In this document: one piece after another, positions 1 to 64,000 of the stretch | Position numbering within the stretch: the stretch's first letter is position 1 | Layout of the letters: each line of letters opens with the position of its first letter | NCBI RefSeq assembly: GCF_003065405.1 | Contig: NZ_CP026947.1 | Coordinates: 1,364,001-1,428,000 of the forward strand | Reading direction: 5' to 3' | Origin: Corynebacterium yudongzhengii | GTDB lineage: Bacteria; Actinomycetota; Actinomycetes; Mycobacteriales; Mycobacteriaceae | Length of the DNA: 64,000 nt | Position numbers and translations under genes: made by a program | Notes under the pieces: model-generated | Seen by the model: the letters and a program-made list of their open reading frames with translations, nothing else | Told to the model about the DNA's origin: nothing | The model's database searches: none

Positions 1-749
1 CCGTCCTGTCGGTCTCGACGATGAACAACTGCGAAACCGCAGTTCACGTGATCGACGTTCCCTTTGTCCTGCCATTTCTCGCGCAGGGCAAGTTCACCGG
101 GGTCACCCTGCAGGGTGCAATGGACCTCAACGAGCAGTACCAGCAGCTCTACGGCGAGGGAAACTACATCCCGAACCTCTTTGTCACCTACTGGTCCTTC
201 CGTTTGATGATCGGCTTCATGGCGGTGCCCGCCATCATGGCCCTTGTCGCGTTGTGGAAGACCCGCGCGAAGAAGGTGCCCTCGCAGCGCTGGATCCAGA
301 CCACCTGCCTCATCGCCCTGCCGGCACCATGGATCTCCAACTTCTCGGGATGGGTGTTCACCGAGATGGGACGCCAACCATGGGTGGTCCACCCCAACCC
401 GGACTTTCAGGGTGCACCCGGCCCGAACGCGGAGGAGGCAATCCACATGACGGTCGATTTCGGCGTCTCCGACCACGCAGCCTGGCAGGTACTGCTGAGC
501 ATGGGCATCTTCACCGCCGTCTACGGCATCCTGGCGGTGCTGTGGTTCATGCTCATGCGTCGCTACGTCAGCCACGGGCTGGACCAACCGGGTATGGCCG
601 CCGGTGATGCCGCCGACCCCGCCACGGCCTCCTATGAACCCGCGGGAGAGGCGGAGCTTGCACCCCTGCATTTCGGGAGCACCGATTCCGCCCCGCCCGC
701 CGCGGATCGCACGCGGCATGACCGCGCAGTTGAAAGGGAGACACACTAA
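1..749 (+). CDS. cydA: Cytochrome bd ubiquinol/menaquinol oxidase subunit I, C-terminal part (cut by window edge)
   Basis: CydA is the quinol-oxidising, haem-bearing subunit of the membrane-bound cytochrome bd oxidase. The reading frame is open to the left edge, so the N-terminal half lies outside; the ATG at 21 is internal. Visible are the FVTYWSFRLMIGF transmembrane segment, further hydrophobic helices, and the conserved GRQPWVV motif near residue 117 of the visible part, which is diagnostic for CydA. The last 50 or so residues are a hydrophilic, Pro/Ala-rich tail. The stop TAA overlaps the ATG of the next frame (TAATG), the normal place for cydB, but what follows is not a complete cydB. 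Identification is secure; function is doubtful because subunit II is not present here. Confidence 0.9.
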   Translation, partial: VLSVSTMNNCETAVHVIDVPFVLPFLAQGKFTGVTLQGAMDLNEQYQQLYGEGNYIPNLFVTYWSFRLMIGFMAVPAIMALVALWKTRAKKVPSQRWIQTTCLIALPAPWISNFSGWVFTEMGRQPWVVHPNPDFQGAPGPNAEEAIHMTVDFGVSDHAAWQVLLSMGIFTAVYGILAVLWFMLMRRYVSHGLDQPGMAAGDAADPATASYEPAGEAELAPLHFGSTDSAPPAADRTRHDRAVERETH

Positions 750-1276
750 TGGATCTCAACACCGCCTGGGGCGATCAGGTATGGAACTTCGCTCTCGACC
801 CGGGTGAGCGATTGCTTGTTTCCGGTCCCACCGGGGCCGGAAAGACGACATTGCTGCAAACCATTGCGGGGCTGAACGCGCCGATATCGGGCAGTGTCTC
901 CGCCCCGCAGAACACCCGCTTTTTCGCCGAGGACGCCTGGATATTCTCCACCACGGTGCGCGAAAACCTTCGGGTTGGCGCCCCCGAGCTAGACGACGCG
1001 CTGGCTAAACAGGTCCTCAAGGCGGTCGGTTTTCCCTTCGGGCTCGACGTCGTTGTGGACAACGGCGCCGAATCCCTCTCGGCAGGGCAGCGCCGCCGCC
1101 TCCTGCTCGCCCGCGCCCTGTGCGGCGACGCCGAAGTGCTGCTTCTCGACGAGCCCACGGCCCACCTCACCCCCGATGACTCGGAGACGCTGCTGCACAT
1201 GCTGCTGACCCAGCCGCTGCCCGGCGCGCGGGCGCAGCGCACAGTGATCGTCGTCGCCCACGAAACAGGTGCTTAA
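749..1276 (+). pseudogene. cydB/cydC deletion remnant: CydC-type ABC ATPase domain behind a CydB-like start
   Basis: The product (175 aa) starts MDLNT, which resembles the opening of actinobacterial CydB, then passes at once into an ABC nucleotide-binding domain: Walker A GPTGAGKT (about residues 27-34), Q-loop region AEDAWIFSTTVRENL, signature LSAGQRRR, Walker B VLLLDEPTAHL and an H-loop in VVAHE. It stops right after the H-loop, so the last part of CydC also seems lost. No membrane domain of CydB, CydD or CydC is present. The simplest reading is an in-frame deletion from the start of cydB into the 3' part of cydC. The SD GAAAGGGAG and the overlap with the cydA stop are retained, so a short ATPase could still be made, but without a membrane partner. 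That the first residues are CydB is inference; the ATPase domain is seen. Confidence 0.75.
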
Positions 1277-1294
1277 CGTGCTTTGCCGCAGGTC

Positions 1295-4033
1295 TTAACT
1301 GATCTGGTCAACCTGGTCGAGCTGGTCGATCGCATCGAGTGTGCCCGCGGGCCAGTCGACGTTCTTCGCCAGCGGAATCTGGTGGGAGGCCGATTCGAGG
1401 ATGTGCATGAAGTAGCCGGCGGTGTTCGGAATCGCGATGATGTCGCCGGCGGAGACACCACGTGGGAAGCGGATGCGGCGGCGCAGGATCACCTCATCCT
1501 CGATGCAGTACGCCCCGACCAAGAAGGCCTCGAGTTCCGCGGAATCCGGGGTGCGTTTCACCAGGATCGGATCGACGAGATAATCGTCCGAGGTAGTGCG
1601 GCACTGGGTGCGGTTCATGTGCAGACCCACCAGGGGAAGTCCGTCACTGCGGGTTTTCACGAACGCCACCTGGGCGAGGATCAGGCCGCAGCCGTCGAGT
1701 AGCGAGCGGCCCGGCTCGAGGTGCAGGCGCAACCCGCGCTCGCTGAGAGCCTCGGCGATGCCGTCGGAGAGCACCTGCTGCAACCACGCACCACGGGTCG
1801 GCTGCTGGTGGAAGGGATAATGCGTGCTCAACGGGTCGGACTTCCAGGTAAACGGTGCCGCGTAGCCGGCACGCTGCGTGCTGATCGCGCTGCAGTAGTC
1901 CTCCCACTGCTCGGCGTCGTCGAGATAGCTCATCGGCACCCCGCCCCCGATGTCGATGAACTCCGGGACGTGGCCGGCTGCGCGCAGGCTGTCGGTCAAC
2001 TCCATGCATTCGCGCAACGCCGCGGCCCGATCCGCCGCAGCGTAACCGTGCAGATGGGCGTGCACCCCGACAACCTTGACGCCCTCGACGGGGCGGGCAA
2101 GATGATTCTTCCAGGTATCGAGACGCTCGCCGAAACGCGTCGGGGGCATCATGGCGGGATCCGGGGCCAGACGTGGTGCAACATAGGCCGGGTTGCCGCC
2201 GGCGAGCTCGACGATACGGTCGTACTCATCACGGTTGTCGGCGGAGATGACCACACCCGACTCAATGGCCAGGCGCAGCAGGTGGTCGGTCTTGATCGCA
2301 GCCGAAACGATAATGCGCTCCCCCGGCACGCCCCGCATCAGGACCTGCCGCAACTCGTCGTAGCTGGCCACATCCACGCCGTGGCCGGCATCACGCACCG
2401 TGTCGACGAAGGCGATGCCCTTGTTCGCCTTGCGGGCGAAGAACACCTTCACCTCGACACCGCAGTCTGCCCCGGCCTGCACGAGCTCGTCGATGTTAGA
2501 CACCATCGGTTCTGGATTGAGGATGTTGACCGGGCTGGAGTAGGTATCGAGCAGGCTCTGGCACCGTTCCGGATCCGCGAGCAGCTCATCGACCCATCCC
2601 TCCGTGCGCGCGGTCAGCGGCGGTGTGCCGTGCACCCGCTGCGGGTGCACCATCGCGGCAGCCGAGACGCGCTTGGCCCAGGCTGGAATGACGTCGTCCT
2701 CGCTGCGGCGCAGCGTGTCGTGGCCGAGGATCCATCCCTCGCTCATCCGCCCGGCCGCGGCAAGATGCTTCTGGCCCACGAGTGTGCCGTCTGGCTCGAC
2801 GCGCAAGGCCCGATTGTTGCCGGTGTTGGTGTAGGTCTGCCCGATGCCCGCTTCCACCAGGAAGCCGACGAGCGTGCCCGGCACGACACCGGCGGGCGCG
2901 GTGACTGAGTCGACGATGACGTCCGCCCCCACCTCCGCGGCGAGTGCGCGCAGGTCCTGGTCACCGCGCTGCATGACGTCGACACGCACACGCCCGGAAT
3001 CCAGTGCCTCGACCAGATCGCGGGCCGTGTCGGCGGGAGGCCCGAAGGCGACGCGCTCGAGCACGCGGGTGAGCCGGTAAAAGCGCTCGCCACCGAGGGT
3101 GTCGCGCCCGCCGAAGGAGGCGCGACGGATGATCTGCGGATAGAGGGTTCGGAAGGTGTATCCCACTGCCAGTGCTGCAGTCCACGGCCGGGTTGCCTCG
3201 GCCGCAGCCAGTGAGGTGCGCAGCTCGGCCACGGCATCCCCGGTGAAGTCGGTGCCGTCGATCACGGCCGCGACATCGCCGTCACCACCCTGGGCGCGCA
3301 GAATAGTCTGCGCGGCCTCGGTCAGAATCGCGCGGAACTGGTCGAAGCCCTCACAGCGCCGGATTTCCTCCGCGTGAGGCGCCAGAGCAGACGCACGTGC
3401 CGCCTCATCCTCGGGATAGGCCTTGACTTCCATGAACCGGCCGGTTCGGGTGACCGGGTAGATCCTTCGGGCGGGAACGTAGCGGACCACATCCATAAAC
3501 GACAACGCTGCCCCGCGCACGAGCAGGACGTCGCCGCGCCCGATCGAGTCGAGATTCGTATGCGGGTAGGCGCTTTGCGCACCTACCACCGGTTCGGCGG
3601 GAGCATGGCCGGTGCACAGCAGGACCTCGGCAAACAGCTCGCCCTCGACCACAACACCGCCGTCGACGGGAGTGAGGTTTGAAACCTTGCGCTCAATCAT
3701 CTCGAGAGTGCAACCGCGCGGGAGGTTCTCGCGCAGCGCTTCCCAGGAGGCGAGGAGGAATTGCCCCACCGTGCGGCGGGAGGGAAAGTCGTCGTCCGCG
3801 CCACGCCAGGTGTTGAAGGAACTCAATCGGGTCTCGATCACCCCGGAGGGGACGTTGAGCAGCCATTGCTCGGGCGTATCGGGCCGGAAGGCATCCGGTG
3901 CACTGAGAGCGTCGAGGGGGGCGTCGTTAAGCACCGACAACTCGATTCGCGCACCACGCTGCCGGGCACGTTCCATCAGCTCCTCAGCCGCCCAGAGTCC
4001 GCGCGGTCCTGCGCCGATGATTGCTACCTTCAC
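1295..4033 (-). CDS. Two-domain fusion: FAD/NAD(P)-binding domain plus PLP-dependent (Y4yA/DAP-decarboxylase-like) enzyme
   Basis: This 912-residue protein begins with a dinucleotide-binding fingerprint (IIGAGPRG, residues 5-12) in a domain of about 450 residues that resembles FAD-NAD(P)-binding (NAD_binding_9-type) proteins. From about residue 475 it is a fold-type III PLP decarboxylase: probable PLP lysine K535 in ARKANK, HAHLHG (658-663), IDIGGGV (693-699), the phosphate-binding EPGR (773-776), a catalytic-type Cys843 in AYCIEDEV and Tyr874 in TAGYF. It resembles ornithine/diaminopimelate decarboxylases and the Y4yA family. Its ATG overlaps the stop of the SbnA-like gene upstream (ATGA), so the two are probably translationally coupled. 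Substrate is unknown; by analogy with staphyloferrin B genes it may act on a 2,3-diaminopropionate-type intermediate. The fusion seems continuous, with no frameshift. Confidence 0.75.
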   Translation of the reverse strand: MKVAIIGAGPRGLWAAEELMERARQRGARIELSVLNDAPLDALSAPDAFRPDTPEQWLLNVPSGVIETRLSSFNTWRGADDDFPSRRTVGQFLLASWEALRENLPRGCTLEMIERKVSNLTPVDGGVVVEGELFAEVLLCTGHAPAEPVVGAQSAYPHTNLDSIGRGDVLLVRGAALSFMDVVRYVPARRIYPVTRTGRFMEVKAYPEDEAARASALAPHAEEIRRCEGFDQFRAILTEAAQTILRAQGGDGDVAAVIDGTDFTGDAVAELRTSLAAAEATRPWTAALAVGYTFRTLYPQIIRRASFGGRDTLGGERFYRLTRVLERVAFGPPADTARDLVEALDSGRVRVDVMQRGDQDLRALAAEVGADVIVDSVTAPAGVVPGTLVGFLVEAGIGQTYTNTGNNRALRVEPDGTLVGQKHLAAAGRMSEGWILGHDTLRRSEDDVIPAWAKRVSAAAMVHPQRVHGTPPLTARTEGWVDELLADPERCQSLLDTYSSPVNILNPEPMVSNIDELVQAGADCGVEVKVFFARKANKGIAFVDTVRDAGHGVDVASYDELRQVLMRGVPGERIIVSAAIKTDHLLRLAIESGVVISADNRDEYDRIVELAGGNPAYVAPRLAPDPAMMPPTRFGERLDTWKNHLARPVEGVKVVGVHAHLHGYAAADRAAALRECMELTDSLRAAGHVPEFIDIGGGVPMSYLDDAEQWEDYCSAISTQRAGYAAPFTWKSDPLSTHYPFHQQPTRGAWLQQVLSDGIAEALSERGLRLHLEPGRSLLDGCGLILAQVAFVKTRSDGLPLVGLHMNRTQCRTTSDDYLVDPILVKRTPDSAELEAFLVGAYCIEDEVILRRRIRFPRGVSAGDIIAIPNTAGYFMHILESASHQIPLAKNVDWPAGTLDAIDQLDQVDQIS

Positions 4034-4983
4034 GTCACGTTCCTTTCCACCCAGTCGTCGTTGTAGATCGTATCCAGATACGCACGGCCGTCATCATGGA
4101 AGATGGCGACGATCTCAGCGGCCGGATTCTGCTGCGCCAGCGTATCGACGGCCCAGGCCACCGCGCCGCCGGAGGCCCCTGGCAAAAACCCCGTTAAGCG
4201 CGCGGTGCGCCGTGCCGCCGCAACCGCATCACGGGCGGCGACCCGGATGACTTCATCGGGCTGTCCCAGGGTGGACAATTCCGTGACCACCCCCGCACCG
4301 TATCCGGGCAGGATGCGTGTGCCCCGAGTGCCGCCGAAGAGCACGGAACCCTCCGCATCCACGGCGACCACGCGGGTGGGCATGTCGTGTTCGCGCACGT
4401 AGCGCAGACACCCGCCAACCGTACCGGTCGTGCTCACCGCCACGGCGAGAATCTCAGGGGCATGGCCGAGCTGCGCGACGACTTCTCGCATCGTGCCCTG
4501 GCTGTGGGCGATGAATGCCGCCTGGTTCGAGTACTGGTCGAGATTGACCGCGCCAAGCGTTCGCTTCAGTTCCGCCACTTTGTCCCGGCGCGCCACGAGC
4601 CAGTCGCCACTTACTGGGTCGGGGTCCGTAACCTCGTGAATCCTCGCCCCGAGCGCGCGGATGTGGGCCAGGGTGGAGGCGTTGGTGCGACGATCGACAA
4701 CGCAGTGGAACTCCCAGCCGCCGAGGGCCGCCTCACGTGCGAGTGCCACCCCGAGGTTGCCGGAGCTGGATTCGACCACGCAGGTGCCCGGTCCAATCAG
4801 CCCCCGCTCGGTGGCATCGCGGACCATCGCGCGCGCTGTGCGGTCCTTGGCGCTTCCACCGGGGTTAAAGGATTCGAGTTTGCCCCAGATTGGGCCTGCA
4901 CCGGCCGGGCGTATCCCGTCCATTGTGATCAAGGGGGTGTGCCCGATCGTTGACAGGATCCCCTGTGACGAGTCAGTTGGCAT
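4030..4983 (-). CDS. SbnA-like PLP-dependent synthase (cysteine synthase superfamily)
   Basis: Fold-type II PLP enzyme of 317 residues from the ATG at 4983. Seen: PLP-lysine motif NPGGSAKDR (K46), substrate loop ESSSGNLG (71-78), phosphate-cup STTGTVGG, and the C-terminal FHDDGRAYLDTIY, which matches the SbnA type rather than ordinary CysK. SbnA joins O-phosphoserine and glutamate to N-(2-amino-2-carboxyethyl)glutamate, a precursor of L-2,3-diaminopropionate. I prefer the start at 4983 over the in-frame ATG at 5022 because AAGG lies eight bases upstream and the N-terminus then matches family length. It overlaps the downstream fusion gene by four bases. No SbnB dehydrogenase and no siderophore synthetase are visible nearby, so the product and pathway remain inferred. 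Confidence 0.8.
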   Translation of the reverse strand: MPTDSSQGILSTIGHTPLITMDGIRPAGAGPIWGKLESFNPGGSAKDRTARAMVRDATERGLIGPGTCVVESSSGNLGVALAREAALGGWEFHCVVDRRTNASTLAHIRALGARIHEVTDPDPVSGDWLVARRDKVAELKRTLGAVNLDQYSNQAAFIAHSQGTMREVVAQLGHAPEILAVAVSTTGTVGGCLRYVREHDMPTRVVAVDAEGSVLFGGTRGTRILPGYGAGVVTELSTLGQPDEVIRVAARDAVAAARRTARLTGFLPGASGGAVAWAVDTLAQQNPAAEIVAIFHDDGRAYLDTIYNDDWVERNVT

Positions 4984-5150
4984 AATCACAACCTTATGTG
5001 TTTGCGGGAAGAGCTGTCGCATACGGCCGGCCGCAGCTTAGGAGTGCGCATGTTTCGCGTTGCGTTCACGCACCCGCAAGGCCGTGTTCATCTCCCTTCC
5101 CTATGGTGTGACCAGCCAATTGTGATCCCTGCGCCGAGGAAGGTTCCCAC

Positions 5151-6458
5151 GTGTCCAATAAGTCCCCCATGTCGCACAGGCTCTCCCGCCGTTCCCTGCT
5201 CATCGGCGGCGGGCTCGCGGGAGCAGTCGCCGCCGGCGCCACCACACGGTTCGGAGCTGCCCAGCCAGCCACTGCCCAGTCTGCCGCGGCCCGGCAGCAA
5301 TCTGCCGCACTACCACTGCGTTTCGATGCCAACGGGCGATTCACAATCGTCCAATTCAACGACACCCAGGACGGTCCCTTGACCGACCGCCGCACCATCG
5401 AGTTCATGGGCCGGGTGCTCGATCAGGAGCGCCCCGGATTCGCGCTCATCAACGGTGACGTGATCGACGGGTCGCCGACGACGCCGGAGGAAGTGTTCCA
5501 GGCGATCAACAACGTGGTCATGCCGATGGAGTCGCGTGGCATTCCGTGGGCGATCACCTACGGCAACCACGACGAGGACTCCGTCTCGGACCACGGCACC
5601 GGGGTGATGGAGTCCCATATGAGTGAGTTCGTGCGCTCCTACAAGTACAACCTCAACCCGCCGGCGGGTGATCGGGCCTTCGGCCACTCCGATGCCCAGC
5701 TGCTCGTCGAGTCCGCCCGTAACGCCGGCAGTGCTGCCTTTGCGGTGTGGCTGCTGGACTCCGGTAACTACATGCCGGATCAGTTCCAGGACGCCGCCGG
5801 TGAGGATGTCCCCCACTACGACTACATCCGCCCGGCCCAGATCGAGTGGTACCTCGATCGATCCCGTGAGGCCGAGACCCGTTTCGGTGCGCCCGTGCCG
5901 GGACTGATGTTCTTCCACATCCCCACCTACGAACACCGCGACATGTGGTTCGGCGGCGCGGAGAAGAGCGGTGCGATCGATCACTCCGCTGCTGTTGCCA
6001 AGCACGGCATCGACGGGATGAAAAACGAGGACGTTTACTACGGTGCCTTCAACTCCGGAATCTACGCCGCCGTGCGCGACCGCGGCGACGTACAGGGCAT
6101 CTACTGCGGTCACGACCACATCAACAGCTACTACGGCGATTACTACGGCGTGGAGCTCGGGTACTGCCCCGGCACCGGGTTCGCCCCCTACGGGCTTCAC
6201 GACGGCACCCGCGACCAGCACACCCTGCGCGGGGCCCGGGTCTTCGAGCTGGACGAAAACACCGAGCGCGTCTATACGGCAACCCGCCTCATCTTCGCCA
6301 AAGATCTCGGCGCGGACATGGCTCCGGCCACGCAGCCCATCGATGCTCCGGCGCCGATCCCAGACTACGTCACCATCCCTGCGGTGACCCCGACGCCGGT
6401 GGCACCCGCCGAGCCAGCCACCTCGGCGTCGAGCGGGTCCTCCGGCTCGTCCGTCTAA
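5151..6458 (+). CDS. Tat-exported calcineurin-like metallophosphoesterase
   Basis: 435-residue secreted phosphoesterase. The N-terminus has a twin-arginine signal (SRRSLLIGGG, about residues 12-21) followed by a hydrophobic stretch and an Ala-rich cleavage region. The dinuclear metal site of calcineurin-like phosphatases is complete: NDTQDG, INGDVIDG, YGNHDED, FHIPTYEH and CGHDHIN. The C-terminus is a Pro/Ala/Ser-rich tail. The GTG at 5151 is taken as start because AGGAAGG lies eight bases before it; an ATG follows at 5169. Similar proteins are purple-acid-phosphatase-like enzymes used for phosphate scavenging at the cell surface; the substrate cannot be read from sequence. Confidence 0.88.
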   Translation: MSNKSPMSHRLSRRSLLIGGGLAGAVAAGATTRFGAAQPATAQSAAARQQSAALPLRFDANGRFTIVQFNDTQDGPLTDRRTIEFMGRVLDQERPGFALINGDVIDGSPTTPEEVFQAINNVVMPMESRGIPWAITYGNHDEDSVSDHGTGVMESHMSEFVRSYKYNLNPPAGDRAFGHSDAQLLVESARNAGSAAFAVWLLDSGNYMPDQFQDAAGEDVPHYDYIRPAQIEWYLDRSREAETRFGAPVPGLMFFHIPTYEHRDMWFGGAEKSGAIDHSAAVAKHGIDGMKNEDVYYGAFNSGIYAAVRDRGDVQGIYCGHDHINSYYGDYYGVELGYCPGTGFAPYGLHDGTRDQHTLRGARVFELDENTERVYTATRLIFAKDLGADMAPATQPIDAPAPIPDYVTIPAVTPTPVAPAEPATSASSGSSGSSV

Positions 6459-6472
6459 CCCCCACCCCACAC

Positions 6473-6559
6473 ATGCTGACCAGTACATGCTTGTTCATCG
6501 AGTTAAGCTGTCACACCGAGCGCCCTCCACTCGACTGACAAGCATGTACTGGTCAGCAT
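6473..6559. repeat. Perfect 22-base inverted repeat with extended stem
   Basis: Arms 6473-6494 (ATGCTGACCAGTACATGC..) and 6538-6559 are exact reverse complements. The stem continues inwards over about nine more bases (TCATCGAGT against ACTCGACTGA) with one bulged base, leaving a loop of about 24 bases. It lies 15 bases after the phosphatase stop and 45 bases before the next start. There is no T-run, so a simple intrinsic terminator is not supported. It could be a regulator site pair, an RNA hairpin or a small palindromic element. Confidence 0.85.
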
Positions 6560-6603
6560 CTGGCAGGAGTCAACCACGGCTCAGGCCAACTAGACTGCAG
6601 GTC

Positions 6604-7005
6604 ATGGCCAAGGACATTGATTCACGTTATGACGACGGCATCGCGGTGCGTCGTGAGGTGATGGGCGACGGATTCGTCGACGCCGCCCTCGAGCGCGCCG
6701 CCGGTTCAGACGGTGAGGAACTGCAGAACCACATCACCGCCACCGTCTGGGGTTCGGTGTGGACGCGCGAGGGACTGAGCCGGCGCGACCGCAGTCTGCT
6801 CAACATCGGCATGCTCGTCGCCCTTCGGTCCACCGAGGAGCTGCGCGGGCATGTGCGCGGAGCACTGACCAACGGCCTGAGCCGTGAGGAGATCACCGAG
6901 GCGATCATCCACGCGAGCGGTTACTGCGGGGCGCCCGCGGCGTTGTCGGCGATGAAGGTCGCACAGGAGGTCCTCGAGGCGGAACTTGGGCCGCGTGAGT
7001 CTTGA
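6604..7005 (+). CDS. Carboxymuconolactone decarboxylase (CMD) family protein
   Basis: 133 residues from ATG 6604. The sequence resembles the PcaC type: RREVMGDGFVDAAL near the N-terminus, the central NIGMLVALRSTEELRGHVRGAL helix pair, and the EITEAIIHASGYCGAPAAL segment. It lacks the CxxC pair of AhpD-like peroxidase members, so a peroxidase role is unlikely. No other protocatechuate genes are near, so the true substrate is open. The reading frame is open further upstream to 6487 through the inverted repeat, but homology starts at MAKDID, which decides the start. Confidence 0.82.
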   Translation: MAKDIDSRYDDGIAVRREVMGDGFVDAALERAAGSDGEELQNHITATVWGSVWTREGLSRRDRSLLNIGMLVALRSTEELRGHVRGALTNGLSREEITEAIIHASGYCGAPAALSAMKVAQEVLEAELGPRES

Positions 7006-7022
7006 ATCACGGCGCCTGAGAA

Positions 7023-7844
7023 TTAACCGCCCAAGTCGAGGACGCCGCGCACCCGCACGCTGACGCGCCCACCGACCCAGATTTGGTCGCCGTCGTCGCG
7101 GACGTCGATACGCCCCGCCCTGCCGACCTGCATCCCCTGGACTGCGGTATAGGACGCAGGTGCGATCTCGCGCGAGCGCATCCACTGGGCAAGCGCGGCG
7201 TTGAGGCTACCAGTAACCGGGTCCTCATACTCGGGTCTGAACCCGCGTACCTCGTAGAGGGGATCATCTCGCCCCGTCAGCGCAACGACCCCGAGCTTGA
7301 GCTCACCCGAGTACGACAGTGCACGAAGCGTATCGACGTCCGCCACCTGGACCATGATCCAACCTGGGCCGTTATCGCCCCAGGCAGCGGCGTGGATTTC
7401 CTTCATGCCGAGACCGAGGGACTTGGCCACCCGGTCCAGCTCTGCTGCGCTGAGCGGCCCGCACTTTGTTAACGGTGGCGCGGCGAACGCCAGCTGTTCG
7501 CCGTCGACACGCACGGCGACGGTGCCGGACTCGCATTCCTGCATTAAAACCCCGGGTTTTCGTGGGGTGCCGCCCAATTCGAGCCACGCTTTGGCCGTTC
7601 CCAGCGTGGGGTGGCCGGCGAAGGGCAGTTCGCGCGCCGGCGTGAATATGCGCACCCGGTAATCCGCGTTCGGATCGCGCGGGGTGAGGATGAAGGTGGT
7701 CTCGGAAAAGTTCGTCCACGATGCAATGCGCTGCATCATGGACGTATCCAGAGCATCGGCACCGGCGACAACGGCCAGTGGATTGCCGGTGAACGCACCA
7801 GAGACGAAGACGTCCAGTTCCAAAAAATCGAGCTGAGCTGCCAT
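7023..7844 (-). CDS. PhzF family isomerase/epimerase-like protein
   Basis: 273-residue PhzF-family protein with the two related half-domains of the DAP-epimerase fold. Motifs seen: FTGNPLAVV (about 18-26), the catalytic-glutamate segment NFSETTF (45-51), PARELPFAGHPTLGTA, and EDPVTGSLNAALAQW in the second half. PhzF of phenazine pathways isomerises a dihydroanthranilate derivative, but most bacterial family members are not in phenazine clusters and none is present here. Function beyond the family is therefore unknown. It runs convergent to the CMD-family gene with a 17-base gap. Confidence 0.9.
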   Translation of the reverse strand: MAAQLDFLELDVFVSGAFTGNPLAVVAGADALDTSMMQRIASWTNFSETTFILTPRDPNADYRVRIFTPARELPFAGHPTLGTAKAWLELGGTPRKPGVLMQECESGTVAVRVDGEQLAFAAPPLTKCGPLSAAELDRVAKSLGLGMKEIHAAAWGDNGPGWIMVQVADVDTLRALSYSGELKLGVVALTGRDDPLYEVRGFRPEYEDPVTGSLNAALAQWMRSREIAPASYTAVQGMQVGRAGRIDVRDDGDQIWVGGRVSVRVRGVLDLGG

Positions 7845-7908
7845 GATCTGGAACTCTACTCTGCAGCTGCAGAGTCAGCCGGTGCGAGCCTGTTTCACGG
7901 CCGGCACA

Positions 7909-8793
7909 CTAGCGCTGGATGTTACCTTCGGCGTCGTACTTGTAGAAGCCCTCTCCGTCGCCGATGCCCGAGCGGCCCTCCTCGATCATCTTGGTGGCGA
8001 TCTCGTTGAACTTCAGCTTCCACTCCGGCAGTTCGGCGCCGGAACCCTGCGCGACGTTGACGATGGAACGCAGGCCGATGACATCCATGATCTCGAACGG
8101 ACCCTGGTCGGCGTTCATCGCGATGCGCCAGTCCTTGTCGATCTGGTCGACGCTGGCAATGCCCTCGACGTAGAGCTGCTGGGCTGCCTGGAGCAGCGGC
8201 ACCATCATGGAGTTGAGCAGGTACTGGCGCTGCTCCTTGTCGATGATGATCGGCGCGAGGTTGGCCTCGTTGGCGAACTCCTCAACGACGTCGCGGTACT
8301 TCAGGTCCGTCTTCGGGTTGGGCATGATCTCAACAAGGTTGCGTGCCCAGACGCGGTTGGCGAAGTGGGTGTTGATGAAGCGCTTCGGGTCGCCGGAGGC
8401 ATCCGCGATCTCGCTGCCCAGCAGCGACGAGGTGTTGGTGCAGAAGATGGTGTGCGACGGTGCTGCCTTGCCCAGCTTCTCCCAGGTGGAGCGCTTCAGG
8501 TCGAGCTTCTCCGGAACTGCCTCAATAATAATGTCCGCCTCAGCGACGGCTGCTTCCATGTCCGTGGTCAGCGAGAGGTTCTCGTGAGCCTTGGCGACGC
8601 TTTCCTCGCTAGCGGTGTCGAGGTCGGCGATCATGGACTTGCCAATGGAGTTAAAACGTCCCTTGGCGGCCTCAACCGCGTCGTCGTTGATGTCCCATCC
8701 GGTGACCTTAAACCCGGCGTGAGCGACGACGAATGCGATCTGGGCACCCAGGACGCCTGCACCGATGACGGAAACGTTCTTAATGTCAGTCAT
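7909..8793 (-). CDS. 3-hydroxyacyl-CoA (3-hydroxybutyryl-CoA) dehydrogenase
   Basis: 294 residues from ATG 8793, chosen because AAAGGAAG lies just upstream; an in-frame ATG at 8838 has no such site. The N-terminal Rossmann domain shows VSVIGAGVLGAQIA and an acidic residue ending strand 2 (GWDIND), typical of NAD binding. The catalytic His/Glu pair is in NTHFANRVWARNLVEIM, and the C-terminal helical domain contains NSMMVPLLQAAQ and FEIMDVIGL. The enzyme oxidises 3-hydroxyacyl-CoA to 3-ketoacyl-CoA. It stands alone, without thiolase or hydratase, so it could serve fatty-acid or butyrate-type metabolism. Confidence 0.88.
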   Translation of the reverse strand: MTDIKNVSVIGAGVLGAQIAFVVAHAGFKVTGWDINDDAVEAAKGRFNSIGKSMIADLDTASEESVAKAHENLSLTTDMEAAVAEADIIIEAVPEKLDLKRSTWEKLGKAAPSHTIFCTNTSSLLGSEIADASGDPKRFINTHFANRVWARNLVEIMPNPKTDLKYRDVVEEFANEANLAPIIIDKEQRQYLLNSMMVPLLQAAQQLYVEGIASVDQIDKDWRIAMNADQGPFEIMDVIGLRSIVNVAQGSGAELPEWKLKFNEIATKMIEEGRSGIGDGEGFYKYDAEGNIQR

Positions 8794-8880
8794 GACACTT
8801 CCTTTGCTGTAACAAAAATTTTCATTGTACGTGTCCAAGAATACACCGCTTACGGGGAAGTGCCAGGTTGCTCTATTGAG

Positions 8881-10074
8881 CTATAGCGCGATCAAACCGA
8901 TGACGGCGGCGGCAATCACGACCGCCCACGCCGGCAGTTTCCACGCCTGCAGCGCGGTAAACGATGCCGCAGCCACAGCCATCGTGGCCGCGGAGGTTAC
9001 ACCGACGATGAAGACAGGGTCGTACAGCGCGGCGGCGAGGATGCCCACCACGGCCGCGTTCGCACCAGCGATTGCGCGCGCCGCGGCGGCGTGCTTGCGC
9101 AAGCCCTCCCACAGCGGCAACGCCCCGAGGACGAGCAGGGCGGCGGGGAGGAAAATCGCGATCGTTGCCACTACGGCCCCGATCGCCCAGTGCACCCCTT
9201 GGGCGGATGCGCCGAGGAAGGAGGCGAAGGTGAACAGCGGACCCGGCACCGCCTGCGCGGCGCCGTACCCGGCGAGGAAGGTGTCGTGGTCAACCAGCCC
9301 GGTGGGCACGGTCGCGCTCTCCAGCAGCGGTAGGACAACGTGGCCACCGCCGAAGACGAGCGCACCGGCGCGGTAGAAGGTGTCAGCGATAAAAGCTGTT
9401 GTGTTGCCGGCCGCGGCCGCGAGCACAGGAAGAAGCACGAGCAGGGCTGCGAAAACCGCGAGCGACGCGAACGCCACGCTCTTCGGCACCCGCGAGCTAA
9501 ACCCAACGTCATCGTCTGCATCGGGAGTCGCCCGGAGCGCTGCGAGCCCCGCGAGCATACCAACGACGATCGCGCCGACCTGGACGAACGGGTTGGGGAT
9601 TAAAAGCACAAGGATGAATGCCGCCAGGGCAATACCCGCGCGGATCTTGTCGGTGATCAGCGACTTTGTCATGCCGAGAACCGCGTGCGCAACGACGGCG
9701 ACCGCCACGGCTTTCAGGCCCACCAGCCACCCGGCGTCGGAGATGTCCCCCATGACCGCGACCCCAAGGGCGAAGAGTACAAGCGCGATTACCGACGGCA
9801 TGGTGAACGCGAACCACGCCGCGAACATGCCGAGGTAACCGGCGCGTTGTAGCCCGACCGCCATGCCTACCTGGCTTGAGGCGGGCCCGGGCAGGAATTG
9901 GCACAGGGCGACCAAGTCGGCGTAGGTCTTCTCGCTCATCCACGTGCGCCTGGACACGAACTCGTCGCGGAAGTAGCCGAGGTGCGCCGTCGGCCCTCCG
10001 AAGGAGGTCAGCCCGAGTCGGAGGAAGACGGAGAAGACTTCGGCAACGTTACCTTTAACCTGCTGTGTAGACAT
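8881..10074 (-). CDS. chrA: Chromate transporter (CHR family) membrane protein
   Basis: About 397 residues with two homologous halves, each beginning with the CHR signature: FLRLGLTSFGGPTAHLGY and CQFLPGPASSQVG in the first, FYRAGALVFGGGHVVLPLL and AQAVPGPLFTFASFLG in the second. Ten or more hydrophobic segments are evident. This is the long-chain form of the family, which exports chromate in known cases; many homologues have no proven substrate. The start at ATG 10074 (MSTQQ) is preferred to the ATG at 10092, but neither has a strong ribosome site. Confidence 0.88.
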   Translation of the reverse strand: MSTQQVKGNVAEVFSVFLRLGLTSFGGPTAHLGYFRDEFVSRRTWMSEKTYADLVALCQFLPGPASSQVGMAVGLQRAGYLGMFAAWFAFTMPSVIALVLFALGVAVMGDISDAGWLVGLKAVAVAVVAHAVLGMTKSLITDKIRAGIALAAFILVLLIPNPFVQVGAIVVGMLAGLAALRATPDADDDVGFSSRVPKSVAFASLAVFAALLVLLPVLAAAAGNTTAFIADTFYRAGALVFGGGHVVLPLLESATVPTGLVDHDTFLAGYGAAQAVPGPLFTFASFLGASAQGVHWAIGAVVATIAIFLPAALLVLGALPLWEGLRKHAAAARAIAGANAAVVGILAAALYDPVFIVGVTSAATMAVAAASFTALQAWKLPAWAVVIAAAVIGLIAL

Positions 10075-10122
10075 CGTGAGATAGCGTCCCACATTTCGCG
10101 GCGTGCTGCCGGGTTCGCGAGC

Positions 10123-10536
10123 TTAGTCCGGGTGGCGCGGGTTGATCAGGCCGGAACCCGCCGGCGCGTGGGCTGGGTCCTCGCCGAGTTCAACCTGCTT
10201 GTTGTTCTCATCGACGAAGATGACCCGCGGGCTGTAGTCCTTAAGCTCTTGCTCCTCGTAATGCGCATACCCGATGATGATGACGAGGTCGCCGGGGCTG
10301 ATCAGGCGGGCGGCGGCGCCGTTGATGCCAATCACGCCCGTGCCCCGGTCGCCCGTGATGGCGTAGGTGCTCAGTCGGTTGCCGTTGTTGATGTCAACGA
10401 CGTCGATCTGCTCCCCCTCTAAAATGTCAGCAGCCTCCATGAGGTCAGCGTCGATCGTGCAGGAGCCGACGTAGTGCAGATCGGCCTGCGTGACGGTGGC
10501 TCGGTGGATCTTGGATTTCAACATGGTGCGCAACAC
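10123..10536 (-). CDS. panD: Aspartate 1-decarboxylase (pyruvoyl enzyme)
   Basis: PanD makes beta-alanine for pantothenate and coenzyme A. The 137-residue precursor has the normal length and N-terminus ([16 protein letters not shown]), the self-cleavage site Gly24-Ser25 in HYVGSCTID, and the conserved [16 protein letters not shown] segment. The serine becomes the pyruvoyl cofactor. It is not linked to panB or panC in this window; coaD of the same cofactor pathway lies about 4 kb away. Confidence 0.96.
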
Positions 10537-10573
10537 GGTTTAAGAGTCTAGCTGGCGGTGCATGCGAGGGGTT

Positions 10574-10909
10574 TTACGTGTCCTCGTCCAACTTCCGTCG
10601 CACGTCGAAGCGTAGCGCCTCCGCCTCAGCTATCGCGGCGAGTCCGCTTCCGGCATCCGGTGCGACAGAAAGCTTGGTAATCAGGGCCTCAAGATCCCTT
10701 CTCAGAGGCCTTAAGGACGCTGGGTTTGCGAACAGTTTCTGCTCATAGGCCGTGCCGACACCACGAGTGCGGATGACCTCATCTAGGTCGACGAGGGCCT
10801 CAATCAGGTCGCGTTCGGTCTCAGCGGCAATGAGGGCAACTGACTCACCCATCTGCTCGACCTCCCGGAGTCCTTTGATGTGCTTCACGGCCCGGCCGAT
10901 GATCCCCAC
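10574..10909 (-). CDS. Hypothetical small protein
   Basis: 111 residues, charged and predicted mostly helical (many Glu, Arg, Leu, Ala), with no signal peptide, membrane segment or recognised motif. The N-terminus is MGIIGRAVKHIKG. It lies 37 bases upstream of panD on the same strand, so the two may be co-transcribed. Codon use is like its neighbours, which supports a real gene. No function can be proposed. Confidence 0.55.
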   Translation of the reverse strand: MGIIGRAVKHIKGLREVEQMGESVALIAAETERDLIEALVDLDEVIRTRGVGTAYEQKLFANPASLRPLRRDLEALITKLSVAPDAGSGLAAIAEAEALRFDVRRKLDEDT

Positions 10910-10949
10910 ACCAACCGCTGGGGTGGCCTAAGAATTCGGTCCAGTTGGT

Positions 10950-11040
10950 TTAAGCGTTGACCGTGTTTTCATATTTCCATTGTTCCGCATACTTCCGTGG
11001 ACTGAGGTAGCCCAGAGGCAAGTAACTACCGGGTGAAGAC
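10950..11040 (-). pseudogene. Remnant of IS3-family transposase C-terminus
   Basis: The last residues of this frame read LGYLSPRKYAEQW before a stop at 10950, which matches the usual end of IS3-family OrfB transposases (the ..ALGYLSP.. motif). Nothing upstream in any frame continues the integrase core, so only about 25-30 codons survive. It marks an old insertion at the edge of the mobile-element scar. Confidence 0.5.
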
Positions 11041-11058
11041 CAAGTGTTTAGAGATTTC

Positions 11059-11364
11059 TCACAGGGAGTCTCTGATAATACGCAAAGCACTTTCCAGGGC
11101 CCTTTTGGAACCAGCCAGATGCCAATTCTCAAAGACTTGAACATCCCACTCGGGCTCCATTCCCCTAAGTAGCCCTTTGATAGAGAGCCAATCCCACAGC
11201 GGAACCTTACGATCACACAGAATGTGCACGCGTCCCTGTAGGAAGTCAGTTGCATCGAGCACGGGGCACCCACTAATCCTCACCTCACGCGCCTCGGCGA
11301 GGATTCCCAGCCAAGCACACCGATCTTCCGACGGGAAGCTTGTAGACACAACACTTTGCCCCAA
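11059..11364 (-). CDS. Hypothetical small protein in mobile-element scar
   Basis: An uninterrupted frame of 101 residues if started at TTG 11364; the frame stays open upstream to about 11425 without a good ATG. The product has Trp-rich stretches (WDWLSIKGLL, DVQVFENWHLAG) that look like real protein rather than random translation, but I recognise no family. It lies between an IS3 remnant and an IS256-type element and could be the 3' part of a gene whose start was removed by insertion. Confidence 0.4.
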   Translation of the reverse strand: MGQSVVSTSFPSEDRCAWLGILAEAREVRISGCPVLDATDFLQGRVHILCDRKVPLWDWLSIKGLLRGMEPEWDVQVFENWHLAGSKRALESALRIIRDSL

Positions 11365-11461
11365 GGAGTGTTCACCATCATTCCTGCAAAATCCTGGACT
11401 AGATGTACTGACCGGGGAGGTTAGTTAACCGGGACACCGGTGGAAGACCCCCACAAGTAAT

Positions 11462-12887
11462 GCCCCTTAAGGTGGTGTAACTCGGTGGCCGAGATCGTCT
11501 GCAGATTCGTGTTGTGCACGGATGTAGAGCGGCCACCGTGTGATCCTTCGAGTCAACCGTCTAAAGAATCCTCGAATGGAGTCATCACGATGACCGCACC
11601 TCATATCGTCGACCCTGCCGGCCTTCTTGGCCAAGCCCTCGCCGAGGCGTCGCCGGATCTGATGCGCGAGCTGCTGCAGACCATGATCAACGCCTTGCTG
11701 TCCGCCGATGCCGACGCCGTCTGCGGGGCGGAGTGGAACGCCCGCTCTGCCGAGCGCACCAACTACCGAAACGGCTACCGCCACCGCCCGCTCGATACGC
11801 GGGTTGGCACCGTCGACGTGGCGGTGCCCAAGCTGCGGTCGGGGTCCTACTTTCCCGAGTGGCTGCTCGAGCGCCGCAAGCGTGCTGAGTCCGCGCTGAT
11901 CACCGTCGTGGCGGATTGCTATCTGGCCGGAGTGTCCACCCGCCGCATGGACAAGCTGGTCAAGACCCTGGGCATTGACTCACTGTCGAAGTCGCAGGTC
12001 TCCCGCATGGCCACCGACCTGGATGAGCAGGTCGCCGCGTTCCGGCACCGGCGCCTGGATGAGGCAGGGCCGTTGACTTTCGTCACCGCCGATGCGTTGA
12101 CGATCAAGGTTCGGGAAAACAAGCAGGTCGTCAAGGCCTCGGTGCTGCTGGCCACCGGGGTCAACGGCGACGGGCACCGCGAGGTGCTGGGCATGCAAGT
12201 GGCGACCAGTGAGACCAAGGCATCGTGGAACACCTTCTTCGCCGACCTGGTCGCCCGCGGCCTGGGCGGCATGCGGCTGGTGACCTCTGATGCGCACGCC
12301 GGCCTCGTGGATGCGATCTCGGCGAATCTGCCCGGAGCCGCCTGGCAGCGCTGCCGCACCCACTACGCGGCGAACCTCATGGCGGTGTGCCCGAAGTCCA
12401 TGTGGCCGGCCGTGAAGGCCATGCTGCACAGCGTCTATGACCAGCCCACCGCAGACGCCGTCAACGCCCAGTTCGACCGACTATTGGACTACACCGAGCA
12501 CCGGCTGCCCGAGGTCGCCGACCACCTCGGTGACGCTCGAGAGGACCTGCTCGCCTTCACCACGTTCCCCGACGACGTGTGGCGGAAGATCTGGTCCAAC
12601 AACCCCACCGAGCGGCTCAACCGCGAGATCCGCCGCCGCACCGACGTTGTAGGGATCTTCCCCAACCGGGATGCCATCGTCCGCCTCATCGGCGCCGTCC
12701 TGGCCGAGCAGACCGACGAATGGGCCGAAGGACGTCGCTACCTCGGCCTCGAAGTCCTGAGCCGATGCCGACTCGCCCTGACCACCGACACCAGCTCGCA
12801 GACGGAGGTAAACACCGACCCACTGATGCAACTACCCGCCTGACCACCAACGAAGGATCAAAAACCAGTTACACCACTACCAGGGGC
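11462..12887 (+). mobile_element. IS256-family insertion sequence
   Basis: About 1.43 kb element with one transposase gene. The left end GCCCCTTAAGGTGGTGTAAC and the right end (reverse complement of 12867-12887, GCCCCTGGTAGTGGTGTAAC) match at 17 of 21 positions including the following T, forming terminal inverted repeats. I could not find the 8-9 base target duplication usual for this family (left flank CAAGTAAT, right flank TTGACCTG), so the flanks may have been rearranged or the exact ends lie a few bases away. The transposase looks intact, so the element could still be active. Confidence 0.75.
11590..12843 (+). CDS. IS256-family (mutator-type) transposase
   Basis: 417 residues from ATG 11590, with GGAG nine bases upstream; the frame is open back to a GTG at 11485 but the family length fits the ATG. 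DDE transposase: first Asp in FVTADALTIKV, second Asp in LVTSDAHAGLV, the zinc-like WQRCRTHYAANLM region, the NNPTERLNREIRRR motif typical of the family, and the final Glu in DEWAEGRRYL. It cuts and pastes the element. No frameshift or internal stop is present. Confidence 0.93.
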   Translation: MTAPHIVDPAGLLGQALAEASPDLMRELLQTMINALLSADADAVCGAEWNARSAERTNYRNGYRHRPLDTRVGTVDVAVPKLRSGSYFPEWLLERRKRAESALITVVADCYLAGVSTRRMDKLVKTLGIDSLSKSQVSRMATDLDEQVAAFRHRRLDEAGPLTFVTADALTIKVRENKQVVKASVLLATGVNGDGHREVLGMQVATSETKASWNTFFADLVARGLGGMRLVTSDAHAGLVDAISANLPGAAWQRCRTHYAANLMAVCPKSMWPAVKAMLHSVYDQPTADAVNAQFDRLLDYTEHRLPEVADHLGDAREDLLAFTTFPDDVWRKIWSNNPTERLNREIRRRTDVVGIFPNRDAIVRLIGAVLAEQTDEWAEGRRYLGLEVLSRCRLALTTDTSSQTEVNTDPLMQLPA

Positions 12888-12889
12888 TT

Positions 12890-12912
12890 GACCTGAGTCA
12901 CACCACCGCCCT
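12890..12912. repeat. Second IS256 right-end-like motif outside the element
   Basis: The reverse complement of 12895-12907 is GGTGGTGTGACTC, differing at one base from GGTGGTGTAACTC in the left terminal repeat (11471-11483). It lies only about ten bases beyond the inferred right end, so two end-like motifs stand in tandem. It could be the end of a second, lost copy or the real right end. Confidence 0.45.
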
Positions 12913-12998
12913 CTCAGCGTTTGTGTAGAAGGTGTGCCTATGATGGCCACGCGCACATTGCTCAGGTGAACCCACCCGATCGCCAGGAGGCTTTGCTC

Positions 12999-13064
12999 AT
13001 GTCCGGTGTCTTCAGCCGTCTTTCCGGTATGGCGGGCGCTTTGCGTCGCGGCGTCACGAATTGA
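12999..13064 (+). CDS. Short frame with strong SD, coupled or frameshifted to next gene
   Basis: A 21-codon frame (MSGVFSRLSGMAGALRRGVTN) starts at ATG 12999 nine bases after a strong AGGAGG. Its stop TGA overlaps the ATG of the following frame (TGATG at 13062-13066). The next frame has no own ribosome site. Either the short peptide couples translation to the next gene, or the two frames are one gene split by a one-base deletion near 13060; the amphipathic helical character is the same on both sides, which favours the second view. Confidence 0.45.
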   Translation: MSGVFSRLSGMAGALRRGVTN

Positions 13065-13366
13065 TGAAGGACGGCGTCGATAAGCTCTGGGAGATCCAGC
13101 GCGCCCCGAAGCGGGTGTTTTTGCACAACATCTCCCGCGACATCAACGTCCAGGAGGCGTGGTTTACTACCGACAGCGGCGATCGGCAGGCGCTCGGGCG
13201 GGTGCGCCCCGGCGAGCGTACGGAGATCCGCGCCTTCCGGCGGCGCAGCGGCGAGCCCATCTCCGGCCGCCTTGAATGGCGCGTACGCTCGATGCTCATT
13301 CCCGCCCGCAGCATCTGGCGTTCGGAGAAGCTGCAGGACCAGCCCACGGCCGACCCGGTGTCTTAG
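13064..13366 (+). CDS. Hypothetical protein, conserved-looking
   Basis: 100 residues from ATG 13064 (a TTG precedes it). Contains KLWEIQRAPKRVFLHNISRDI, then a short beta-rich part (QEAWFTTDSGDRQALGRVRPGERTEIRAFRR) and a basic C-terminus. No signal peptide, membrane segment or known motif. Its stop overlaps the stop of the convergent TauE-like gene by a few bases. It probably forms one protein with the 21-codon frame upstream, see that entry. Confidence 0.55.
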   Translation: MKDGVDKLWEIQRAPKRVFLHNISRDINVQEAWFTTDSGDRQALGRVRPGERTEIRAFRRRSGEPISGRLEWRVRSMLIPARSIWRSEKLQDQPTADPVS

Positions 13367-14106
13367 AGCACCAGCCCGATGAGCCCGCGGGCCACGGCGA
13401 TCAGCCCGCCGAGCACGGCGAGCGTCAACGCGATCGTGCGCCCCGCCGAACGGGAGACCTGCGGGGCGGCGCGCACCCCGGCGAAAAGCCCGATGGCCAA
13501 AGCAACTACGCCGGCCACCCAGACCTGCCAGCTGGTCGTCGCGGACGCACTCGCCCCGACGGCGATCTTCGCCGTGAGTGAACCGATGCCGGCGATGAAA
13601 AACAGCGGCTGCAAGGTAGCCGCATAGAGGCGCTGATCCCAGCGTGCGGCCTGCGCGTAGACGGTGATCGCCGGGCCCGCCGCACCGGCCAGGGTGTTCA
13701 TGAACCCGCCGATCGCTCCGGCCGCGGCCGCCGGCAGCCGCCCTGAGATCCGCGGGACATAGCGCTTGCCGATGGTCACCACCGACAACGCCACAAGCAG
13801 CATCACCCCGACGAGGATGAGCAGCGGATCCGCCGGGAGCTCACGCACCACGAACGCGCCGGGAATAATGCCGATGAGCAAGGCCGGCCCGATCACCGCG
13901 ACTTGGCGCCAATCCACATTCGCCAGCACCGTCGTCGTCGAGGCGAAGGCGTTCACCGCGGCGAGCACGTTGACGATGAGGATGCCTTCGACCGGCCCGA
14001 ACAACAGCATGAGCACCGGGGCCGTGACCAGGCCTAGGCCCATGCCGGAGATGCGTTGGAGGAAGGCTCCGAGAAGAACCGATAACGTTTGAAGCGCTAT
14101 CGTCAC
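13363..14106 (-). CDS. TauE/SafE family sulfite-exporter-like membrane protein
   Basis: 247 residues from GTG 14106, whose first bases overlap the coaD stop (GTGA), pointing to translational coupling. Seven to eight hydrophobic segments; the N-terminal signature GAFLQRISGMGLGLVTAPVLMLL and the second-half GAIGGFMNTLAGAAGPAITVY repeat are typical of the TauE/SafE fold. Members move sulfite, sulfoacetate or other organic anions across the membrane. The substrate is unknown. Sitting in an operon with coaD is probably incidental. Confidence 0.85.
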   Translation of the reverse strand: MTIALQTLSVLLGAFLQRISGMGLGLVTAPVLMLLFGPVEGILIVNVLAAVNAFASTTTVLANVDWRQVAVIGPALLIGIIPGAFVVRELPADPLLILVGVMLLVALSVVTIGKRYVPRISGRLPAAAAGAIGGFMNTLAGAAGPAITVYAQAARWDQRLYAATLQPLFFIAGIGSLTAKIAVGASASATTSWQVWVAGVVALAIGLFAGVRAAPQVSRSAGRTIALTLAVLGGLIAVARGLIGLVL

Positions 14107-14579
14107 GCAAATTTCTCCCGCATCGCCGCGATGACGCTCTCCGGCACGAGCCCGCTGACATCGCCGCCGTATTTCACCACTTCCTTGCACAGCGAGGACG
14201 AGACGTAGCCGAACTTCTCGTCGGTCATGACGAAGAAGGTCTCCACCCCGGACAGCCGGCGGTTCATCTGCGCCATCGGCAGCTCGTAGTCGTAGTCGAG
14301 CGAGGAGCGCAAGCCCTTGATCAAAACCTTGATGTTGTGCGCGGTGGTGTAGTCGACGAGCAGTCCGCCCCAGTGATCGACGGTGAGGTTCGGGATATCG
14401 GTGGTAACCGCCCGGATGAGTTCCTTGCGCTCCTCGATGCTAAACAGCCCGGAGGTCTTCGCCGGGTTGCCGGTGACTAAGACGGTGACCTGGTCGAAGT
14501 GTTCGGCGGCGCGTCGGAAAATATCGAGATGCCCGTTGGTCACGGGGTCGAAGGATCCGGGGCAGACGGCGATGCTCAC
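14103..14579 (-). CDS. coaD: Phosphopantetheine adenylyltransferase
   Basis: CoaD catalyses the fourth step of coenzyme A synthesis, joining AMP to 4'-phosphopantetheine. The 158-residue protein has the normal length, the nucleotidyltransferase motif GSFDPVTNGHLDI (8-20), the KGLRSSLDYDYELPMAQMN substrate region and the second motif YVSSSLCKEV. It is followed by a TauE-like gene overlapping by four bases and preceded, with seven bases between, by rsmD, the common actinobacterial pair rsmD-coaD. Confidence 0.97.
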   Translation of the reverse strand: MSIAVCPGSFDPVTNGHLDIFRRAAEHFDQVTVLVTGNPAKTSGLFSIEERKELIRAVTTDIPNLTVDHWGGLLVDYTTAHNIKVLIKGLRSSLDYDYELPMAQMNRRLSGVETFFVMTDEKFGYVSSSLCKEVVKYGGDVSGLVPESVIAAMREKFA

Positions 14580-14586
14580 AGCTTGT

Positions 14587-15156
14587 TCAGTCCTCTCTGG
14601 AGAAGGTGGCCATATCCATGCGGGTGCGGGAGTAGGTGCGTTTCTTCAGCTTCTGGCCGGTCGGGGTGAAACCTTCAGGCCAGTCGGTCTCTTCCGAGGC
14701 ACTGTGGCGCTCCACCACCACGGCCGCGCCCTCGCGCAGGACCGGTACCAAGGCGTTGAGGATCTCGACGACCGTCTCCCCCGCCATCTCATAGGGCGGG
14801 TCCATGAGCACCATGTCATAGCTCTCCTTCTGCGCCCCCGCTAGGAAGCTGGAGACTTTCATCTCGTGGACATGGACGTTGGGATGCTTGACGACGTCAG
14901 CGTTCGCCCGAATCACCGCACAGGCGGAAGCATCGGATTCCACGAGGTCGACGCGGGCGGCACCGCGGCTGGCAGCTTCGAGACCGAGGGCACCGGAGCC
15001 GGCGAAGAGGTCGAGGACGCAGGCGTCGATGAACCCGAAGCGCACCTGCAACGAGGAGAACACGCCCTCGCGGGCGCGGTCGGTGGTCGGGCGGGTGACG
15101 TGCGGGGGCACCTTGATAATGCGCCCGCGGGCTTCCCCGGAGATGATGCGCGTCAT
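14587..15156 (-). CDS. rsmD: 16S rRNA (guanine966-N2)-methyltransferase
   Basis: 189 residues from ATG 15156 (MTRIISGEARGR), the family start; a longer open frame upstream is the shadow of the biotinyl gene and recG. Motifs: SAM-binding VLDLFAGSGALGLEA (motif I) and the catalytic DPPYEM (motif IV, N2-methyltransferase DPPY). The enzyme methylates G966 of 16S rRNA during ribosome assembly. Its start overlaps the stop of the biotinyl-carrier gene by four bases, so the two are coupled. Confidence 0.95.
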   Translation of the reverse strand: MTRIISGEARGRIIKVPPHVTRPTTDRAREGVFSSLQVRFGFIDACVLDLFAGSGALGLEAASRGAARVDLVESDASACAVIRANADVVKHPNVHVHEMKVSSFLAGAQKESYDMVLMDPPYEMAGETVVEILNALVPVLREGAAVVVERHSASEETDWPEGFTPTGQKLKKRTYSRTRMDMATFSRED

Positions 15157-15362
15157 GATCCCACCTCGATTACCACTTCGCCGCCGATAACGTCCGAGTA
15201 GTTCTCCCGGTGCAGGGCGGTCACGGTGCCGGGCCCAGGGGCCGGGACCGGCGCTTCGAGTTTTACGGCCTCGACGGTGGCGAGCACGTCTCCGGTGGTG
15301 ACCTTCTGGCCCTCTGCGACGTGATACCGGATGATGCCGGCAAACGGTGCGAAGATCTTCAT
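15153..15362 (-). CDS. Small biotinyl/lipoyl-type carrier domain protein
   Basis: 69 residues from ATG 15362. It is one biotinyl/lipoyl domain: APFAGIIRYHVAEGQKVTTGDVLATVEAVKLEAPVPAP in pieces, with K34 as the modified lysine. The usual biotinylation motif EAMKME is here EAVKLE, with both methionines replaced, so biotinylation by BirA may be weak or absent. Similar small proteins occur next to recG in Actinobacteria, where they are annotated as acetyl-CoA carboxylase carrier-like proteins. No carboxylase gene is nearby. Stop overlaps the rsmD start. Confidence 0.82.
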   Translation of the reverse strand: MKIFAPFAGIIRYHVAEGQKVTTGDVLATVEAVKLEAPVPAPGPGTVTALHRENYSDVIGGEVVIEVGS

Positions 15363-15381
15363 GGCCCAAAGTCTAGCGGTC

Positions 15382-17493
15382 TTAGCTTTTATCGAGGAAC
15401 GCACGCGCGTCCTGCGTGATGTCCGAGACCAGGTGGATGGCCAGCTCGCGGTCGCGCTGCACCAGTTCGGCGGCATCGGCGTTGGCGCGTTCGATGAGCG
15501 CGTAGTCGTCGAGAAGGTTGAGCAGCTTCACGCTGCGGCGCGTGCCGGACTGGCTCACCCCCAACACGTCGCCCTCCTGGCGTTGGGCGAGATCCAGGTT
15601 GGCGAGTTCGAAGCCGTCGCTGGTGGCCGCCACCGCGGCGACGCGCTCGAGGGCGGGGCTGCCTTCGTCGGCAAGCGTGTGAAGCAAACAGAGCGAGGCG
15701 TGGCCGCCGCGACCGACGCGCCCGCGCAGCTGGTGCAGCTGGCTCACCCCGAAGTTTTCGGCTTCGCGGATGTACATGACGGTGGCGTTCGGGACGTCGA
15801 CGCCGACCTCGATGACCGTGGTGGACACCAGGATGTCGACGCCGCCGCGCGCGAAGTCGTCCATGACGCGGTCTTTCTCCTCGCCGGGAAGGCGCCCGTG
15901 CAGAAGCCCGACGCTGAGATCCGGGAAGCGCTCGGTAGACAGGTAGGCGAAGACCTCTTCTACTCCCCCGTCGCCCTCGATGCGCGGGCAGACGACGTAG
16001 GCCTGCCTGCCGGCGGCGATCTCCTCGGCGATGCGCTCCCAGGCGCGTTCGACCCACGCCGGGCGGGCCTCCGGCACGATCGCCGACTGGATCGGGCGGC
16101 GCCCGCCGGGCAGCTGCTTCAAGGTGGAGACCTCGAGATCGCCGAAGACCGTCATGGCGATGGTGCGCGGGATCGGGGTGGCGGTCATGACCAAAAGGTG
16201 CGGGGTCAGCCCGTTTGCGCCCTTGTCGCGCAGCTGATCGCGCTGCTCGACGCCGAAGCGGTGCTGCTCGTCGACAACCACCATCCCGAGGTCGAAGAAG
16301 TCGACCGTGTCCTGGATGAGCGCGTGCGTGCCCACGACGATGTCCACCTGCCCGGAGACGATATCCAGCAGGACCTGGCGCTTGCGCGCGGTGGTCATGG
16401 ACCCGGTGAGTGCTACCACCGTCGCGCTCACCCCGGCGGCGGCGATCGTGGTGGTCAGCGAGCGGGCGTGCTGGACGGCGAGCACCTCGGTGGGCACCAG
16501 CATGGCGCACTGGTGGCCGTTGTCGACGGCGCGCAGCATCGCCAGAAGCGCCACGATGGTCTTGCCGGAGCCAACCTCGCCCTGCAGCAGCCGGCTCATG
16601 GGATGGGCTTCGGCGAGGTCGCGGTCGATCTCGGCCAAGACCTGCTGCTGGCCGTCGGTGAGCGGAAAAGGCAGGCTATCCATGAGGTGTTGCCGGTGCC
16701 CGTCGGGTTTCTCGGCGAGTACGGGAGCGCGGCGCTCCCAGTGGTCGTGGCGGCGCAGCGCCATCACCAGCGCCAGGCCGAGGGCCTCGTTGTATTTCAT
16801 GCGGCTTATCGACGCCGCCGGCCCCGCCTCGGGCGGGCGGTGGATGCCGCGGAGGGCGGCGTCGAAACCCGGCATGTCGCGCGGTGGCTGATCCAGCGGC
16901 TCCGGGATCTCGGCGAGGGTGTCGAGGATCTCCCAGATAGCGCCCATGATCCGCCAGGTGCTGAAGTTCTTGGTCGCCGGGTAGACGGGCATGTAGTCCT
17001 GGGCGCCGAGGAGGTCGCTGAGCGCGCCGTAGTCGGCCAGCGCTTTGAGCGAGCCGGTTCCCTGGCCTTTGCCGGAGGCATCGAGGACGAAGAAGTCCGG
17101 GTGCTGCAGCTGCGGCAGGCCCCGGAAGTAGGTGATTTTGCCGCTGAAGATCGCCACCGTGTCGGGTTTTAAGGCGCGCGCGGCGTAGTGCGAGTTGAAG
17201 AAAGACGCCGGCACGCTCATGCCGGAGTCGTCGACGATGTCGAAGCGGTTGATGAACTTCTTCGCGGATTTCCTTATCGGCGGATGCACGTTGACGACGG
17301 TGCCGACGAACGTGACTACCTCCCCGCTGTCCGCCCCGTCGAGCCCGGTGAGGTCCCCGTGACGACGATAGCGGCGCGGGTAGTGCTCTAAAAGCTCCTG
17401 GCAGGTGGTGTAGCCGAAGGCGCGCTTGATCGCCCGCGCCTCCTTGGCGGGCAGGACTGCCTTAAGGGCACGGTCGTCGCTGTAGCCCAGCAC
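15382..17493 (-). CDS. recG: ATP-dependent DNA helicase RecG
   Basis: RecG remodels stalled replication forks and Holliday junctions. The 703-residue protein has the N-terminal OB/wedge domain (about 60-160), Walker A GEVGSGKT, the DEQH box in VVVDEQHRFGV, MTATPIPRT, and the C-terminal helicase motifs including STTVIEVGVDVPNA and HQLRGRVGRGG. Length is normal. The start MLGYSDDRALK follows the DAK2 gene stop by only three bases, so both are in one transcript with the genes from thiL down to coaD. Confidence 0.97.
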   Translation of the reverse strand: MLGYSDDRALKAVLPAKEARAIKRAFGYTTCQELLEHYPRRYRRHGDLTGLDGADSGEVVTFVGTVVNVHPPIRKSAKKFINRFDIVDDSGMSVPASFFNSHYAARALKPDTVAIFSGKITYFRGLPQLQHPDFFVLDASGKGQGTGSLKALADYGALSDLLGAQDYMPVYPATKNFSTWRIMGAIWEILDTLAEIPEPLDQPPRDMPGFDAALRGIHRPPEAGPAASISRMKYNEALGLALVMALRRHDHWERRAPVLAEKPDGHRQHLMDSLPFPLTDGQQQVLAEIDRDLAEAHPMSRLLQGEVGSGKTIVALLAMLRAVDNGHQCAMLVPTEVLAVQHARSLTTTIAAAGVSATVVALTGSMTTARKRQVLLDIVSGQVDIVVGTHALIQDTVDFFDLGMVVVDEQHRFGVEQRDQLRDKGANGLTPHLLVMTATPIPRTIAMTVFGDLEVSTLKQLPGGRRPIQSAIVPEARPAWVERAWERIAEEIAAGRQAYVVCPRIEGDGGVEEVFAYLSTERFPDLSVGLLHGRLPGEEKDRVMDDFARGGVDILVSTTVIEVGVDVPNATVMYIREAENFGVSQLHQLRGRVGRGGHASLCLLHTLADEGSPALERVAAVAATSDGFELANLDLAQRQEGDVLGVSQSGTRRSVKLLNLLDDYALIERANADAAELVQRDRELAIHLVSDITQDARAFLDKS

Positions 17494-17496
17494 GCG

Positions 17497-19080
17497 CTAC
17501 TCCACCCCGATCTCGGCGACCAGCCCGGTCGCGGTGAGCCCGGTGCCGTCGAAGACCATGACGTCGGCACCTAGGGCCTCGGAGAGCTTTTCGCCGTCGA
17601 GCGGTTCGACGGTGAGCACCGTGACCTGCTCGCCGCCGGATTCCAAGAGGCGGTGCGCGGCGCGTTCGACGGCCTCGGCGACGGATTCGGCCACGACGAC
17701 GATCTCGCCGAGCACCTCGACTAGGATGTCGCCGCGCGCGCAAGGCCCGGCGGCGGTCAAAGCGGCGCGTTCGGCGCGCACGACGGTGGCGGTGCGCATC
17801 GCCGCGGCCGCCTCGCTCATGGCGTAGGACGTCGTCGCCAGCGGTTCTTCCGGGGTGTGCATGCCGACGGCCGCGATCCCCGAGACCAGCCGGGAGGTGG
17901 GCAGCAGCGTGATCGACTGCTCGAAGGCGTGGGTGGCGTTATCCACCGCGACGAGCTGACGCCGGCTCAGAAGCCCGTTCGGCAGCAGCACGATCTCGCC
18001 GGCCCGGGTGCGACGGATGAGCGAGAGCACCGCGCCGACGGGGTCGTCCTCCCCGTCACTGCCGGTGCCGGCGACCTCGATGACCTCGGCGCCGGCAGTG
18101 CGGTAGAGATCGGCGACCGCCCCGGGCGGGGTCAGGGCGAGCAGCAGGCGCTCGGGTTTTTCGGTGTGGACGACAGGCGTATCGGGAAGCACCTCGATGC
18201 GCAGGTTGGATACCGCGCCGCGCTGGAAGGCAGTTTCGATGACCTGGCCGGCGATGAGCGAGTGGATGTGGAAGGTGGCCTCGCCCTCGCCGCGGGCCAC
18301 GGTGAGCGAGTCGCCGAACTCGGCGAGCTCGCTTTCCAGCTGGGACACGGTGTTCTCGTCGGCGGTGAAGAGGAACATGACCTCGAGGTTCGCCGGCTGG
18401 GCGTGCTCGCTGGCGGCGGGGGCCACCGAGTGCGGGTCGGGCGCATCGGGGGAGCTGCCTAACACCTCGGCGTAGAAGGTCTCCAGCAAGATGACCAGGC
18501 CAGCTCCTCCGGCGTCGACCACGCCGGCCTCGCGCAGCACCGCCAGCTGCGAGGGGGTGTTCGCCAGCGCCGTGCGGGCGGCGTCGACGGCGGCGGAGAC
18601 GACGGTGGTGAGCTCGCCGCCGTCGTCACGCGCGTCTTGGGCGGCGACGGTCGCGGCGCGCAACACGGTGACGACGGTGCCCTCGACCGGCTCGCTGATC
18701 GCCTTATCGACGAGCCCCACCGCGATGGCCAGCGCATCCGCGAAGGTCGACGCGGTGAACTCGCCGGCGTCGACGGCTTGGTCAATACCGCGCAGCACCT
18801 GCGATAACACCACGCCCGAGTTGCCGCGGGCACCGCGGATGCTGCCGGTGGCCAGGGCGCGCACGACGGCCGCGAGCTCCTCGGCCTCTGCGGGATCCAA
18901 GGCATCGACCTCGGCGAGCGCGGCTTCCATGGTGTGCATCATGTTCGAGCCGGTATCCGCGTCCGGGACCGGGAAGACGTTCAGCGCGTTGATTTCGGAG
19001 CGCCGATCGCCCAGTTCGGCGACCACGCGCTGCGTCCAACGACGCAGATGCGTACCGGTCAGCGGGGCCAGAGTTGTCAT
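17497..19080 (-). CDS. DAK2 domain protein (FakA/YloV-like)
   Basis: 527 residues. N-terminal DAK2 kinase-type domain (to about residue 200) with the metal/nucleotide loop NVFPVPDADTGSNMMHTM and GSIRGARGNSGVVLSQVLRG; then a middle region and a C-terminal domain with GDILVEVLGEIVVV. In Firmicutes the homologue FakA phosphorylates fatty acids bound to FakB. No fakB is near, so only the family role can be given. The neighbourhood ung-DAK2-recG is a common one. Confidence 0.88.
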   Translation of the reverse strand: MTTLAPLTGTHLRRWTQRVVAELGDRRSEINALNVFPVPDADTGSNMMHTMEAALAEVDALDPAEAEELAAVVRALATGSIRGARGNSGVVLSQVLRGIDQAVDAGEFTASTFADALAIAVGLVDKAISEPVEGTVVTVLRAATVAAQDARDDGGELTTVVSAAVDAARTALANTPSQLAVLREAGVVDAGGAGLVILLETFYAEVLGSSPDAPDPHSVAPAASEHAQPANLEVMFLFTADENTVSQLESELAEFGDSLTVARGEGEATFHIHSLIAGQVIETAFQRGAVSNLRIEVLPDTPVVHTEKPERLLLALTPPGAVADLYRTAGAEVIEVAGTGSDGEDDPVGAVLSLIRRTRAGEIVLLPNGLLSRRQLVAVDNATHAFEQSITLLPTSRLVSGIAAVGMHTPEEPLATTSYAMSEAAAAMRTATVVRAERAALTAAGPCARGDILVEVLGEIVVVAESVAEAVERAAHRLLESGGEQVTVLTVEPLDGEKLSEALGADVMVFDGTGLTATGLVAEIGVE

Positions 19081-19087
19081 AGTGCAC

Positions 19088-19738
19088 CTATCTTAGTGAA
19101 GACCAGTCGACGGGTTCGCCTCCCTGTGCCTTCAGCGCCTCATTGGCTCGGGAGAAGGGCCGCGAGCCGAAGAAGCCCTTATTGGCAGACAGCGGCGAAG
19201 GGTGCGGGGATTCGATGCGCGGGGTATCGCCCAAAAAGCGGGCGGCGGTTTGGGCGTCGCGGCCCCACAGGATGGCCACGAGCGGAAGACCACGCTGAGC
19301 TAGCGCCCGGATCGCGACCTCCGTGACCTTCTCCCAGCCCCGGTTGCGATGCGACGCCGGGTTGCCCGGGCGCACGGTGAGCACCCGGTTGAGCAGGAGC
19401 ACGCCCTGGGTGGACCAGCCGGTGAGGTCGCCGTCGTCACGCGGAGGGATGCCGAGGTCATCTTGGAGCTCGCGGTAGATGTTCACCAGGGAGCGCGGCG
19501 GGGCCACCCCCGGCTGGGTGGAAAAGCTCAAGCCCATCGGATGGCCCGGGGTGGGATAGGGATCCTGGCCGACGATTAAGACCTTGACGTCGTCGAAGGG
19601 GTCCTGGAAGGCGCGCAGGATGTCCTTGCCGGCCGGTAAGAAGGCGGGCTCGGCGCGGAGGAAGTCGCCGAGTTTGTGGATGGTGTCTTCGACCTCGGCG
19701 AGTACGGGCTGCCAGGTCTCGTGTACCGGAAGTGCCAT
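19088..19738 (-). CDS. ung: Uracil-DNA glycosylase, family 1
   Basis: 216 residues from ATG 19738, decided by homology (MALPVHETW); the longer open frame up to 19900 is a shadow. Motifs: water-activating [28 protein letters not shown], and the DNA-leucine loop [11 protein letters not shown]. Ung removes uracil from DNA to start base-excision repair. It lies five bases after the thiL stop in the same operon. Confidence 0.96.
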
Positions 19739-19743
19739 GGTTT

Positions 19744-20706
19744 CTAGAAACTCTCCCACCCTGTGACGTGCGCGGGTTTCTCGCCGGCGACGGTGACCTC
19801 CCGCGATCTGGTGACCTTTCCGATGGTACGAAACCCCGATGGCGCCGGCCCGCTGGTGGTGGCCAAAAGAGTGTGGTCCTCGCCGCCGCTGAGCACCCAC
19901 GACCAGGGGTCGACATCGAGGAGCTCGCCGGCCTCGATGAGCAGCGGGCCGGGGGCGATGGCGTCTTTCTCGAGGTCGATGCCCACCTGGGAGGCCCGGG
20001 CGATGGCGCCGAGGTCGACAACGAGCCCGTCCGAGTTATCCGTCATCGAGGTCACCCCGGCCGAACGGGCCACCACCCCGCGCCCGGCCGACAGCGTCGG
20101 TGCGCAGTGCGCCTCAACGAGGGGATCCAGATGCTCCGGCACGCCCGCGCGCCCGAAGCGCTCGAGCAGGGCGTAGCCGGCGGCCGAATGCCCGATGAGC
20201 CCATTGGCGACGACCTTCTGGCCCGCCCGCGCCCGATCCAGGGTAAGCGCCGGGCGGTTGCCGCCGAGCTCGCCGATCGCCGCGACGGAGACGACCAGCC
20301 GCTCGCTCTGGGTGACATCCCCGCCGACGAGCTCCGCGGCGAACTCGCTGACGGACTCGTCGATGCCCATCGCCAGGCGGCGGAGGAACTCCACTGGCAG
20401 ATCGGGCGGGGCGGCCAGGGCGAGAAGCGCGGAGATGGGGCGCGCGCCCATGGCCTCGATATCGGCGAAGTTCGCGGTGATCGCCTTCTTGCCGACCTCC
20501 TCCGGCGTCGACCAATCCCGCCGGAAGTGCCGGCCTTCGATGAGCATGTCCGTCGTCGCCACGGTGCGCGAGTTCGGGGAGGCATGCGATAAAACGGCGG
20601 CGTCGTCGCCGTTGCGGGTACTCGGCGCGGCGCCGACGATTTCGGCGATGACGGCTTTCTCGCCGATTTCGCCGACGGTCACCTCTAAGTGCGAGGACGG
20701 ATTCAC
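19744..20706 (-). CDS. thiL: Thiamine-monophosphate kinase
   Basis: ThiL phosphorylates thiamine monophosphate to the active diphosphate. The 320-residue product has the PurM-like fold landmarks: GDDAAVL (about 33-39), [30 protein letters not shown] and [12 protein letters not shown], followed by the [12 protein letters not shown] segment. Length is normal. It is the first gene of the minus-strand run thiL-ung-DAK2-recG and is divergent from the DUF3515 gene with a 32-base gap. Confidence 0.95.
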
Positions 20707-20738
20707 GCGGAAGACGCCTTTCGATAGACTGACTGGTC

Positions 20739-21692
20739 ATGAGTTCGACTGCCAGGAGTTCGACTGCTGTTCCTCAATTTAACCGCACGCTGATCTACAT
20801 CAGCCTCGGGATAGCGGTTGTGTTCATCGTGGCAGTACTCGTCGGTGCTCGCATCATCTCCGAGCAGGCGGGCGACCAGCCCGTCGCCATGAGCGACCTA
20901 CCCGCCCCGGAAGCCGACTCCCAGGAATGCAGCGAGCTTATCTCTCAGCTTCCCGACGAGCTGCTCGGCCATGACCGCGCCGAGATCGCCGAGCCCGCCC
21001 CCGCCGGCGCCGCCGCCTGGCAGAGCAGCTCGCTCGAGCGCATCACCCTGCGCTGCGGCATCGACCTGCCATTCCAGTACACGGAGTACGCCTCCACACA
21101 CGACATCGACGGGGTGGAGTGGTTGCGTGTCGACGACATGACCCCCGAATCCGACATGTCCACCTGGTACGCGGTCGACCGCTCCCCCGTCGTCGCCGTC
21201 ACCGCTGATGGGCGAGCGCTCGACGGCGCGGACAACCCAGTCGAGGATCTCGGTGGGGTCGTCGGCGAGCTGCCCGAGCACAACCACGACCCGCACCCCG
21301 CGCCGCTGAGCGAACTGGAGCCAGCTGCTGAGGATGCGTCGGATGCATGTCGGTCCTTGGGCACCGAGCTTCCCGACATCCTCGCCGACGGCTGGACCCA
21401 CGCCACCACCTCCCAAGGTGATACCGCCGTATGGGCCAACGAAGGTGCCGAACCGATCGTCGTGCGCTGCGGTGTCGCTCCCCCGCCGAACTACCAGCCC
21501 GGCGAGCAGCTCACCCAGATCGACGACATCCCCTGGTTCGAAGACGAACGCCTCGTCAACGGATCCACCGCGTCCTACTGGTACGCGCTCGGCCGGGAGA
21601 CCGACATCGCGGTGAGCGTGCCACAGTCGGCCGCCTCGGAGGCGTTGCCGGCCTTAGGCAGCGCTATCACCGCGGCGACCGAGGAGCAGTAG
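20739..21692 (+). CDS. DUF3515 membrane-anchored protein with two tandem DUF3515-like units
   Basis: 317 residues: short cytoplasmic N-terminus, one transmembrane helix (about 19-43, LIYISLGIAVVFIVAVLVGARI in part), then an extracellular region. Two related units are visible: CSELISQLPDEL...ITLRCGIDLPFQY...STWYAVDRSPVVAV and CRSLGTELPDIL...IVVRCGVAPPPNY...SYWYALGRETDIAV. Each keeps two cysteines, probably a disulfide. DUF3515 proteins of Actinobacteria are usually a single unit beside ddl and thiL; here the unit seems duplicated. Function of the family is unknown. Confidence 0.85.
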   Translation: MSSTARSSTAVPQFNRTLIYISLGIAVVFIVAVLVGARIISEQAGDQPVAMSDLPAPEADSQECSELISQLPDELLGHDRAEIAEPAPAGAAAWQSSSLERITLRCGIDLPFQYTEYASTHDIDGVEWLRVDDMTPESDMSTWYAVDRSPVVAVTADGRALDGADNPVEDLGGVVGELPEHNHDPHPAPLSELEPAAEDASDACRSLGTELPDILADGWTHATTSQGDTAVWANEGAEPIVVRCGVAPPPNYQPGEQLTQIDDIPWFEDERLVNGSTASYWYALGRETDIAVSVPQSAASEALPALGSAITAATEEQ

Positions 21693-21744
21693 GGGCAGGT
21701 TTGGTTCTGGCGTGGGCTTGCGGGGTTTGCGGGGTTTGCTGTGA

Positions 21745-21820
21745 GGTCGAAAGGAGTCCGTCGAAAGGAGGGGTGGTTTCGACCGTCTGGGACTCGTTTC
21801 TGGGGTAGTCGTTTCGACCG
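21745..21820. repeat. GGTCGAAA palindromic element, copy 1 (divergent)
   Basis: Begins AGGTCGAAAGGAG, has a middle TTTCGACC and ends GTTTCGACCG. It lacks the outer CGCTAACGC arms seen in other copies, so it is a shortened or decayed member of the family. It lies 53 bases after the DUF3515 stop. Confidence 0.6.
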
Positions 21821-21907
21821 GGCGTTCGAACGCGGTAACGCTGCATGGCTGTTAGGGAGACTGGCGTTCTGAGGGTCCGCTTTTCTGTACGGTTTGACGC
21901 TGCTACT

Positions 21908-22013
21908 GCACAAAGGCTTAAAGGAAGATGCTTGTAGGGCGCATCCTACAAGGTTTTGTGCAAGAAAATGGCCCGATTTTGCGTCCTTCAAGGTTCTTCC
22001 TTCAAGCATTTGC
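21908..22013. repeat. AAGGCTT-type palindromic element, copy 1
   Basis: About 106 bases with imperfect inverted ends: GCACAAAGGCTTAAAGGAAG at the left and GTTCTTCCTTCAAGCATTTG at the right. The middle contains TCCTACAAGGTTTTGTGCA and ATGGCCCGATTTTGCGTCC. A second copy at 37382-37493 is alignable over its whole length. No coding frame is supported. Confidence 0.75.
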
Positions 22014-22080
22014 GTTCGAACGGCCCAGGAGGCCATAAAGTCGGCCGCCGCCGAGGTTGGGTGCCCGTATACGCATGCCG

Positions 22081-22184
22081 CGCTAACGCTGGTCGAAATC
22101 ACCCTCATAGAAAGGGCTCTCGCGCGGTCGAAATCAGCACTCCTTTAGGGATCCCTGTTTTCGACCAGCGCAAGCGCACTATGG
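22081..22184. repeat. GGTCGAAA palindromic element, copy 2
   Basis: Starts CGCTAACGCTGGTCGAAA, carries an internal GGTCGAAA (22128-22135), and ends TTTTCGACCAGCG followed by CAAGCGCACTATGG. The ends pair as an inverted repeat of about 12 bases. Lies in the convergent gap between DUF3515 and ddl. Confidence 0.75.
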
Positions 22185-22312
22185 CTGCCAACGGCGCGAA
22201 GACTCTGGCAAACCCCGGCTACGTTAAGGACGAGGCTGATGGGACAAACGGGACTGATGAAACAGCCATACCCCAACACTGCATGAGCAAACCGGCCGAA
22301 ACCGCATGAAGC

Positions 22313-22414
22313 CCTAACGCTGGTCGAAAGGAGGTAGTCGAAAGGAAGCGCCCTTTCGACCGCGCACCACTCCTTTCGGAGCACCTCCTTTCGACCAGCA
22401 CAAGCGCACTATGA
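22313..22414. repeat. GGTCGAAA palindromic element, copy 3
   Basis: Starts CCTAACGCTGGTCGAAAGGA and ends CTCCTTTCGACCAGCACAAG then CGCACTATG. The outer arms pair over about 15 bases (GCTGGTCGAAAGGAG with CTCCTTTCGACCAGC), and an inner TTTCGACC is present. Lies 60 bases from the ddl stop. Confidence 0.78.
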
Positions 22415-22474
22415 CCACTCAGCCTGAACCAGCCTGAATAGCACAGACCGGCAAACGCCAGCGAACCGAAACCG

Positions 22475-23572
22475 CTACCCCCGCGGTCGCAACGCTGAGT
22501 TGATGAGGGTGTCGAGGAGCGTCTCGTAGTCAACGCCGCTAGCAGCGAACATCTGCGGGTACATCGAGATCGGGGTGAACCCGGGCATGGTGTTGATCTC
22601 GTTCAGCACGGGCCCTTCGTCGGTGACGAAGAAGTCGACGCGCGCCAGGCCCTTGCAGTCGAGGGCGTGGAAGGTCTTGATCGCCAGGCGCTGGAGCTCG
22701 GCGATCGTCTCCTCCCCCACCTCGGCGGGGATGCTGGGGGTGACCACGTCGTCGAGGTATTTCGCCTCGAAGCCGTAGAAACCCTCGTCGGAGTCCTCGG
22801 TGCCGTTGAGCTGGGCGGGAAGGCTGGCTTCGATGCGTCCGTCGGGGTATTCGAGGACTCCGACCTCCACCTCGGCACCGTGGACCATGGCTTCGACGAT
22901 GACTTTGTCGTCGAAGCGGCGGGCGGTGGCGATGGCGTCGTCGAGATCCGCGGCGTCGGTGACCTTGGTGATGCCGATCGACGACCCGCCGCGCGCCGGC
23001 TTCACGAACACCGGGAGCCCCAAATGCTCGCGGTCTAAGGCGGAGAGGGATTCGTCGGCACGCAAGACCTTCTCTGGGGTAATCGGCAATCCTTCGGCGG
23101 CGGCAAGCTTCTTGGTGTACTCCTTGTCCATGCCCGCCGACGAGGAGAGCACGCCGGGGCCGACGTAGTTGACGCCGGCGAGTTCGAAGAGCCCCTGGAT
23201 GGTGCCGTCCTCGCCGTAGGGGCCGTGCAGGACGGGGAAGACGACGTCGACGATCGCGTGCGTACGGCCGGCGCTGACGTTGGTGATCTCGCCTTCGCGG
23301 TTGGGGTTGAGGCTGAGGGCGAGCTCGTCGCGAAGCTGCACGCTCGGCAGCTGGTCGCCGTGGGCGCGGAGCTTCTCGGGGTCGTCCTCCCCGACCGTCC
23401 AGACGCCGGATTCGGTGATACCGACCGGGACGACCTCGTAGCGCTCGCGGTCGAGGTGGGCCATGACCGCGCCGGCGGAGATGCACGAAATGGAGTGCTC
23501 ACTGCTGCGGCCGCCGTAGACGACGGCGACGCGGATCTTCGGGTTCTCGGTGGCGTTGGTATCGAAAGTCAC
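22475..23572 (-). CDS. ddl: D-alanine--D-alanine ligase
   Basis: Ddl makes the D-Ala-D-Ala dipeptide for peptidoglycan and is the target of cycloserine. 365 residues from GTG 23572. ATP-grasp motifs: VVYGGRSSEHSIS (N-terminal), LHGPYGEDGTIQG, YVGPGVLSSSAGMDK, VKPARGGSSIG, ARVDFFV and NEINTMPGFTPISMYP. The next gene on the strand upstream is gpsA with 21 bases between, a conserved gpsA-ddl pair. Confidence 0.97.
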   Translation of the reverse strand: MTFDTNATENPKIRVAVVYGGRSSEHSISCISAGAVMAHLDRERYEVVPVGITESGVWTVGEDDPEKLRAHGDQLPSVQLRDELALSLNPNREGEITNVSAGRTHAIVDVVFPVLHGPYGEDGTIQGLFELAGVNYVGPGVLSSSAGMDKEYTKKLAAAEGLPITPEKVLRADESLSALDREHLGLPVFVKPARGGSSIGITKVTDAADLDDAIATARRFDDKVIVEAMVHGAEVEVGVLEYPDGRIEASLPAQLNGTEDSDEGFYGFEAKYLDDVVTPSIPAEVGEETIAELQRLAIKTFHALDCKGLARVDFFVTDEGPVLNEINTMPGFTPISMYPQMFAASGVDYETLLDTLINSALRPRG

Positions 23573-23593
23573 GCTCGTGATCGTACCCGCCAG

Positions 23594-24592
23594 TCACTCC
23601 GACTTTTTGGACCGACCCATCAACTTCGCCACTGTTTCGGCAACTTCGAGGCCTTCGTGGCACACGGCGTAGACCGCGCGGGTAATCGGCATATCGACGC
23701 CGTTGGCCTGCGCCAGCCGACAGATCGACTGCGAGGAGATCACCCCCTCCGCGACCTGGCCGCGGGTGCCCTTTTTCGCCTCCTCCAGGCTGCGACCCGC
23801 ACCGAGGGCCTCGCCGAACGTGCGGTTGCGCGACAGCGACGACATGCAGGTGGCCACCAGATCCCCGATACCGGCGAGGCCGGCGAAGGTGCGCGGGTCG
23901 GCGCCAAGGGCCTCGCCCAAACGGGAGATCTCCGCCAGACCGCGCGTGATCACGGTGGCGGCGGTGTTGTCGCCGAGCCCGCGTCCGCGGGCCATGCCAC
24001 AGGCCAAAGCGATGACGTTCTTGCAGGCACCACCGATTTCCACACCCACGACGTCGGAGTTGGTATACGGCCGCAGATAGGGCGTGGCGGCGGCGGCTTG
24101 GACGAGCTTGGCGCGGTTTTCGTCCGGGCAGGCGATGACGGTGGCCGCAGGCTGCTCGGCGGCGATCTCGCGGGCCAGGTTCGGACCGCTGAGCACCGTG
24201 ATGCGCTCCGGAGAGACGTCAGTAACCTCCGCGATGACCTGGCTCATGCGCAGGTAGGTATCGGATTCGATGCCCTTGGAGATCGAGACCAAGGTGGTAT
24301 CGCCGTTGAGGTAGTTGCGCCAGGTCGCGAGGTTGTCGCGCAGCGTCTGGCTGGGCACGGCGAGCACCGCGAGATCGGCGCCGGATAGACACTCGCGTGC
24401 ATCCGTGGAGGTGACTATGGCCTCGGGCAACGTGACGTCGGGAAGATAATCCGGGTTGCGGTGGGTCTCGTTGAGGGCGTCGGCAAGCTCTGGCCTGCGG
24501 GCCCACAGACTTACCGCGTTGCCGGCATCGGCGAAGACCTTCGCGAGCGTGGTGCCCCACGCCCCGGCTCCCATCACTGCGACATCGACCAT
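23594..24592 (-). CDS. gpsA: Glycerol-3-phosphate dehydrogenase [NAD(P)+]
   Basis: GpsA reduces dihydroxyacetone phosphate to sn-glycerol 3-phosphate for phospholipid synthesis. 332 residues from ATG 24592 ([17 protein letters not shown]), the family start; the open frame to 24772 overlaps mutT1 promoter sequence. Motifs: Rossmann [38 protein letters not shown] with the catalytic Lys, and [14 protein letters not shown]. Divergent from mutT1 with a 130-base gap that must hold both promoters. Confidence 0.96.
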
Positions 24593-24722
24593 GGTGATCG
24601 GCCAGCCTTTCGGGATCGTCGGTTGCGGGGGTGCGAGAGGCACCTCACCGCGTGCGTACCCGTCAACTATAGGGTATGGCGGTATCCTTCGGTACGGAAA
24701 GCCCAACGCGCAAAGGAGTGAC

Positions 24723-25739
24723 ATGTCGCGAAAGTCGAGCCGGAAGAAGCTGCACGAGACCGACAAGGACACCGGCCCTCAACTGGCGGTTACCGGCCGC
24801 TACCAGGTCATTGCGCGTGATCCCGGCAAGAAAGTCAAGCGCTCGACCCTCGCCGCCGGGGCGGTGCTCTGGCGCGGGGACCCCAGTGATGTCTCCTCCC
24901 TCGAGGTCGCGATCATCCACCGCCCGCATTACGATGACTGGTCGCTCGCCAAAGGCAAAGTCGATCCCGGCGAGTCGCTGCCGGTCACCGCGGTGCGCGA
25001 GATCGCCGAGGAGACTGGCTATGAGGTGCGGCTGGGCAAGCTGATCGGCAAGGTCAGGTACCCGGTGATGGATCGCACGAAGGTGGTCTACTACTGGACG
25101 GGCGAGGTGCTCGGCGGCGAGTTTACCCCGAACGACGAGGTCGATGAGATCCGCTGGGTCTCCTTCGATGAGGCCATGCAGCTGTTGAGCTACGCGGTGG
25201 ATACGCAGGTGCTCGCGAAGGCGAAGAAGCGCTTCCAGCTACCGGCGACCTCGCGCATCCTGTACGTGCGCCACGGGCGCGCACACCGGCGCCAGAACTG
25301 GGCGGGCGACGATAACCTGCGCCCGCTGGATAAGAAGGGCCGGCGCCAGGCCGAGATGCTCGTGCCGCTGCTGGCTGCGTGGCGCCCGGAGCGCATCTAC
25401 TCGGCGCTGCCGGATCGCTGCCAGCACACCATTAGCCCGCTTGCCGACGAGCTCAATCACGACATCACCGTCGACGAGCGCTTCGGCGATGCCGTCTACG
25501 AGCGTGATCCGGACGCCGCGCGGGCCGCGATCCAGGAGGTCATCGCCGAAGGCGGCACGTCGGTTATCTGCTCGCAGGGGCTGACGATCCCCGCGATGAT
25601 CGAGGATCTCGTCTCCCGCGGACGGTTGCCCATCAACGACGAGATCAAGTCGAAGAAGGGCAGCGTGTGGGTCTTGAGCTTCCACGACGGCAAGCTCACC
25701 GGGGCTGACTACCTCGCCAGCCCCCTGCCGGTGAAATAA
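24723..25739 (+). CDS. mutT1: NUDIX hydrolase fused to histidine phosphatase (MutT1 type)
   Basis: 338 residues from ATG 24723 with AAAGGAG seven bases upstream. N-terminal Nudix box [20 protein letters not shown] (first part of the 23-residue motif, GX5EX7REUXEEXGU complete) and a C-terminal histidine phosphatase domain starting YVRHGRA (about residue 180). Mycobacterial MutT1 has this architecture and hydrolyses 8-oxo-dGTP and diadenosine polyphosphates. The second catalytic His of the phosphatase domain is not obvious in the usual position (CSQGLT in place of SHG), as in MutT1-like proteins. Confidence 0.9.
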
Positions 25740-25740
25740 G

Positions 25741-25766
25741 CGCTAGCGCGCCACCGAGCTAGCGCG
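25741..25766. terminator. Hairpin between convergent mutT1 and leuD
   Basis: CGCTAGC and GCTAGCG pair across a ten-base loop immediately after the mutT1 stop and overlapping the leuD stop. No T-run follows on either strand, so it is a weak candidate for a shared terminator. Confidence 0.35.
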
Positions 25767-26349
25767 ACACCGCCGGCTTGAACGCCGGGCGCTGGGCCTC
25801 GTAGTCGGCGATGGCGTCCTCGTTGCGCAGGGTCAGGCCGATGTCGTCGAGACCCTCGGCAAGGCGCCAGGCGGTGTAGTCGTCGATCTCGAAGCGGTAG
25901 AGGTTGCCGCCGACGCTCACAGAGCGGTCCTTCAGCGAGACGGTGATCTCGTCGCCGGGGTTTTGCTCGAGGTACTTCCAGATCAGCTCGATGTCGGCCT
26001 CCTCCATGACTCCGGCGACGAGCCCGGCCTTGCCGGCGTTGCCGCGGAAGATGTCGGCGAAGCGCGGCGAGAGCACGACCCTAAAGCCGTAGTCCATGAG
26101 CGCCCACACGGCGTGCTCACGCGAGGAGCCGGTGCCGAAATCCGGGCCGGCGACCAGCACCGAGCCGTTTTTGTAGGCGTCCTGGTTCAAGATGAAATCA
26201 TCGTTGGCACGCCAGTTGGCGAACAGGCCGTCGTCGAAACCCGTGCGCGAGACGCGCTTGAGGTAGACGGCCGGGATGATCTGGTCGGTATCGACGTTGG
26301 AGGCGCGCAGCGGGACGCCGACACCGGTATGGGTGGTGAACTTCTCCAC
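25759..26349 (-). CDS. leuD: 3-isopropylmalate dehydratase small subunit
   Basis: LeuD is the swivel-domain subunit of isopropylmalate isomerase in leucine synthesis. 196 residues with [16 protein letters not shown] near the N-terminus, [26 protein letters not shown] in its conserved central part, and [11 protein letters not shown]. The ATG is 30 bases downstream of leuC, so leuCD is one operon. Length is normal. Confidence 0.97.
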
Positions 26350-26379
26350 GGTAATTCGTCCTTTCCGAAGGCTTCGTGC

Positions 26380-27807
26380 CTACAGGTCGGCGGGGCTGGC
26401 GAGGTGTCCGGTCACCGCGGTGGCGGCGGCGACTAAGGGGCTGACAAGGTGCGTGCGACCGCCGGGGCCCTGGCGGCCCTCGAAGTTGCGGTTCGACGTC
26501 GAGGCGGAACGCTCGCCCGGCTGGAGCTGATCCGGGTTCATGCCCAGACACATCGAGCAGCCGGCGGTGCGCCATTCGGCGCCGAAGTCGGTGAAGATCT
26601 TGTCCAGTCCCTCTTCCTCGGCCTGGGTTTTGACCTGCGTGGACGAGGGCACCACCAGCATGCGGGTATCGGCGGCGATGCGGCGGCCCTTGACCACCTC
26701 GGCGGCGGCGCGCAGGTCCTCGATGCGCGCGTTGGTGCAGGACCCCAGGAACACGGTGTCGATCGCGATATCGCGCAGCGGCGTGCCCGGGGTGAGATCC
26801 ATATATGCCAGGGCCTTCTCGGCGGCGGCCTTCGCGCCCTCGTCGCCGAAGCTCTCCGGATCCGGCACGGTCTCGCCTAAGCCCACGCCCTGGCCGGGGT
26901 TGGTGCCCCAGGTGACAAAGGGTGTCAGCTCGTTGGCATCGAGGTGGACGACGGTGTCGAACTCCGCGCCCTCGTCGGTGGGCAGGGACTTCCAGTACTC
27001 GACGGCGGCGTCCCAGGCCGCGCCCTTCGGGGCGAACTCGCGGCCCTCGACGTAGTCGAAGGTCTTCTGATCGGGCGCGATCATGCCCGCGCGGGCGCCG
27101 GCCTCGATGGACATGTTGCAGATGGTCATGCGCGCTTCCATCGACAGCTTCTCGATGGCCTCGCCACGGTATTCAATGACATGGCCCTGGCCGCCGCCGG
27201 TGCCGATCTTCGCGATGATCGCCAGAATGATGTCCTTGGCCGTCACGCCCTGCTGCAGCTCGCCGGAGACTTCCACGGCCATGGTCTTAAAGGGCTTGAG
27301 GCTCAGCGTCTGGGTGGCCATGACGTGCTCGACCTCGCTGGTGCCGATGCCGAAGGCCATCGCGCCGAACGCGCCGTGGGTGGAGGTGTGACTGTCTCCG
27401 CACACGATGGTCATGCCCGGCTGGGTAATGCCCAGCTGGGGGCCGACGGTGTGCACGATGCCCTGCTGGATATCGCCCATCGGGTGCAGGCGCACGCCGA
27501 ACTCCTCGCAGTTCTTGCGCAGGGTCTCGACCTGCGTGCGCGAGGTCTGCTCCCGGATCTCGAGCAGGCTGCCGGTCTCAATGCCCTCGGTGGGCACGTT
27601 GTGGTCCTCGGTGGCCAGGTGCAGATCCGGGCGCCGCATGGCGCGGCCGTTCATCCGCAGCCCGTCGAAGGCCTGGGGGCTGGTGACCTCGTGCAGGAGC
27701 TGGAAGTCGATGTAGATGAGGTCGGGAGCGCCGTTGTCGCCGGCGGTGATGACGTGGTCGCGCCACACCTTTTCGGCGAGCGTGAGCTTCTTCTTTCCGT
27801 CTGTCAT
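26380..27807 (-). CDS. leuC: 3-isopropylmalate dehydratase large subunit
   Basis: LeuC carries the [4Fe-4S] cluster of isopropylmalate isomerase. 475 residues; cluster ligands are in [17 protein letters not shown] and [12 protein letters not shown]. Other aconitase-family motifs: [13 protein letters not shown] and [15 protein letters not shown]. Upstream AAGGGATC serves as ribosome site. Divergent from the IclR regulator with 89 bases between, in which an operator-like palindrome lies; leucine-responsive repression by LtbR is therefore likely. Confidence 0.97.
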
Positions 27808-27864
27808 GTCTTGATCCCTTAAACTTCGTTTACCATGATGGGCAGTGGTGAAGTAACCGTTGCC

Positions 27865-27881
27865 GTCTCACTTCATGGGAC
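27865..27881. promoter_or_regulatory. Operator-like palindrome and promoter between leuC and ltbR
   Basis: GTCTCACTTCATGGGAC is an imperfect palindrome (GTCTCA against TGGGAC). It lies in the spacer of a likely ltbR promoter: TTGCCG (27860-27865), 18 bases, TATTAT (27884-27889). Seven bases separate the -10 box from the ATG at 27897, so the ltbR mRNA may be leaderless. This position suits autorepression plus control of leuCD by an IclR protein. Inferred from position and symmetry only. Confidence 0.5.
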
Positions 27882-27896
27882 GTTATTATCCGTTGT

Positions 27897-28595
27897 ATGG
27901 GACAGTATAACGCAGAGTCCGGCATCAAGGTCCTCGATCGCGCTGTGGCGTTGATCCGGGCATGCTCCAACGGGCCGTTGAGCCTCAACGAGCTGTGCGA
28001 GCGCACCGGTCTTCCCCGCGCCACCGTCCACCGGCTGGCCACCGCCTTAGAGGTCCACTCCCTGCTCACCCGCACCGAGGAAGGCCATTGGGCGCTCGGC
28101 TCCATGATGATCACGGGCCCGTCGTCACTCATCGAAGCCGCCGGCCCCATCATGGATGAGCTCTGCACCACCACGGGCGAATCCGTCCAGCTCTACCAAC
28201 CCAGCGGCCACACCCGCACCTGCATCGCCGCCGTCGAACCGCCCACCGGCCTCCACAACGTGGTGCCCGTCGGCTCGCAACTCACGCTCCAATCGGGCTC
28301 AGCGGCGAAGGTTATCCTCGCCCACTCCCCTTACTCCCTGGTAGAAGAGCTTCTCGACGACGCCACCTTCGACCTCCCCGAGCTCGAAGAAGTACGCCGG
28401 AAAGGACTCAGCGAATCCGTCGCCGAACGCGAAGTCGGCCTCGCCAGCCTCTCGGCCCCGATCACCGACGGAAACGGCGACCTCGTAGCGGTGCTGTCCA
28501 TCTCGGGGCCGGCAGACAGGCTCCGCCCCTCACCGGCCGGGGTGTGGGGCCGAGAGCTTCTCGACGCCGCCCGCCAACTCTCCACCACCCTCTAA
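27897..28595 (+). CDS. ltbR: IclR-family transcriptional regulator (LtbR-like)
   Basis: 232 residues. N-terminal winged helix-turn-helix (GIKVLDRAVALIRAC, then LSLNELCERTGLPRATVHRLATAL) and C-terminal IclR effector domain (GSAAKVILAHSP, VSGLASLSAPI-like SEREVGLASLSAPITD region). In corynebacteria the IclR regulator divergent from leuCD is LtbR, which represses leucine and tryptophan biosynthesis genes. The location here is the same. No ribosome site precedes the ATG, consistent with a leaderless transcript. Confidence 0.9.
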   Translation: MGQYNAESGIKVLDRAVALIRACSNGPLSLNELCERTGLPRATVHRLATALEVHSLLTRTEEGHWALGSMMITGPSSLIEAAGPIMDELCTTTGESVQLYQPSGHTRTCIAAVEPPTGLHNVVPVGSQLTLQSGSAAKVILAHSPYSLVEELLDDATFDLPELEEVRRKGLSESVAEREVGLASLSAPITDGNGDLVAVLSISGPADRLRPSPAGVWGRELLDAARQLSTTL

Positions 28596-28653
28596 GCACG
28601 CGCGTTCGAACACTCAGCGAGTAAGTGTCCACCGCGCTTGAGAAGATAAGGAC

Positions 28654-29142
28654 ATGACAGACAACACCCCTTCGCGTGCCGAGATCGCCACCTCCTGGAA
28701 GCTCCTCCCCCAAACCCCCGATACCAAAGACCAGGCCGAGCTCGCCGAGCAGCGCGCCCGGCGCTACCGTCCCAATCTGCTGAAAAAGACGGCGGCGTGG
28801 GCCTCGGTGGGCTTCGGCACGTTCACGCTCATGGTGTCCCTGTTCGATCCCCAGGAGGACGGACTCAGGTGGCTCGCCGGCTCCCTCATTTTGTCGGTGA
28901 TGGTGGCCCTACCAGGGGCCTACTGGCTGTGGAACAACCACCGCGATGTCCGCACGCTGGAGAACTGGATCAGCGCGCATCGGAGCCAGGAGGAGCTGTC
29001 GCAGCTTCTGGTCGGGGCGGAAAAGAATCTCGTCGGGCCTCCGCCGAACCTGCCCCTACTTCCGAAGCGCCGGTGGGCGGTTGTGGCCCTGGTGTGCTTC
29101 GTACTCGTGGTTGTGGGAGGAAGCATTCTGCCGACGGGTTAA
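28654..29142 (+). CDS. Small membrane protein, hypothetical
   Basis: 162 residues with a charged N-terminal 45 residues, a hydrophobic pair (about 48-62 and 70-92), a soluble stretch and a third hydrophobic segment near the C-terminus (VVALVCFVLVVVGGS). AAGGAC precedes the ATG. No recognised family; topology suggests an inner-membrane protein. It follows ltbR by 58 bases on the same strand. Confidence 0.7.
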   Translation: MTDNTPSRAEIATSWKLLPQTPDTKDQAELAEQRARRYRPNLLKKTAAWASVGFGTFTLMVSLFDPQEDGLRWLAGSLILSVMVALPGAYWLWNNHRDVRTLENWISAHRSQEELSQLLVGAEKNLVGPPPNLPLLPKRRWAVVALVCFVLVVVGGSILPTG

Positions 29143-29262
29143 GGAGCTCGCTTGTGGGGATTGTCCGCTAGCGCCATCGCTATAAAGGCCATCACACCTC
29201 ATCCAGCTGCTAGGGTGAGCTGCAGCTAGGTGCTTGAAGTCCGAGAGGAGGAACTCGCGGCC

Positions 29263-29626
29263 ATGACCTCGTCTTTTTACCCCACGACGTCGCGGACCCA
29301 CCGACAGATCGAGAGCTACGTCTATCTCTTCGACAAAATTGAGCGCGAGAAGCTCCTCCTTTTCATCTCTGCCCCGAATAGATGAGCATATTGATCGCGC
29401 GGTTGGTATGTCCCGGGGCCCGGGGTGGGAGTTCTTCGGCGACACCCTCAAAGACTTGATCCGTCGCGACGACATTCAGGGGTTGAAAGAAGTTCTGCTG
29501 GATCCGGACGAGGATCGCTACCGATCTGTTAGCCCACTAATCATGCTTCTGATGACACCCGAAGATGGTCAACGGTTTCGGCCGCCCCACCGAGTAATAA
29601 CCGCCGATATGCTCACCGTGGATTGA
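29263..29626 (+). pseudogene. Frameshifted small gene of unknown function
   Basis: A frame with a strong SD (GAGAGGAGG) starts at ATG 29263 (MTSSFYPTTSRTHRQIESYV) and stops at 29385. A second frame, open from 29339 (TTG) to 29626, continues with IDEHIDRAVGMSRGPGWEFF and has protein-like composition but no start signal of its own. A one-base shift near 29370 would join them into a protein of about 120 residues. It is read as one broken gene; a programmed frameshift is possible but no slippery run is seen. Confidence 0.5.
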
Positions 29627-29634
29627 ATAAAACA

Positions 29635-29664
29635 AGGCAGCCAGTGCCTAAGCACCGACTGCCT
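29635..29664 (-). terminator. Terminator of the first tRNA-Glu gene
   Basis: Hairpin AGGCAG/CTGCCT with an inner GTGC-CTAA-GCAC pair. Read on the minus strand it is followed by TTGTTTTATT, an intrinsic terminator placed 36 bases after the tRNA 3' end. Confidence 0.7.
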
Positions 29665-29700
29665 CGTTCAGTTATATGCGCGGTCACATAAACCGCACCG

Positions 29701-29776
29701 TGGTACCCCGTACGGGATTCGAACCCGTGTTACCGGCGTGAGAGGCCGGCGTCCTAGGCCTCTAGACGAACGGGGC
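29701..29776 (-). tRNA. tRNA-Glu (anticodon CTC)
   Basis: The minus strand reads GCCCCGTTCGTCTAGAGGCC at the 5' end, anticodon CTC in a CGGCCTCTCACGCCG arm, T-arm GGGTTCGAATCCC and an encoded CCA. It is identical over 76 bases to the gene at 37580-37655. Confidence 0.95.
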
Positions 29777-29937
29777 TCGTTCGCCATCTGCACTTGTGCG
29801 TTGCAGACCAGACAAATGTAAACCATGGTGGAATTTAAGAACAAATCAGCAGGTAAACACGCAATTCGTCGGCGTTAAACACATCGGCATTCACGCGATA
29901 GTATTGTTGGATCCGTCTATTTTTCGAGGAGCCCTTG

Positions 29938-30567
29938 GTGAGCACAGACAACCGCCCTGATGTCGATATTCGCGAGCGAACCGACGAACCCGTGCGCGAC
30001 ATCGCCCGCTTAGTCGGCACCGCGTTTGCCGATGAGACCTTCACCCGCCTCGCCCTCGGCAAGCGTGCGGCCAGCCAGGACAACCTCACCCGACTCTTCG
30101 AGTTGCAGCTCACCGACCACCTCTCCCGCGGCGGTCTGATCGATCTCGCCTACCTCGAGGGCGAACTCGTCGGCGCCGCGCTATGGGAGCGCCCTGACGG
30201 TGACCGCGGCTCGCTCAAGAGCGTGCTCAGCCAGGCTGTGGACTACCTGCGCCTGGTGCGTTGGCGGGCACTGCGCTCTTTCGTCGGCCAGCTCAAAACC
30301 GACTTCGCCCGCCCCAACCGGAAGCACTGGTACATGCACCTGCTCGCCGCAGACCCCTCAACCCAAGGCAAGGGCGTGGGCTCTTCCCTCCTACGCCGTG
30401 GGCTACAGCGCTTGAAAGGCGGCGAGCCCGCCTACCTCGAGTCCTCCAACGATGGCACCACCCGGTTATACGAGAAGTTCGACTTCCTCACCGCCGGACG
30501 GATCCGCCTGTGGCCGGGCTATGAGATCGGCAGGATGTGGCGGCCGGCGTCGGCAAGCCAACGCTAG
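29938..30567 (+). CDS. GNAT-family N-acetyltransferase
   Basis: 209 residues from GTG 29938, with GAGGAG upstream. GNAT features: the central beta-strand HWYMHLLAADPSTQGKGVGS, in which the acetyl-CoA loop QGKGVG corresponds to Q/RxxGxG/A, and AYLESSNDGTTRLYEKFDF near the C-terminus. The substrate is unknown; the form resembles acetyltransferases placed near antibiotic-resistance or detoxification genes but nothing here proves that. First gene inside the block flanked by duplicated tRNA-Glu. Confidence 0.87.
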   Translation: MSTDNRPDVDIRERTDEPVRDIARLVGTAFADETFTRLALGKRAASQDNLTRLFELQLTDHLSRGGLIDLAYLEGELVGAALWERPDGDRGSLKSVLSQAVDYLRLVRWRALRSFVGQLKTDFARPNRKHWYMHLLAADPSTQGKGVGSSLLRRGLQRLKGGEPAYLESSNDGTTRLYEKFDFLTAGRIRLWPGYEIGRMWRPASASQR

Positions 30568-31149
30568 AAGCCCCGCCCAAAAAGGAAACCCCGGCCCCTG
30601 AGTGATCAGAAGCCGAGGTGTTTGCATGCCCATATCCCCTTTACAGTGGCGCACCCCGTGGTGTCCGTCCGGACCGGTGGCGGAAGTCTCGTGCACCCGG
30701 GTTCGTGCTCACCCGTAGCGCCGTCCGCGGTTATCTCGTGGGGTCTGGGGCATCCTGACGGGATGCGCCGGGGATCGGTCGACAACTGTGGTTCGCGTTT
30801 CGCCTGTCGCTCCTGCTTCCCGCATCTCTGGCGTCGTGAAGTCTGGATTATGGCGATGCCGCGTTGAGGCGTTTAGCGATCCATGCGTCGAAGGTTCTTT
30901 CCGGGAACTTCGCCCATATGGTCTCCTCACTGTCGTCTTCTGATGCCCCGAAGCGTTTCTCTTCTCTCAAGAACCGCTCCGTTAAAGCTGATCCTAGTCC
31001 GCCGCCGAGATAGGTAAAGGGTTTCGCAGAATTAGGAACTGGTCTTAACCCCGCCGAGCGCCGAGCCGCAGGTCACGCCGCCGCGTCCGCCACGTGGTTC
31101 GGGGGTAACCGTTTCCCCTGGCGAACAGCACCTTTTTAAACTGCTGGGT
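30568..31149. other. Gene-free stretch before the antiporter gene
   Basis: 582 bases without a supported gene. Near its left end is a hairpin (see 30589-30618). A short palindrome GCATCC-TGACG-GGATGC lies around 30750. Short frames on both strands have no ribosome sites and no recognisable product. The promoter of the antiporter gene must lie near the right end. Confidence 0.5.
30589..30618 (-). terminator. Hairpin with T-run on the minus strand
   Basis: CCCCGGC pairs with GCCGAGG around an inner CTGA/TCAG. On the minus strand TTTCCTTTTT follows. It lies 21 bases after the acetyltransferase stop, so it may also end that transcript; no minus-strand gene ends here. Confidence 0.4.
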
Positions 31150-32508
31150 ATGAATGCTGTTCTGGTCGCGGTGATCGTCATGCTGGTGCTGGCGCTCGTG
31201 CGCGTACATGTGGTTCTCGCGTTGTTCATCGGCGCGCTGGTCGGCGGCCTGCTCGCCGGACTCGGCCTCGACGGCACGATGGTCGCCTTCCAGGAGGGCT
31301 TATCCGGCGGCGCGCAGATCGCGCTGAGTTACGCGCTGCTGGGCGCGTTCGCGATGGCCGTCGCCAATTCGGGGCTGCCGCGGCTGTTGGCCCAGGGCAT
31401 CGTCACCCGACTGGGCACTAATAGTGCCGGCACCACGGAGAAGGTCACCGCCACGACCAAGTGGCTGCTGTTCGCGGGCATCCTCGCGATGGCGGTCATG
31501 AGCCAGAACCTCATTCCGGTGCACATCGCGTTCATCCCGCTGCTCATCCCGCCGCTTTTGGTGGTGTTCAACCGCCTGCAAATCGATCGCCGCGCCGTCG
31601 CCGCGATCATGACGTTCGGCCTCATCACCACCTACATGTTCGTGCCCGTCGGCTTCGGCTCGATCTTCCTCTACGACATCCTGCTGGGCAACATCTCCGA
31701 GGCCGGCATGGATGTCTCCGACATCAACATCATGCAGGCGATGGCGATCCCGGCGGCGGGCATGCTCGTAGGCATGCTGGTGGCGGTGTTTATTTCTTAT
31801 CGACGCCCCCGCCACTACGAAGATAAACCCATCGTCGGGGCAGAAACCGCCGACGCCGAGCGGCCGATCTCCAAGTACAAGGTGGTGGTCGCCCTCATCG
31901 CGATCGTGGTGACCTTCGTCATCCAGGTCGTCATGCAGGCGCTGGGCACCGAGGCGAACCCGCTGCTCGTCGGCGCGCTCGCCGGCCTGGCCGTCTTCAT
32001 GGTCACCGGCGCGATCAACCTCAAAGAATCCGACGACGTCTTCACCGCCGGCATGCGCATGATGGCGCTCATCGGCTTCATCATGATCACCGCCCAGGGC
32101 TTCGCCTCGGTCATGTCCGCCACCGGCGAGATCGAAGCGCTGGTCGATGCCACCGCCGCGCTTTTCGACGGCAACAAGCCCGCCAGCGCCCTGGCCATGC
32201 TTCTCGTCGGCCTCGTGGTCACGATGGGCATCGGCTCCTCGTTCTCCACGCTGCCGATCATCGCCACCATCTACGTCCCGCTGTGTATGTCGCTGGGCTT
32301 CTCCCCCATGGCGACGGTCGCGATCATCGGCGCGGCCGGAGCGCTTGGCGACGCCGGCTCCCCCGCCTCCGACTCCACCCTCGGATCGACCTCCGGCCTG
32401 GACGCCGACGGGCAACACGACCATATCCGCAAGACCGTCATCCCGACTTTCATTCACTTCAACATCCCGCTGGTCATCGCCGGATTCATCGCCGCCATGG
32501 TGCTCTGA
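31150..32508 (+). CDS. Na+/H+ antiporter family (NhaC-like) membrane protein
   Basis: 452 residues with about eleven hydrophobic segments. The N-terminal part (MNAVLVAVIVMLVLALVRV, GALVGGLLAGLGLD) and the C-terminal GIGSSFSTLPIIATIYVPL and GAAGALGDAGSPASDSTLG motifs are those of the NhaC/Na_H_antiporter family. Ion or amino-acid specificity cannot be read. Ribosome site upstream of the ATG is weak. The next gene, a lipase, follows after 70 bases. Confidence 0.87.
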   Translation: MNAVLVAVIVMLVLALVRVHVVLALFIGALVGGLLAGLGLDGTMVAFQEGLSGGAQIALSYALLGAFAMAVANSGLPRLLAQGIVTRLGTNSAGTTEKVTATTKWLLFAGILAMAVMSQNLIPVHIAFIPLLIPPLLVVFNRLQIDRRAVAAIMTFGLITTYMFVPVGFGSIFLYDILLGNISEAGMDVSDINIMQAMAIPAAGMLVGMLVAVFISYRRPRHYEDKPIVGAETADAERPISKYKVVVALIAIVVTFVIQVVMQALGTEANPLLVGALAGLAVFMVTGAINLKESDDVFTAGMRMMALIGFIMITAQGFASVMSATGEIEALVDATAALFDGNKPASALAMLLVGLVVTMGIGSSFSTLPIIATIYVPLCMSLGFSPMATVAIIGAAGALGDAGSPASDSTLGSTSGLDADGQHDHIRKTVIPTFIHFNIPLVIAGFIAAMVL

Positions 32509-32578
32509 CGACGCACATGCGCCTTCGAGGTCTACCCTGTGGAAGTAGCAACCACACCCGAAGGATAAGGAGCACATC

Positions 32579-33670
32579 ATGGGCATTGCGGCACAATCAC
32601 TGCGGCTGGATAACGATGAGGTGGGAAAGGTCGTCGATAAGCATCTTCTCGACACCGCCTCCATCATCTCCGCGCCGAACGGGGCGGAGACCTACCTCGT
32701 GGCCTACGGCTCGCGCGACGCCGAGGGCCTGCCGTACAAGGCGACCGGGCTGGTCACCCTGCCTGCAGGCGAAGCCCCCGAGGGTGGCTGGCCGGTGCTG
32801 AGCTGGGCGCACGGCACGACCGGGCTGGCGCGGGAGGCGGCGCCGTCTTTGGCGCTGAAGACGCACCCGGACGAGGAGGCGCTGGTGATGTCGGCGCAGG
32901 ATTACCTGAAGGTGTGGCTCGATAAGGGCTTCGCCGTCGTGCAGCCCGACTACGAGGGCTTAGGCACGGTGGGCAAGGGTACGTATATGGATCGGCACTC
33001 GCTGGCCTCTGCGGTCAACGAGCTCGTGCGGGCGGCGCGCGCGGAGTTCGAGCTTTCCGAATCCTGGTACAACACCGGCTGGAGCCAGGGCGGTTTCGCG
33101 GCCGTGTCGGCCGCCTCCGCCGACGACGTAGCCTCCGGGCTGGTCATGACTCTGGCGATCGCCCCGGGAGATACCCTCGTGCCCACCGAGATTCCGGCGA
33201 ATCAGGCGCAGTCGCTGTTCGCCGAGGTCGACGAGGAGCGCCTCACTTACAACTCCTATGCCGTCCAGGGCGCGATGAACTTCAACCCGAAGATCGTCGC
33301 GGAAGACTTCCTCAACGACAAGGGCCTGGAGGCGCTGGAGCTGGCCTCGCGGCTGTGCCTGACGGAGTTCAAGCACGAAAACACGATCCACGGCCGCGAG
33401 ATCATGCGGGAAAACCCACAGCTCAAACCGCTTCTCGAGCACCTCTACAGCAACTCCATGGTGCACATGCACCCCACGACCCCGGTGCGGATCTTCATCA
33501 GCGAAGACGACGGGATCATCGACTACGAGCAGATCAGCACCGCCGCGAAGGGGCTGCAGGAGAACGAGGGCACCGACGTCGAGATCATCGTGCGCCGCGG
33601 CGTGGAGCACCGCGGCATGGTGCGCCGCGCCATCGAGGACCAGACCCCGATCGTCGATGCCCTACAGTAA
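32579..33670 (+). CDS. Alpha/beta-hydrolase, secretory-lipase-like
   Basis: 363 residues without a clear signal peptide. Nucleophile elbow NTGWSQGGFAA (about residue 165), oxyanion region SWAHGTTGLA, and late acidic and histidine regions ISEDDGIIDY and GVEHRGMV, completing a Ser-Asp-His triad. Similar to the LIP family of secretory lipases and cutinase-like esterases that hydrolyse triacylglycerols or xenobiotic esters. AAGGATAAGGAG precedes the ATG. The 3' end overlaps, on the other strand, the extended end of the M20 gene. Confidence 0.85.
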   Translation: MGIAAQSLRLDNDEVGKVVDKHLLDTASIISAPNGAETYLVAYGSRDAEGLPYKATGLVTLPAGEAPEGGWPVLSWAHGTTGLAREAAPSLALKTHPDEEALVMSAQDYLKVWLDKGFAVVQPDYEGLGTVGKGTYMDRHSLASAVNELVRAARAEFELSESWYNTGWSQGGFAAVSAASADDVASGLVMTLAIAPGDTLVPTEIPANQAQSLFAEVDEERLTYNSYAVQGAMNFNPKIVAEDFLNDKGLEALELASRLCLTEFKHENTIHGREIMRENPQLKPLLEHLYSNSMVHMHPTTPVRIFISEDDGIIDYEQISTAAKGLQENEGTDVEIIVRRGVEHRGMVRRAIEDQTPIVDALQ

Positions 33671-35007
33671 CTAAAAGTATTCTGCACGCTCAGCGCGCCT
33701 CCGGCTGCCGCGAATTCCTGCTGCGCTTGCGCTAGCAGCTCAGGGTCGCGGATGAGGTCGACGATCACCTGCCCGAGCCCAATCGCCGAATCCACGACGG
33801 CGCTTCTCGCCTGCTCGCCGCGCGCGCAGGTTTCGAAGGCCTCGGTGTGCAGCGCCACCGATCCCGGGGCGATCTTCACCATGGGGTGGATGCCGGGAAC
33901 CAGGTAGGAGACGTTGCCGAAGTCGGTGGAGGCGGCGAGCGTTTCCGGTACCACCCCGGCGGGCAGGGCGGTCCGCCCGCGGCGGGCTTGCGTCCGGCTC
34001 CAGCGCGAGGCCATCGCGTGGTTATTCCTGATCGGCAGTGTCGCCGGATGGACATCCCAGTCCACCTCGACGCTGACTCCTGCCATAAGCGCTGCGCCGT
34101 GGAAGATGTCGTCGATACGCGAGGATAGATCCTTGAGCGCCTCGGTGAGCGACGAGCGCAGGTAGAGGGTGATCTCGGCGGCATCCGGGATGACGGAGGG
34201 GCGCTGGCCGCCGTCGGAAATAATGGCGTGCATGCGATCCGACGGCGGCATCTGCTGACGCAGCACCCCGATCCCGTGGTACGCGAGGTTGGCGGCGTCG
34301 AGCGCGTTTCTGCCCATGAACGGCTGCGAGGAGGCATGCGCCGCGATCCCGCGAAAGCGCGCCTTGATCACGCGGCGGCCGACCCAGACGTGCTCGGAAA
34401 TGTCGTAACTAAAAGGATGCATCATCACCGCGGCGTCCACGCCCTCAAGCATCCCGCCGCGGATCATGTACTCCTTGCCGGAATGCCCCTCCTCGGCGGG
34501 CGTACCCAAAAGCACGACCCGGCCGGTATCGAGGGTGCTTATCGACGACAAAAACGCCCCCACTCCCGCCGCCGCAATGAGGTTGTGGCCGCACGCATGA
34601 CCGATCCCCGGCAGGGCGTCATACTCGGACATCACCGCGATCGTGGGATGGCGCTGCGGATCGAAGCCTGGGGCCTGCCACTCGGCACGCAGGGCGGTAT
34701 CAACCCCGTGGAAACCAATGGTGACCTCGTGGCCATGACGGCGCACAAGCTTCGCGATCTGATCACGGGAGCGGAACTCCTCGAAGGCGAGCTCGGGGTG
34801 GGTGTGCAGGTCGTCGGCAAGCTCTGTGAGCTCCTCGCTGAGCTTGGTGACCTTGTCGGCCACAGCCTCCCACGCCGTGTGCTGGCCGGGGTAGTCCTCC
34901 CGCTCTGGTGTGTGCCGGGCGTTCGCCTCGCTCGCGCGGACCTTCTCGGCGACTTGGGCGCGCGCGTAGTCGAGATACGCGGTCGAGGGTTGAGGATTTT
35001 CGCACAT
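33523..35007 (-). CDS. M20-family amidohydrolase (AbgB-like) with an abnormal 3' extension
   Basis: 494 residues from ATG 35007, nine bases after the AbgT stop, so both are one operon. Metallopeptidase motifs: EYDALPGIGHACGHNLIAAAG, GTPAEEGHSGKEYM and the dimerisation-domain IAAHASSQPFMGRNALDA. AbgB cleaves p-aminobenzoyl-glutamate imported by AbgT. The normal C-terminus seems to end near DPELLAQAQQEFAAAGG; the remaining 55 or so residues run antisense into the lipase gene and look non-biological. A one-base shift near 33705 would give RAERAEYF then a stop at about 33675, so the tail is probably due to an indel. Confidence 0.85.
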   Translation of the reverse strand: MCENPQPSTAYLDYARAQVAEKVRASEANARHTPEREDYPGQHTAWEAVADKVTKLSEELTELADDLHTHPELAFEEFRSRDQIAKLVRRHGHEVTIGFHGVDTALRAEWQAPGFDPQRHPTIAVMSEYDALPGIGHACGHNLIAAAGVGAFLSSISTLDTGRVVLLGTPAEEGHSGKEYMIRGGMLEGVDAAVMMHPFSYDISEHVWVGRRVIKARFRGIAAHASSQPFMGRNALDAANLAYHGIGVLRQQMPPSDRMHAIISDGGQRPSVIPDAAEITLYLRSSLTEALKDLSSRIDDIFHGAALMAGVSVEVDWDVHPATLPIRNNHAMASRWSRTQARRGRTALPAGVVPETLAASTDFGNVSYLVPGIHPMVKIAPGSVALHTEAFETCARGEQARSAVVDSAIGLGQVIVDLIRDPELLAQAQQEFAAAGGALSVQNTFSYCRASTIGVWSSMARRTMPRCSTPRRTMISTSVPSFSCSPFAAVLICS

Positions 35008-35015
35008 GTGCCGGC

Positions 35016-36641
35016 CTACCCTTCGATGAAGATGCCGACGCCTGGGCCCAGCGGGAGGTCCACGAAGTACCACACCGCGAGCAGCATGACCCACGTCAGC
35101 CAGAACGGGACGACGAAGGGCAGCATGCGAGAGATCAGGGTGCCCAGGCCGGCCTCGGGCTCGTACTTGCGCAGCATGCCGATGATCAGAATCATGAAGG
35201 GATTCAGCGGGGTGATCACCTGCGTGGCGGAGTCGCCGACGCGGAAGGCGGCCTGGATGAACGCCGGCTCGAAGCCGAGGAGGGCGAACATGGGCACGAA
35301 GACCGCGGCCATGAGGGTCCACATGCCGGAGCCCGAGATGATCAGCAGATTCACGCACGAACACAGGATGATGAAGGCGATGATGGCCGGAAAGCTTGTC
35401 AGTCCGATCGATTCGAGGCCGGCGGCGCCGACCACGGCGGTCCAGGTGCCGATCCCGCTCCAGTTAAACAGCGCGATGAACTGGCCGAGGATGAACGCCA
35501 GCACGAGGAAGCCAAGGATAGAGCCCATAGCCTTGCTCATCATGGACACCATGTCACCCGTGGAGCGAATGGTTCCGACGGCGATGCCGTAGACCACGCC
35601 CATCAGCAGGAAGTAGGCGAAGATCAAAAACACCACGGAATCTAGCAGCGGGCTCTCCGGCAAAAAGCCGCCGTCTTCGTTGCGCCACGGGGAGGCTTCC
35701 GGGAGCACCGAAGCGAGCACAATGCCGGTGAGAACCACGACGGAGGCCAGAGACCACCAGAGTCCGCGCTTCTCGTCAGTGCTGAGCTGCGGGCTGATGT
35801 TGGCGTGCTGGTCGTCGTCCTCGGTGTTTGCTTGAGTATTTTCTTGGGCTGCTCCGTTTTCGACCTGTTCGGTGGGCACGTTGGTCTTCCACATGCGGGG
35901 TTCCAGGACTTTGTCGATGAGGAAACCGGCGACCACGCCGAGCAGGACCGCGGCGACGATGTTGAAGTAGTAGTTCGACAACACGTTGACGGCGGTGGCA
36001 CCCAGGTTCGGCATGGGATCCATCACGGCGTTCGTGATGCCGGCGAACAGGGCATCCAGGCTCGTGGGAACCAGCGCGGTGGAATACCCCGCACCCACGG
36101 AGGCGAAGCCACCGAGCAGGCCGGCAACCGGGTGACGACCCGCCGCCTTGAACACCATCGCCGCCAACGGCGGGACGACGACCCACGCGGCATCCGCCAT
36201 GACGGAGGCGGTCACGCCCACCACACCGACGGCATAAGGCAGCACCCACTTACGCGCGCTGCCGAAGAGCTGGCGGATCAAGGCGGAGAGCATCCCGGAG
36301 CGCTCCGCCACACCGACGCCAAGCATGATGGGCAAGACGGTGAGAAGCGGCGGGAACCCGATGTAGTTCTCCGCCATGGTCGTGGTGAACCACGTCAACC
36401 CCGCCGCGGTGAAGAAGCCTTGGACGTGGAGGGTTTCGTCGGAACCCGGGACCTGGACCGAGACATCCACCCAGGCCATGACGGTGGACAGGACGGCCGT
36501 GATTAGAAACAGTCCGAGGAAGAGGGCGAACGGTTCGGGCAACTTGTTACCCAGCCACTCAATCGTGTTGAGGAAGCGATCGATTCTGCTTGTCGATCTG
36601 TGGTCTTTGCTCGTTGTGGGTGTTGTTGTGGGAGTGCTCAT
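35016..36641 (-). CDS. abgT: AbgT-family transporter
   Basis: 541 residues with about eleven hydrophobic segments. Family motifs: FLNTIEWLGNKLPEPFALF at the N-terminus, TVLPIMLGVGVAERSGMLSAL, GGFASVGAGYSTALVPTSLDAL, and INPLNPFM-like VITPLNPFMILIIG near the C-terminus. E. coli AbgT imports p-aminobenzoyl-glutamate; homologues MtrF and YdaH export sulfonamides. The partner M20 hydrolase next to it favours import and cleavage. An acidic cytoplasmic loop lies around residues 245-280. Confidence 0.9.
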   Translation of the reverse strand: MSTPTTTPTTSKDHRSTSRIDRFLNTIEWLGNKLPEPFALFLGLFLITAVLSTVMAWVDVSVQVPGSDETLHVQGFFTAAGLTWFTTTMAENYIGFPPLLTVLPIMLGVGVAERSGMLSALIRQLFGSARKWVLPYAVGVVGVTASVMADAAWVVVPPLAAMVFKAAGRHPVAGLLGGFASVGAGYSTALVPTSLDALFAGITNAVMDPMPNLGATAVNVLSNYYFNIVAAVLLGVVAGFLIDKVLEPRMWKTNVPTEQVENGAAQENTQANTEDDDQHANISPQLSTDEKRGLWWSLASVVVLTGIVLASVLPEASPWRNEDGGFLPESPLLDSVVFLIFAYFLLMGVVYGIAVGTIRSTGDMVSMMSKAMGSILGFLVLAFILGQFIALFNWSGIGTWTAVVGAAGLESIGLTSFPAIIAFIILCSCVNLLIISGSGMWTLMAAVFVPMFALLGFEPAFIQAAFRVGDSATQVITPLNPFMILIIGMLRKYEPEAGLGTLISRMLPFVVPFWLTWVMLLAVWYFVDLPLGPGVGIFIEG

Positions 36642-37381
36642 CGCTTAACCCTTTGCGTTCTTCCGCCAATAACTCGCCATATGTTACCCATGTCACTTTC
36701 ATGTGCAAAGTGTTAGTTGCCGAATATGACGCTGTGGTTTGTGCGCTTATGCGTGGTTTCGGGGTAGGTGGTAGTGCGTGTCCGCGTAGTTGGTCATAGG
36801 GTTCCGGGTACGTGGTGACGCCCCTAGCTCGGACGAATGTCTGTTAGGGAGGCCGCTGTAGTTCGGCGTTTCCTGTGTCGGCACTACGGAAGGGATTTCT
36901 TCTTCTCGGGTGCACAGAGGCTACGGCGATACGCCTCATTCCATGGTGTGCGGCACCGCGGAGTCCCTCTCCGGAATGTGCTTACCGGTATGTTCCTAGT
37001 GTTCCTCGTGTGCCTCGCCCCTTTGACGATCAGCCCGAAGAGAATTGTTGGACCGCGCCTTGGGCTACTGGCCTAGTGAAGAAAGGAAACGCCGTCTACG
37101 CGACTATGCCGCGGCATAGTGCGGAGCGGGTTTTACGCACGTGCGTAATCGGAAATCGATGAATCGCGGGAGACTCATAGGTACGCGGGACGCACTGTCC
37201 CCTGCGCCGTGTGGAAAGCACTGGTGCCGCCGCGTTCGGGGTCTGCTGAGGGTTGGGGAGTCTGCGCCGCCAGGGCCTGGGGACGTGACAGCAAAGCCGG
37301 ATGACTGCTACCAGCGACCCGGAAACCGTCGCTACCGTCTTACCGGAGAAGCGCTACCAACAAGCCACATCTGACAGAGAC

Positions 37382-37493
37382 GGCACAAAGGCTTGAAGGA
37401 AGATGCTTGAAGGGCGCGCCCATCAAGGTTTTGCAGCGAAAAATGGCCTGATTTGGCGTCCCTCAAGGTTCTTCCTTCAAGCCTTTGTGTGCC
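37382..37493. repeat. AAGGCTT-type palindromic element, copy 2
   Basis: Inverted ends GGCACAAAGGCTTGAAGGAA and CTTCCTTCAAGCCTTTGTGT pair over more than 20 bases with few mismatches. The whole element aligns with 21908-22013, including internal CATCAAGGTTTTGCA and AATGGCCTGATTTGGCGTCC. Better preserved than copy 1. Confidence 0.78.
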
Positions 37494-37552
37494 GAGACAC
37501 CGCATGCCCGCAATCTATAGTGGCCTAACGCCCCACAAACAACACAAAAGAA

Positions 37553-37572
37553 CCGGTGGATTACTCCACCGG
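37553..37572 (-). terminator. Terminator of the second tRNA-Glu gene
   Basis: Perfect eight-base stem CCGGTGGA/TCCACCGG with a TTAC loop; on the minus strand TTCTTTTGTGTTG follows. It starts eight bases after the tRNA 3' end. Confidence 0.8.
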
Positions 37573-37579
37573 CATTCTT

Positions 37580-37655
37580 TGGTACCCCGTACGGGATTCG
37601 AACCCGTGTTACCGGCGTGAGAGGCCGGCGTCCTAGGCCTCTAGACGAACGGGGC
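37580..37655 (-). tRNA. tRNA-Glu (anticodon CTC), second identical copy
   Basis: All 76 bases match the gene at 29701-29776, including the encoded CCA. Flanking sequences differ at once on both sides. It lies with tRNA-Gln and gltX, the usual corynebacterial arrangement, so this is probably the original copy. Confidence 0.95.
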
Positions 37656-37688
37656 ATAGGAACGCGATCAGCTGCAAGCTTTTCGCTG

Positions 37689-37760
37689 CTGGCCTACCAG
37701 GACTCGAACCTAGAATGACGGTACCAGAAACCGTTGTGTTGCCAATTACACCATAGGCCA
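37689..37760 (-). tRNA. tRNA-Gln (anticodon CTG)
   Basis: On the minus strand: acceptor TGGCCTA pairs with TAGGCCA, anticodon CTG in ACGGTTTCTGGTACCGT, T-arm AGGTTCGAGTCCT. CCA is not encoded (CAG follows the discriminator G). It lies 33 bases upstream of tRNA-Glu on the same strand, probably one transcript. Confidence 0.95.
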
Positions 37761-37860
37761 TCATTGTCACTGCTCAGGGCCAGTTTTGAGTGCCTCCACC
37801 GGGTTGTTCCCTGCGCTGTGCAACGGTGAATACTATAACCACAAGCCTGAAACTAGAACA

Positions 37861-37908
37861 AATCGCCAGCGCATAGGTGGTATTTACCCTTTGTTTACGC
37901 TGGCGATT
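37861..37908 (-). terminator. Terminator of gltX
   Basis: AATCGCCAGCG and CGCTGGCGATT form an 11-base stem with a 26-base loop directly after the gltX stop; on the minus strand TTTGTTC follows. Confidence 0.6.
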
Positions 37909-37914
37909 AAGGCT

Positions 37915-39408
37915 CTAAGACTGCGCCGGCGGCACCGGGGTGATCTCGCGGGCGGCGCGCAGGCGCTTCAGGGTGGAGTCCTTGCCGAGGAGTTCCATGG
38001 ACTCGAAAAGCGGCGGGGAGACCTGCTCTCCAGAAATGCCCACGCGCAGCGCACCGTAGGCCTTGCGCGGCTTGAGCTCCAGCTTCTCGATGAGCGCCTC
38101 AGACAAAGCCTTCTCGATGTGCTCGCTCTCCCACTGCTCGACGGCCTCGAGGGCGGCGATGCCTTCGTCGAGAGGCTGGATCGCAGCCTCCTTGAGGTTC
38201 TTGCGTGCGGCCTTCTCGTTGAGCTCGAGCTCCTCGTCGGGGATAACGAGGAACTTCAGCAGATCGTAGCCCTCCTTGAGGGTCTTGATGCGGGTCTGGG
38301 TGAGCTCGGCGGCCATGGCGAACTTCTCGTCCGGGTAGTCGGCCGGGAAGTCGGTGTAGTCGTTGAAGTACTCCCGCAGGCGGCGCTCGAACTCCTTCGG
38401 CTCGAGCATGCGGATGTGATCGGCGTTGATGGCGGTCATCTTCTTCTCATCGAAACGCGCGGGGTTACCGAGCACGTCGGCAATGTCGAAGTTCTCCACG
38501 AATTCGTCGATGGTGAAGATGTCCTGATCGGACGACAGCGACCAGCCGAGCAGCGCCAGGTAGTTGAGCATGCCCTCGGGGATGATGCCGTTGTCGCGGT
38601 GGTTGAACAGGTTCGACTCCGGATCACGCTTCGAGAGCTTCTTGTTGCCCTCGCCCATGACGAAGGGCAGATGCGCGAACTGCGGGGTGAAGTCGGTGAT
38701 ACCGATGCGCTGCAGCGCCTCGTAGAGCGCGAGCTGGCGCGGGGTGGAGCTGAGCAGGTCCTCGCCGCGCAAAACGTGCGTGATGCCCATCAGGGCGTCG
38801 TCGAGCGGGTTGACGAGGGTGTAGAGCGGCGCGCCGTTGGAACGGGCGACGACGAAGTCCGGCTGCGTTTCGGACTTGAACTCCATCTCGCCCCGCACCA
38901 GGTCGGTCCAGCGCCAGTTCTTGTCCGGCATACGCAGCCGGTAGACCGGCTTGCGACCTTCAGCCTCGAAGGCGGCGATCTGCTCGTCGCTAAGATCGCG
39001 GTCGAAGTTGTCGTAGCCGAGCTTCGGGTCGCGTCCGGCGGCCTTGTGCCGCTCCTCGACCTCTTCGGCGGTGGAGTACGCGGGGTAGACCTCGCCGGCG
39101 TCGATAAGCTTCTGCAGCACCTCGGCGTAGATGTCACCGCGCTGGGACTGGCGGTACGGCTCGTGCGGGCCGCCGGTGATAACGCCTTCGTCCCAGTCGA
39201 GGCCCAGCCACTTCAGCGAGTCGATGATCGCCTGGTAGGAGTACTCGCTGTCGCGAGCGGCGTCGGTGTCTTCGATCCGAAAAACGAGTTTACCGCCCTG
39301 GTTCCGGGCATATCCCCAGTTGAACAGGGCGGTACGGACCATGCCGACATGCGGGATGCCGGTTGGCGACGGGCAGAAACGAACGCGAACGTTGCTCGGT
39401 GTAGTCAT
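37915..39408 (-). CDS. gltX: Glutamyl-tRNA synthetase
   Basis: GltX charges tRNA-Glu, and in organisms with GatCAB also tRNA-Gln. 497 residues; class I signatures [14 protein letters not shown] (HIGH motif, here HVGM) and KKLSKRD (KMSKS type). The N-terminal [11 protein letters not shown] start and the length are normal. tRNA-Gln and tRNA-Glu genes lie just downstream on the same strand. Confidence 0.97.
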
Positions 39409-39440
39409 GCCCGCAATGTTAACCGAGCGGGAATGACAAG

Positions 39441-40427
39441 TTAGAGCTGACGCTGCTGACGCGACAGGAAGTTCCAGACCTCACTGGCGGCATCCGGGAT
39501 GTAGTACCAGTTGTGGCCGCCGCCGATGACGCGCAGCAGCTCGGTCTCGGCGGCGCAGCCCTCACCGATGAAGCGGGTGGTGCCGATGCCCGGGTGCTGC
39601 GTGCTGCCGCCCGTGCAGCCGTTGCGCTTCAGCTGGCGGCCGTGCAGCTCCGGCACCGAGAAGTATGGTGCGCCGTGGAGCACGCCGCCGTCGTAATGCA
39701 CGAGGTGGTCCCAGGTGCCGTGGATGATCAGCGACGGAGTGGCTCCGCCGGCGCAGCCCTCGTCCACGTCGTGGTAGTACGCGCCAGAGACGGAGGCGAC
39801 GCCGGCGAAGAGTTCCGGCGCGCGGCAGGCGAGGGTGGCCGCCATGCCGCCGCCGTTGGACATGCCCGCGGCGTAGATGCGCGAGGAGTCGATGTTATAG
39901 CTCTTGCGGACCTCGTCGAGGATGGCGCGAACGAAGTCGACATCCGCGTTGGGGCGCAGGGTGGAGTACGGAGCGGGTTCCCAGGCGCCGTTGATCGAGC
40001 GTGGGTAGATCACCAGCGCCTCGCGGCCGGCGGTGCGGTGCAGCTGCGAGTAGATAAGGAATTTCTCGGCGGTGTCACCACTGCCGCCGAAGGCGAACAG
40101 GACCGGGGCCGGGTTCGCTTCGTTGTAGCTATCAGGCACGCGCAGGATGAAGGAGCGCTCTCCCTCAGCGGTCTGGACGGACATCTCCTGCGACTGCCGC
40201 GGAGTCAGCGACGGCGGGATGGGCGGGCGCCACGGCACGGCCGAGCCGGGCGCCAGCTCCGAGACTTCCGGGAGCGATGACTGCGGCACGTCGGGCACCG
40301 GGATCGAGGACTGGGCTTCGGCACGGGGAACGCCGAGAAGCGAGCAGGAGATCACTAAAGCCGCGAAGGCTGCGACGAGGGAGGACACCCTCCTAACAGA
40401 TGCGTGGGATTGCATGAGAGGAATCAT
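39441..40427 (-). CDS. Secreted esterase, LpqC/polyhydroxybutyrate-depolymerase-like
   Basis: 328 residues with a signal peptide: basic MQSHASVRR, hydrophobic [18 protein letters not shown], cleavage near AEAQS. The esterase domain shows [13 protein letters not shown] (oxyanion region), nucleophile [27 protein letters not shown] (Asp region) and GGHNWYYI (catalytic His). Family members hydrolyse short-chain esters, feruloyl esters or PHB. A second ATG (MQSHAS, 40415) is a possible start. The Cys in the hydrophobic part does not form a convincing lipobox. Confidence 0.85.
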
Positions 40428-40531
40428 GTCATACCCCTAACAATTACACTTAAAAATATATTTATCTGTCCCCCAACAGGTAATTCGCCGTCATTGGGCG
40501 GAACGACCGGCGCCCACTACAATCACGGCAC

Positions 40532-41644
40532 ATGTCCGCGAAACGCCCCACCACCGCGCCCGACTTCCTCCTGTCGCGCGCCACTGGCTCGGTGCGTACT
40601 CAGGGTGCCCGCATGACCTTCACTGACCCCTGGGAAGCAGCCGATGCGCTGCGCCGAGGTGAGGTCGAGATGGTCGTCGGCGCCCTCCCCTTCGAGCGCT
40701 CCGCGGATGCCGCGCTGACCGTACCAGCGTCGATCATCCGCGAAGACGGCCCGCTCGAGCCGCATAGCTACTACCGCTTCGGCCCCGGCTCCCACCTACA
40801 CGCCGAAATCGACCAGCTGGACCCGGAGGAACACGAGCACCTGCGCCGCATCGAGGCCGCGCTCGAGACCATCCGCTACTCGAAGCTGGATAAGGTCGTG
40901 CTGGCCCGCGCGGTCGACATCGCCTTCGACCCGCCGGTCGATCCCCTACTCGTCGCGGCGCGTCTCATCGATCGCTCGGTCAATCGTGACGGTTTCATCG
41001 CGGATCTCTCCCCCGCCGGCCGTCTAGGCCACATACTTGTCGGATCCTCCCCCGAGGTACTGGTCAAGCGTCAGGGCTCGACTGTGACGGCCTATCCCCT
41101 CGCCGGCTCCGCGCCCCGCCAGGCCGACGCCGGGGCCGATAAAGCAGTCGGCGAACAGCTGGCGGCCTCAACCAAAGATCTCGACGAGCACCGCTACGTC
41201 GTCGAGCACCTCCGCCACGGCCTCGCCCCGCTGTGCGAGAACCTCAACATCCCGTCTACGCCCGAGCTCACCCAGACCGCGGAGATGTGGCACCTGGCCA
41301 CGCCGGTGATCGGCACGCTGCGCAACCCGCAGACCACCGCCTTAGAGCTCGCGCTGCGCCTCTACCCCACCCCGGCGGTCTGCGGCACCCCAACCGACGC
41401 GGCTGAAGCGCTCATCCATACCGCAGAATCCGACCGCGGTTTCTACGGCGGCGCGGTCGGCTGGTGCGATGCCGACGGCGAGGGCGAGTACATGGTCGCC
41501 ATCCGCTGTGCCGAGGTCGCCGGCGACGGCCGCCTCGCCCGCGCCTGGGCCGGCGGCGGGATCGTCGCCGACTCGGATGCCGACACCGAGCTGGAGGAAA
41601 CCACCGCGAAGCTCAAGACGATCCTGCGCTCGCTGGACCTCTAA
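40532..41644 (+). CDS. Isochorismate synthase
   Basis: 370 residues of the chorismate-binding family (EntC/DhbC/MenF type). Motifs: KLDKVVLARAVDIAF, YPLAGSAPRQ, the conserved TAEMWHLATPVIGTL, LYPTPAVCGTPTDAA and GFYGGAVGWCDADGEGEYMVAIRC. The enzyme converts chorismate to isochorismate for menaquinone or catecholate siderophores. No men or ent genes are adjacent. The ALARA-type lysine of isochorismate synthases is present in KVVLAR. Divergent from the esterase. Confidence 0.9.
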   Translation: MSAKRPTTAPDFLLSRATGSVRTQGARMTFTDPWEAADALRRGEVEMVVGALPFERSADAALTVPASIIREDGPLEPHSYYRFGPGSHLHAEIDQLDPEEHEHLRRIEAALETIRYSKLDKVVLARAVDIAFDPPVDPLLVAARLIDRSVNRDGFIADLSPAGRLGHILVGSSPEVLVKRQGSTVTAYPLAGSAPRQADAGADKAVGEQLAASTKDLDEHRYVVEHLRHGLAPLCENLNIPSTPELTQTAEMWHLATPVIGTLRNPQTTALELALRLYPTPAVCGTPTDAAEALIHTAESDRGFYGGAVGWCDADGEGEYMVAIRCAEVAGDGRLARAWAGGGIVADSDADTELEETTAKLKTILRSLDL

Positions 41645-41650
41645 GCGCTT

Positions 41651-42457
41651 TTAGGCGCGCTCGACGGGGTTCTCCAGGGTGCCGATCCCCGGGATATCAA
41701 TAGCGATCGAATCGCCGGGAACCATCGCCTCGGTACCCGCTGGCGAGCCGGTGCAAATCACATCGCCCGGCAGCAGGGTCATCGAGGCGGTGATGAACTC
41801 GATGATCTCGCCGACGGACATAATCATCTGATCCGAGTTCGAATCCTGCTTCGTCTCGGTTTTGCCCTCGTGGGTCAGGTGCGCCTTGATCGGCAGGTCG
41901 TCGAGGTCAAAGGAGTCGATGTCCGTCTCGATCCACGGCCCGAGCGGGCAGAAGGTGTCGATGCCCTTGGCGCGGGCCCACTGCCCGTCGGAAAACTGCA
42001 AATCCCGCGAAGAGACATCGTTGACGATGGTGAAACCGCGCACCACCGACTTCCAGTTCTCCTCCGAGACGTTCTTGCACGGTTTGCCGATAACCACCGC
42101 GAGCTCCCCCTCAAACTCCACGTTGGTGGCGAATTCGGGGATGCGAATCGGCGCGCCCGGCCCCGTGACCGATGTCGGCGGCTTGATAAACAGCGTCGGC
42201 GGCAGGCTTTCGGCCGACTTCTTAAACACCTCCGCGACGTGATCAGCGTAGTTTCGCCCGATGGCCACGACCTTGCTGGGAAGCGTCGGGGCGAGCAGGC
42301 GGATATCGCTCAACGCCCACTCCTTACCGGTGTATTCCGGCTCGGTGTAAGGCGTGCCCGCAATCTGCTTGGCGGTCAGGTTCTTCGGGTCCGTGCCCTC
42401 GCCGTCAATGACGGCGAAGGTCAGTCCTTCGGGAGTAGCAATTCGTGCAAAACGCAT
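41651..42457 (-). CDS. Fumarylacetoacetate-hydrolase (FAH) family protein
   Basis: 268 residues from ATG 42457 (MRFARIATPEG); another ATG lies six codons upstream. FAH-domain motifs: AIGRNYADHVAEV, FIKPPTSVTGPG, the metal-binding VEFEGELAVVIGK, and VGEIIEFITASMTLLPGDVICTGSPAGTE. Relatives are acylpyruvases, oxaloacetate decarboxylases and homoprotocatechuate hydratases/isomerases; the corynebacterial relatives include an oxaloacetate decarboxylase. It is convergent with the isochorismate synthase gene, six bases apart. In corynebacteria this gene lies next to gltX, as roughly here. Confidence 0.88.
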   Translation of the reverse strand: MRFARIATPEGLTFAVIDGEGTDPKNLTAKQIAGTPYTEPEYTGKEWALSDIRLLAPTLPSKVVAIGRNYADHVAEVFKKSAESLPPTLFIKPPTSVTGPGAPIRIPEFATNVEFEGELAVVIGKPCKNVSEENWKSVVRGFTIVNDVSSRDLQFSDGQWARAKGIDTFCPLGPWIETDIDSFDLDDLPIKAHLTHEGKTETKQDSNSDQMIMSVGEIIEFITASMTLLPGDVICTGSPAGTEAMVPGDSIAIDIPGIGTLENPVERA

Positions 42458-42519
42458 GCTGACAACACTACGCACGTTAAATTGTGAAGGTTTGTTAAGG
42501 GTGAGTGTAACAACGCTAC

Positions 42520-43140
42520 CTAGGCCTTGAGATCGCCCAACGTCCGCGCCGTGATCACGCCCTGCTGCGCAAGGTACAGCTCAGCGCAGGCGAGCGCGTC
42601 GGTCAGCGCGTTGTGGTTACGATACGCCGGCAACCCATAGCGCCTCCGCGCCCGCGGGAGGCGAAGATCCTCACCGCGCGGGTAAGTCGCCATGCGTTCC
42701 ATGTGTCGACGCTCGATCGCTAAGGTATCGACGGCCGGAAACCGCACCCTTTCCCCACGCACCCGCCGGTATAAATCGGCCAAGAACTCCTGCTCCATCT
42801 GGGCGAAATGCGCCAGCATCATCCGGCCTTTCAGCGCCGTGAGAAACTGCTCGAGTGCCTCTGCTGGGGCCACGCCGGCGGCGAGGATGTCGTCGGTAAG
42901 CCGGTGGATGGTCGCCGATGCCCCGACGCTGTCGCCGGTGGTGGCCTGCAGCACGACATAGCCCGCCTGGCCTAGAAGGATGCTGCGGCCGTCGATAGGC
43001 ACCCACCCGATGGAGAGCAGGCGGTGGTTTTTGGGCTCGAGTCCGGTGGTTTCGACGTCGACAGCCAAAAGCTGGGCCGCATCGATCGGTGTGTCCCAGC
43101 TCGGAGTGGCGGCAGGTTGGGGTGGGCGAAAAGGCCACAT
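42520..43140 (-). CDS. DEDDh-type 3'-5' exonuclease
   Basis: 206 residues. Exo I AVDVETTGLEPKNHRLLSIG, Exo II MLAHFAQMEQEFL, Exo III HNALTDALACAE (HxAxxD). In Exo II the usual Asp is Glu, which is also seen in some proteins that accompany DUF294 proteins. The ATG overlaps the stop of the DUF294 gene by one base (TGATG), so the two are translationally coupled and probably cooperate. Confidence 0.85.
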   Translation of the reverse strand: MWPFRPPQPAATPSWDTPIDAAQLLAVDVETTGLEPKNHRLLSIGWVPIDGRSILLGQAGYVVLQATTGDSVGASATIHRLTDDILAAGVAPAEALEQFLTALKGRMMLAHFAQMEQEFLADLYRRVRGERVRFPAVDTLAIERRHMERMATYPRGEDLRLPRARRRYGLPAYRNHNALTDALACAELYLAQQGVITARTLGDLKA

Positions 43141-44993
43141 CAGATGTTCCGCACCGGATGCGCGGTCGCCAGCGCATTTTGCATCTTCTTTAAGATCTGG
43201 AAGGAGTCCCTCAAGTTGTGTCTATTCAGCGCGTTCAGCTGCTCGGGGTCGATGTGATAGTTAGCCTCTTTGCCCAGCTTGAGCTGCTGCGACTGGTGTT
43301 TGAGGGTGAGGTTGCTGAGGTAGTCGAAGACGTCGATGAGGTTATCCGCGGCCTGCTGGGTCAGCGACAGCCCAGCAGCCTGCCGGAAGCGGTCTCGCGT
43401 GCCGACGACCGTCAGACCCGCCTTGATCGCATAGAGCCGAGCCATCTGCACCAGGCCGGCCGTGCCACCCTTCTTCACGTCGAGGGTCTTGGCATACTCG
43501 CCGCCGCGCTCGACGACGAAGCCGCGGAAGAATCCCAGCGGCGGATCGCGACGCGCCGCCAGCGCCGCCAAGTGCGCGTGCAGACGCTGCGAACCCTGCG
43601 CCCTCGCGACCGCCTCGGCGTGGACCTCCTCAGCCATCTCGAGGTTGCCGGCCACCCCACGCATGTCGAAGTAGATCTGGGTGTTCAGCAGCGCATCCGG
43701 CTCCGGGGCGGTGATCCAGCGCCAGAAGGTGTCGAGCCAGGCGCTTTTCGTCATGCGCCACTGCGGGTTCATCGCCATCATCTCGCCCGGACACAGCGCC
43801 TGGCCGGCATCGGCGAGGCCTTGGCAGACGAACGTCGCGAGGCGCTCGATGTAGTCGCCGTGGGCTTCTTCGTCGTAGTCGTCGGCCAGGATCAGGGCGT
43901 TGTCCTGATCCGAGGCCGGCCCCATCTCAACGCGGCCCTGCGAACCGACGACCACGAAGCAATAGTCGACCGGCGAAGGGCCATTATCCTCTTCGAAGAG
44001 CTCGATGAGGCGGCGCACGAGAGCGTCCGCCACGGTGGTGAGCACCTTCGAGGTTTCGTTGAAGCTCGCCCCGCGGTCGATGAGCCTGGCGACGGCATCC
44101 CCGGCCCGGTGATAGGTATCTTTCAGCTCTGCCCTGCTGCGACGCGAGAGCTCCGCGGTGAGAAAGACCGGGTTGACCTGCAAAAGTCGCGATATGTCGC
44201 CCGAGGTCACTACCCCGAGGATGTCTGCGTGGTCGCAGACGGGCAGGTGGTGGATGTTGTGCTCAGCCATCACGAGCATCGCCTCGAAAGCCAACGCGTC
44301 GGGGGTGAGCGTGAGCGGATCGGCCGTCATGACGGCGGTCACCGGATGGGAGGAATCACGCTCGGCGGCGACGACGCGCACGCGCAGATCCTTATCGGTG
44401 AGGATGCCGCTCAGGCGTTTATTGTCCGTGACGAGTATTGAAGAGACGTTTTTCTCCACCATCGTGCGGGCGGCCTCGGTGATAGTCGCCGTCGACTCGA
44501 TGAGTACCGGGGTTTGCTCGCTGATCATCGTGCTCACCGGGGTGGACAGCACATCCTGGGCCGGGTCGTCGCGCCACTCGCGGGCGGCGTGGGCGATACG
44601 GCGCGACAGCGTGGAGAAGTAACGCTCGAGGTCGGGATTCGCCTCGGCGAGCTGAGTGAAATGATCGCGCGGCAAAACGAGCAGGAGCGTGTCTTCGACC
44701 GCGATCATGCTGTAGCGGCACTCCGGCTCGCCGACGAGCGTGGAATACCCGAAGTTCCGGCCCGGCTCGCGCCGATCGAGCAGGACCTCTTCCTCACCGA
44801 GCACGTCCACGGCGCCGCTGCGGATGATGTAAAGGTAATCGTTGACCTCACCGCGGGTGATGATGGTCTCGCCCCGGGGCACGTAGGTCATCTCCATCGC
44901 CTGCGGCAGCTCTGCCAATGTCACCTCGGGCAGCCGGCGGAAAGGCTCGTGGGCAGCAAGGAAGTCGCGGATCTCCTCCAGTTCGACGCTCAT
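43140..44993 (-). CDS. cNMP-binding/CBS/DUF294 nucleotidyltransferase-like protein
   Basis: 617 residues: N-terminal cyclic-nucleotide-binding fold (about 15-135; GETIITRGEVNDYLYIIRSG), two CBS domains (about 150-275; ILTDKDLRVRVV and GVVTSGDISRLL), then DUF294 nucleotidyltransferase-like domain with GSQGRVEMGPASDQDNALI (Gly-Ser and two Asp of the NTase site) and the DUF294 C-terminal helical domain. Such proteins pair with a DEDDh exonuclease, as here. The actual reaction is unknown; uridylylation-type signalling is a guess from the fold. No membrane segments. Confidence 0.9.
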   Translation of the reverse strand: MSVELEEIRDFLAAHEPFRRLPEVTLAELPQAMEMTYVPRGETIITRGEVNDYLYIIRSGAVDVLGEEEVLLDRREPGRNFGYSTLVGEPECRYSMIAVEDTLLLVLPRDHFTQLAEANPDLERYFSTLSRRIAHAAREWRDDPAQDVLSTPVSTMISEQTPVLIESTATITEAARTMVEKNVSSILVTDNKRLSGILTDKDLRVRVVAAERDSSHPVTAVMTADPLTLTPDALAFEAMLVMAEHNIHHLPVCDHADILGVVTSGDISRLLQVNPVFLTAELSRRSRAELKDTYHRAGDAVARLIDRGASFNETSKVLTTVADALVRRLIELFEEDNGPSPVDYCFVVVGSQGRVEMGPASDQDNALILADDYDEEAHGDYIERLATFVCQGLADAGQALCPGEMMAMNPQWRMTKSAWLDTFWRWITAPEPDALLNTQIYFDMRGVAGNLEMAEEVHAEAVARAQGSQRLHAHLAALAARRDPPLGFFRGFVVERGGEYAKTLDVKKGGTAGLVQMARLYAIKAGLTVVGTRDRFRQAAGLSLTQQAADNLIDVFDYLSNLTLKHQSQQLKLGKEANYHIDPEQLNALNRHNLRDSFQILKKMQNALATAHPVRNI

Positions 44994-45070
44994 GTCTACA
45001 CACTAAAGGTTTCGCGCACCGAATGTGAGGGTTTTCACGGTTGTGTGGGTGGGGTTGCGGGTCTGGGTGC

Positions 45071-45156
45071 TCACGAAGTCGAAATCACCCTTATCGAAAG
45101 GAGTACTCCTTTCGACCGCGCGGGACTCCTTTAGGTGCAACTCCTTTCGTGAAGCG
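45071..45156. repeat. GGTCGAAA-type palindromic element, copy 4
   Basis: Starts TCACGAAGTCGAAATCACCC, contains AAAGGAGTACTCCTTTCGAC (perfect AAAGGAGTACTCCTTT palindrome) and ends CTCCTTTCGTGAAGCG. The outer arms here are TCACGAA/TTCGTGA rather than GCTGGTCGAAA. Lies in the gap upstream of the DUF294 gene. Confidence 0.72.
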
Positions 45157-45338
45157 GTATCACAACACGCGGACCGGGCGGGACAGGTGCGCAACACTCG
45201 CCGGCCGGCCACCCCACTGGACTCATGCGCACCAGTGGTTGCTCGCACACCACGGCGGCACCTGTCGGAGTGCCTTACGTCACCGCCGACCGCGCAGAAC
45301 CGACCGTCCGGCCCACCTCACCCCGCCGATCGCATGGT

Positions 45339-45430
45339 GCGTTAGCGCTGGTCGAAATCACCCTTACCGAAAGGAGACCTCCCTTCGACCGCGTGGGACT
45401 CCTTTAGGGGCAACTCCTTTCGTGAAGCGC
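45339..45430. repeat. GGTCGAAA-type palindromic element, copy 5
   Basis: Starts GCGTTAGCGCTGGTCGAAAT, contains CCCTTCGACCGCGTGGGACT and ends CTCCTTTCGTGAAGCG, the same right end as copy 4. A hybrid between the GCTGGTCGAAA and TTCGTGA end types. Confidence 0.72.
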
Positions 45431-45497
45431 ACCCGCAACATGGCTCCAAGTCAGAAACAGCACGGATCCGCGAAACCCCCGAACCCCCGATAACCCC

Positions 45498-47162
45498 CTA
45501 CTGATACGACACGAACCAGGGCCGCGGGTCGACCCAGTTGTAGGTCTGTTCGGGCGTGAAGGTCGGGGTGTCTTCGTCGATGAAGTTCTTCCACGCCATG
45601 AACCACTCGCCGTCGAGGCCTTCCTGCAGGACGTTCCAGGTCTCGAACTTGAGGTCCGGGGTGCCGTGGCCGTCGGCGTGCAGGACGAAGGCCAGCTCGG
45701 GGTGCGAGGTGTCGATCTGGTCGCGGTCGCGGATCATCTGCGACTGGAACTGGTGCAGGACCAGCGCCTTCTGCGGCAGGTCGTTCTCGCGGGTCAGCTC
45801 GGCGAGCCAGTCGGCGACCTCGTTGACCTCCGCGGCTTCGACGTGGCCGATGCGCTGCATCGGCAGCTCGTCGGGGCCGATCTTCCACTCCGGGTCCAGC
45901 GCGAGGCCGACGTTCGGGCGCTTGAGCAGCTCTTCGAACATCTGCGCCTGCTCCAAGAAGCTGGCCCGACCGGGCTGCAGATCGAGCACGGCGTAGCCGC
46001 CGGCGTCGGTGATCGCGTCAACGTAGCCGATGTAGTCCTCTACGGGGAAGGTGTTGGAGTACTTGCCGTCGGCACCCGGCTGGGAAGACGCCACCGTGAC
46101 AATGATCTCGAAGGCTGGGATGACCGGCTGTTCCTCGAGCGGCTGGTAGTTCTCAATGTGGCTCTCGACCCGCTCGACGGCCTCAGCCGGCGGCTGCTCA
46201 CCCATCACACCGAGCGCATCGCCCGAGGGGTGCCCGTAGAGCGCGATCATGCGCCGACCCGGGAAAACGAGTCCGCCGCCACCGGGCAGCTCGCCGTTAT
46301 CGGCCATATCGACGGCAGCCTCGTAACGCTCGGAGTCGCCGAACTGCTGGCCCAAGGCGATGGTGTCGCCGCTCGAAGCGATCTCCATCGACTCCGAGGT
46401 AATGCGCGGATCCGGGTACTCCAGGAGGTGGACCTCTCCCCCGGCGGCCTTCGCGGTGGCAACAGACGCCGGCGAGGACTGCTCCGTAACAAAGATCGGC
46501 GGCAGCGCGACCGGGTGATCCTCACTGGGCTCCATACCAGCAATCTCAGTGGTGGTCTGAGCACGCGGGTCCGGATCCTCGTTGTCCTCGTTCTGCGGGG
46601 CGGTCTCCAGATCCACCGTCGTGCCCTGATCCACGGGCTCTTCCGCACCGGCGTCGGCGCCATCCTCGCCGACCTGCTCGGCAGTCTCGTCCTGCGCCGG
46701 ATCGACGGACTCTTCGGCAGCGACCTCTTCGATCTCGAAGGAGGCATCCTCGCCACCCAAAGAGGGAACGTCACCGACGGTGACCACGGTGGAGGCCCCC
46801 AGGCGGTCGGCCTCACCGGTGATAGCGTCCGTGTTCTCGCCGGTGGCAAGTAGCATCGGCGCATGGCGGTCGATGGCTTCCTGCGCGCCGGTGCGCTGCG
46901 CCTCGTAGTCCTCACTGGTGACGACGAGCGCATCCGCCTCCTCAAAGAAGCGCTGGGATACCTCGAGTCCGGTGCCGTCGGCGTCGGCAAGCGCCTCGGG
47001 GCCTTCCGTGGCGAGCATGTCGCGACCGTCGTCGGCGGTCTGCGCCTGATCGCCGCCGTTGTTCTCCCCTCCGTTGCCGTTGTCGGCGCAGGCAGCCAGG
47101 GTAAACACCAGGCTCGCGGTAGCAACCGACGCCGTCAGCTTCCGGCGCAATGACTTCTTCAC
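45498..47162 (-). CDS. Secreted lipoprotein with cell-wall-binding-repeat-like region and large C-terminal domain
   Basis: 554 residues. Signal with lipobox: KKSLRRKLTASVATASLVFT then LAAC, lipid cysteine at about 25. An acidic linker (residues 150-215, rich in Glu, Asp, Gln) separates two parts. Both parts around it resemble the cell-wall-binding-repeat-2 type fold (ALVVTSEDYEAQRTGAQEAI, TVVTVGDVP, IFVTEQSSPASVATAKAAGG, IALGQQFGDSERY). The last 250 residues form a possible barrel domain (GYAVLDLQPGRASFLEQA, LALDPEWKIGPDEL) like that in uncharacterised actinobacterial surface proteins. A relative lies at 49964-50884. Function unknown. Confidence 0.78.
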   Translation of the reverse strand: MKKSLRRKLTASVATASLVFTLAACADNGNGGENNGGDQAQTADDGRDMLATEGPEALADADGTGLEVSQRFFEEADALVVTSEDYEAQRTGAQEAIDRHAPMLLATGENTDAITGEADRLGASTVVTVGDVPSLGGEDASFEIEEVAAEESVDPAQDETAEQVGEDGADAGAEEPVDQGTTVDLETAPQNEDNEDPDPRAQTTTEIAGMEPSEDHPVALPPIFVTEQSSPASVATAKAAGGEVHLLEYPDPRITSESMEIASSGDTIALGQQFGDSERYEAAVDMADNGELPGGGGLVFPGRRMIALYGHPSGDALGVMGEQPPAEAVERVESHIENYQPLEEQPVIPAFEIIVTVASSQPGADGKYSNTFPVEDYIGYVDAITDAGGYAVLDLQPGRASFLEQAQMFEELLKRPNVGLALDPEWKIGPDELPMQRIGHVEAAEVNEVADWLAELTRENDLPQKALVLHQFQSQMIRDRDQIDTSHPELAFVLHADGHGTPDLKFETWNVLQEGLDGEWFMAWKNFIDEDTPTFTPEQTYNWVDPRPWFVSYQ

Positions 47163-47245
47163 AGATCTATCTCCTCATGTTCGGGTGCCAGAAACATTAG
47201 CGTAGGCCGATAGTTCGCTGGGGGCGCAACGCCCACCGCCCCGGG

Positions 47246-48265
47246 TTAACCCTTCAGGGCGGCGGCGATGCGGTCGCCGACGGCGGTGGTGGAAATCGCG
47301 TCGTCGCCACGCGTAGCGACGTCACGCGCCACCGCCTCCTCAATCCGCACTGCGTTGTCTTCGTCGCCGAGGTGGCGCAGCAGCAACGCGGCCGACAGGA
47401 TCGCCGCGGTCGGATCGGCAACGCCCTGGCCGGCGATGTCCGGCGCGGAGCCGTGGACGGGCTCGAACATCGAGGGGTTCGTGCCGGTGGCATCGATGTT
47501 GCCGGAGGCGGCCAGGCCGATGCCGCCGGTCACCGCGCCGGCGAGGTCGGTGAGGATGTCGCCGAAGAGGTTGTCGGTGACGATGACGTCATAACGCCCC
47601 GGATCGGTGACCATGTAGATGGTTGCGGCGTCGATGTGGTTGTAGTCGACCTCCACGTCCGGGTAGTCCGCGGAGACCTCGTCGACGGTGCGCTGCCACA
47701 GGCTGCCGGCGTTGACCAAGACGTTCGTCTTGTGCACCAGCGTGAGCTTGCGGCGGCGCGACTGGGCGCGCTCGAAAGCGTCGCGCACGACGCGCTCGAC
47801 GCCGTAGCGGGTGTTCTGGGAGACCTCGCTGGCCACCTCGTGCGGGGTGCCCACGCGCAGGCCGCCGCCGTTGCCGGCGTAGAGCCCCTCGGTGCCCTCG
47901 CGGACGACGACGAAGTCGATCTCGCCCGGGTTCGCCAACGGGGAGGTCGCCGTCGGGTAGAGCTTGGCCGGGCGCAGGTTGACGTGGTGATCGAGGTCGA
48001 AACGCAGGCGCAGCAGCAGCTCGCGCTCGAGGATGCCGGGCGGGACCTTTCCCGGCATGCCCACCGCGCCGAGCAGGATCGCGTCGTGGGTGCGAAGCTC
48101 GGCGAGGTCCTCGTCGGTCAGGGTGTCGCCGGTGGCGAGGTAACGCTCCGCGCCGAGGTTAAACTCGGTGGTCTCGATATCGTCGCGCACGGCGTAAAGC
48201 ACCTTGAGGGCCTCGGCGGTGACCTCGGGGCCGATGCCGTCACCAGGGATGACTGCGAGTTTCAT
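47246..48265 (-). CDS. leuB: 3-isopropylmalate dehydrogenase
   Basis: LeuB oxidises and decarboxylates 3-isopropylmalate in leucine synthesis. 339 residues: [17 protein letters not shown] at the N-terminus, [36 protein letters not shown], the metal-binding [20 protein letters not shown], and [20 protein letters not shown]. Actinobacterial length. It follows serA by 26 bases on the same strand, as in other corynebacteria. Confidence 0.97.
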
Positions 48266-48291
48266 GGCTTGAAGATTCCTTTCTCCGCCTC

Positions 48292-49878
48292 TTAGTCCAG
48301 GTTGAGCTGGAAAGCGGTGGCGTTGAGCTCGGAGGCGATGTCGTCGACAAGCTTAGCCTCCAGTTCGTGTTCGACGCGCAGGATCAGCACCGCACCCTTG
48401 CCGTCGGTGGTCTGCGACAGGGCGGCGGCGTCGATGTTGACGCCGGCGGCGCCGATCTTGGAACCGGCCGTGCCCAGCGCGCCCGGGACGTCGTTGTACT
48501 GCAGAAACAGGTTCTGGCCGTGGGCGCGCAGGTCGAGGCCGCGGCCGTTGATGCGCACGATCTTCTCGACGCGCTCCAGGCCCGTCAGCGCACCCACGAC
48601 AGCCACGGAGGTGCCGTCCCCGGCGGAGACGCGCACCTCGAGCACGCTGCGGTGGGTCTGCGACTCGGTCTCGGTGTTCACGGAGTACTCGAGGCCGCGC
48701 TGCTCGGCGATCTGCGGGGCGTTGACGAAGGTCACGGAATCCTCCGTGATGCCGGAGAAGAGGCCGCGCACGGCGGACAGGCCCAGCGCCTCGACGTCCT
48801 CGTGGGAGAGCTCGCCGCGGGCGGTGACCTCGAGGGCGACGGGGGCGCCGTCGAGAAGCGCGCCGGAGATGAGGCCGAGCTTGCGGGCCAGATCGAGCCA
48901 GACGGCGACTTCCTCGCCGACGCGGCCGCCGGAGACGTTCACGGCGTCGGCGACGAACTCGCCGTTGAGGGCCTTGAGAACGGAGGCGGCGACGTCGGTA
49001 CCCGCGCGGTCCTGGGCCTCGACGGTGGAGGCACCCAGGTGCGGGGCGACGACGACCTCGTCGAGCTCGAAGAGCGGCGAGTCGGTGCACGGCTCCGTCT
49101 CGTAGACGTCGAAGCCGGCGCCGCGGATGTGCCCGGAGCGAATGGCCTCGGCCAGCGCCTGCTCGTCAACCAGGCCGCCGCGGGCGGCGTTGACGATGAT
49201 CTGGCCCTTCTTCGCCTTGGCCAGAAGCTCGGCGGAGAACATGCCCGCGGTCTCCTTGGTCTTCGGCAGGTGGATGGTCACGAAATCGGCGCGGGCCATC
49301 AGTTCCTCGAGCTCGACGAGCTCGACGCCCATCTGGGCGGCGCGGGCCGGGTTGGCATACGGGTCATGGGCGATGACGGTGGTCTCAAAAGCCTGCAGAC
49401 GCTGGGCGAACAGCTGGCCGATGTGGCCGAAGCCGACGATGCCGACGGTCTTGCCGAAGACCTCCACACCCTTGAAGGAGGAGCGCTTCCACTCGCCACC
49501 GCGCACGCTCTTATCGGCGGCGGGCAGCTGGCGGGCGGTGGCCAGAAGCAGGGCGATGGCCTGCTCGCAGGCGGAGTGGATGTTCGAGGTCGGGGCGTTG
49601 ACGACCATGACGCCGTTGTCGGTGGCGGCGTCGATGTCGACGTTATCCAGACCCACGCCCGCGCGGCCGATGATCTTCAAGTTCGGGGCGGCCTGGATGA
49701 CCTCAGCGTCCACGGTGGTGGCCGAGCGCACGAGGAGCGCGTCTGCCTCCGGGACCGCGGCGAGGAGTTCTGCCCGGTTGGGCCCATCGACCCAGCGGAC
49801 TTCGACGGCGTCGCCGAGGGCCTCGACGGTGGCCTGGGAGAGCTTGTCGGCAATCAGTACGACGGGCTTAGACACGGA
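48292..49878 (-). CDS. serA: D-3-phosphoglycerate dehydrogenase
   Basis: SerA starts serine synthesis by oxidising 3-phosphoglycerate. 528 residues from GTG 49878 (start chosen by family length; an ATG lies 13 codons upstream). NAD site [17 protein letters not shown], the catalytic segment [13 protein letters not shown] and [18 protein letters not shown]. This is the long actinobacterial form with an intervening domain and a C-terminal ACT domain ([20 protein letters not shown]) that mediates serine feedback inhibition. Ribosome site GAAGGAG is 11 bases before the GTG. Confidence 0.96.
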
Positions 49879-49963
49879 GAATCCGGCTCCTTCATGCAGG
49901 GGGTGAGTTTCTGACAATCATCCAACCACAATCGGACAGTCCATCCGGAGAAATGGGGGCAAT

Positions 49964-50884
49964 TTACCCCTCTTCGGCTACCCCCTTGGCTCGGTCAGCC
50001 TCCGCGATGGCGGCCGCAAGAGTCCGGTTTGTGCCGAACTGCTCCCCCAACGCCAGAAGTGCATCGCTGTGCAGACCGGCCATCGCGACATACGCGGTCT
50101 CCGATTCCCGCGGATCCGGCTGATCCAGATAGCGCACATCAGCGCCATAGGCCTGGGCGTTGGCCACCGAGGCGATCGGCGTCTGCGCGCTCGCCACGGT
50201 CACGGGCGCATTCTGGCCGTCGCGCCGCGTGGCGACGGGCAGCGCCGGCAGATCCCCCGCCGGTACGTTTTCGGTCGGCGCCCACGCGGGTTCGAGGAGG
50301 ACGGGTTCGGTGCCGTCGAGACGCGTGACCGCCTCCACCGCATGCTCCGGCTCTGAAACGACGAGCTCGCTGAAGCTATGCGCCGTCAGCTCGCCGAGCG
50401 CCTCGCGGCCACCCGGGTCCTGGAAAACGGTGTAGGTGCCGCTGGATTCGGCGAGCGGCACGTCTCCCACCAGAAGCACGCGCAGCGCGCCCAGCCGGTT
50501 GATCTCGGCGTTGATCTCGGTGTGGATCTCGTCATTGTAAGTGATCATGGGCACGTGCGCGAACACCGCCAGCGAGGCCGCCCGCAGCTGCGCCTCGAGG
50601 CTATCTTCGGCGATGATCATGCCGTCGGAACGATCGAAGAGAAGCTTAGAGGTCTCCAGGCCGTATTCCTCGGTGACGACCAACGGGTGGTCGTCAAAAC
50701 GCGGGTCCACATACCGGGAATGGTTGCGCGCCAACGCCTCGTCCAGCGGCACCGGGGTGGCCTCCTGGTCGATGACCGGGGTAAACGTCGGCTGTTCGGT
50801 ATCGGCGATCCGCGGCACGCACGAGCTGGCGCCCAACGTGCCGACGAGCACCGCCGCCCACCCCACGCGCCTAAGCGAAGGCAT
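49964..50884 (-). CDS. Secreted lipoprotein-like protein related to the 45498-47162 product
   Basis: 306 residues from ATG 50884, with GAAGGG upstream; the longer open frame upstream is a shadow of the DUF262 gene. Signal region LRRVGWAAVLVGTLGASSCVP has a lipobox-like ASSC. The mature part resembles two cell-wall-binding-repeat-2 units (GMIIAEDSLEAQLRAASLA, RVLLVGDVPLAESSG, VTVASAQTPIASVANAQAYG, ALGEQFGTNRTLAAAIAEA), the last closely like IALGQQFGDSERYEAAVDMA of the other lipoprotein. The C-terminal large domain is absent. The start overlaps the DUF262 stop by 14 bases. Function unknown. Confidence 0.75.
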   Translation of the reverse strand: MPSLRRVGWAAVLVGTLGASSCVPRIADTEQPTFTPVIDQEATPVPLDEALARNHSRYVDPRFDDHPLVVTEEYGLETSKLLFDRSDGMIIAEDSLEAQLRAASLAVFAHVPMITYNDEIHTEINAEINRLGALRVLLVGDVPLAESSGTYTVFQDPGGREALGELTAHSFSELVVSEPEHAVEAVTRLDGTEPVLLEPAWAPTENVPAGDLPALPVATRRDGQNAPVTVASAQTPIASVANAQAYGADVRYLDQPDPRESETAYVAMAGLHSDALLALGEQFGTNRTLAAAIAEADRAKGVAEEG

Positions 50885-52658
50885 TCGGCCCTTCGGAGCC
50901 TCCCTGAATGTCACTGTCATCGACATCGAGCTTAACCGCGCGATCCAGCGCGTATTCCACCATGCCCACGAACCGGCGTCGCCTATCGACGAAGAACTCC
51001 CGCGCATCACCCGCGTGCAGAAGCTGCGGGTCCAGCTCGTGGCTGGCCAGCACCTCGTCGAACTCATCATCGTCCATCACGGCTTTCGACTGGAGCCGCG
51101 GCAGGTAGCGCACGGGATCATAGCCGCTGAGCACGACCTCGGTACGCCGCCCCATCGGCGTGTGGTTGAGCACGCAGCGCGCGTACACCGCGTCGATGCC
51201 CTGGTTCTCGCCCCAGGTCAGCGGGAAGATCGGCTCGAAACCGGGCCGCAGCTCGGCGTAGTTGTCCGCAGTGAAAGTCTTGCCAGTGCGCCAGTCGCGC
51301 GCGCCGCGGGCCATGAGCAGTGCCTGCAGGCCGCGCCAGACCGCGCTGGAGGAATCGACGGACAAAAGGCGAGACTCAGTGAACTGCGCGTCGGTGACGG
51401 TCTTCGGCTCGTCGGCGGTGTCGTCTTTCACCCAGCCGACGACCTGCTCCACATCGCGCGCCGAACGGATATCGACGGCCGCACGCCCATACAACTCACC
51501 GAGCACGCCGCACCAGAACCAGCGGCTCAGACGATCGCGGGCGGTGGTATCTTCTGCGAAGTCGATGTCGGGCACAAGGGCAAGTATCGCGGCGAGCGCC
51601 GGGATCTGCTCCTGATAGGGCACCTGCGCATCGGTGAAGATGGCGCGGTCTTCGAGGAACTGAGCGGCGGCGAGGAAGCCGTGGGTGATGTCATCGGCAT
51701 GCGAGCGCCAATCCTCCAGAGTGAGGGTGAGGATGTCCTCGCGCTGGCCGCCGGCGCGGCCGCGGCGACTCGTCACGACGAGCGCCATCGCCGTCAAAAA
51801 CTCCGTGCGCCCGATCGAATCGAGCACCGGGTGCTCGCGCAGCTGGGCGAGTTGCTCATCGGCGTCGGTGACGAAAGAGAACTCCGCATCCTCGGTGGCA
51901 AACACCGCGGTGAGCAGCTCGAAGACATCCATCTGCAGGCCCACCGAGTTGGCCTGAGCGAAGATCGATCCCACGCCCGCGCTCGCCGTCTCGCGGCTGA
52001 GGCGGATCATGGGCACGTCATAGGCGGCCAGCGGCGCGACGACCCGGTGGTGGAAATCCTTCACCGCCCGTCGAAGGGGCTCATCGGCATCGGCGACAAT
52101 GTCGAAGAGGAAATCCGAGCCCTCCGGTCCCAGCAGCGTATCGACGGGCACGCATCCCTGGCTCACCGCCGCCGGCAAATCAGTCAGCGGCGTCTCGAGG
52201 TCAGGGGCGAAATGCGACGTGGCGTAGCCGTTTTCGTCCACGGTGAAGACCGCGTCCTCCGGCAAGACGTCCCCGGCCACCGCTCGGGTGATGCCGACGA
52301 AGAAACGCCGGGTGATGTTCTTACCCCGAAAATCGACGGCTTCGACGTAGCCATCGCCCTGGAAACTGTGATAAAGGCTGGTAAGGCGCTGTTGGCCGTC
52401 GAGAAGCAACAGGCCGGGACGCTGCTCCCCCGCCGGCGCGCCGGTGATCGGGCGCGGGCGGAAGCGCATCGGCTCATTACGCGTATCGAGCGCGAGCAGC
52501 GCACCGATCGGGTACCCACGCAGCACCGTGACGATGACCGAGTGGATGCGGTCAACATCCCACGAGTAATTGCGCTGGAAATCAGGGAGCTGCAGCTCCC
52601 CGCGGTTGATGCGGGCGAACAGATCGTCGAGTGCGTAGCTGGGCGTGGTGAAAGCCAT
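50871..52658 (-). CDS. DUF262 (GmrS-like) domain protein
   Basis: 595 residues. The N-terminal DUF262 domain (ParB/Srx fold) is clear: GELQLPDFQRNYSWDVDRI (about 20-38) and LLLLDGQQRLTSLYHSF (about 83-99), the DGQQR motif being the nucleotide-binding signature. The rest is helical and matches the C-terminal part of long DUF262 proteins (NHTPMGRRTEVVLSGYDP, LASHELDPQLL). No HNH/DUF1524 nuclease motif is obvious. DUF262 proteins include type IV restriction and phosphorothioate-linked defence proteins, so a defence role is plausible but not shown. Confidence 0.83.
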   Translation of the reverse strand: MAFTTPSYALDDLFARINRGELQLPDFQRNYSWDVDRIHSVIVTVLRGYPIGALLALDTRNEPMRFRPRPITGAPAGEQRPGLLLLDGQQRLTSLYHSFQGDGYVEAVDFRGKNITRRFFVGITRAVAGDVLPEDAVFTVDENGYATSHFAPDLETPLTDLPAAVSQGCVPVDTLLGPEGSDFLFDIVADADEPLRRAVKDFHHRVVAPLAAYDVPMIRLSRETASAGVGSIFAQANSVGLQMDVFELLTAVFATEDAEFSFVTDADEQLAQLREHPVLDSIGRTEFLTAMALVVTSRRGRAGGQREDILTLTLEDWRSHADDITHGFLAAAQFLEDRAIFTDAQVPYQEQIPALAAILALVPDIDFAEDTTARDRLSRWFWCGVLGELYGRAAVDIRSARDVEQVVGWVKDDTADEPKTVTDAQFTESRLLSVDSSSAVWRGLQALLMARGARDWRTGKTFTADNYAELRPGFEPIFPLTWGENQGIDAVYARCVLNHTPMGRRTEVVLSGYDPVRYLPRLQSKAVMDDDEFDEVLASHELDPQLLHAGDAREFFVDRRRRFVGMVEYALDRAVKLDVDDSDIQGGSEGPNAFA

Positions 52659-53258
52659 GCGCCCGATTCTAATGGAGGCTTTGGGGAGTGCAGCTTGAGT
52701 TTCGGGTTCTTTGCTCGCAGAACGACTTCACGGTGCACTCTCTGCGAACCTGAGGCGCAGCATCTGCACTTGCAGGGGTTATGACGTGCCCCAAGGCAGC
52801 AATTCGATTGTCCTTAACGCGAGTAGTACTGGTCGCCTGCAGCGACGGCCGATCATCCGCCACAGCGTGAGGCACCCCAGTTACAACGCTCGCAACAGTC
52901 GCGACAGTCAGCAGAACCCCCCACATTTCTTCCCGACCCTCATGTCCCCAATCCTCTTCCTTGCCGAGAAATAGACACTATTTTCACTCAACTAACATTT
53001 TCGCAGATTGCACTGCGACTACGATAGGTAAAGAAGTGTCTAGCGGCTTTTCCCTCATTGTCCTCATTGGCCGCGCATCCCACTGCCGCCACAGCCCAGA
53101 CCACCTCATCAGGCTCATCCTTACATGACGGTGTCTCCCCACCGGAGACGAATGAGGCACAACCCATACCGGATACGCTCGGAGAACCTGCAGTCAACAT
53201 CGAAGGCCCTTTCGCCGAGTGGGGTATCCCCACCCCCATTACCGCCCGCAACAAGAAA

Positions 53259-53285
53259 CCCGCTAGAAATCGAATTCCTAGCGGG
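53259..53285 (-). terminator. Hairpin, possible terminator on the minus strand
   Basis: CCCGCTAG and CTAGCGGG form a perfect eight-base stem with an 11-base loop. On the minus strand TTTCTTG follows. It is not next to a supported gene; it may belong to a lost one. Confidence 0.5.
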
Positions 53286-53442
53286 GATTCCCATCGTTCC
53301 CGTTTTAATCCGTCATCTGGCAGCAGCGCAGACCTGAATCTATTGAGAATCACCCCCAAGAAGGGCAAGTGGCTACGCGGCGTAGAGAGGCGAGATCAGG
53401 CTAAAATGAACACCTCTCCGAAGAGGGAGATTTTCAAGAAGT

Positions 53443-53481
53443 TGGTAGCGGGGGCAGGGTTCGAACCTACGATCTCTGGGT
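53443..53481 (-). other. tRNA 3'-end fragment, attachment-site-like
   Basis: On the minus strand the sequence ends in GCCCCCGCTACCA with T-arm AGGTTCGAACCCT and a preceding ACCCAGAGATCGT, matching the last 39 bases of an actinobacterial initiator-type tRNA-Met. The 5' half of a tRNA is not present: beyond ACCCAG the sequence does not complete the anticodon arm. Such fragments arise when an element integrates into a tRNA gene and are left as att sites. The tRNA type is inferred from similarity. Confidence 0.65.
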
Positions 53482-53960
53482 CTTTATCCAGCATCAATGA
53501 CTCTCAAAATCGCTTTGGCAGTTCATTGACGGACGCTGGCAGCACCGCCGTATTTCTTTTCCTACTGACCGCAATACCGCGCGCCCCCACGCGGGCAAAC
53601 CCGCATGACCTCATGGCCGCACCGCAGCACAGCATGACAGATTCCCAAAAAACTCAATTACGGCAAAGTCAGATGACAATGTCTATTTCGATCTGCCCAC
53701 GGTGGATGATGTCGCAGCGAATTCTCCCCGTTTTAGCCTTCCAGCGTCTAATCCCCCCATCTGCTGTCGGATGCGACGTGTATGAACCAAGTTCTATAAG
53801 CACTCCACTGAGGCGAAGTGACTATCACACCTCTAAAACAGATGTTTAAGTAACTATCGACGCTAACCGCGATTCCGCTCCCGAAATCCGCGGATCGTCG
53901 GTAGTAGCTCAAATCCACGCGAGCAAACGCGTACCAACATCGCACCAAACACACAAAAGA

Positions 53961-53994
53961 CCCCACCGGCACCAAAGAAAAGGTGCCGATGGGG
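53961..53994 (-). terminator. Terminator of ilvBNC
   Basis: Long GC-rich hairpin CCCCACCGGCACC/GGTGCCGATGGGG with an AAAGAAAA loop, followed on the minus strand by TCTTTTGTGTG. It lies 47 bases after the ilvC stop. Confidence 0.85.
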
Positions 53995-54040
53995 CCACAG
54001 ACACAGCTAAAGCGCAGGGAGCGCAGCTAGCGCAAGCAAC

Positions 54041-55090
<1,050 letters not shown>

Positions 55091-55177
55091 TCAATTGTGC
55101 CACAGGTTCACGCCATGGGACGCCATGACATGAGACACTATGGCGCACAAATCCCACTATATGGGATAAGAAAAGTG

Positions 55178-55687
55178 TTAGCGGCTCGGTGCCATCGTCT
55201 TCGGACCGCGGTTGAGCGCGACTAGGCCGGAGCGGACGAGTTCGCGGATGCCGAAGGTTTCGAGGACATCGAGAAGCGCGCGCAACTTATCCGGCGAGCC
55301 GGTCGCCTCGATGATGACGGAGTCCGGGGCGACGTCGACGATGTGGGCGCGGAAGATGTTCGCGGCGTCGACGACCTGCGGCCGGTTCGTGTTGTTCGCG
55401 TTCACCTTCACCATCATCAGCGCACGCGCGACGGTGTGCTCGCGGTCGAGGCGCACGACCTTGATGATCGGGATGAGCTTGTTGAGCTGCTTCGTGATCT
55501 GCTCGATCGAGTCCTCGTCGGCATCGACGACGATGGTCAGCCGCTGCATGCCCGGGTCTTCGGTCTTCGCGGTGACGAAAGACACCAGGCTGTAGCCGCG
55601 GCGGGTGAACATCGCGGATACCCGCGAGATGATGCCGTCGACGTCCTGGACCTGGACGGAAAGGATGTGGCGGGTCTTCTCACTCAT
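55178..55687 (-). CDS. ilvN: Acetolactate synthase small (regulatory) subunit
   Basis: IlvN binds valine and activates IlvB. 169 residues with an N-terminal ACT domain (HILSVQVQDVDGIISRVSAMF, then RRGYSLVSFV) and the C-terminal ALS_ss domain (NIFRAHIVDVAPDSVIIEATG). Its ATG directly follows the ilvB stop TAA. The usual actinobacterial length. Confidence 0.97.
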   Translation of the reverse strand: MSEKTRHILSVQVQDVDGIISRVSAMFTRRGYSLVSFVTAKTEDPGMQRLTIVVDADEDSIEQITKQLNKLIPIIKVVRLDREHTVARALMMVKVNANNTNRPQVVDAANIFRAHIVDVAPDSVIIEATGSPDKLRALLDVLETFGIRELVRSGLVALNRGPKTMAPSR

Positions 55688-57559
55688 TTACTTACCCTCC
55701 GGTGCGTGGTCTTCGTGGGCCTCGTCGACGGTCTCGTGGATGTCGGCGGGGGTCTCCGCGGCGGATTCTTCTTCGTCGAAGTCCGGGCGCAGACCGTGTG
55801 CGTACTGGATATCGGAGTTGGAGTTACCGGCGGCGACCATCGGCCAGACCTGCGCGTCCTCGCCGACGATGAAGTCGATGATCACCGGCCGGTCGTTGAT
55901 CTCGCGGGCCTTCTCGATCGCCGGGACGACCTCGTCCTCGCTGGTGACCCGGATGCCGACGGCACCGAGTCCCTCCGCCAGCGCCACGAAGTCGGGGACG
56001 TATTCGTTCTGCTCACGCAGCCGGGTGTGCGAGTAGTGGCCTTCGTAGAACAGCGTCTGCCACTGCCGGACCATGCCGAGGTTGCCGTTGTTGATGAGGG
56101 CGACCTTCACCGGCAGGCCCTCGACGGCCATGGTGGTGATCTCCTGGTTGGTCATCTGGAAGCAGCCGTCGCCGTCGATGGCCCACACCTCTTTGTCCGG
56201 GGCGCCGGCCTTCGCGCCGAGCGCCGCCGGGACGGAGTAGCCCATCGTGCCGAGGCCACCGGAGTTCAGCCAGGTCCGCGGCTTTTCGAAGTTCAGGAAC
56301 TGTGCCGCCCACATCTGGTGCTGGCCGACGCCGGCGACGTAGACCGCATCCGGCCCGACCGTCTCCGCCACCTTCTCGATGACATATTGCGGCGACAGCG
56401 AGCCGTCGGCCTGCGGGTCGTAGCCGCGCGGGAAGCGCTCCTTAAGCCCTGCCAGGTAAGAGCGCCAGGTGCTGAAGTCCGGGCGGTTTTCAGTTGTCGA
56501 CGACCGGAAGTTCGCATCCAGCGCGTGCAGGACCTTCTTCGCGTCGCCGACGATCGGGACGTCGGCCGCGCGGATCTTGCCGATCTCCGCCGGATCGATA
56601 TCGGCGTGGATGACCTTGGCGTGGGGCGCGAAGGAGTCGGTGTCGCCGGTGACGCGGTCGTCGAAACGCGCGCCAATCGTGATGAGCAGATCCGAGCGCT
56701 GCATGGCGCCGACGGCAGGGACGGTGCCGTGCATGCCGGGCATACCCATGTGCAGCTCGTGGGAGTCCGGGAAGCTGCCGAGCGCCATCAAGGTGGTCAC
56801 GACCGGGATGCCGGAGTACTCCGCAAACGAGAGCAACTCGTCGGAGGCGTTGGCCTTGATGACGCCGCCGCCGATGTAGAGCACCGGCCGCTCCGACTGC
56901 TGGATGAGCTTGACCGCCTGCGCGATCTGACGCGAGTGTGGGCTGGTGACCGGCTTGTAGCCCGGCATGTCGACCTTGGGCGGCCAGACGAAATCGAATT
57001 CGGCGTTCTGGACGTCCTTCGGGATATCGACGAGCACCGGGCCCGGACGACCCGTGCCCGCCAGGTGGAAGGCCGCGGCGATGGCCTCCGGGATGTCCTC
57101 CGGGCGGGTGACCATGAAGTTGTGCTTGGTCACCGGCATCGTCACGCCGCGGATATCCGCCTCCTGGAAGGCATCGGTGCCCAGAAGCGACGAGCCCACC
57201 TGGCCCGTGATGGCGACGATGGGGACGCTGTCGAGGGCGGCGTCGGCAAGCGCCGTGACCAGGTTCGTCGCCCCCGGCCCGGAGGTGGCGATGCACACGC
57301 CGACCTTGCCGGAGGTCATGGCGTAGCCCTCCGACGCGTGCCCGGCACCCTGCTCGTGGCGCGTGAGGACGTGGCGTAGCTTCTGCGAGGCAAACAGGGC
57401 ATCGTACAGCGGAAGTACGGCTCCACCCGGAATACCGAACACGGTGCCCGCATCTAGGTTCTCCAGCGACCTCACGATGGCCTGGGCACCGGACATTCTC
57501 TCACTGCTCGTGCCGGCGCCTGAGGGCGCCGCCGGAGTGGGCTTGTCGGAAGCTGCCAC
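55688..57559 (-). CDS. ilvB: Acetolactate synthase large (catalytic) subunit
   Basis: IlvB condenses pyruvate to acetolactate (or with 2-oxobutyrate) using thiamine diphosphate, FAD and Mg2+. 623 residues: [29 protein letters not shown] with the catalytic Glu, [14 protein letters not shown], and the ThDP motif [16 protein letters not shown]. An Ala/Pro-rich N-terminal extension of about 20 residues precedes the conserved SGAQAIV. Upstream lie the leader peptide and attenuator hairpin. Confidence 0.97.
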
Positions 57560-57629
57560 TGTTTTAAGCTCCTTATCTCAACCAGAACTGGCGGTATGAC
57601 GGAAAGTTAGAAGGTGACCCTATGACAAT

Positions 57630-57668
57630 GCCCTCGGCCAGCACGGGTTGGAAGGTGCTGTCGAGGGC
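57630..57668 (-). promoter_or_regulatory. Attenuator hairpin of ilvBNC leader
   Basis: On the minus strand GCCCTCG-AC-AGCAC and GTGCT-GGC-CGAGGGC pair (12 base pairs with an internal bulge). It lies between the leader peptide stop (57703) and the ilvB ATG. The following sequence ATTGTCATAGGGTC has only a weak U content. Together with the leader peptide it matches the transcription-attenuation layout known for C. glutamicum ilvBNC. Confidence 0.65.
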
Positions 57669-57702
57669 GCGAGCCGGAGACGACGAAAACGGTAGCCGTC
57701 GA

Positions 57703-57753
57703 TCACGGGCTGCGCCGTGCGCGTACTACCGAAATAAGTCGCATCTTGGTCAT
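57703..57753 (-). CDS. ilvBNC leader peptide
   Basis: A 16-codon frame reads MTKMRLISVVRARRSP then TGA. It contains Leu, Ile and two adjacent Val codons, the products of the pathway, and ends with Arg-rich codons. It closely resembles the leader peptide of C. glutamicum ilvBN in length and pattern (MT..RL..V..ARR.P). A -10 element TATGCT (57761-57766, minus) with an upstream TG lies seven bases before the ATG, so the transcript should begin at or near the ATG and be leaderless. Ribosome stalling on Leu/Ile/Val codons would let transcription continue into ilvB. Confidence 0.8.
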   Translation of the reverse strand: MTKMRLISVVRARRSP

Positions 57754-57760
57754 GTAACCC

Positions 57761-57770
57761 AGCATACACA
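57761..57770 (-). promoter_or_regulatory. Extended -10 promoter element of ilvBNC
   Basis: TGTGTATGCT on the minus strand is an extended -10 box. It is about seven bases upstream of the leader-peptide ATG. A -35-like TTTACA lies about 15 bases further up, a short spacing. The divergent mscCG gene starts 78 bases away, so this gap also holds its promoter. Confidence 0.5.
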
Positions 57771-57847
57771 GCAGTCCCCGATGTAAAACAGCTTTACCCC
57801 CGCTGATCCCCAACTAATTTTCAGATGGGTGTTTTAGAGTCGCGCTC

Positions 57848-59506
57848 ATGCCCATCATGTACTTTCTCGACCAGCTCTGGGCGTGGGTCGCGAACACCGG
57901 CATCAACCTGGCCATCATCGTGGTGTTGGCCCTGTTGGTGCCGCGTATCGGCCGCTTCGCTGAGCGCGTCGTCGAACGCGAGATCGCCTCGCGGCAAAAC
58001 GACGACGAATCGAAGGCCTCCCTGGCGATCGCCGGCGTTGGCATCTACGTCGCGCAGGTCGTTGTCTACTTCCTTCTGGCGCTGGCGTTTCTCTCTGAGC
58101 TCGGGTTCTCGCTCGCCGGCGCGGCGATTCCCGCCACCGTGGTCTCCGCCGCCGTCGGTTTTGGCGCGCAGTCGATCATCGCCGACTTCCTCGCCGGGTT
58201 CTTCATCCTCTCGGAGAAGCAATATGGTGTCGGTGACTGGGTGCGCTTCCAGGGCAACGGCATCGACGTCGAAGGCAGCGTCATCTCTATTACGATGCGC
58301 ACCACCACGATCCGCACCCTCGCCCAGGAGACGGTCACCATCCCGAACTCCACGGCGCGCGTGTGCATCAATACCTCGAACTACTGGTCGCGCGCGGTCA
58401 TCGTCATGCCGATCCCGCTTTTAGGTTCCGAATCCGCCGCGAACGCCGTCAAACGTGCCGAAAGCGCCACCCGCAGCGCCTTGGAGCGTTCCGAGATCAC
58501 CGACCACCTCATCGGCGAGCTGGATGTGCAGCCGGCGACCGCGGTGACGCCGCCGTCGACAGTTGGTATGCCATGGACCATGGACGTCCGCCTCATGATC
58601 CAGGTCCACGCCGGCGAGCAGTGGGCCGTCGAGCGCGCCGTGCGCCTGGCCATCCTGGAGGAGTTCTGGGATGAATACGGCTCGGCGACCACGGCGTCCG
58701 GGTTGCTTCGCGACGAGCTCGCCGAAGAGCTTCCCCCGCAACCGGTGCGGCCGGCCTCATCGAAGCACAAGGCTAAAGAGTCTGCTGCCTCCGCTGCCGA
58801 TACCCCGACCGAGGTCCACGACCCCGTCACCGCCGACGCGGGCTCGCGCGACGAGGGCGATAACCCGGTGCCGACGCATCTGTCGCAGCCCGATGGCTCG
58901 GATCCGGCGGCGGAGCGGCTCGGCGACGATACCGAAGATGACGATCCCGAAGATACGGAAGAGGCCGAGGAGCGCCCGAACCGCCGCCAGCGGATCATGA
59001 CGCTCGTGCGCGAGACCCGCGGCTCGACCTTCTGGATGCTCGGCGTGTTGGGGTTGTTGCTCGTCGCCAAGCTTCTGTTCTTCTCCACCGAAGGTGCCGA
59101 CGGTGAGCGCATCGCCGGCATCCTCGCCCCGCCGGTGCGCGACTCCGCCGAGCAGACCACCGAGGAAACCCCCACGGGTGAGGCGGTCGAGACCGAGGAG
59201 CCGGTGAACACCCCGTCGCAGGCGCCGCAGGACAGCGACACGAACCAGGCACCGGGTTCCGCCACGAACCAGGCGCCGGAGGATAGCTCGCAGGGTGGGA
59301 CCGAGCAGAATAGCCAGTCCGGCTCGCAGGCCGATAGCTCCACGGGCGGGCAAAGCGGCGGGCAGTCCGGGCAGTCCGGGCAATCCGGTAACCAGGGCTC
59401 CGGCAACCAGTCCGGGCAGTCGCCGAATACGGTCGAGCCGCAATCCGCGGAGCAGGAGACCCAGCCGGCCACCCCTGAAGAGAGCGAACCGACCGCGGTC
59501 AACTAG
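57848..59506 (+). CDS. mscCG: MscCG-type mechanosensitive channel (MscS family)
   Basis: 552 residues. N-terminal helices, then the MscS pore and beta domain: [48 protein letters not shown] in pieces, and [20 protein letters not shown]. It matches corynebacterial MscCG (NCgl1221), the channel that gives most glutamate efflux. The C-terminal extension carries an acidic linker, a fourth transmembrane segment (about 395-412, [18 protein letters not shown]) and a Ser/Gln/Gly-rich external tail with repeated GQSG. Divergent from ilvB, as in C. glutamicum. Confidence 0.92.
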
Positions 59507-59517
59507 GATTTTCGTGC

Positions 59518-60027
59518 ATGAGCCCCGCTGAACCCTTGCACTTTCGCCCGGACCGCGGCAATGTTCTCGCCGGCATCTTCATCGCCGCGATTTTCTTCAT
59601 CATCGTCGGCTGGGCACCGCAGTATCTGTTCTGGATCCTGCTGTTCCCGCTGGTCTTCATCTTCTGGGTGCTGCGCTCGGCCACGATCGTCGACGACAAT
59701 GGCATCACGATCCGCTACGCCTTTAAGGGCAACAAGCAGTTTGCCTGGGAGGAGATCAACGGCGTCGGCTTCAAGGGCTCACGCAGCTTAGTGCAGACCA
59801 CCGCAGGTGAGGAGCACCCCTTGCCCGGCGTAACCTTCAACTCACTGCCGAAGCTCGCCGAGGCCTCCCGCGGGCGGATCCCGGATGCGATCACCGCCGC
59901 CCAGGAGGACGCGGACGGCAAGATGGAGGTCGTCGACCGCGATGGCCACCGCGTGCTGATGACCCAAGAGGAGTACCAGGCGCACCTGCAGCAGCAGAAA
60001 CGCGACAATCCGGGCACCTCTCACTAG
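59518..60027 (+). CDS. PH-domain membrane protein
   Basis: 169 residues with two adjacent transmembrane helices (about 17-50: LAGIFIAAIFFIIVGWA, FWILLFPLVFIFWVL) followed by a bacterial PH-like domain (TIVDDNGITIRYAFKGNKQF, WEEINGVGF). A charged C-terminal part has YQAHLQQQKRD. The same gene occurs between mscCG and ilvD in other corynebacteria. It starts 12 bases after the mscCG stop, so they may be co-transcribed. Function unknown. Confidence 0.85.
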   Translation: MSPAEPLHFRPDRGNVLAGIFIAAIFFIIVGWAPQYLFWILLFPLVFIFWVLRSATIVDDNGITIRYAFKGNKQFAWEEINGVGFKGSRSLVQTTAGEEHPLPGVTFNSLPKLAEASRGRIPDAITAAQEDADGKMEVVDRDGHRVLMTQEEYQAHLQQQKRDNPGTSH

Positions 60028-60091
60028 GATGTCACGTCATACACCTTTGTGACCACGCAGTTCCGGTCACCCGATATGAGGAGACGATTCG

Positions 60092-61942
60092 ATGTATCCC
60101 CTTCGTTCCAAAGTCACAACCGTCGGCCGCCAAGCTGCCGGCGCCCGCGCCCTGTGGCGCGCGACTGGTAGCACTGAGAACGATTTTGGCAAGCCGATCG
60201 TCGCCATCGTGAACTCCTACACGCAGTTCGTGCCGGGGCATGTGCACCTCAAGAACGTCGGCGACATCGTCGCGGATGCGGTCCGTGCCGCCGGCGGCGT
60301 GCCGAAGGAGTTCAACACCATCGCCGTCGACGACGGCATCGCCATGGGCCACAGCGGCATGCTCTATTCCCTGCCGAGCCGAGAGATCATCTCCGACTCG
60401 GTGGAGTACATGGTCAACGCCCACACCGCCGACGCCATGGTGTGCATCTCCAACTGTGACAAGATCACCCCGGGCATGCTCAACGCCGCGATGCGGCTGA
60501 ACATCCCGTCTGTGTTCGTCTCCGGCGGGCCGATGGAGGCGGGCAAGGCCGTCGTCATCGACGGTGTCGCCTCGTCTGCCGACGCCCCCACCGACCTCAT
60601 CACCGCCATCGCGCACTCGGCCAACGATGCGGTGAGCGACGACAAGCTCACGGAGATCGAGAACTCCGCCTGCCCGACCTGCGGCTCGTGCTCCGGCATG
60701 TTCACCGCGAACTCGATGAACTGCCTCACCGAGGCCCTCGGGCTCTCTTTGCCGGGCAACGGCACGACGCTGGCCACGCATAGCGCCCGTCGGCAGCTGT
60801 TCGAGGACGCCGGCGAGATGATCGTCGATATGTGCCGCCGCTACTACGGCGAGGAAGACGACTCCGTGCTGCCGCGCTCGGTGGCCACCAAGGCCGCGTT
60901 CCGCAACGCCATGGCGCTGGATATGGCCATGGGCGGCTCCACCAACACGGTGCTGCACATCCTCGCCGCCGCCCGGGAGGGCGAGGTCGACTTCGACTTG
61001 AGCGATATCGACGAGATCTCCTACCGCATCCCGTGCATCTCGAAGGTCGCACCGAACGGCACGTACCACATCGAGGACGTCCACCGCGCCGGCGGCATCC
61101 CCGCCATCTTGGGCGAGCTGCACCGCGCCGGGCTTCTCGACGACAGCGTCCACTCCGTCTCCTACCCCGACCTGGACAGCTGGCTCGCGGACTGGGATAT
61201 CCGCGGCGACAGCGCCACCGACGAGGCACGCGAGCTCTTCCACGCCGCGCCCGGCGGCAAGCGCACCACCGAGCCTTTCGCGCAGAGCGCCCGCTGGGAG
61301 TCGCTGGATACCGACCGGGAAAACGGCTGCATCCACTCCGTGGAGCACGCGTTTTCCTCCGACGGCGGCCTGGTGATCCTGCGCGGAAACCTGGCGCCGG
61401 ACGGGGCCGTCGTCAAGGCGGCCGGTGTGGAGAAGGAGCTGTGGACGTTCAGCGGCCCGGCCCGCGTCGTGGAATCGCAGGAGCAGGCCGTGTCCATGAT
61501 CCTGCGCCGCGAGGTCCAGCCGGGTGATGTGGTGGTCATCCGCTACGAGGGCCCCTCGGGCGGACCGGGCATGCAGGAGATGCTGCACCCGACCTCGTTC
61601 CTCAAGGGCGCCGGTCTCGGCAAGGTCTGCGCCTTGATTACCGACGGGCGCTTCTCCGGCGGCACCTCGGGACTGTCGATCGGCCACATCTCCCCCGAGG
61701 CCGCCCACGGCGGTCTCATCGCCCTGATCGAGGACGGCGATACGATCTCCATCGACGTCCACGAGCGCAAGCTCACCTTGGATGTCGACGACGACGAGCT
61801 CGAGCGCCGCCGCCTCGCCCAGGAGGAGCGCGAGGCGCCCTTCACCCCGAAGGATCGCGATCGCACCGTGACCAAGGCGCTGCGCGCCTACGCGAAGATG
61901 GCCACGAGCGCCGACAAGGGCGCCGTGCGCCAAGTCGACTAA
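60092..61942 (+). CDS. ilvD: Dihydroxy-acid dehydratase
   Basis: IlvD dehydrates dihydroxy acids to the 2-keto acids of valine and isoleucine. 616 residues; iron-sulfur ligands in [12 protein letters not shown] and [20 protein letters not shown], and the active-site serine region [28 protein letters not shown] precedes the ATG. It is on the plus strand away from the minus-strand ilvBNC operon. Confidence 0.97.
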
Positions 61943-61953
61943 CCTTATCTTTT

Positions 61954-63261
61954 ATGGCTTATTCGACTCGCTCGGTGACCTCGTCGTGGGCGACCACCTC
62001 GGTGGTCACGCTTTTGACCTGGCTGGGTGCGCTCGCCGGCATCGGGGTTACGACCCGCCAGATCGCGGCGACCGACTTCCCCGTCGACATGGCGATCTAC
62101 CGCGAAGGCGTGCGCGCCTTCATGTCGGGCGGCGAGATGTACGACGTACCCATGTACGCCGGCGATCTCGCGCTGCCTTTCATCTACCCACCGTTCGGGG
62201 CGCTCGTCCTCGTACCGCTGACGGCACCGCCGGGACTTACCGACGTCGCCGCCGCCGGCATCATGATCGGCCTTTCTAACCTCTTGGTCCTGGCCTGCCT
62301 GTGGGTGGTGCTCCACGCGATCGCCGGTGAGCTGAAGAAGCCCATCATCCGCATGGTCGCCATGGTGGTATGGCCGGCGATGCTCTTGATCGAGCCGGTG
62401 GATCTCAACAACGGTTTCGCGCAGATCAACATCGTGCTCATGGCGCTCGTGGTCTTCGACCTCGTGCCGCGCAAGCCATCGTGGTTGCCGCAGGGCACGT
62501 TGATCGGCATCGCGGCGGCGATCAAACTCACGCCTTTAGTCTTCGGGCTGTACTGGCTGGTGCGCCGGGACTGGCGCTCGATCCTCACCGCGGCGATCTC
62601 CGCGATCGTGTGCACGCTCCTAGCAGCGATCTGGCGTTTCGACGCCACCGTTCAGTTCTACTTCTCCACCCTCGCCGGCATGGGGACGACCAGCGAGTTT
62701 GGCGTGGACACCACCTATCAGTCCAACTCCTCCCTCAAGGGCATGCTCATGCGCTTCGCCCCCGACGGCGAGTGGCTGGATGCCAACGGCACGCTCATCA
62801 ACGTGTTGTGGCTTATGCTCGCACTCGTCACCGTCGTGGCCGGCGGCTGGCTGATGTACCAGCTCATCCAGCGTGGGCTCCACGTCGACGCGGTGCTCGT
62901 CAACGCCGTGGTGATGCTTCTGATCTCCCCCGTCTCCTGGTCGCACCACTGGGTGTGGCTGGCGCTGATCATCCCGGTCTTCGCCTGGCGATCCACCACC
63001 ATCTTCGGCTACCGAGGTTTCCTCGGCGGCCTGCTCGTGGTCTGGTCGTTGTTGATCTTCACCGTGCCGCCGAAGTGGTGGTTCGGAGACGCCATCGATC
63101 TTTGGGCCCTCGACTTCTTCCAACGCGTGCTGGTCTCTGACTTCGTCTGGCTCGGCGGGCTGCTGCTCGTCGCGGTGGCGCTGGGCATCCGGCGGGTCGA
63201 TCGCCCCGGCAAGGGCGATGAGCGCGAACTACTCGCTGACGGCCGCGTCGCCTCTCGGTAG
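61954..63261 (+). CDS. GT87-family polyprenyl-phosphate-dependent glycosyltransferase
   Basis: 435 residues with about ten transmembrane helices. GT87 landmarks: the first loop DFPVDMAIYREG with an acidic residue, ALPFIYPPFGAL, and GIAAAIKLTPLVFGLYWLV. In corynebacteria GT87 enzymes are alpha-mannosyltransferases or arabinosyltransferases of lipomannan and lipoarabinomannan synthesis, using decaprenyl-phosphate sugars outside the membrane. Which linkage this one makes cannot be read. It follows ilvD by 11 bases. A charged C-terminal tail ends the protein. Confidence 0.85.
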   Translation: MAYSTRSVTSSWATTSVVTLLTWLGALAGIGVTTRQIAATDFPVDMAIYREGVRAFMSGGEMYDVPMYAGDLALPFIYPPFGALVLVPLTAPPGLTDVAAAGIMIGLSNLLVLACLWVVLHAIAGELKKPIIRMVAMVVWPAMLLIEPVDLNNGFAQINIVLMALVVFDLVPRKPSWLPQGTLIGIAAAIKLTPLVFGLYWLVRRDWRSILTAAISAIVCTLLAAIWRFDATVQFYFSTLAGMGTTSEFGVDTTYQSNSSLKGMLMRFAPDGEWLDANGTLINVLWLMLALVTVVAGGWLMYQLIQRGLHVDAVLVNAVVMLLISPVSWSHHWVWLALIIPVFAWRSTTIFGYRGFLGGLLVVWSLLIFTVPPKWWFGDAIDLWALDFFQRVLVSDFVWLGGLLLVAVALGIRRVDRPGKGDERELLADGRVASR

Positions 63262-63391
63262 GGGTTTCGGTTTGGGGTCTGAGTCGGTTGCGGCGCTGGG
63301 GGCGGATTCGGTTTGACGGCCTGAGCGTTTCTGCAGGTCAGGACGTGGGGACAGGCCGGGCAGTAAGCAGGCTGTGGCCGAAGCTCATGCA

Positions 63392-63497
63392 GCGCTAACG
63401 CTGGTCAAAAGGAGGGGCACCTAAAGGAGTACTGGTTTCGACCTCGCGAGAGCCCTTTCTATGAGGGTGAATTCGACCAGCGCTAACGCGCTATGGG
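63392..63497. repeat. GGTCGAAA palindromic element, copy 6
   Basis: Starts GCGCTAACGCTGGTCAAAAG and ends TTCGACCAGCGCTAACGCGC then TATGGG. The outer arms (GCGCTAACGCTGGT and its partner) pair over more than ten bases. It contains AAAGGAGTACTGGTTTCGAC and CTTTCTATGAGGGTGAATTC. Confidence 0.8.
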
Positions 63498-63622
63498 CGC
63501 TTGGGCGGCGGCGCGTGCGGGAAGCGTGCGGTGGGCATCTCGCCAGCCCCGTTCGCCTCAGCAGCCTCGCCAGCCCCAGCCGGTCCCGCCGAGGCGGCTC
63601 GAACCGGCAGCCCGTCCGATGC

Positions 63623-63713
63623 AACGCTAACGCTGGTCGAAAGGAGGAACACCTAAAGGAGCGCTAGTTTCGACCTCGCGAGAGCCCTTTCTATGAGGGT
63701 GAATTCGACCAGG
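63623..63713. repeat. GGTCGAAA palindromic element, copy 7
   Basis: Starts AACGCTAACGCTGGTCGAAA and ends GAATTCGACCAGG. The middle, TTTCGACCTCGCGAGAGCCC and TTTCTATGAGGGTGAATTCG, is almost identical to copy 6. The right CGCTAACGC arm is lost. Confidence 0.8.
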
Positions 63714-63832
63714 CGTCTGGTTAAAGGCGTTAAACAACGTTTAGGTTTCTGTTGTGACGGATGGGACTAGTGTGTGGATTGGGGTGGCACTTTTGGGAGC
63801 CTGCGGGCTTTCGGCTGGCCTGCGTGTGTGTT

Positions 63833-63937
63833 GCGCTAGCGCTGGTCGAAAGGAAGCACCCCTAAAGGAGTACTGGTTTCGACCGCGTGGAACTCCTTTC
63901 TATGGGGGTGATTTCGACCAGCGATAACGCGCTATGG
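63833..63937. repeat. GGTCGAAA palindromic element, copy 8
   Basis: Starts GCGCTAGCGCTGGTCGAAAG and ends ATTTCGACCAGCGATAACGC then GCTATGG. The middle has AAAGGAGTACTGGTTTCGAC and CGTGGAACTCCTTTCTATGG. The last recognisable copy before the window edge. Confidence 0.8.
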
Positions 63938-64000
63938 GTATTTGACCGGGGTGCGTGCGAGTGGCGTACGTACGGTGCCCCACCAGTCCCGTTCGCCTCG

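Follow-up and report, generated by a model that had tools for sequence, protein, structure and literature searches.

A synthase gene of the SbnA type is coupled to a gene for a flavoprotein-decarboxylase fusion in the window, by which we mean the whole 64,000-nucleotide stretch of Corynebacterium yudongzhengii DNA that was analysed. The gene pair is a real feature, and conservation of the gene order indicates that the three activities belong together. The trio probably makes a small nitrogen-rich metabolite. We put at about even the chance that it is a self-contained three-enzyme operon of the aminopolycarboxylate type, with an N-oxygenase where EDDS/EDHA-type clusters have an SbnB-family protein.

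Gene layout and active-site residues

The two coding sequences are both on the minus strand and, by their ORF coordinates, share 4 nt (GTGA), which bears out the four-base overlap between an SbnA-type synthase and a 912-residue fusion described in the sequence-only reading. In our judgement the synthase starts at the ATG at 4983 (317 aa), closely preceded on its 5' side by AAGG, rather than at the first ATG of the longer ORF form at 5022 (4030-5022, minus strand, 330 aa). The boundary between the fusion halves (aa 465/466) was our choice. The AF2 model of the whole fusion had a pLDDT of 88.9 and a pTM of 0.87.

Table 1. Coordinates of the synthase and fusion genes and of their conserved residues; counts include some genomes twice.
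Feature	Position	Strand	Basis or conservation
Fusion CDS, 912 aa: flavoprotein + Y4yA-family decarboxylase	1295..4033	-	GTG start; ORF + Pfam
SbnA-like fold-type II PLP synthase CDS, 317 aa	4030..4983	-	ATG 4983; ORF + Pfam + NCBIfam
Flavoprotein half, aa 1-465, FzmM-like, class B monooxygenase-like fold	2639..4033	-	
Fold-type III PLP decarboxylase half, aa 466-912, Y4yA family	1295..2638	-	Pfam, NCBI names
Synthase PLP lysine K59 (330-aa numbering)	4846..4848	-	104/104 synthases
Synthase stretch with R145, Y164, S197 (= SbnA Arg132, Tyr152, Ser185)	4432..4590	-	104/104 synthases
GAGPRG dinucleotide-binding motif, aa 7-12	3998..4015	-	R11 = FzmM Arg13; R in 72, K in 15 of 87
N60 (= FzmM Asn62 above flavin C4a)	3854..3856	-	N in 87/87 flavoproteins
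Decarboxylase PLP lysine K535 (ARKANKG)	2429..2431	-	105/105 decarboxylases
EPGR motif, aa 773-776	1706..1717	-	Arg 105/105, Glu 104/105 decarboxylases
C843 (GAYCIED)	1505..1507	-	105/105 decarboxylases
Y874 (TAGYFMH)	1412..1414	-	105/105 decarboxylases

The synthase matched PF00291 (Pfam, E 9.3e-52), and its closest solved relative was S. aureus SbnA (5d84, E 6.1e-53). It shares with this staphyloferrin B enzyme the PLP lysine and the equivalents of Arg132, Tyr152 and Ser185, the residues reported to be behind O-phosphoserine selection in the available part of PMC12414870. The CysK encoded by a separate gene elsewhere in the same genome has F and G at the Tyr152 and Ser185 equivalents. Two differences from the SbnA system were found: the window synthase scored 305.4 bits with the NCBIfam SbnA model TIGR03945, under its cut-off of 349.95 bits, and no SbnB or NIS relatives were found beside the trio. 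Synthases from the same operon in other genomes did pass the cut-off (L107, 382.6; L145, 354.1; L172, 358.4 bits). The specificity of SbnA is said to be the topic of Kobylarz 2014 and 2016.

In the decarboxylase half, PF02784 matched aa 523-725 (E 1.6e-24), and the lysine, EPGR, cysteine and tyrosine motifs named in the sequence-only reading were located at K535, 773-776, C843 and Y874. Its link to y4yA-type genes also held, as NCBI lists a number of proteins related to the decarboxylase under the name Y4yA family. Rhizobial y4yA is found with y4xP, reported to be a cysteine synthase gene; the likeness is one of name and of synthase-decarboxylase pairing. The rhizobial y4 cluster differs in having genes beyond those of the trio, and its role is termed enigmatic in the part of PMC3973906 available to us. 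A cysteate/taurine route was rejected, since the CapA model gave only 148.3 bits against a cut-off of 600.

The flavoprotein half matched the FAD-NAD(P)-binding family PF13454 (aa 4-143, E 5.7e-17), and we did not detect a Pfam match to PF02423, the SbnB/ornithine cyclodeaminase family, in the fusion. Both by sequence and by predicted fold, the closest solved relative was the L-aspartate N-hydroxylase FzmM (8cp2/8cp5). The predicted match extends over the whole length (451 of 465 residues aligned), with FAD, NADP and helical substrate domains arranged as in FzmM and the flavin-side Asn in common; the fold comparison also brought up flavin-containing and N-hydroxylating monooxygenases. In contrast, identity to FzmM is only 17-20%, the trio flavoprotein is encoded between a synthase and a decarboxylase, and most positions of the FzmM Arg cluster are not comparable: of the aspartate-binding residues, Arg13, Arg276, Arg416, Arg577 and Asn413, only Arg13 could be aligned. 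By these sequence and model comparisons the flavoprotein does not resemble an SbnB-like dehydrogenase and may be an NADPH/O2-dependent N-oxygenase. Its cofactor site appears intact: the dinucleotide motif is kept, as is the Asn that lies over the flavin, and the model is confident.

Conservation and surroundings of the trio

Actinobacteria, Planctomycetes, Alpha- and Gammaproteobacteria and one Acidobacteriota MAG (four phyla) share the order synthase-flavoprotein-decarboxylase, either with the last two fused or with all three as separate genes; Rothia and Rhodobacteraceae are among the carriers. The flavoprotein is flanked by synthase and decarboxylase in 66 of the 80 named loci, which were the top 80 among 398 confirmed stretches, and the same is true of 35 of 40 flavoprotein copies in 40 hand-picked Corynebacterium regions (the additional chunk L067 had no match). 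This supports the coupling proposed from the single locus. Intact trios numbered 99 among the examined loci, with some genomes counted twice (e.g. L062 = L076), as they are among the 104 synthases, 87 flavoproteins and 105 decarboxylases; the 87 include up to six flavoproteins without a trio and leave out broken copies. Within Corynebacterium, 126 of 242 genomes matched at E<=1e-10, own genome counted, and by our count from the table 115 were strong carriers (E<=1e-60). Because of this conservation, a chance origin is excluded. The sequence-only reading had stated that its pathway fails if most homologues of the fusion sit without an SbnA-like gene or if the FAD domain has lost its cofactor site. 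An SbnA-like neighbour is usual and the site is apparently kept, so the proposal came through on both counts, judged by sequence and model.

That reading had also seen no NIS synthetase in the window, and an IucA/IucC match was likewise not found in the whole genome. NIS synthetases do not track the operon in Corynebacterium: we counted them in 11 of 115 strong carriers and 23 of the 127 remaining genomes. Among 27 carrier genomes outside Corynebacterium, PF02423 was not found in 12, and in five the searches turned up neither an SbnB-family gene nor a NIS synthetase nor an NRPS condensation domain, although absences in draft genomes may reflect assembly gaps. These five suggest that the trio is self-sufficient.

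Clustering of 40 regions and Pfam searches of 20 neighbours did not identify an additional conserved neighbour, as the flanks vary by clade. Regulatory sites were sought with DtxR-box and Zur-like consensus patterns. Upstream of 104 synthases the best DtxR-box matches had 14 of 19 positions, which controls also reached; 13-14 positions matched in 13 of 104 upstream regions, compared with 15 of 520 random windows. This excess is weak and uncorrected for base composition and repeat genomes. Neither Zur-like sites nor palindromes were clearly enriched in 99 upstream regions relative to 297 control windows.

Candidate pathway and alternatives

In the pathway we propose, the synthase would condense an amino acid, through its amino group, with O-phospho-L-serine. 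By analogy with SbnA this amino acid would most likely be L-glutamate, and the product an N-(2-amino-2-carboxyethyl)-amino acid, for instance ACEGA. The decarboxylase would then remove the carboxylate at the diaminopropionate end, so that an ethylenediamine-type unit remains, and the flavoprotein would oxygenate a nitrogen with NADPH and O2; these last two steps could occur in either order. Oxygenation might yield an N-hydroxy aminopolycarboxylate, or else a nitrone whose hydrolysis would release an aminoethyl-hydroxylamine and a 2-oxo acid. Candidate products are N-hydroxy-N-(2-aminoethyl)glutamate and 2-aminoethyl-hydroxylamine. The fusion of flavoprotein and decarboxylase suggests that an intermediate is handed over directly between them.

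The sequence-only reading instead suggested that the flavoprotein may stand in for SbnB. Worked out, it would split ACEGA oxidatively into 2-oxoglutarate and L-2,3-diaminopropionate, which the decarboxylase would convert to ethylenediamine as a free product. The flavoprotein does occupy the site that an SbnB-family gene has in sister clusters (SbnA, Y4yA, SbnB-family protein, MATE exporter), and some other enzyme must finish the reaction in the 12 of 27 carriers in which that family was not found, if they make diaminopropionate. If a secondary amine were N-oxygenated and the product hydrolysed, a similar cleavage would result. However, the nearest relatives of the flavoprotein are monooxygenases, not amine dehydrogenases, and none of the neighbours examined stood out as a consumer of diaminopropionate or the diamine. 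We regard this route as rather unlikely. In terms of position "replaces SbnB" may hold, given the site in the sister clusters, and an oxygen-dependent route might perhaps reach the same outcome, but the protein itself is not SbnB-like.

The sister clusters resemble those for the metallophores EDDS and EDHA, reportedly the topics of Spohn 2016 and 2018, and by gene content L159, L160, L166 and L169 appear to be of this type. Such clusters share the synthase-decarboxylase pair, which raises the alternative that the trio itself makes an EDDS-like ethylenediamine polycarboxylate chelator, with the flavoprotein doing the SbnB-family step. An EDDS-like aminopolycarboxylic acid metallophore cluster was reported by antiSMASH in C. 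striatum (PMC10486106, as far as available). It is probably the trio operon. In the C. striatum genome examined here, the trio decarboxylase is the only strong profile match (742 bits; the second match, probably lysA, has 71). Against this, the sister clusters have their own SbnB-family protein and MATE exporter where the trio has the flavoprotein, and single-sequence searches with their SbnB-family (two queries), MATE and TauD proteins found no relative in 120 trio-set loci. The position of SbnA Ser185 is Ser in trio synthases and Gly in 5/5 EDDS/EDHA-type synthases compared, and apart from the weak DtxR-like excess no upstream Zur-like or DtxR-like site was clear. We consider a chelator of this kind unlikely. 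An ordinary cysteine synthase and diaminopimelate decarboxylase beside an unrelated oxidoreductase domain is highly improbable. Diaminopimelate decarboxylase is among several database names and the LysA model TIGR01048 does match, but at 105.5 bits vs a cut-off of 297.9; the separate CysK-like gene, a second, weaker decarboxylase-family match in 12 of 14 other carrier genomes and the invariant SbnA-type residues also speak against it. We rejected it, as far as sequence permits, on the LysA score, the separate CysK and these residues.

Implications for corynebacteria and other carriers

The description of the pathway as undescribed needs qualifying: the C. striatum cluster, probably this operon, had been reported, in the available part of PMC10486106, but no function assigned to the trio was found in the literature searched, mostly open rather than subscription papers. 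The available parts of PMC7676072, PMC12542688 and PMC9248904 did not settle the question. We tentatively suggest, as a possibility, that the trio is a complete, previously unassigned route to a new class of N-oxygenated ethylenediamine-type amino acids, that it moved across phyla as a unit and that roughly one in two of the Corynebacterium species studied has it, some of them living on skin.

Labels from genome mining, "EDDS-like metallophore" among them, may hide other chemistry, and the recurring three-enzyme set turns an unassigned pathway into a testable one. That corynebacteria, Rothia, planctomycetes and Rhodobacteraceae all have the operon points to a single small metabolite of general use. 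If the flavoprotein does oxygenate a diaminopropionate-derived nitrogen, these bacteria would have a compact way of making N-O groups, or a minimal chelator, that needs neither NRPS nor NIS enzymes.

Gene order and distribution of the trio

In the window, the gene for the SbnA-like synthase overlaps by four bases that for the flavoprotein–decarboxylase fusion. Searches against Pfam, NCBIfam and PDB sequences assigned the three parts as an SbnA-like PLP synthase, a PF13454 flavoprotein and a fold-type III decarboxylase.

Features of the window
Feature	Position	Strand	Length
cydA, then directly a CydC-like ATPase fragment	1-1276		175 aa (fragment)
Flavoprotein–decarboxylase fusion CDS	1295-4033	minus	912 aa
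SbnA-like synthase CDS	4030-5022, or better to 4983	minus	
ORF resembling, on visual inspection, an IS256-type (mutator) transposase	11485-12843		452 aa

The cytochrome bd locus seems to be a remnant, a deletion having taken out most of cydDC as well as cydB; cydB (PF02322) had no match in the whole genome.

The association of synthase, flavoprotein and decarboxylase, proposed in the sequence-only reading from this locus, is well supported. Both partners lay within 400 bases of the flavoprotein in 66 of the best 80 of 398 stretches confirmed in a flavoprotein profile scan of named genomes. The 14 exceptions comprised four at contig ends, one with the synthase ~ 1.6 kb off, one with the decarboxylase further off (L144), two rearranged Corynebacterium copies and six flavoproteins without either partner. 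These six (L112, L116, L126, L129, L149 and L150; two each from Brevibacterium, Rothia and Actibacterium) possibly have other roles. Within Corynebacterium, 126 of 242 genomes matched at E ≤ 1e-10, and in 40 hand-picked regions the synthase directly preceded and the decarboxylase directly followed the flavoprotein in 35 copies; the synthase was ~ 1.6 kb away in two others, two copies were interrupted and one had no synthase match. Across 63 loci the pairwise distances of the three proteins correlated at 0.85–0.90, against at most 0.21 in 500 shuffles each, a correlation to which shared descent also contributes. Five Corynebacterium loci (L037–L041) hold pieces of a second copy of the trio genes ~ 10 kb from the first, several copies being interrupted, with genes resembling phosphoesterases and YhgE/Pip proteins, judged by eye, in between.

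Carriers among the best 80 of 398 stretches include Propioniciclava, Tessaracoccus, Rothia, Kocuria, Arthrobacter and Hoyosella, and further Gimesia, Roseimaritima, Blastopirellula, Sulfitobacter, Oceaniglobus, Salinisphaera and an Acidobacteriota MAG. Flavoprotein and decarboxylase are fused in 53 of 99 intact trios (Corynebacterium, three Rothia loci, L086, L100 and L102, and Propioniciclava sinopodophylli, L074) and separate in 46, some genomes having been fetched twice. Named homologues of the fusion are nearly all from Corynebacterium (host genome, 2.51 Mb). One 909-aa fusion (P0048, 58% identical) bears the name Streptococcus thermophilus, possibly through mislabelling or contamination. 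Among named relatives of the separate decarboxylase, several are annotated as "Y4yA family PLP-dependent enzyme" and others as alanine racemase or diaminopimelate decarboxylase.

Neighbours and upstream regions

No constant neighbour stood out beyond the trio, and 20 neighbours run through Pfam were for the most part unrelated to each other. Among the 27 non-Corynebacterium carrier genomes, PF02423 had no match in 12, IucA/IucC none in 22 and the NRPS condensation domain none in 17; five (L071, L074, L075, L114 and L138) matched none of the three, which suggests a self-sufficient trio. In the genome that holds the window, IucA/IucC likewise found no match; it has one unlinked PF02423 gene and one unlinked NRPS-like frame of 2237 aa ~ 1 Mb from the window (G000:C1:398432-404035). 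Scans with DtxR-like and Zur-like consensus patterns gave no convincing iron- or zinc-type site upstream of the trio; matches to 13–14 of 19 positions of the DtxR-like consensus were somewhat commoner upstream than in controls.

Active sites and related clusters

O-phosphoserine selection by SbnA is attributed to Arg132, Tyr152 and Ser185 in an excerpt of PMC12414870, and all 104 operon synthases keep the equivalents. The CysK-like protein of the window's genome carries Phe in place of Tyr152 and Gly in place of Ser185; the EDDS/EDHA-type synthases compared have Gly at the Ser position (5/5) and His at the Tyr position (4/5). The decarboxylase motifs read from the window recur in the loci compared: PLP lysine, EPGR Arg, Cys and Tyr are present in all 105 sequences, and 104 of the 105 also keep the EPGR Glu.

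Run class-wide, the decarboxylase profile matched 27 of 394 genomes. Around some of the weaker matches, L159, L160, L166 and L169 combine an SbnA-like synthase, an SbnB-family protein, a Y4yA-like decarboxylase and a MATE exporter (Pfam on members from L160, L166 and L170, the remainder by similarity). A TauD-family protein, presumably linked to hydroxyarginine, is present in L159, L166 and L170. In a third type (L153, analysed with Pfam; L163, L164 and L171, placed by clustering), a CysM-like synthase stands beside a Y4yA-like decarboxylase and a class-V aminotransferase; in L153 this synthase has a rhodanese part and a methyltransferase is also present. The gene content of L159, L160, L166 and L169 would fit the EDDS/EDHA aminopolycarboxylate metallophore clusters as cited in excerpts of PMC9252823 and PMC10702961. 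A cluster rule of this type is listed for antiSMASH 7 (excerpt of PMC10320115), and one such cluster, similar to EDDS, is reported for the C. striatum pangenome (excerpt of PMC10486106). Since the decarboxylase profile finds a single strong match in a C. striatum genome, to the enzyme of the trio, besides one weak match, this label probably refers to the trio operon.

Assignment of the flavoprotein

The flavoprotein half had been proposed to replace SbnB. A single-sequence search of the 120 loci L031–L150 found no relatives of the SbnB-family or MATE proteins of the EDDS/EDHA-like clusters. Coupling to the synthase and decarboxylase held; the flavoprotein itself is most likely an N-oxygenase and not, in the strict sense, a substitute for SbnB. 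We class the trio as a variant within the SbnA–decarboxylase aminopolycarboxylate pathways, and there is a real chance that its chemistry is new.
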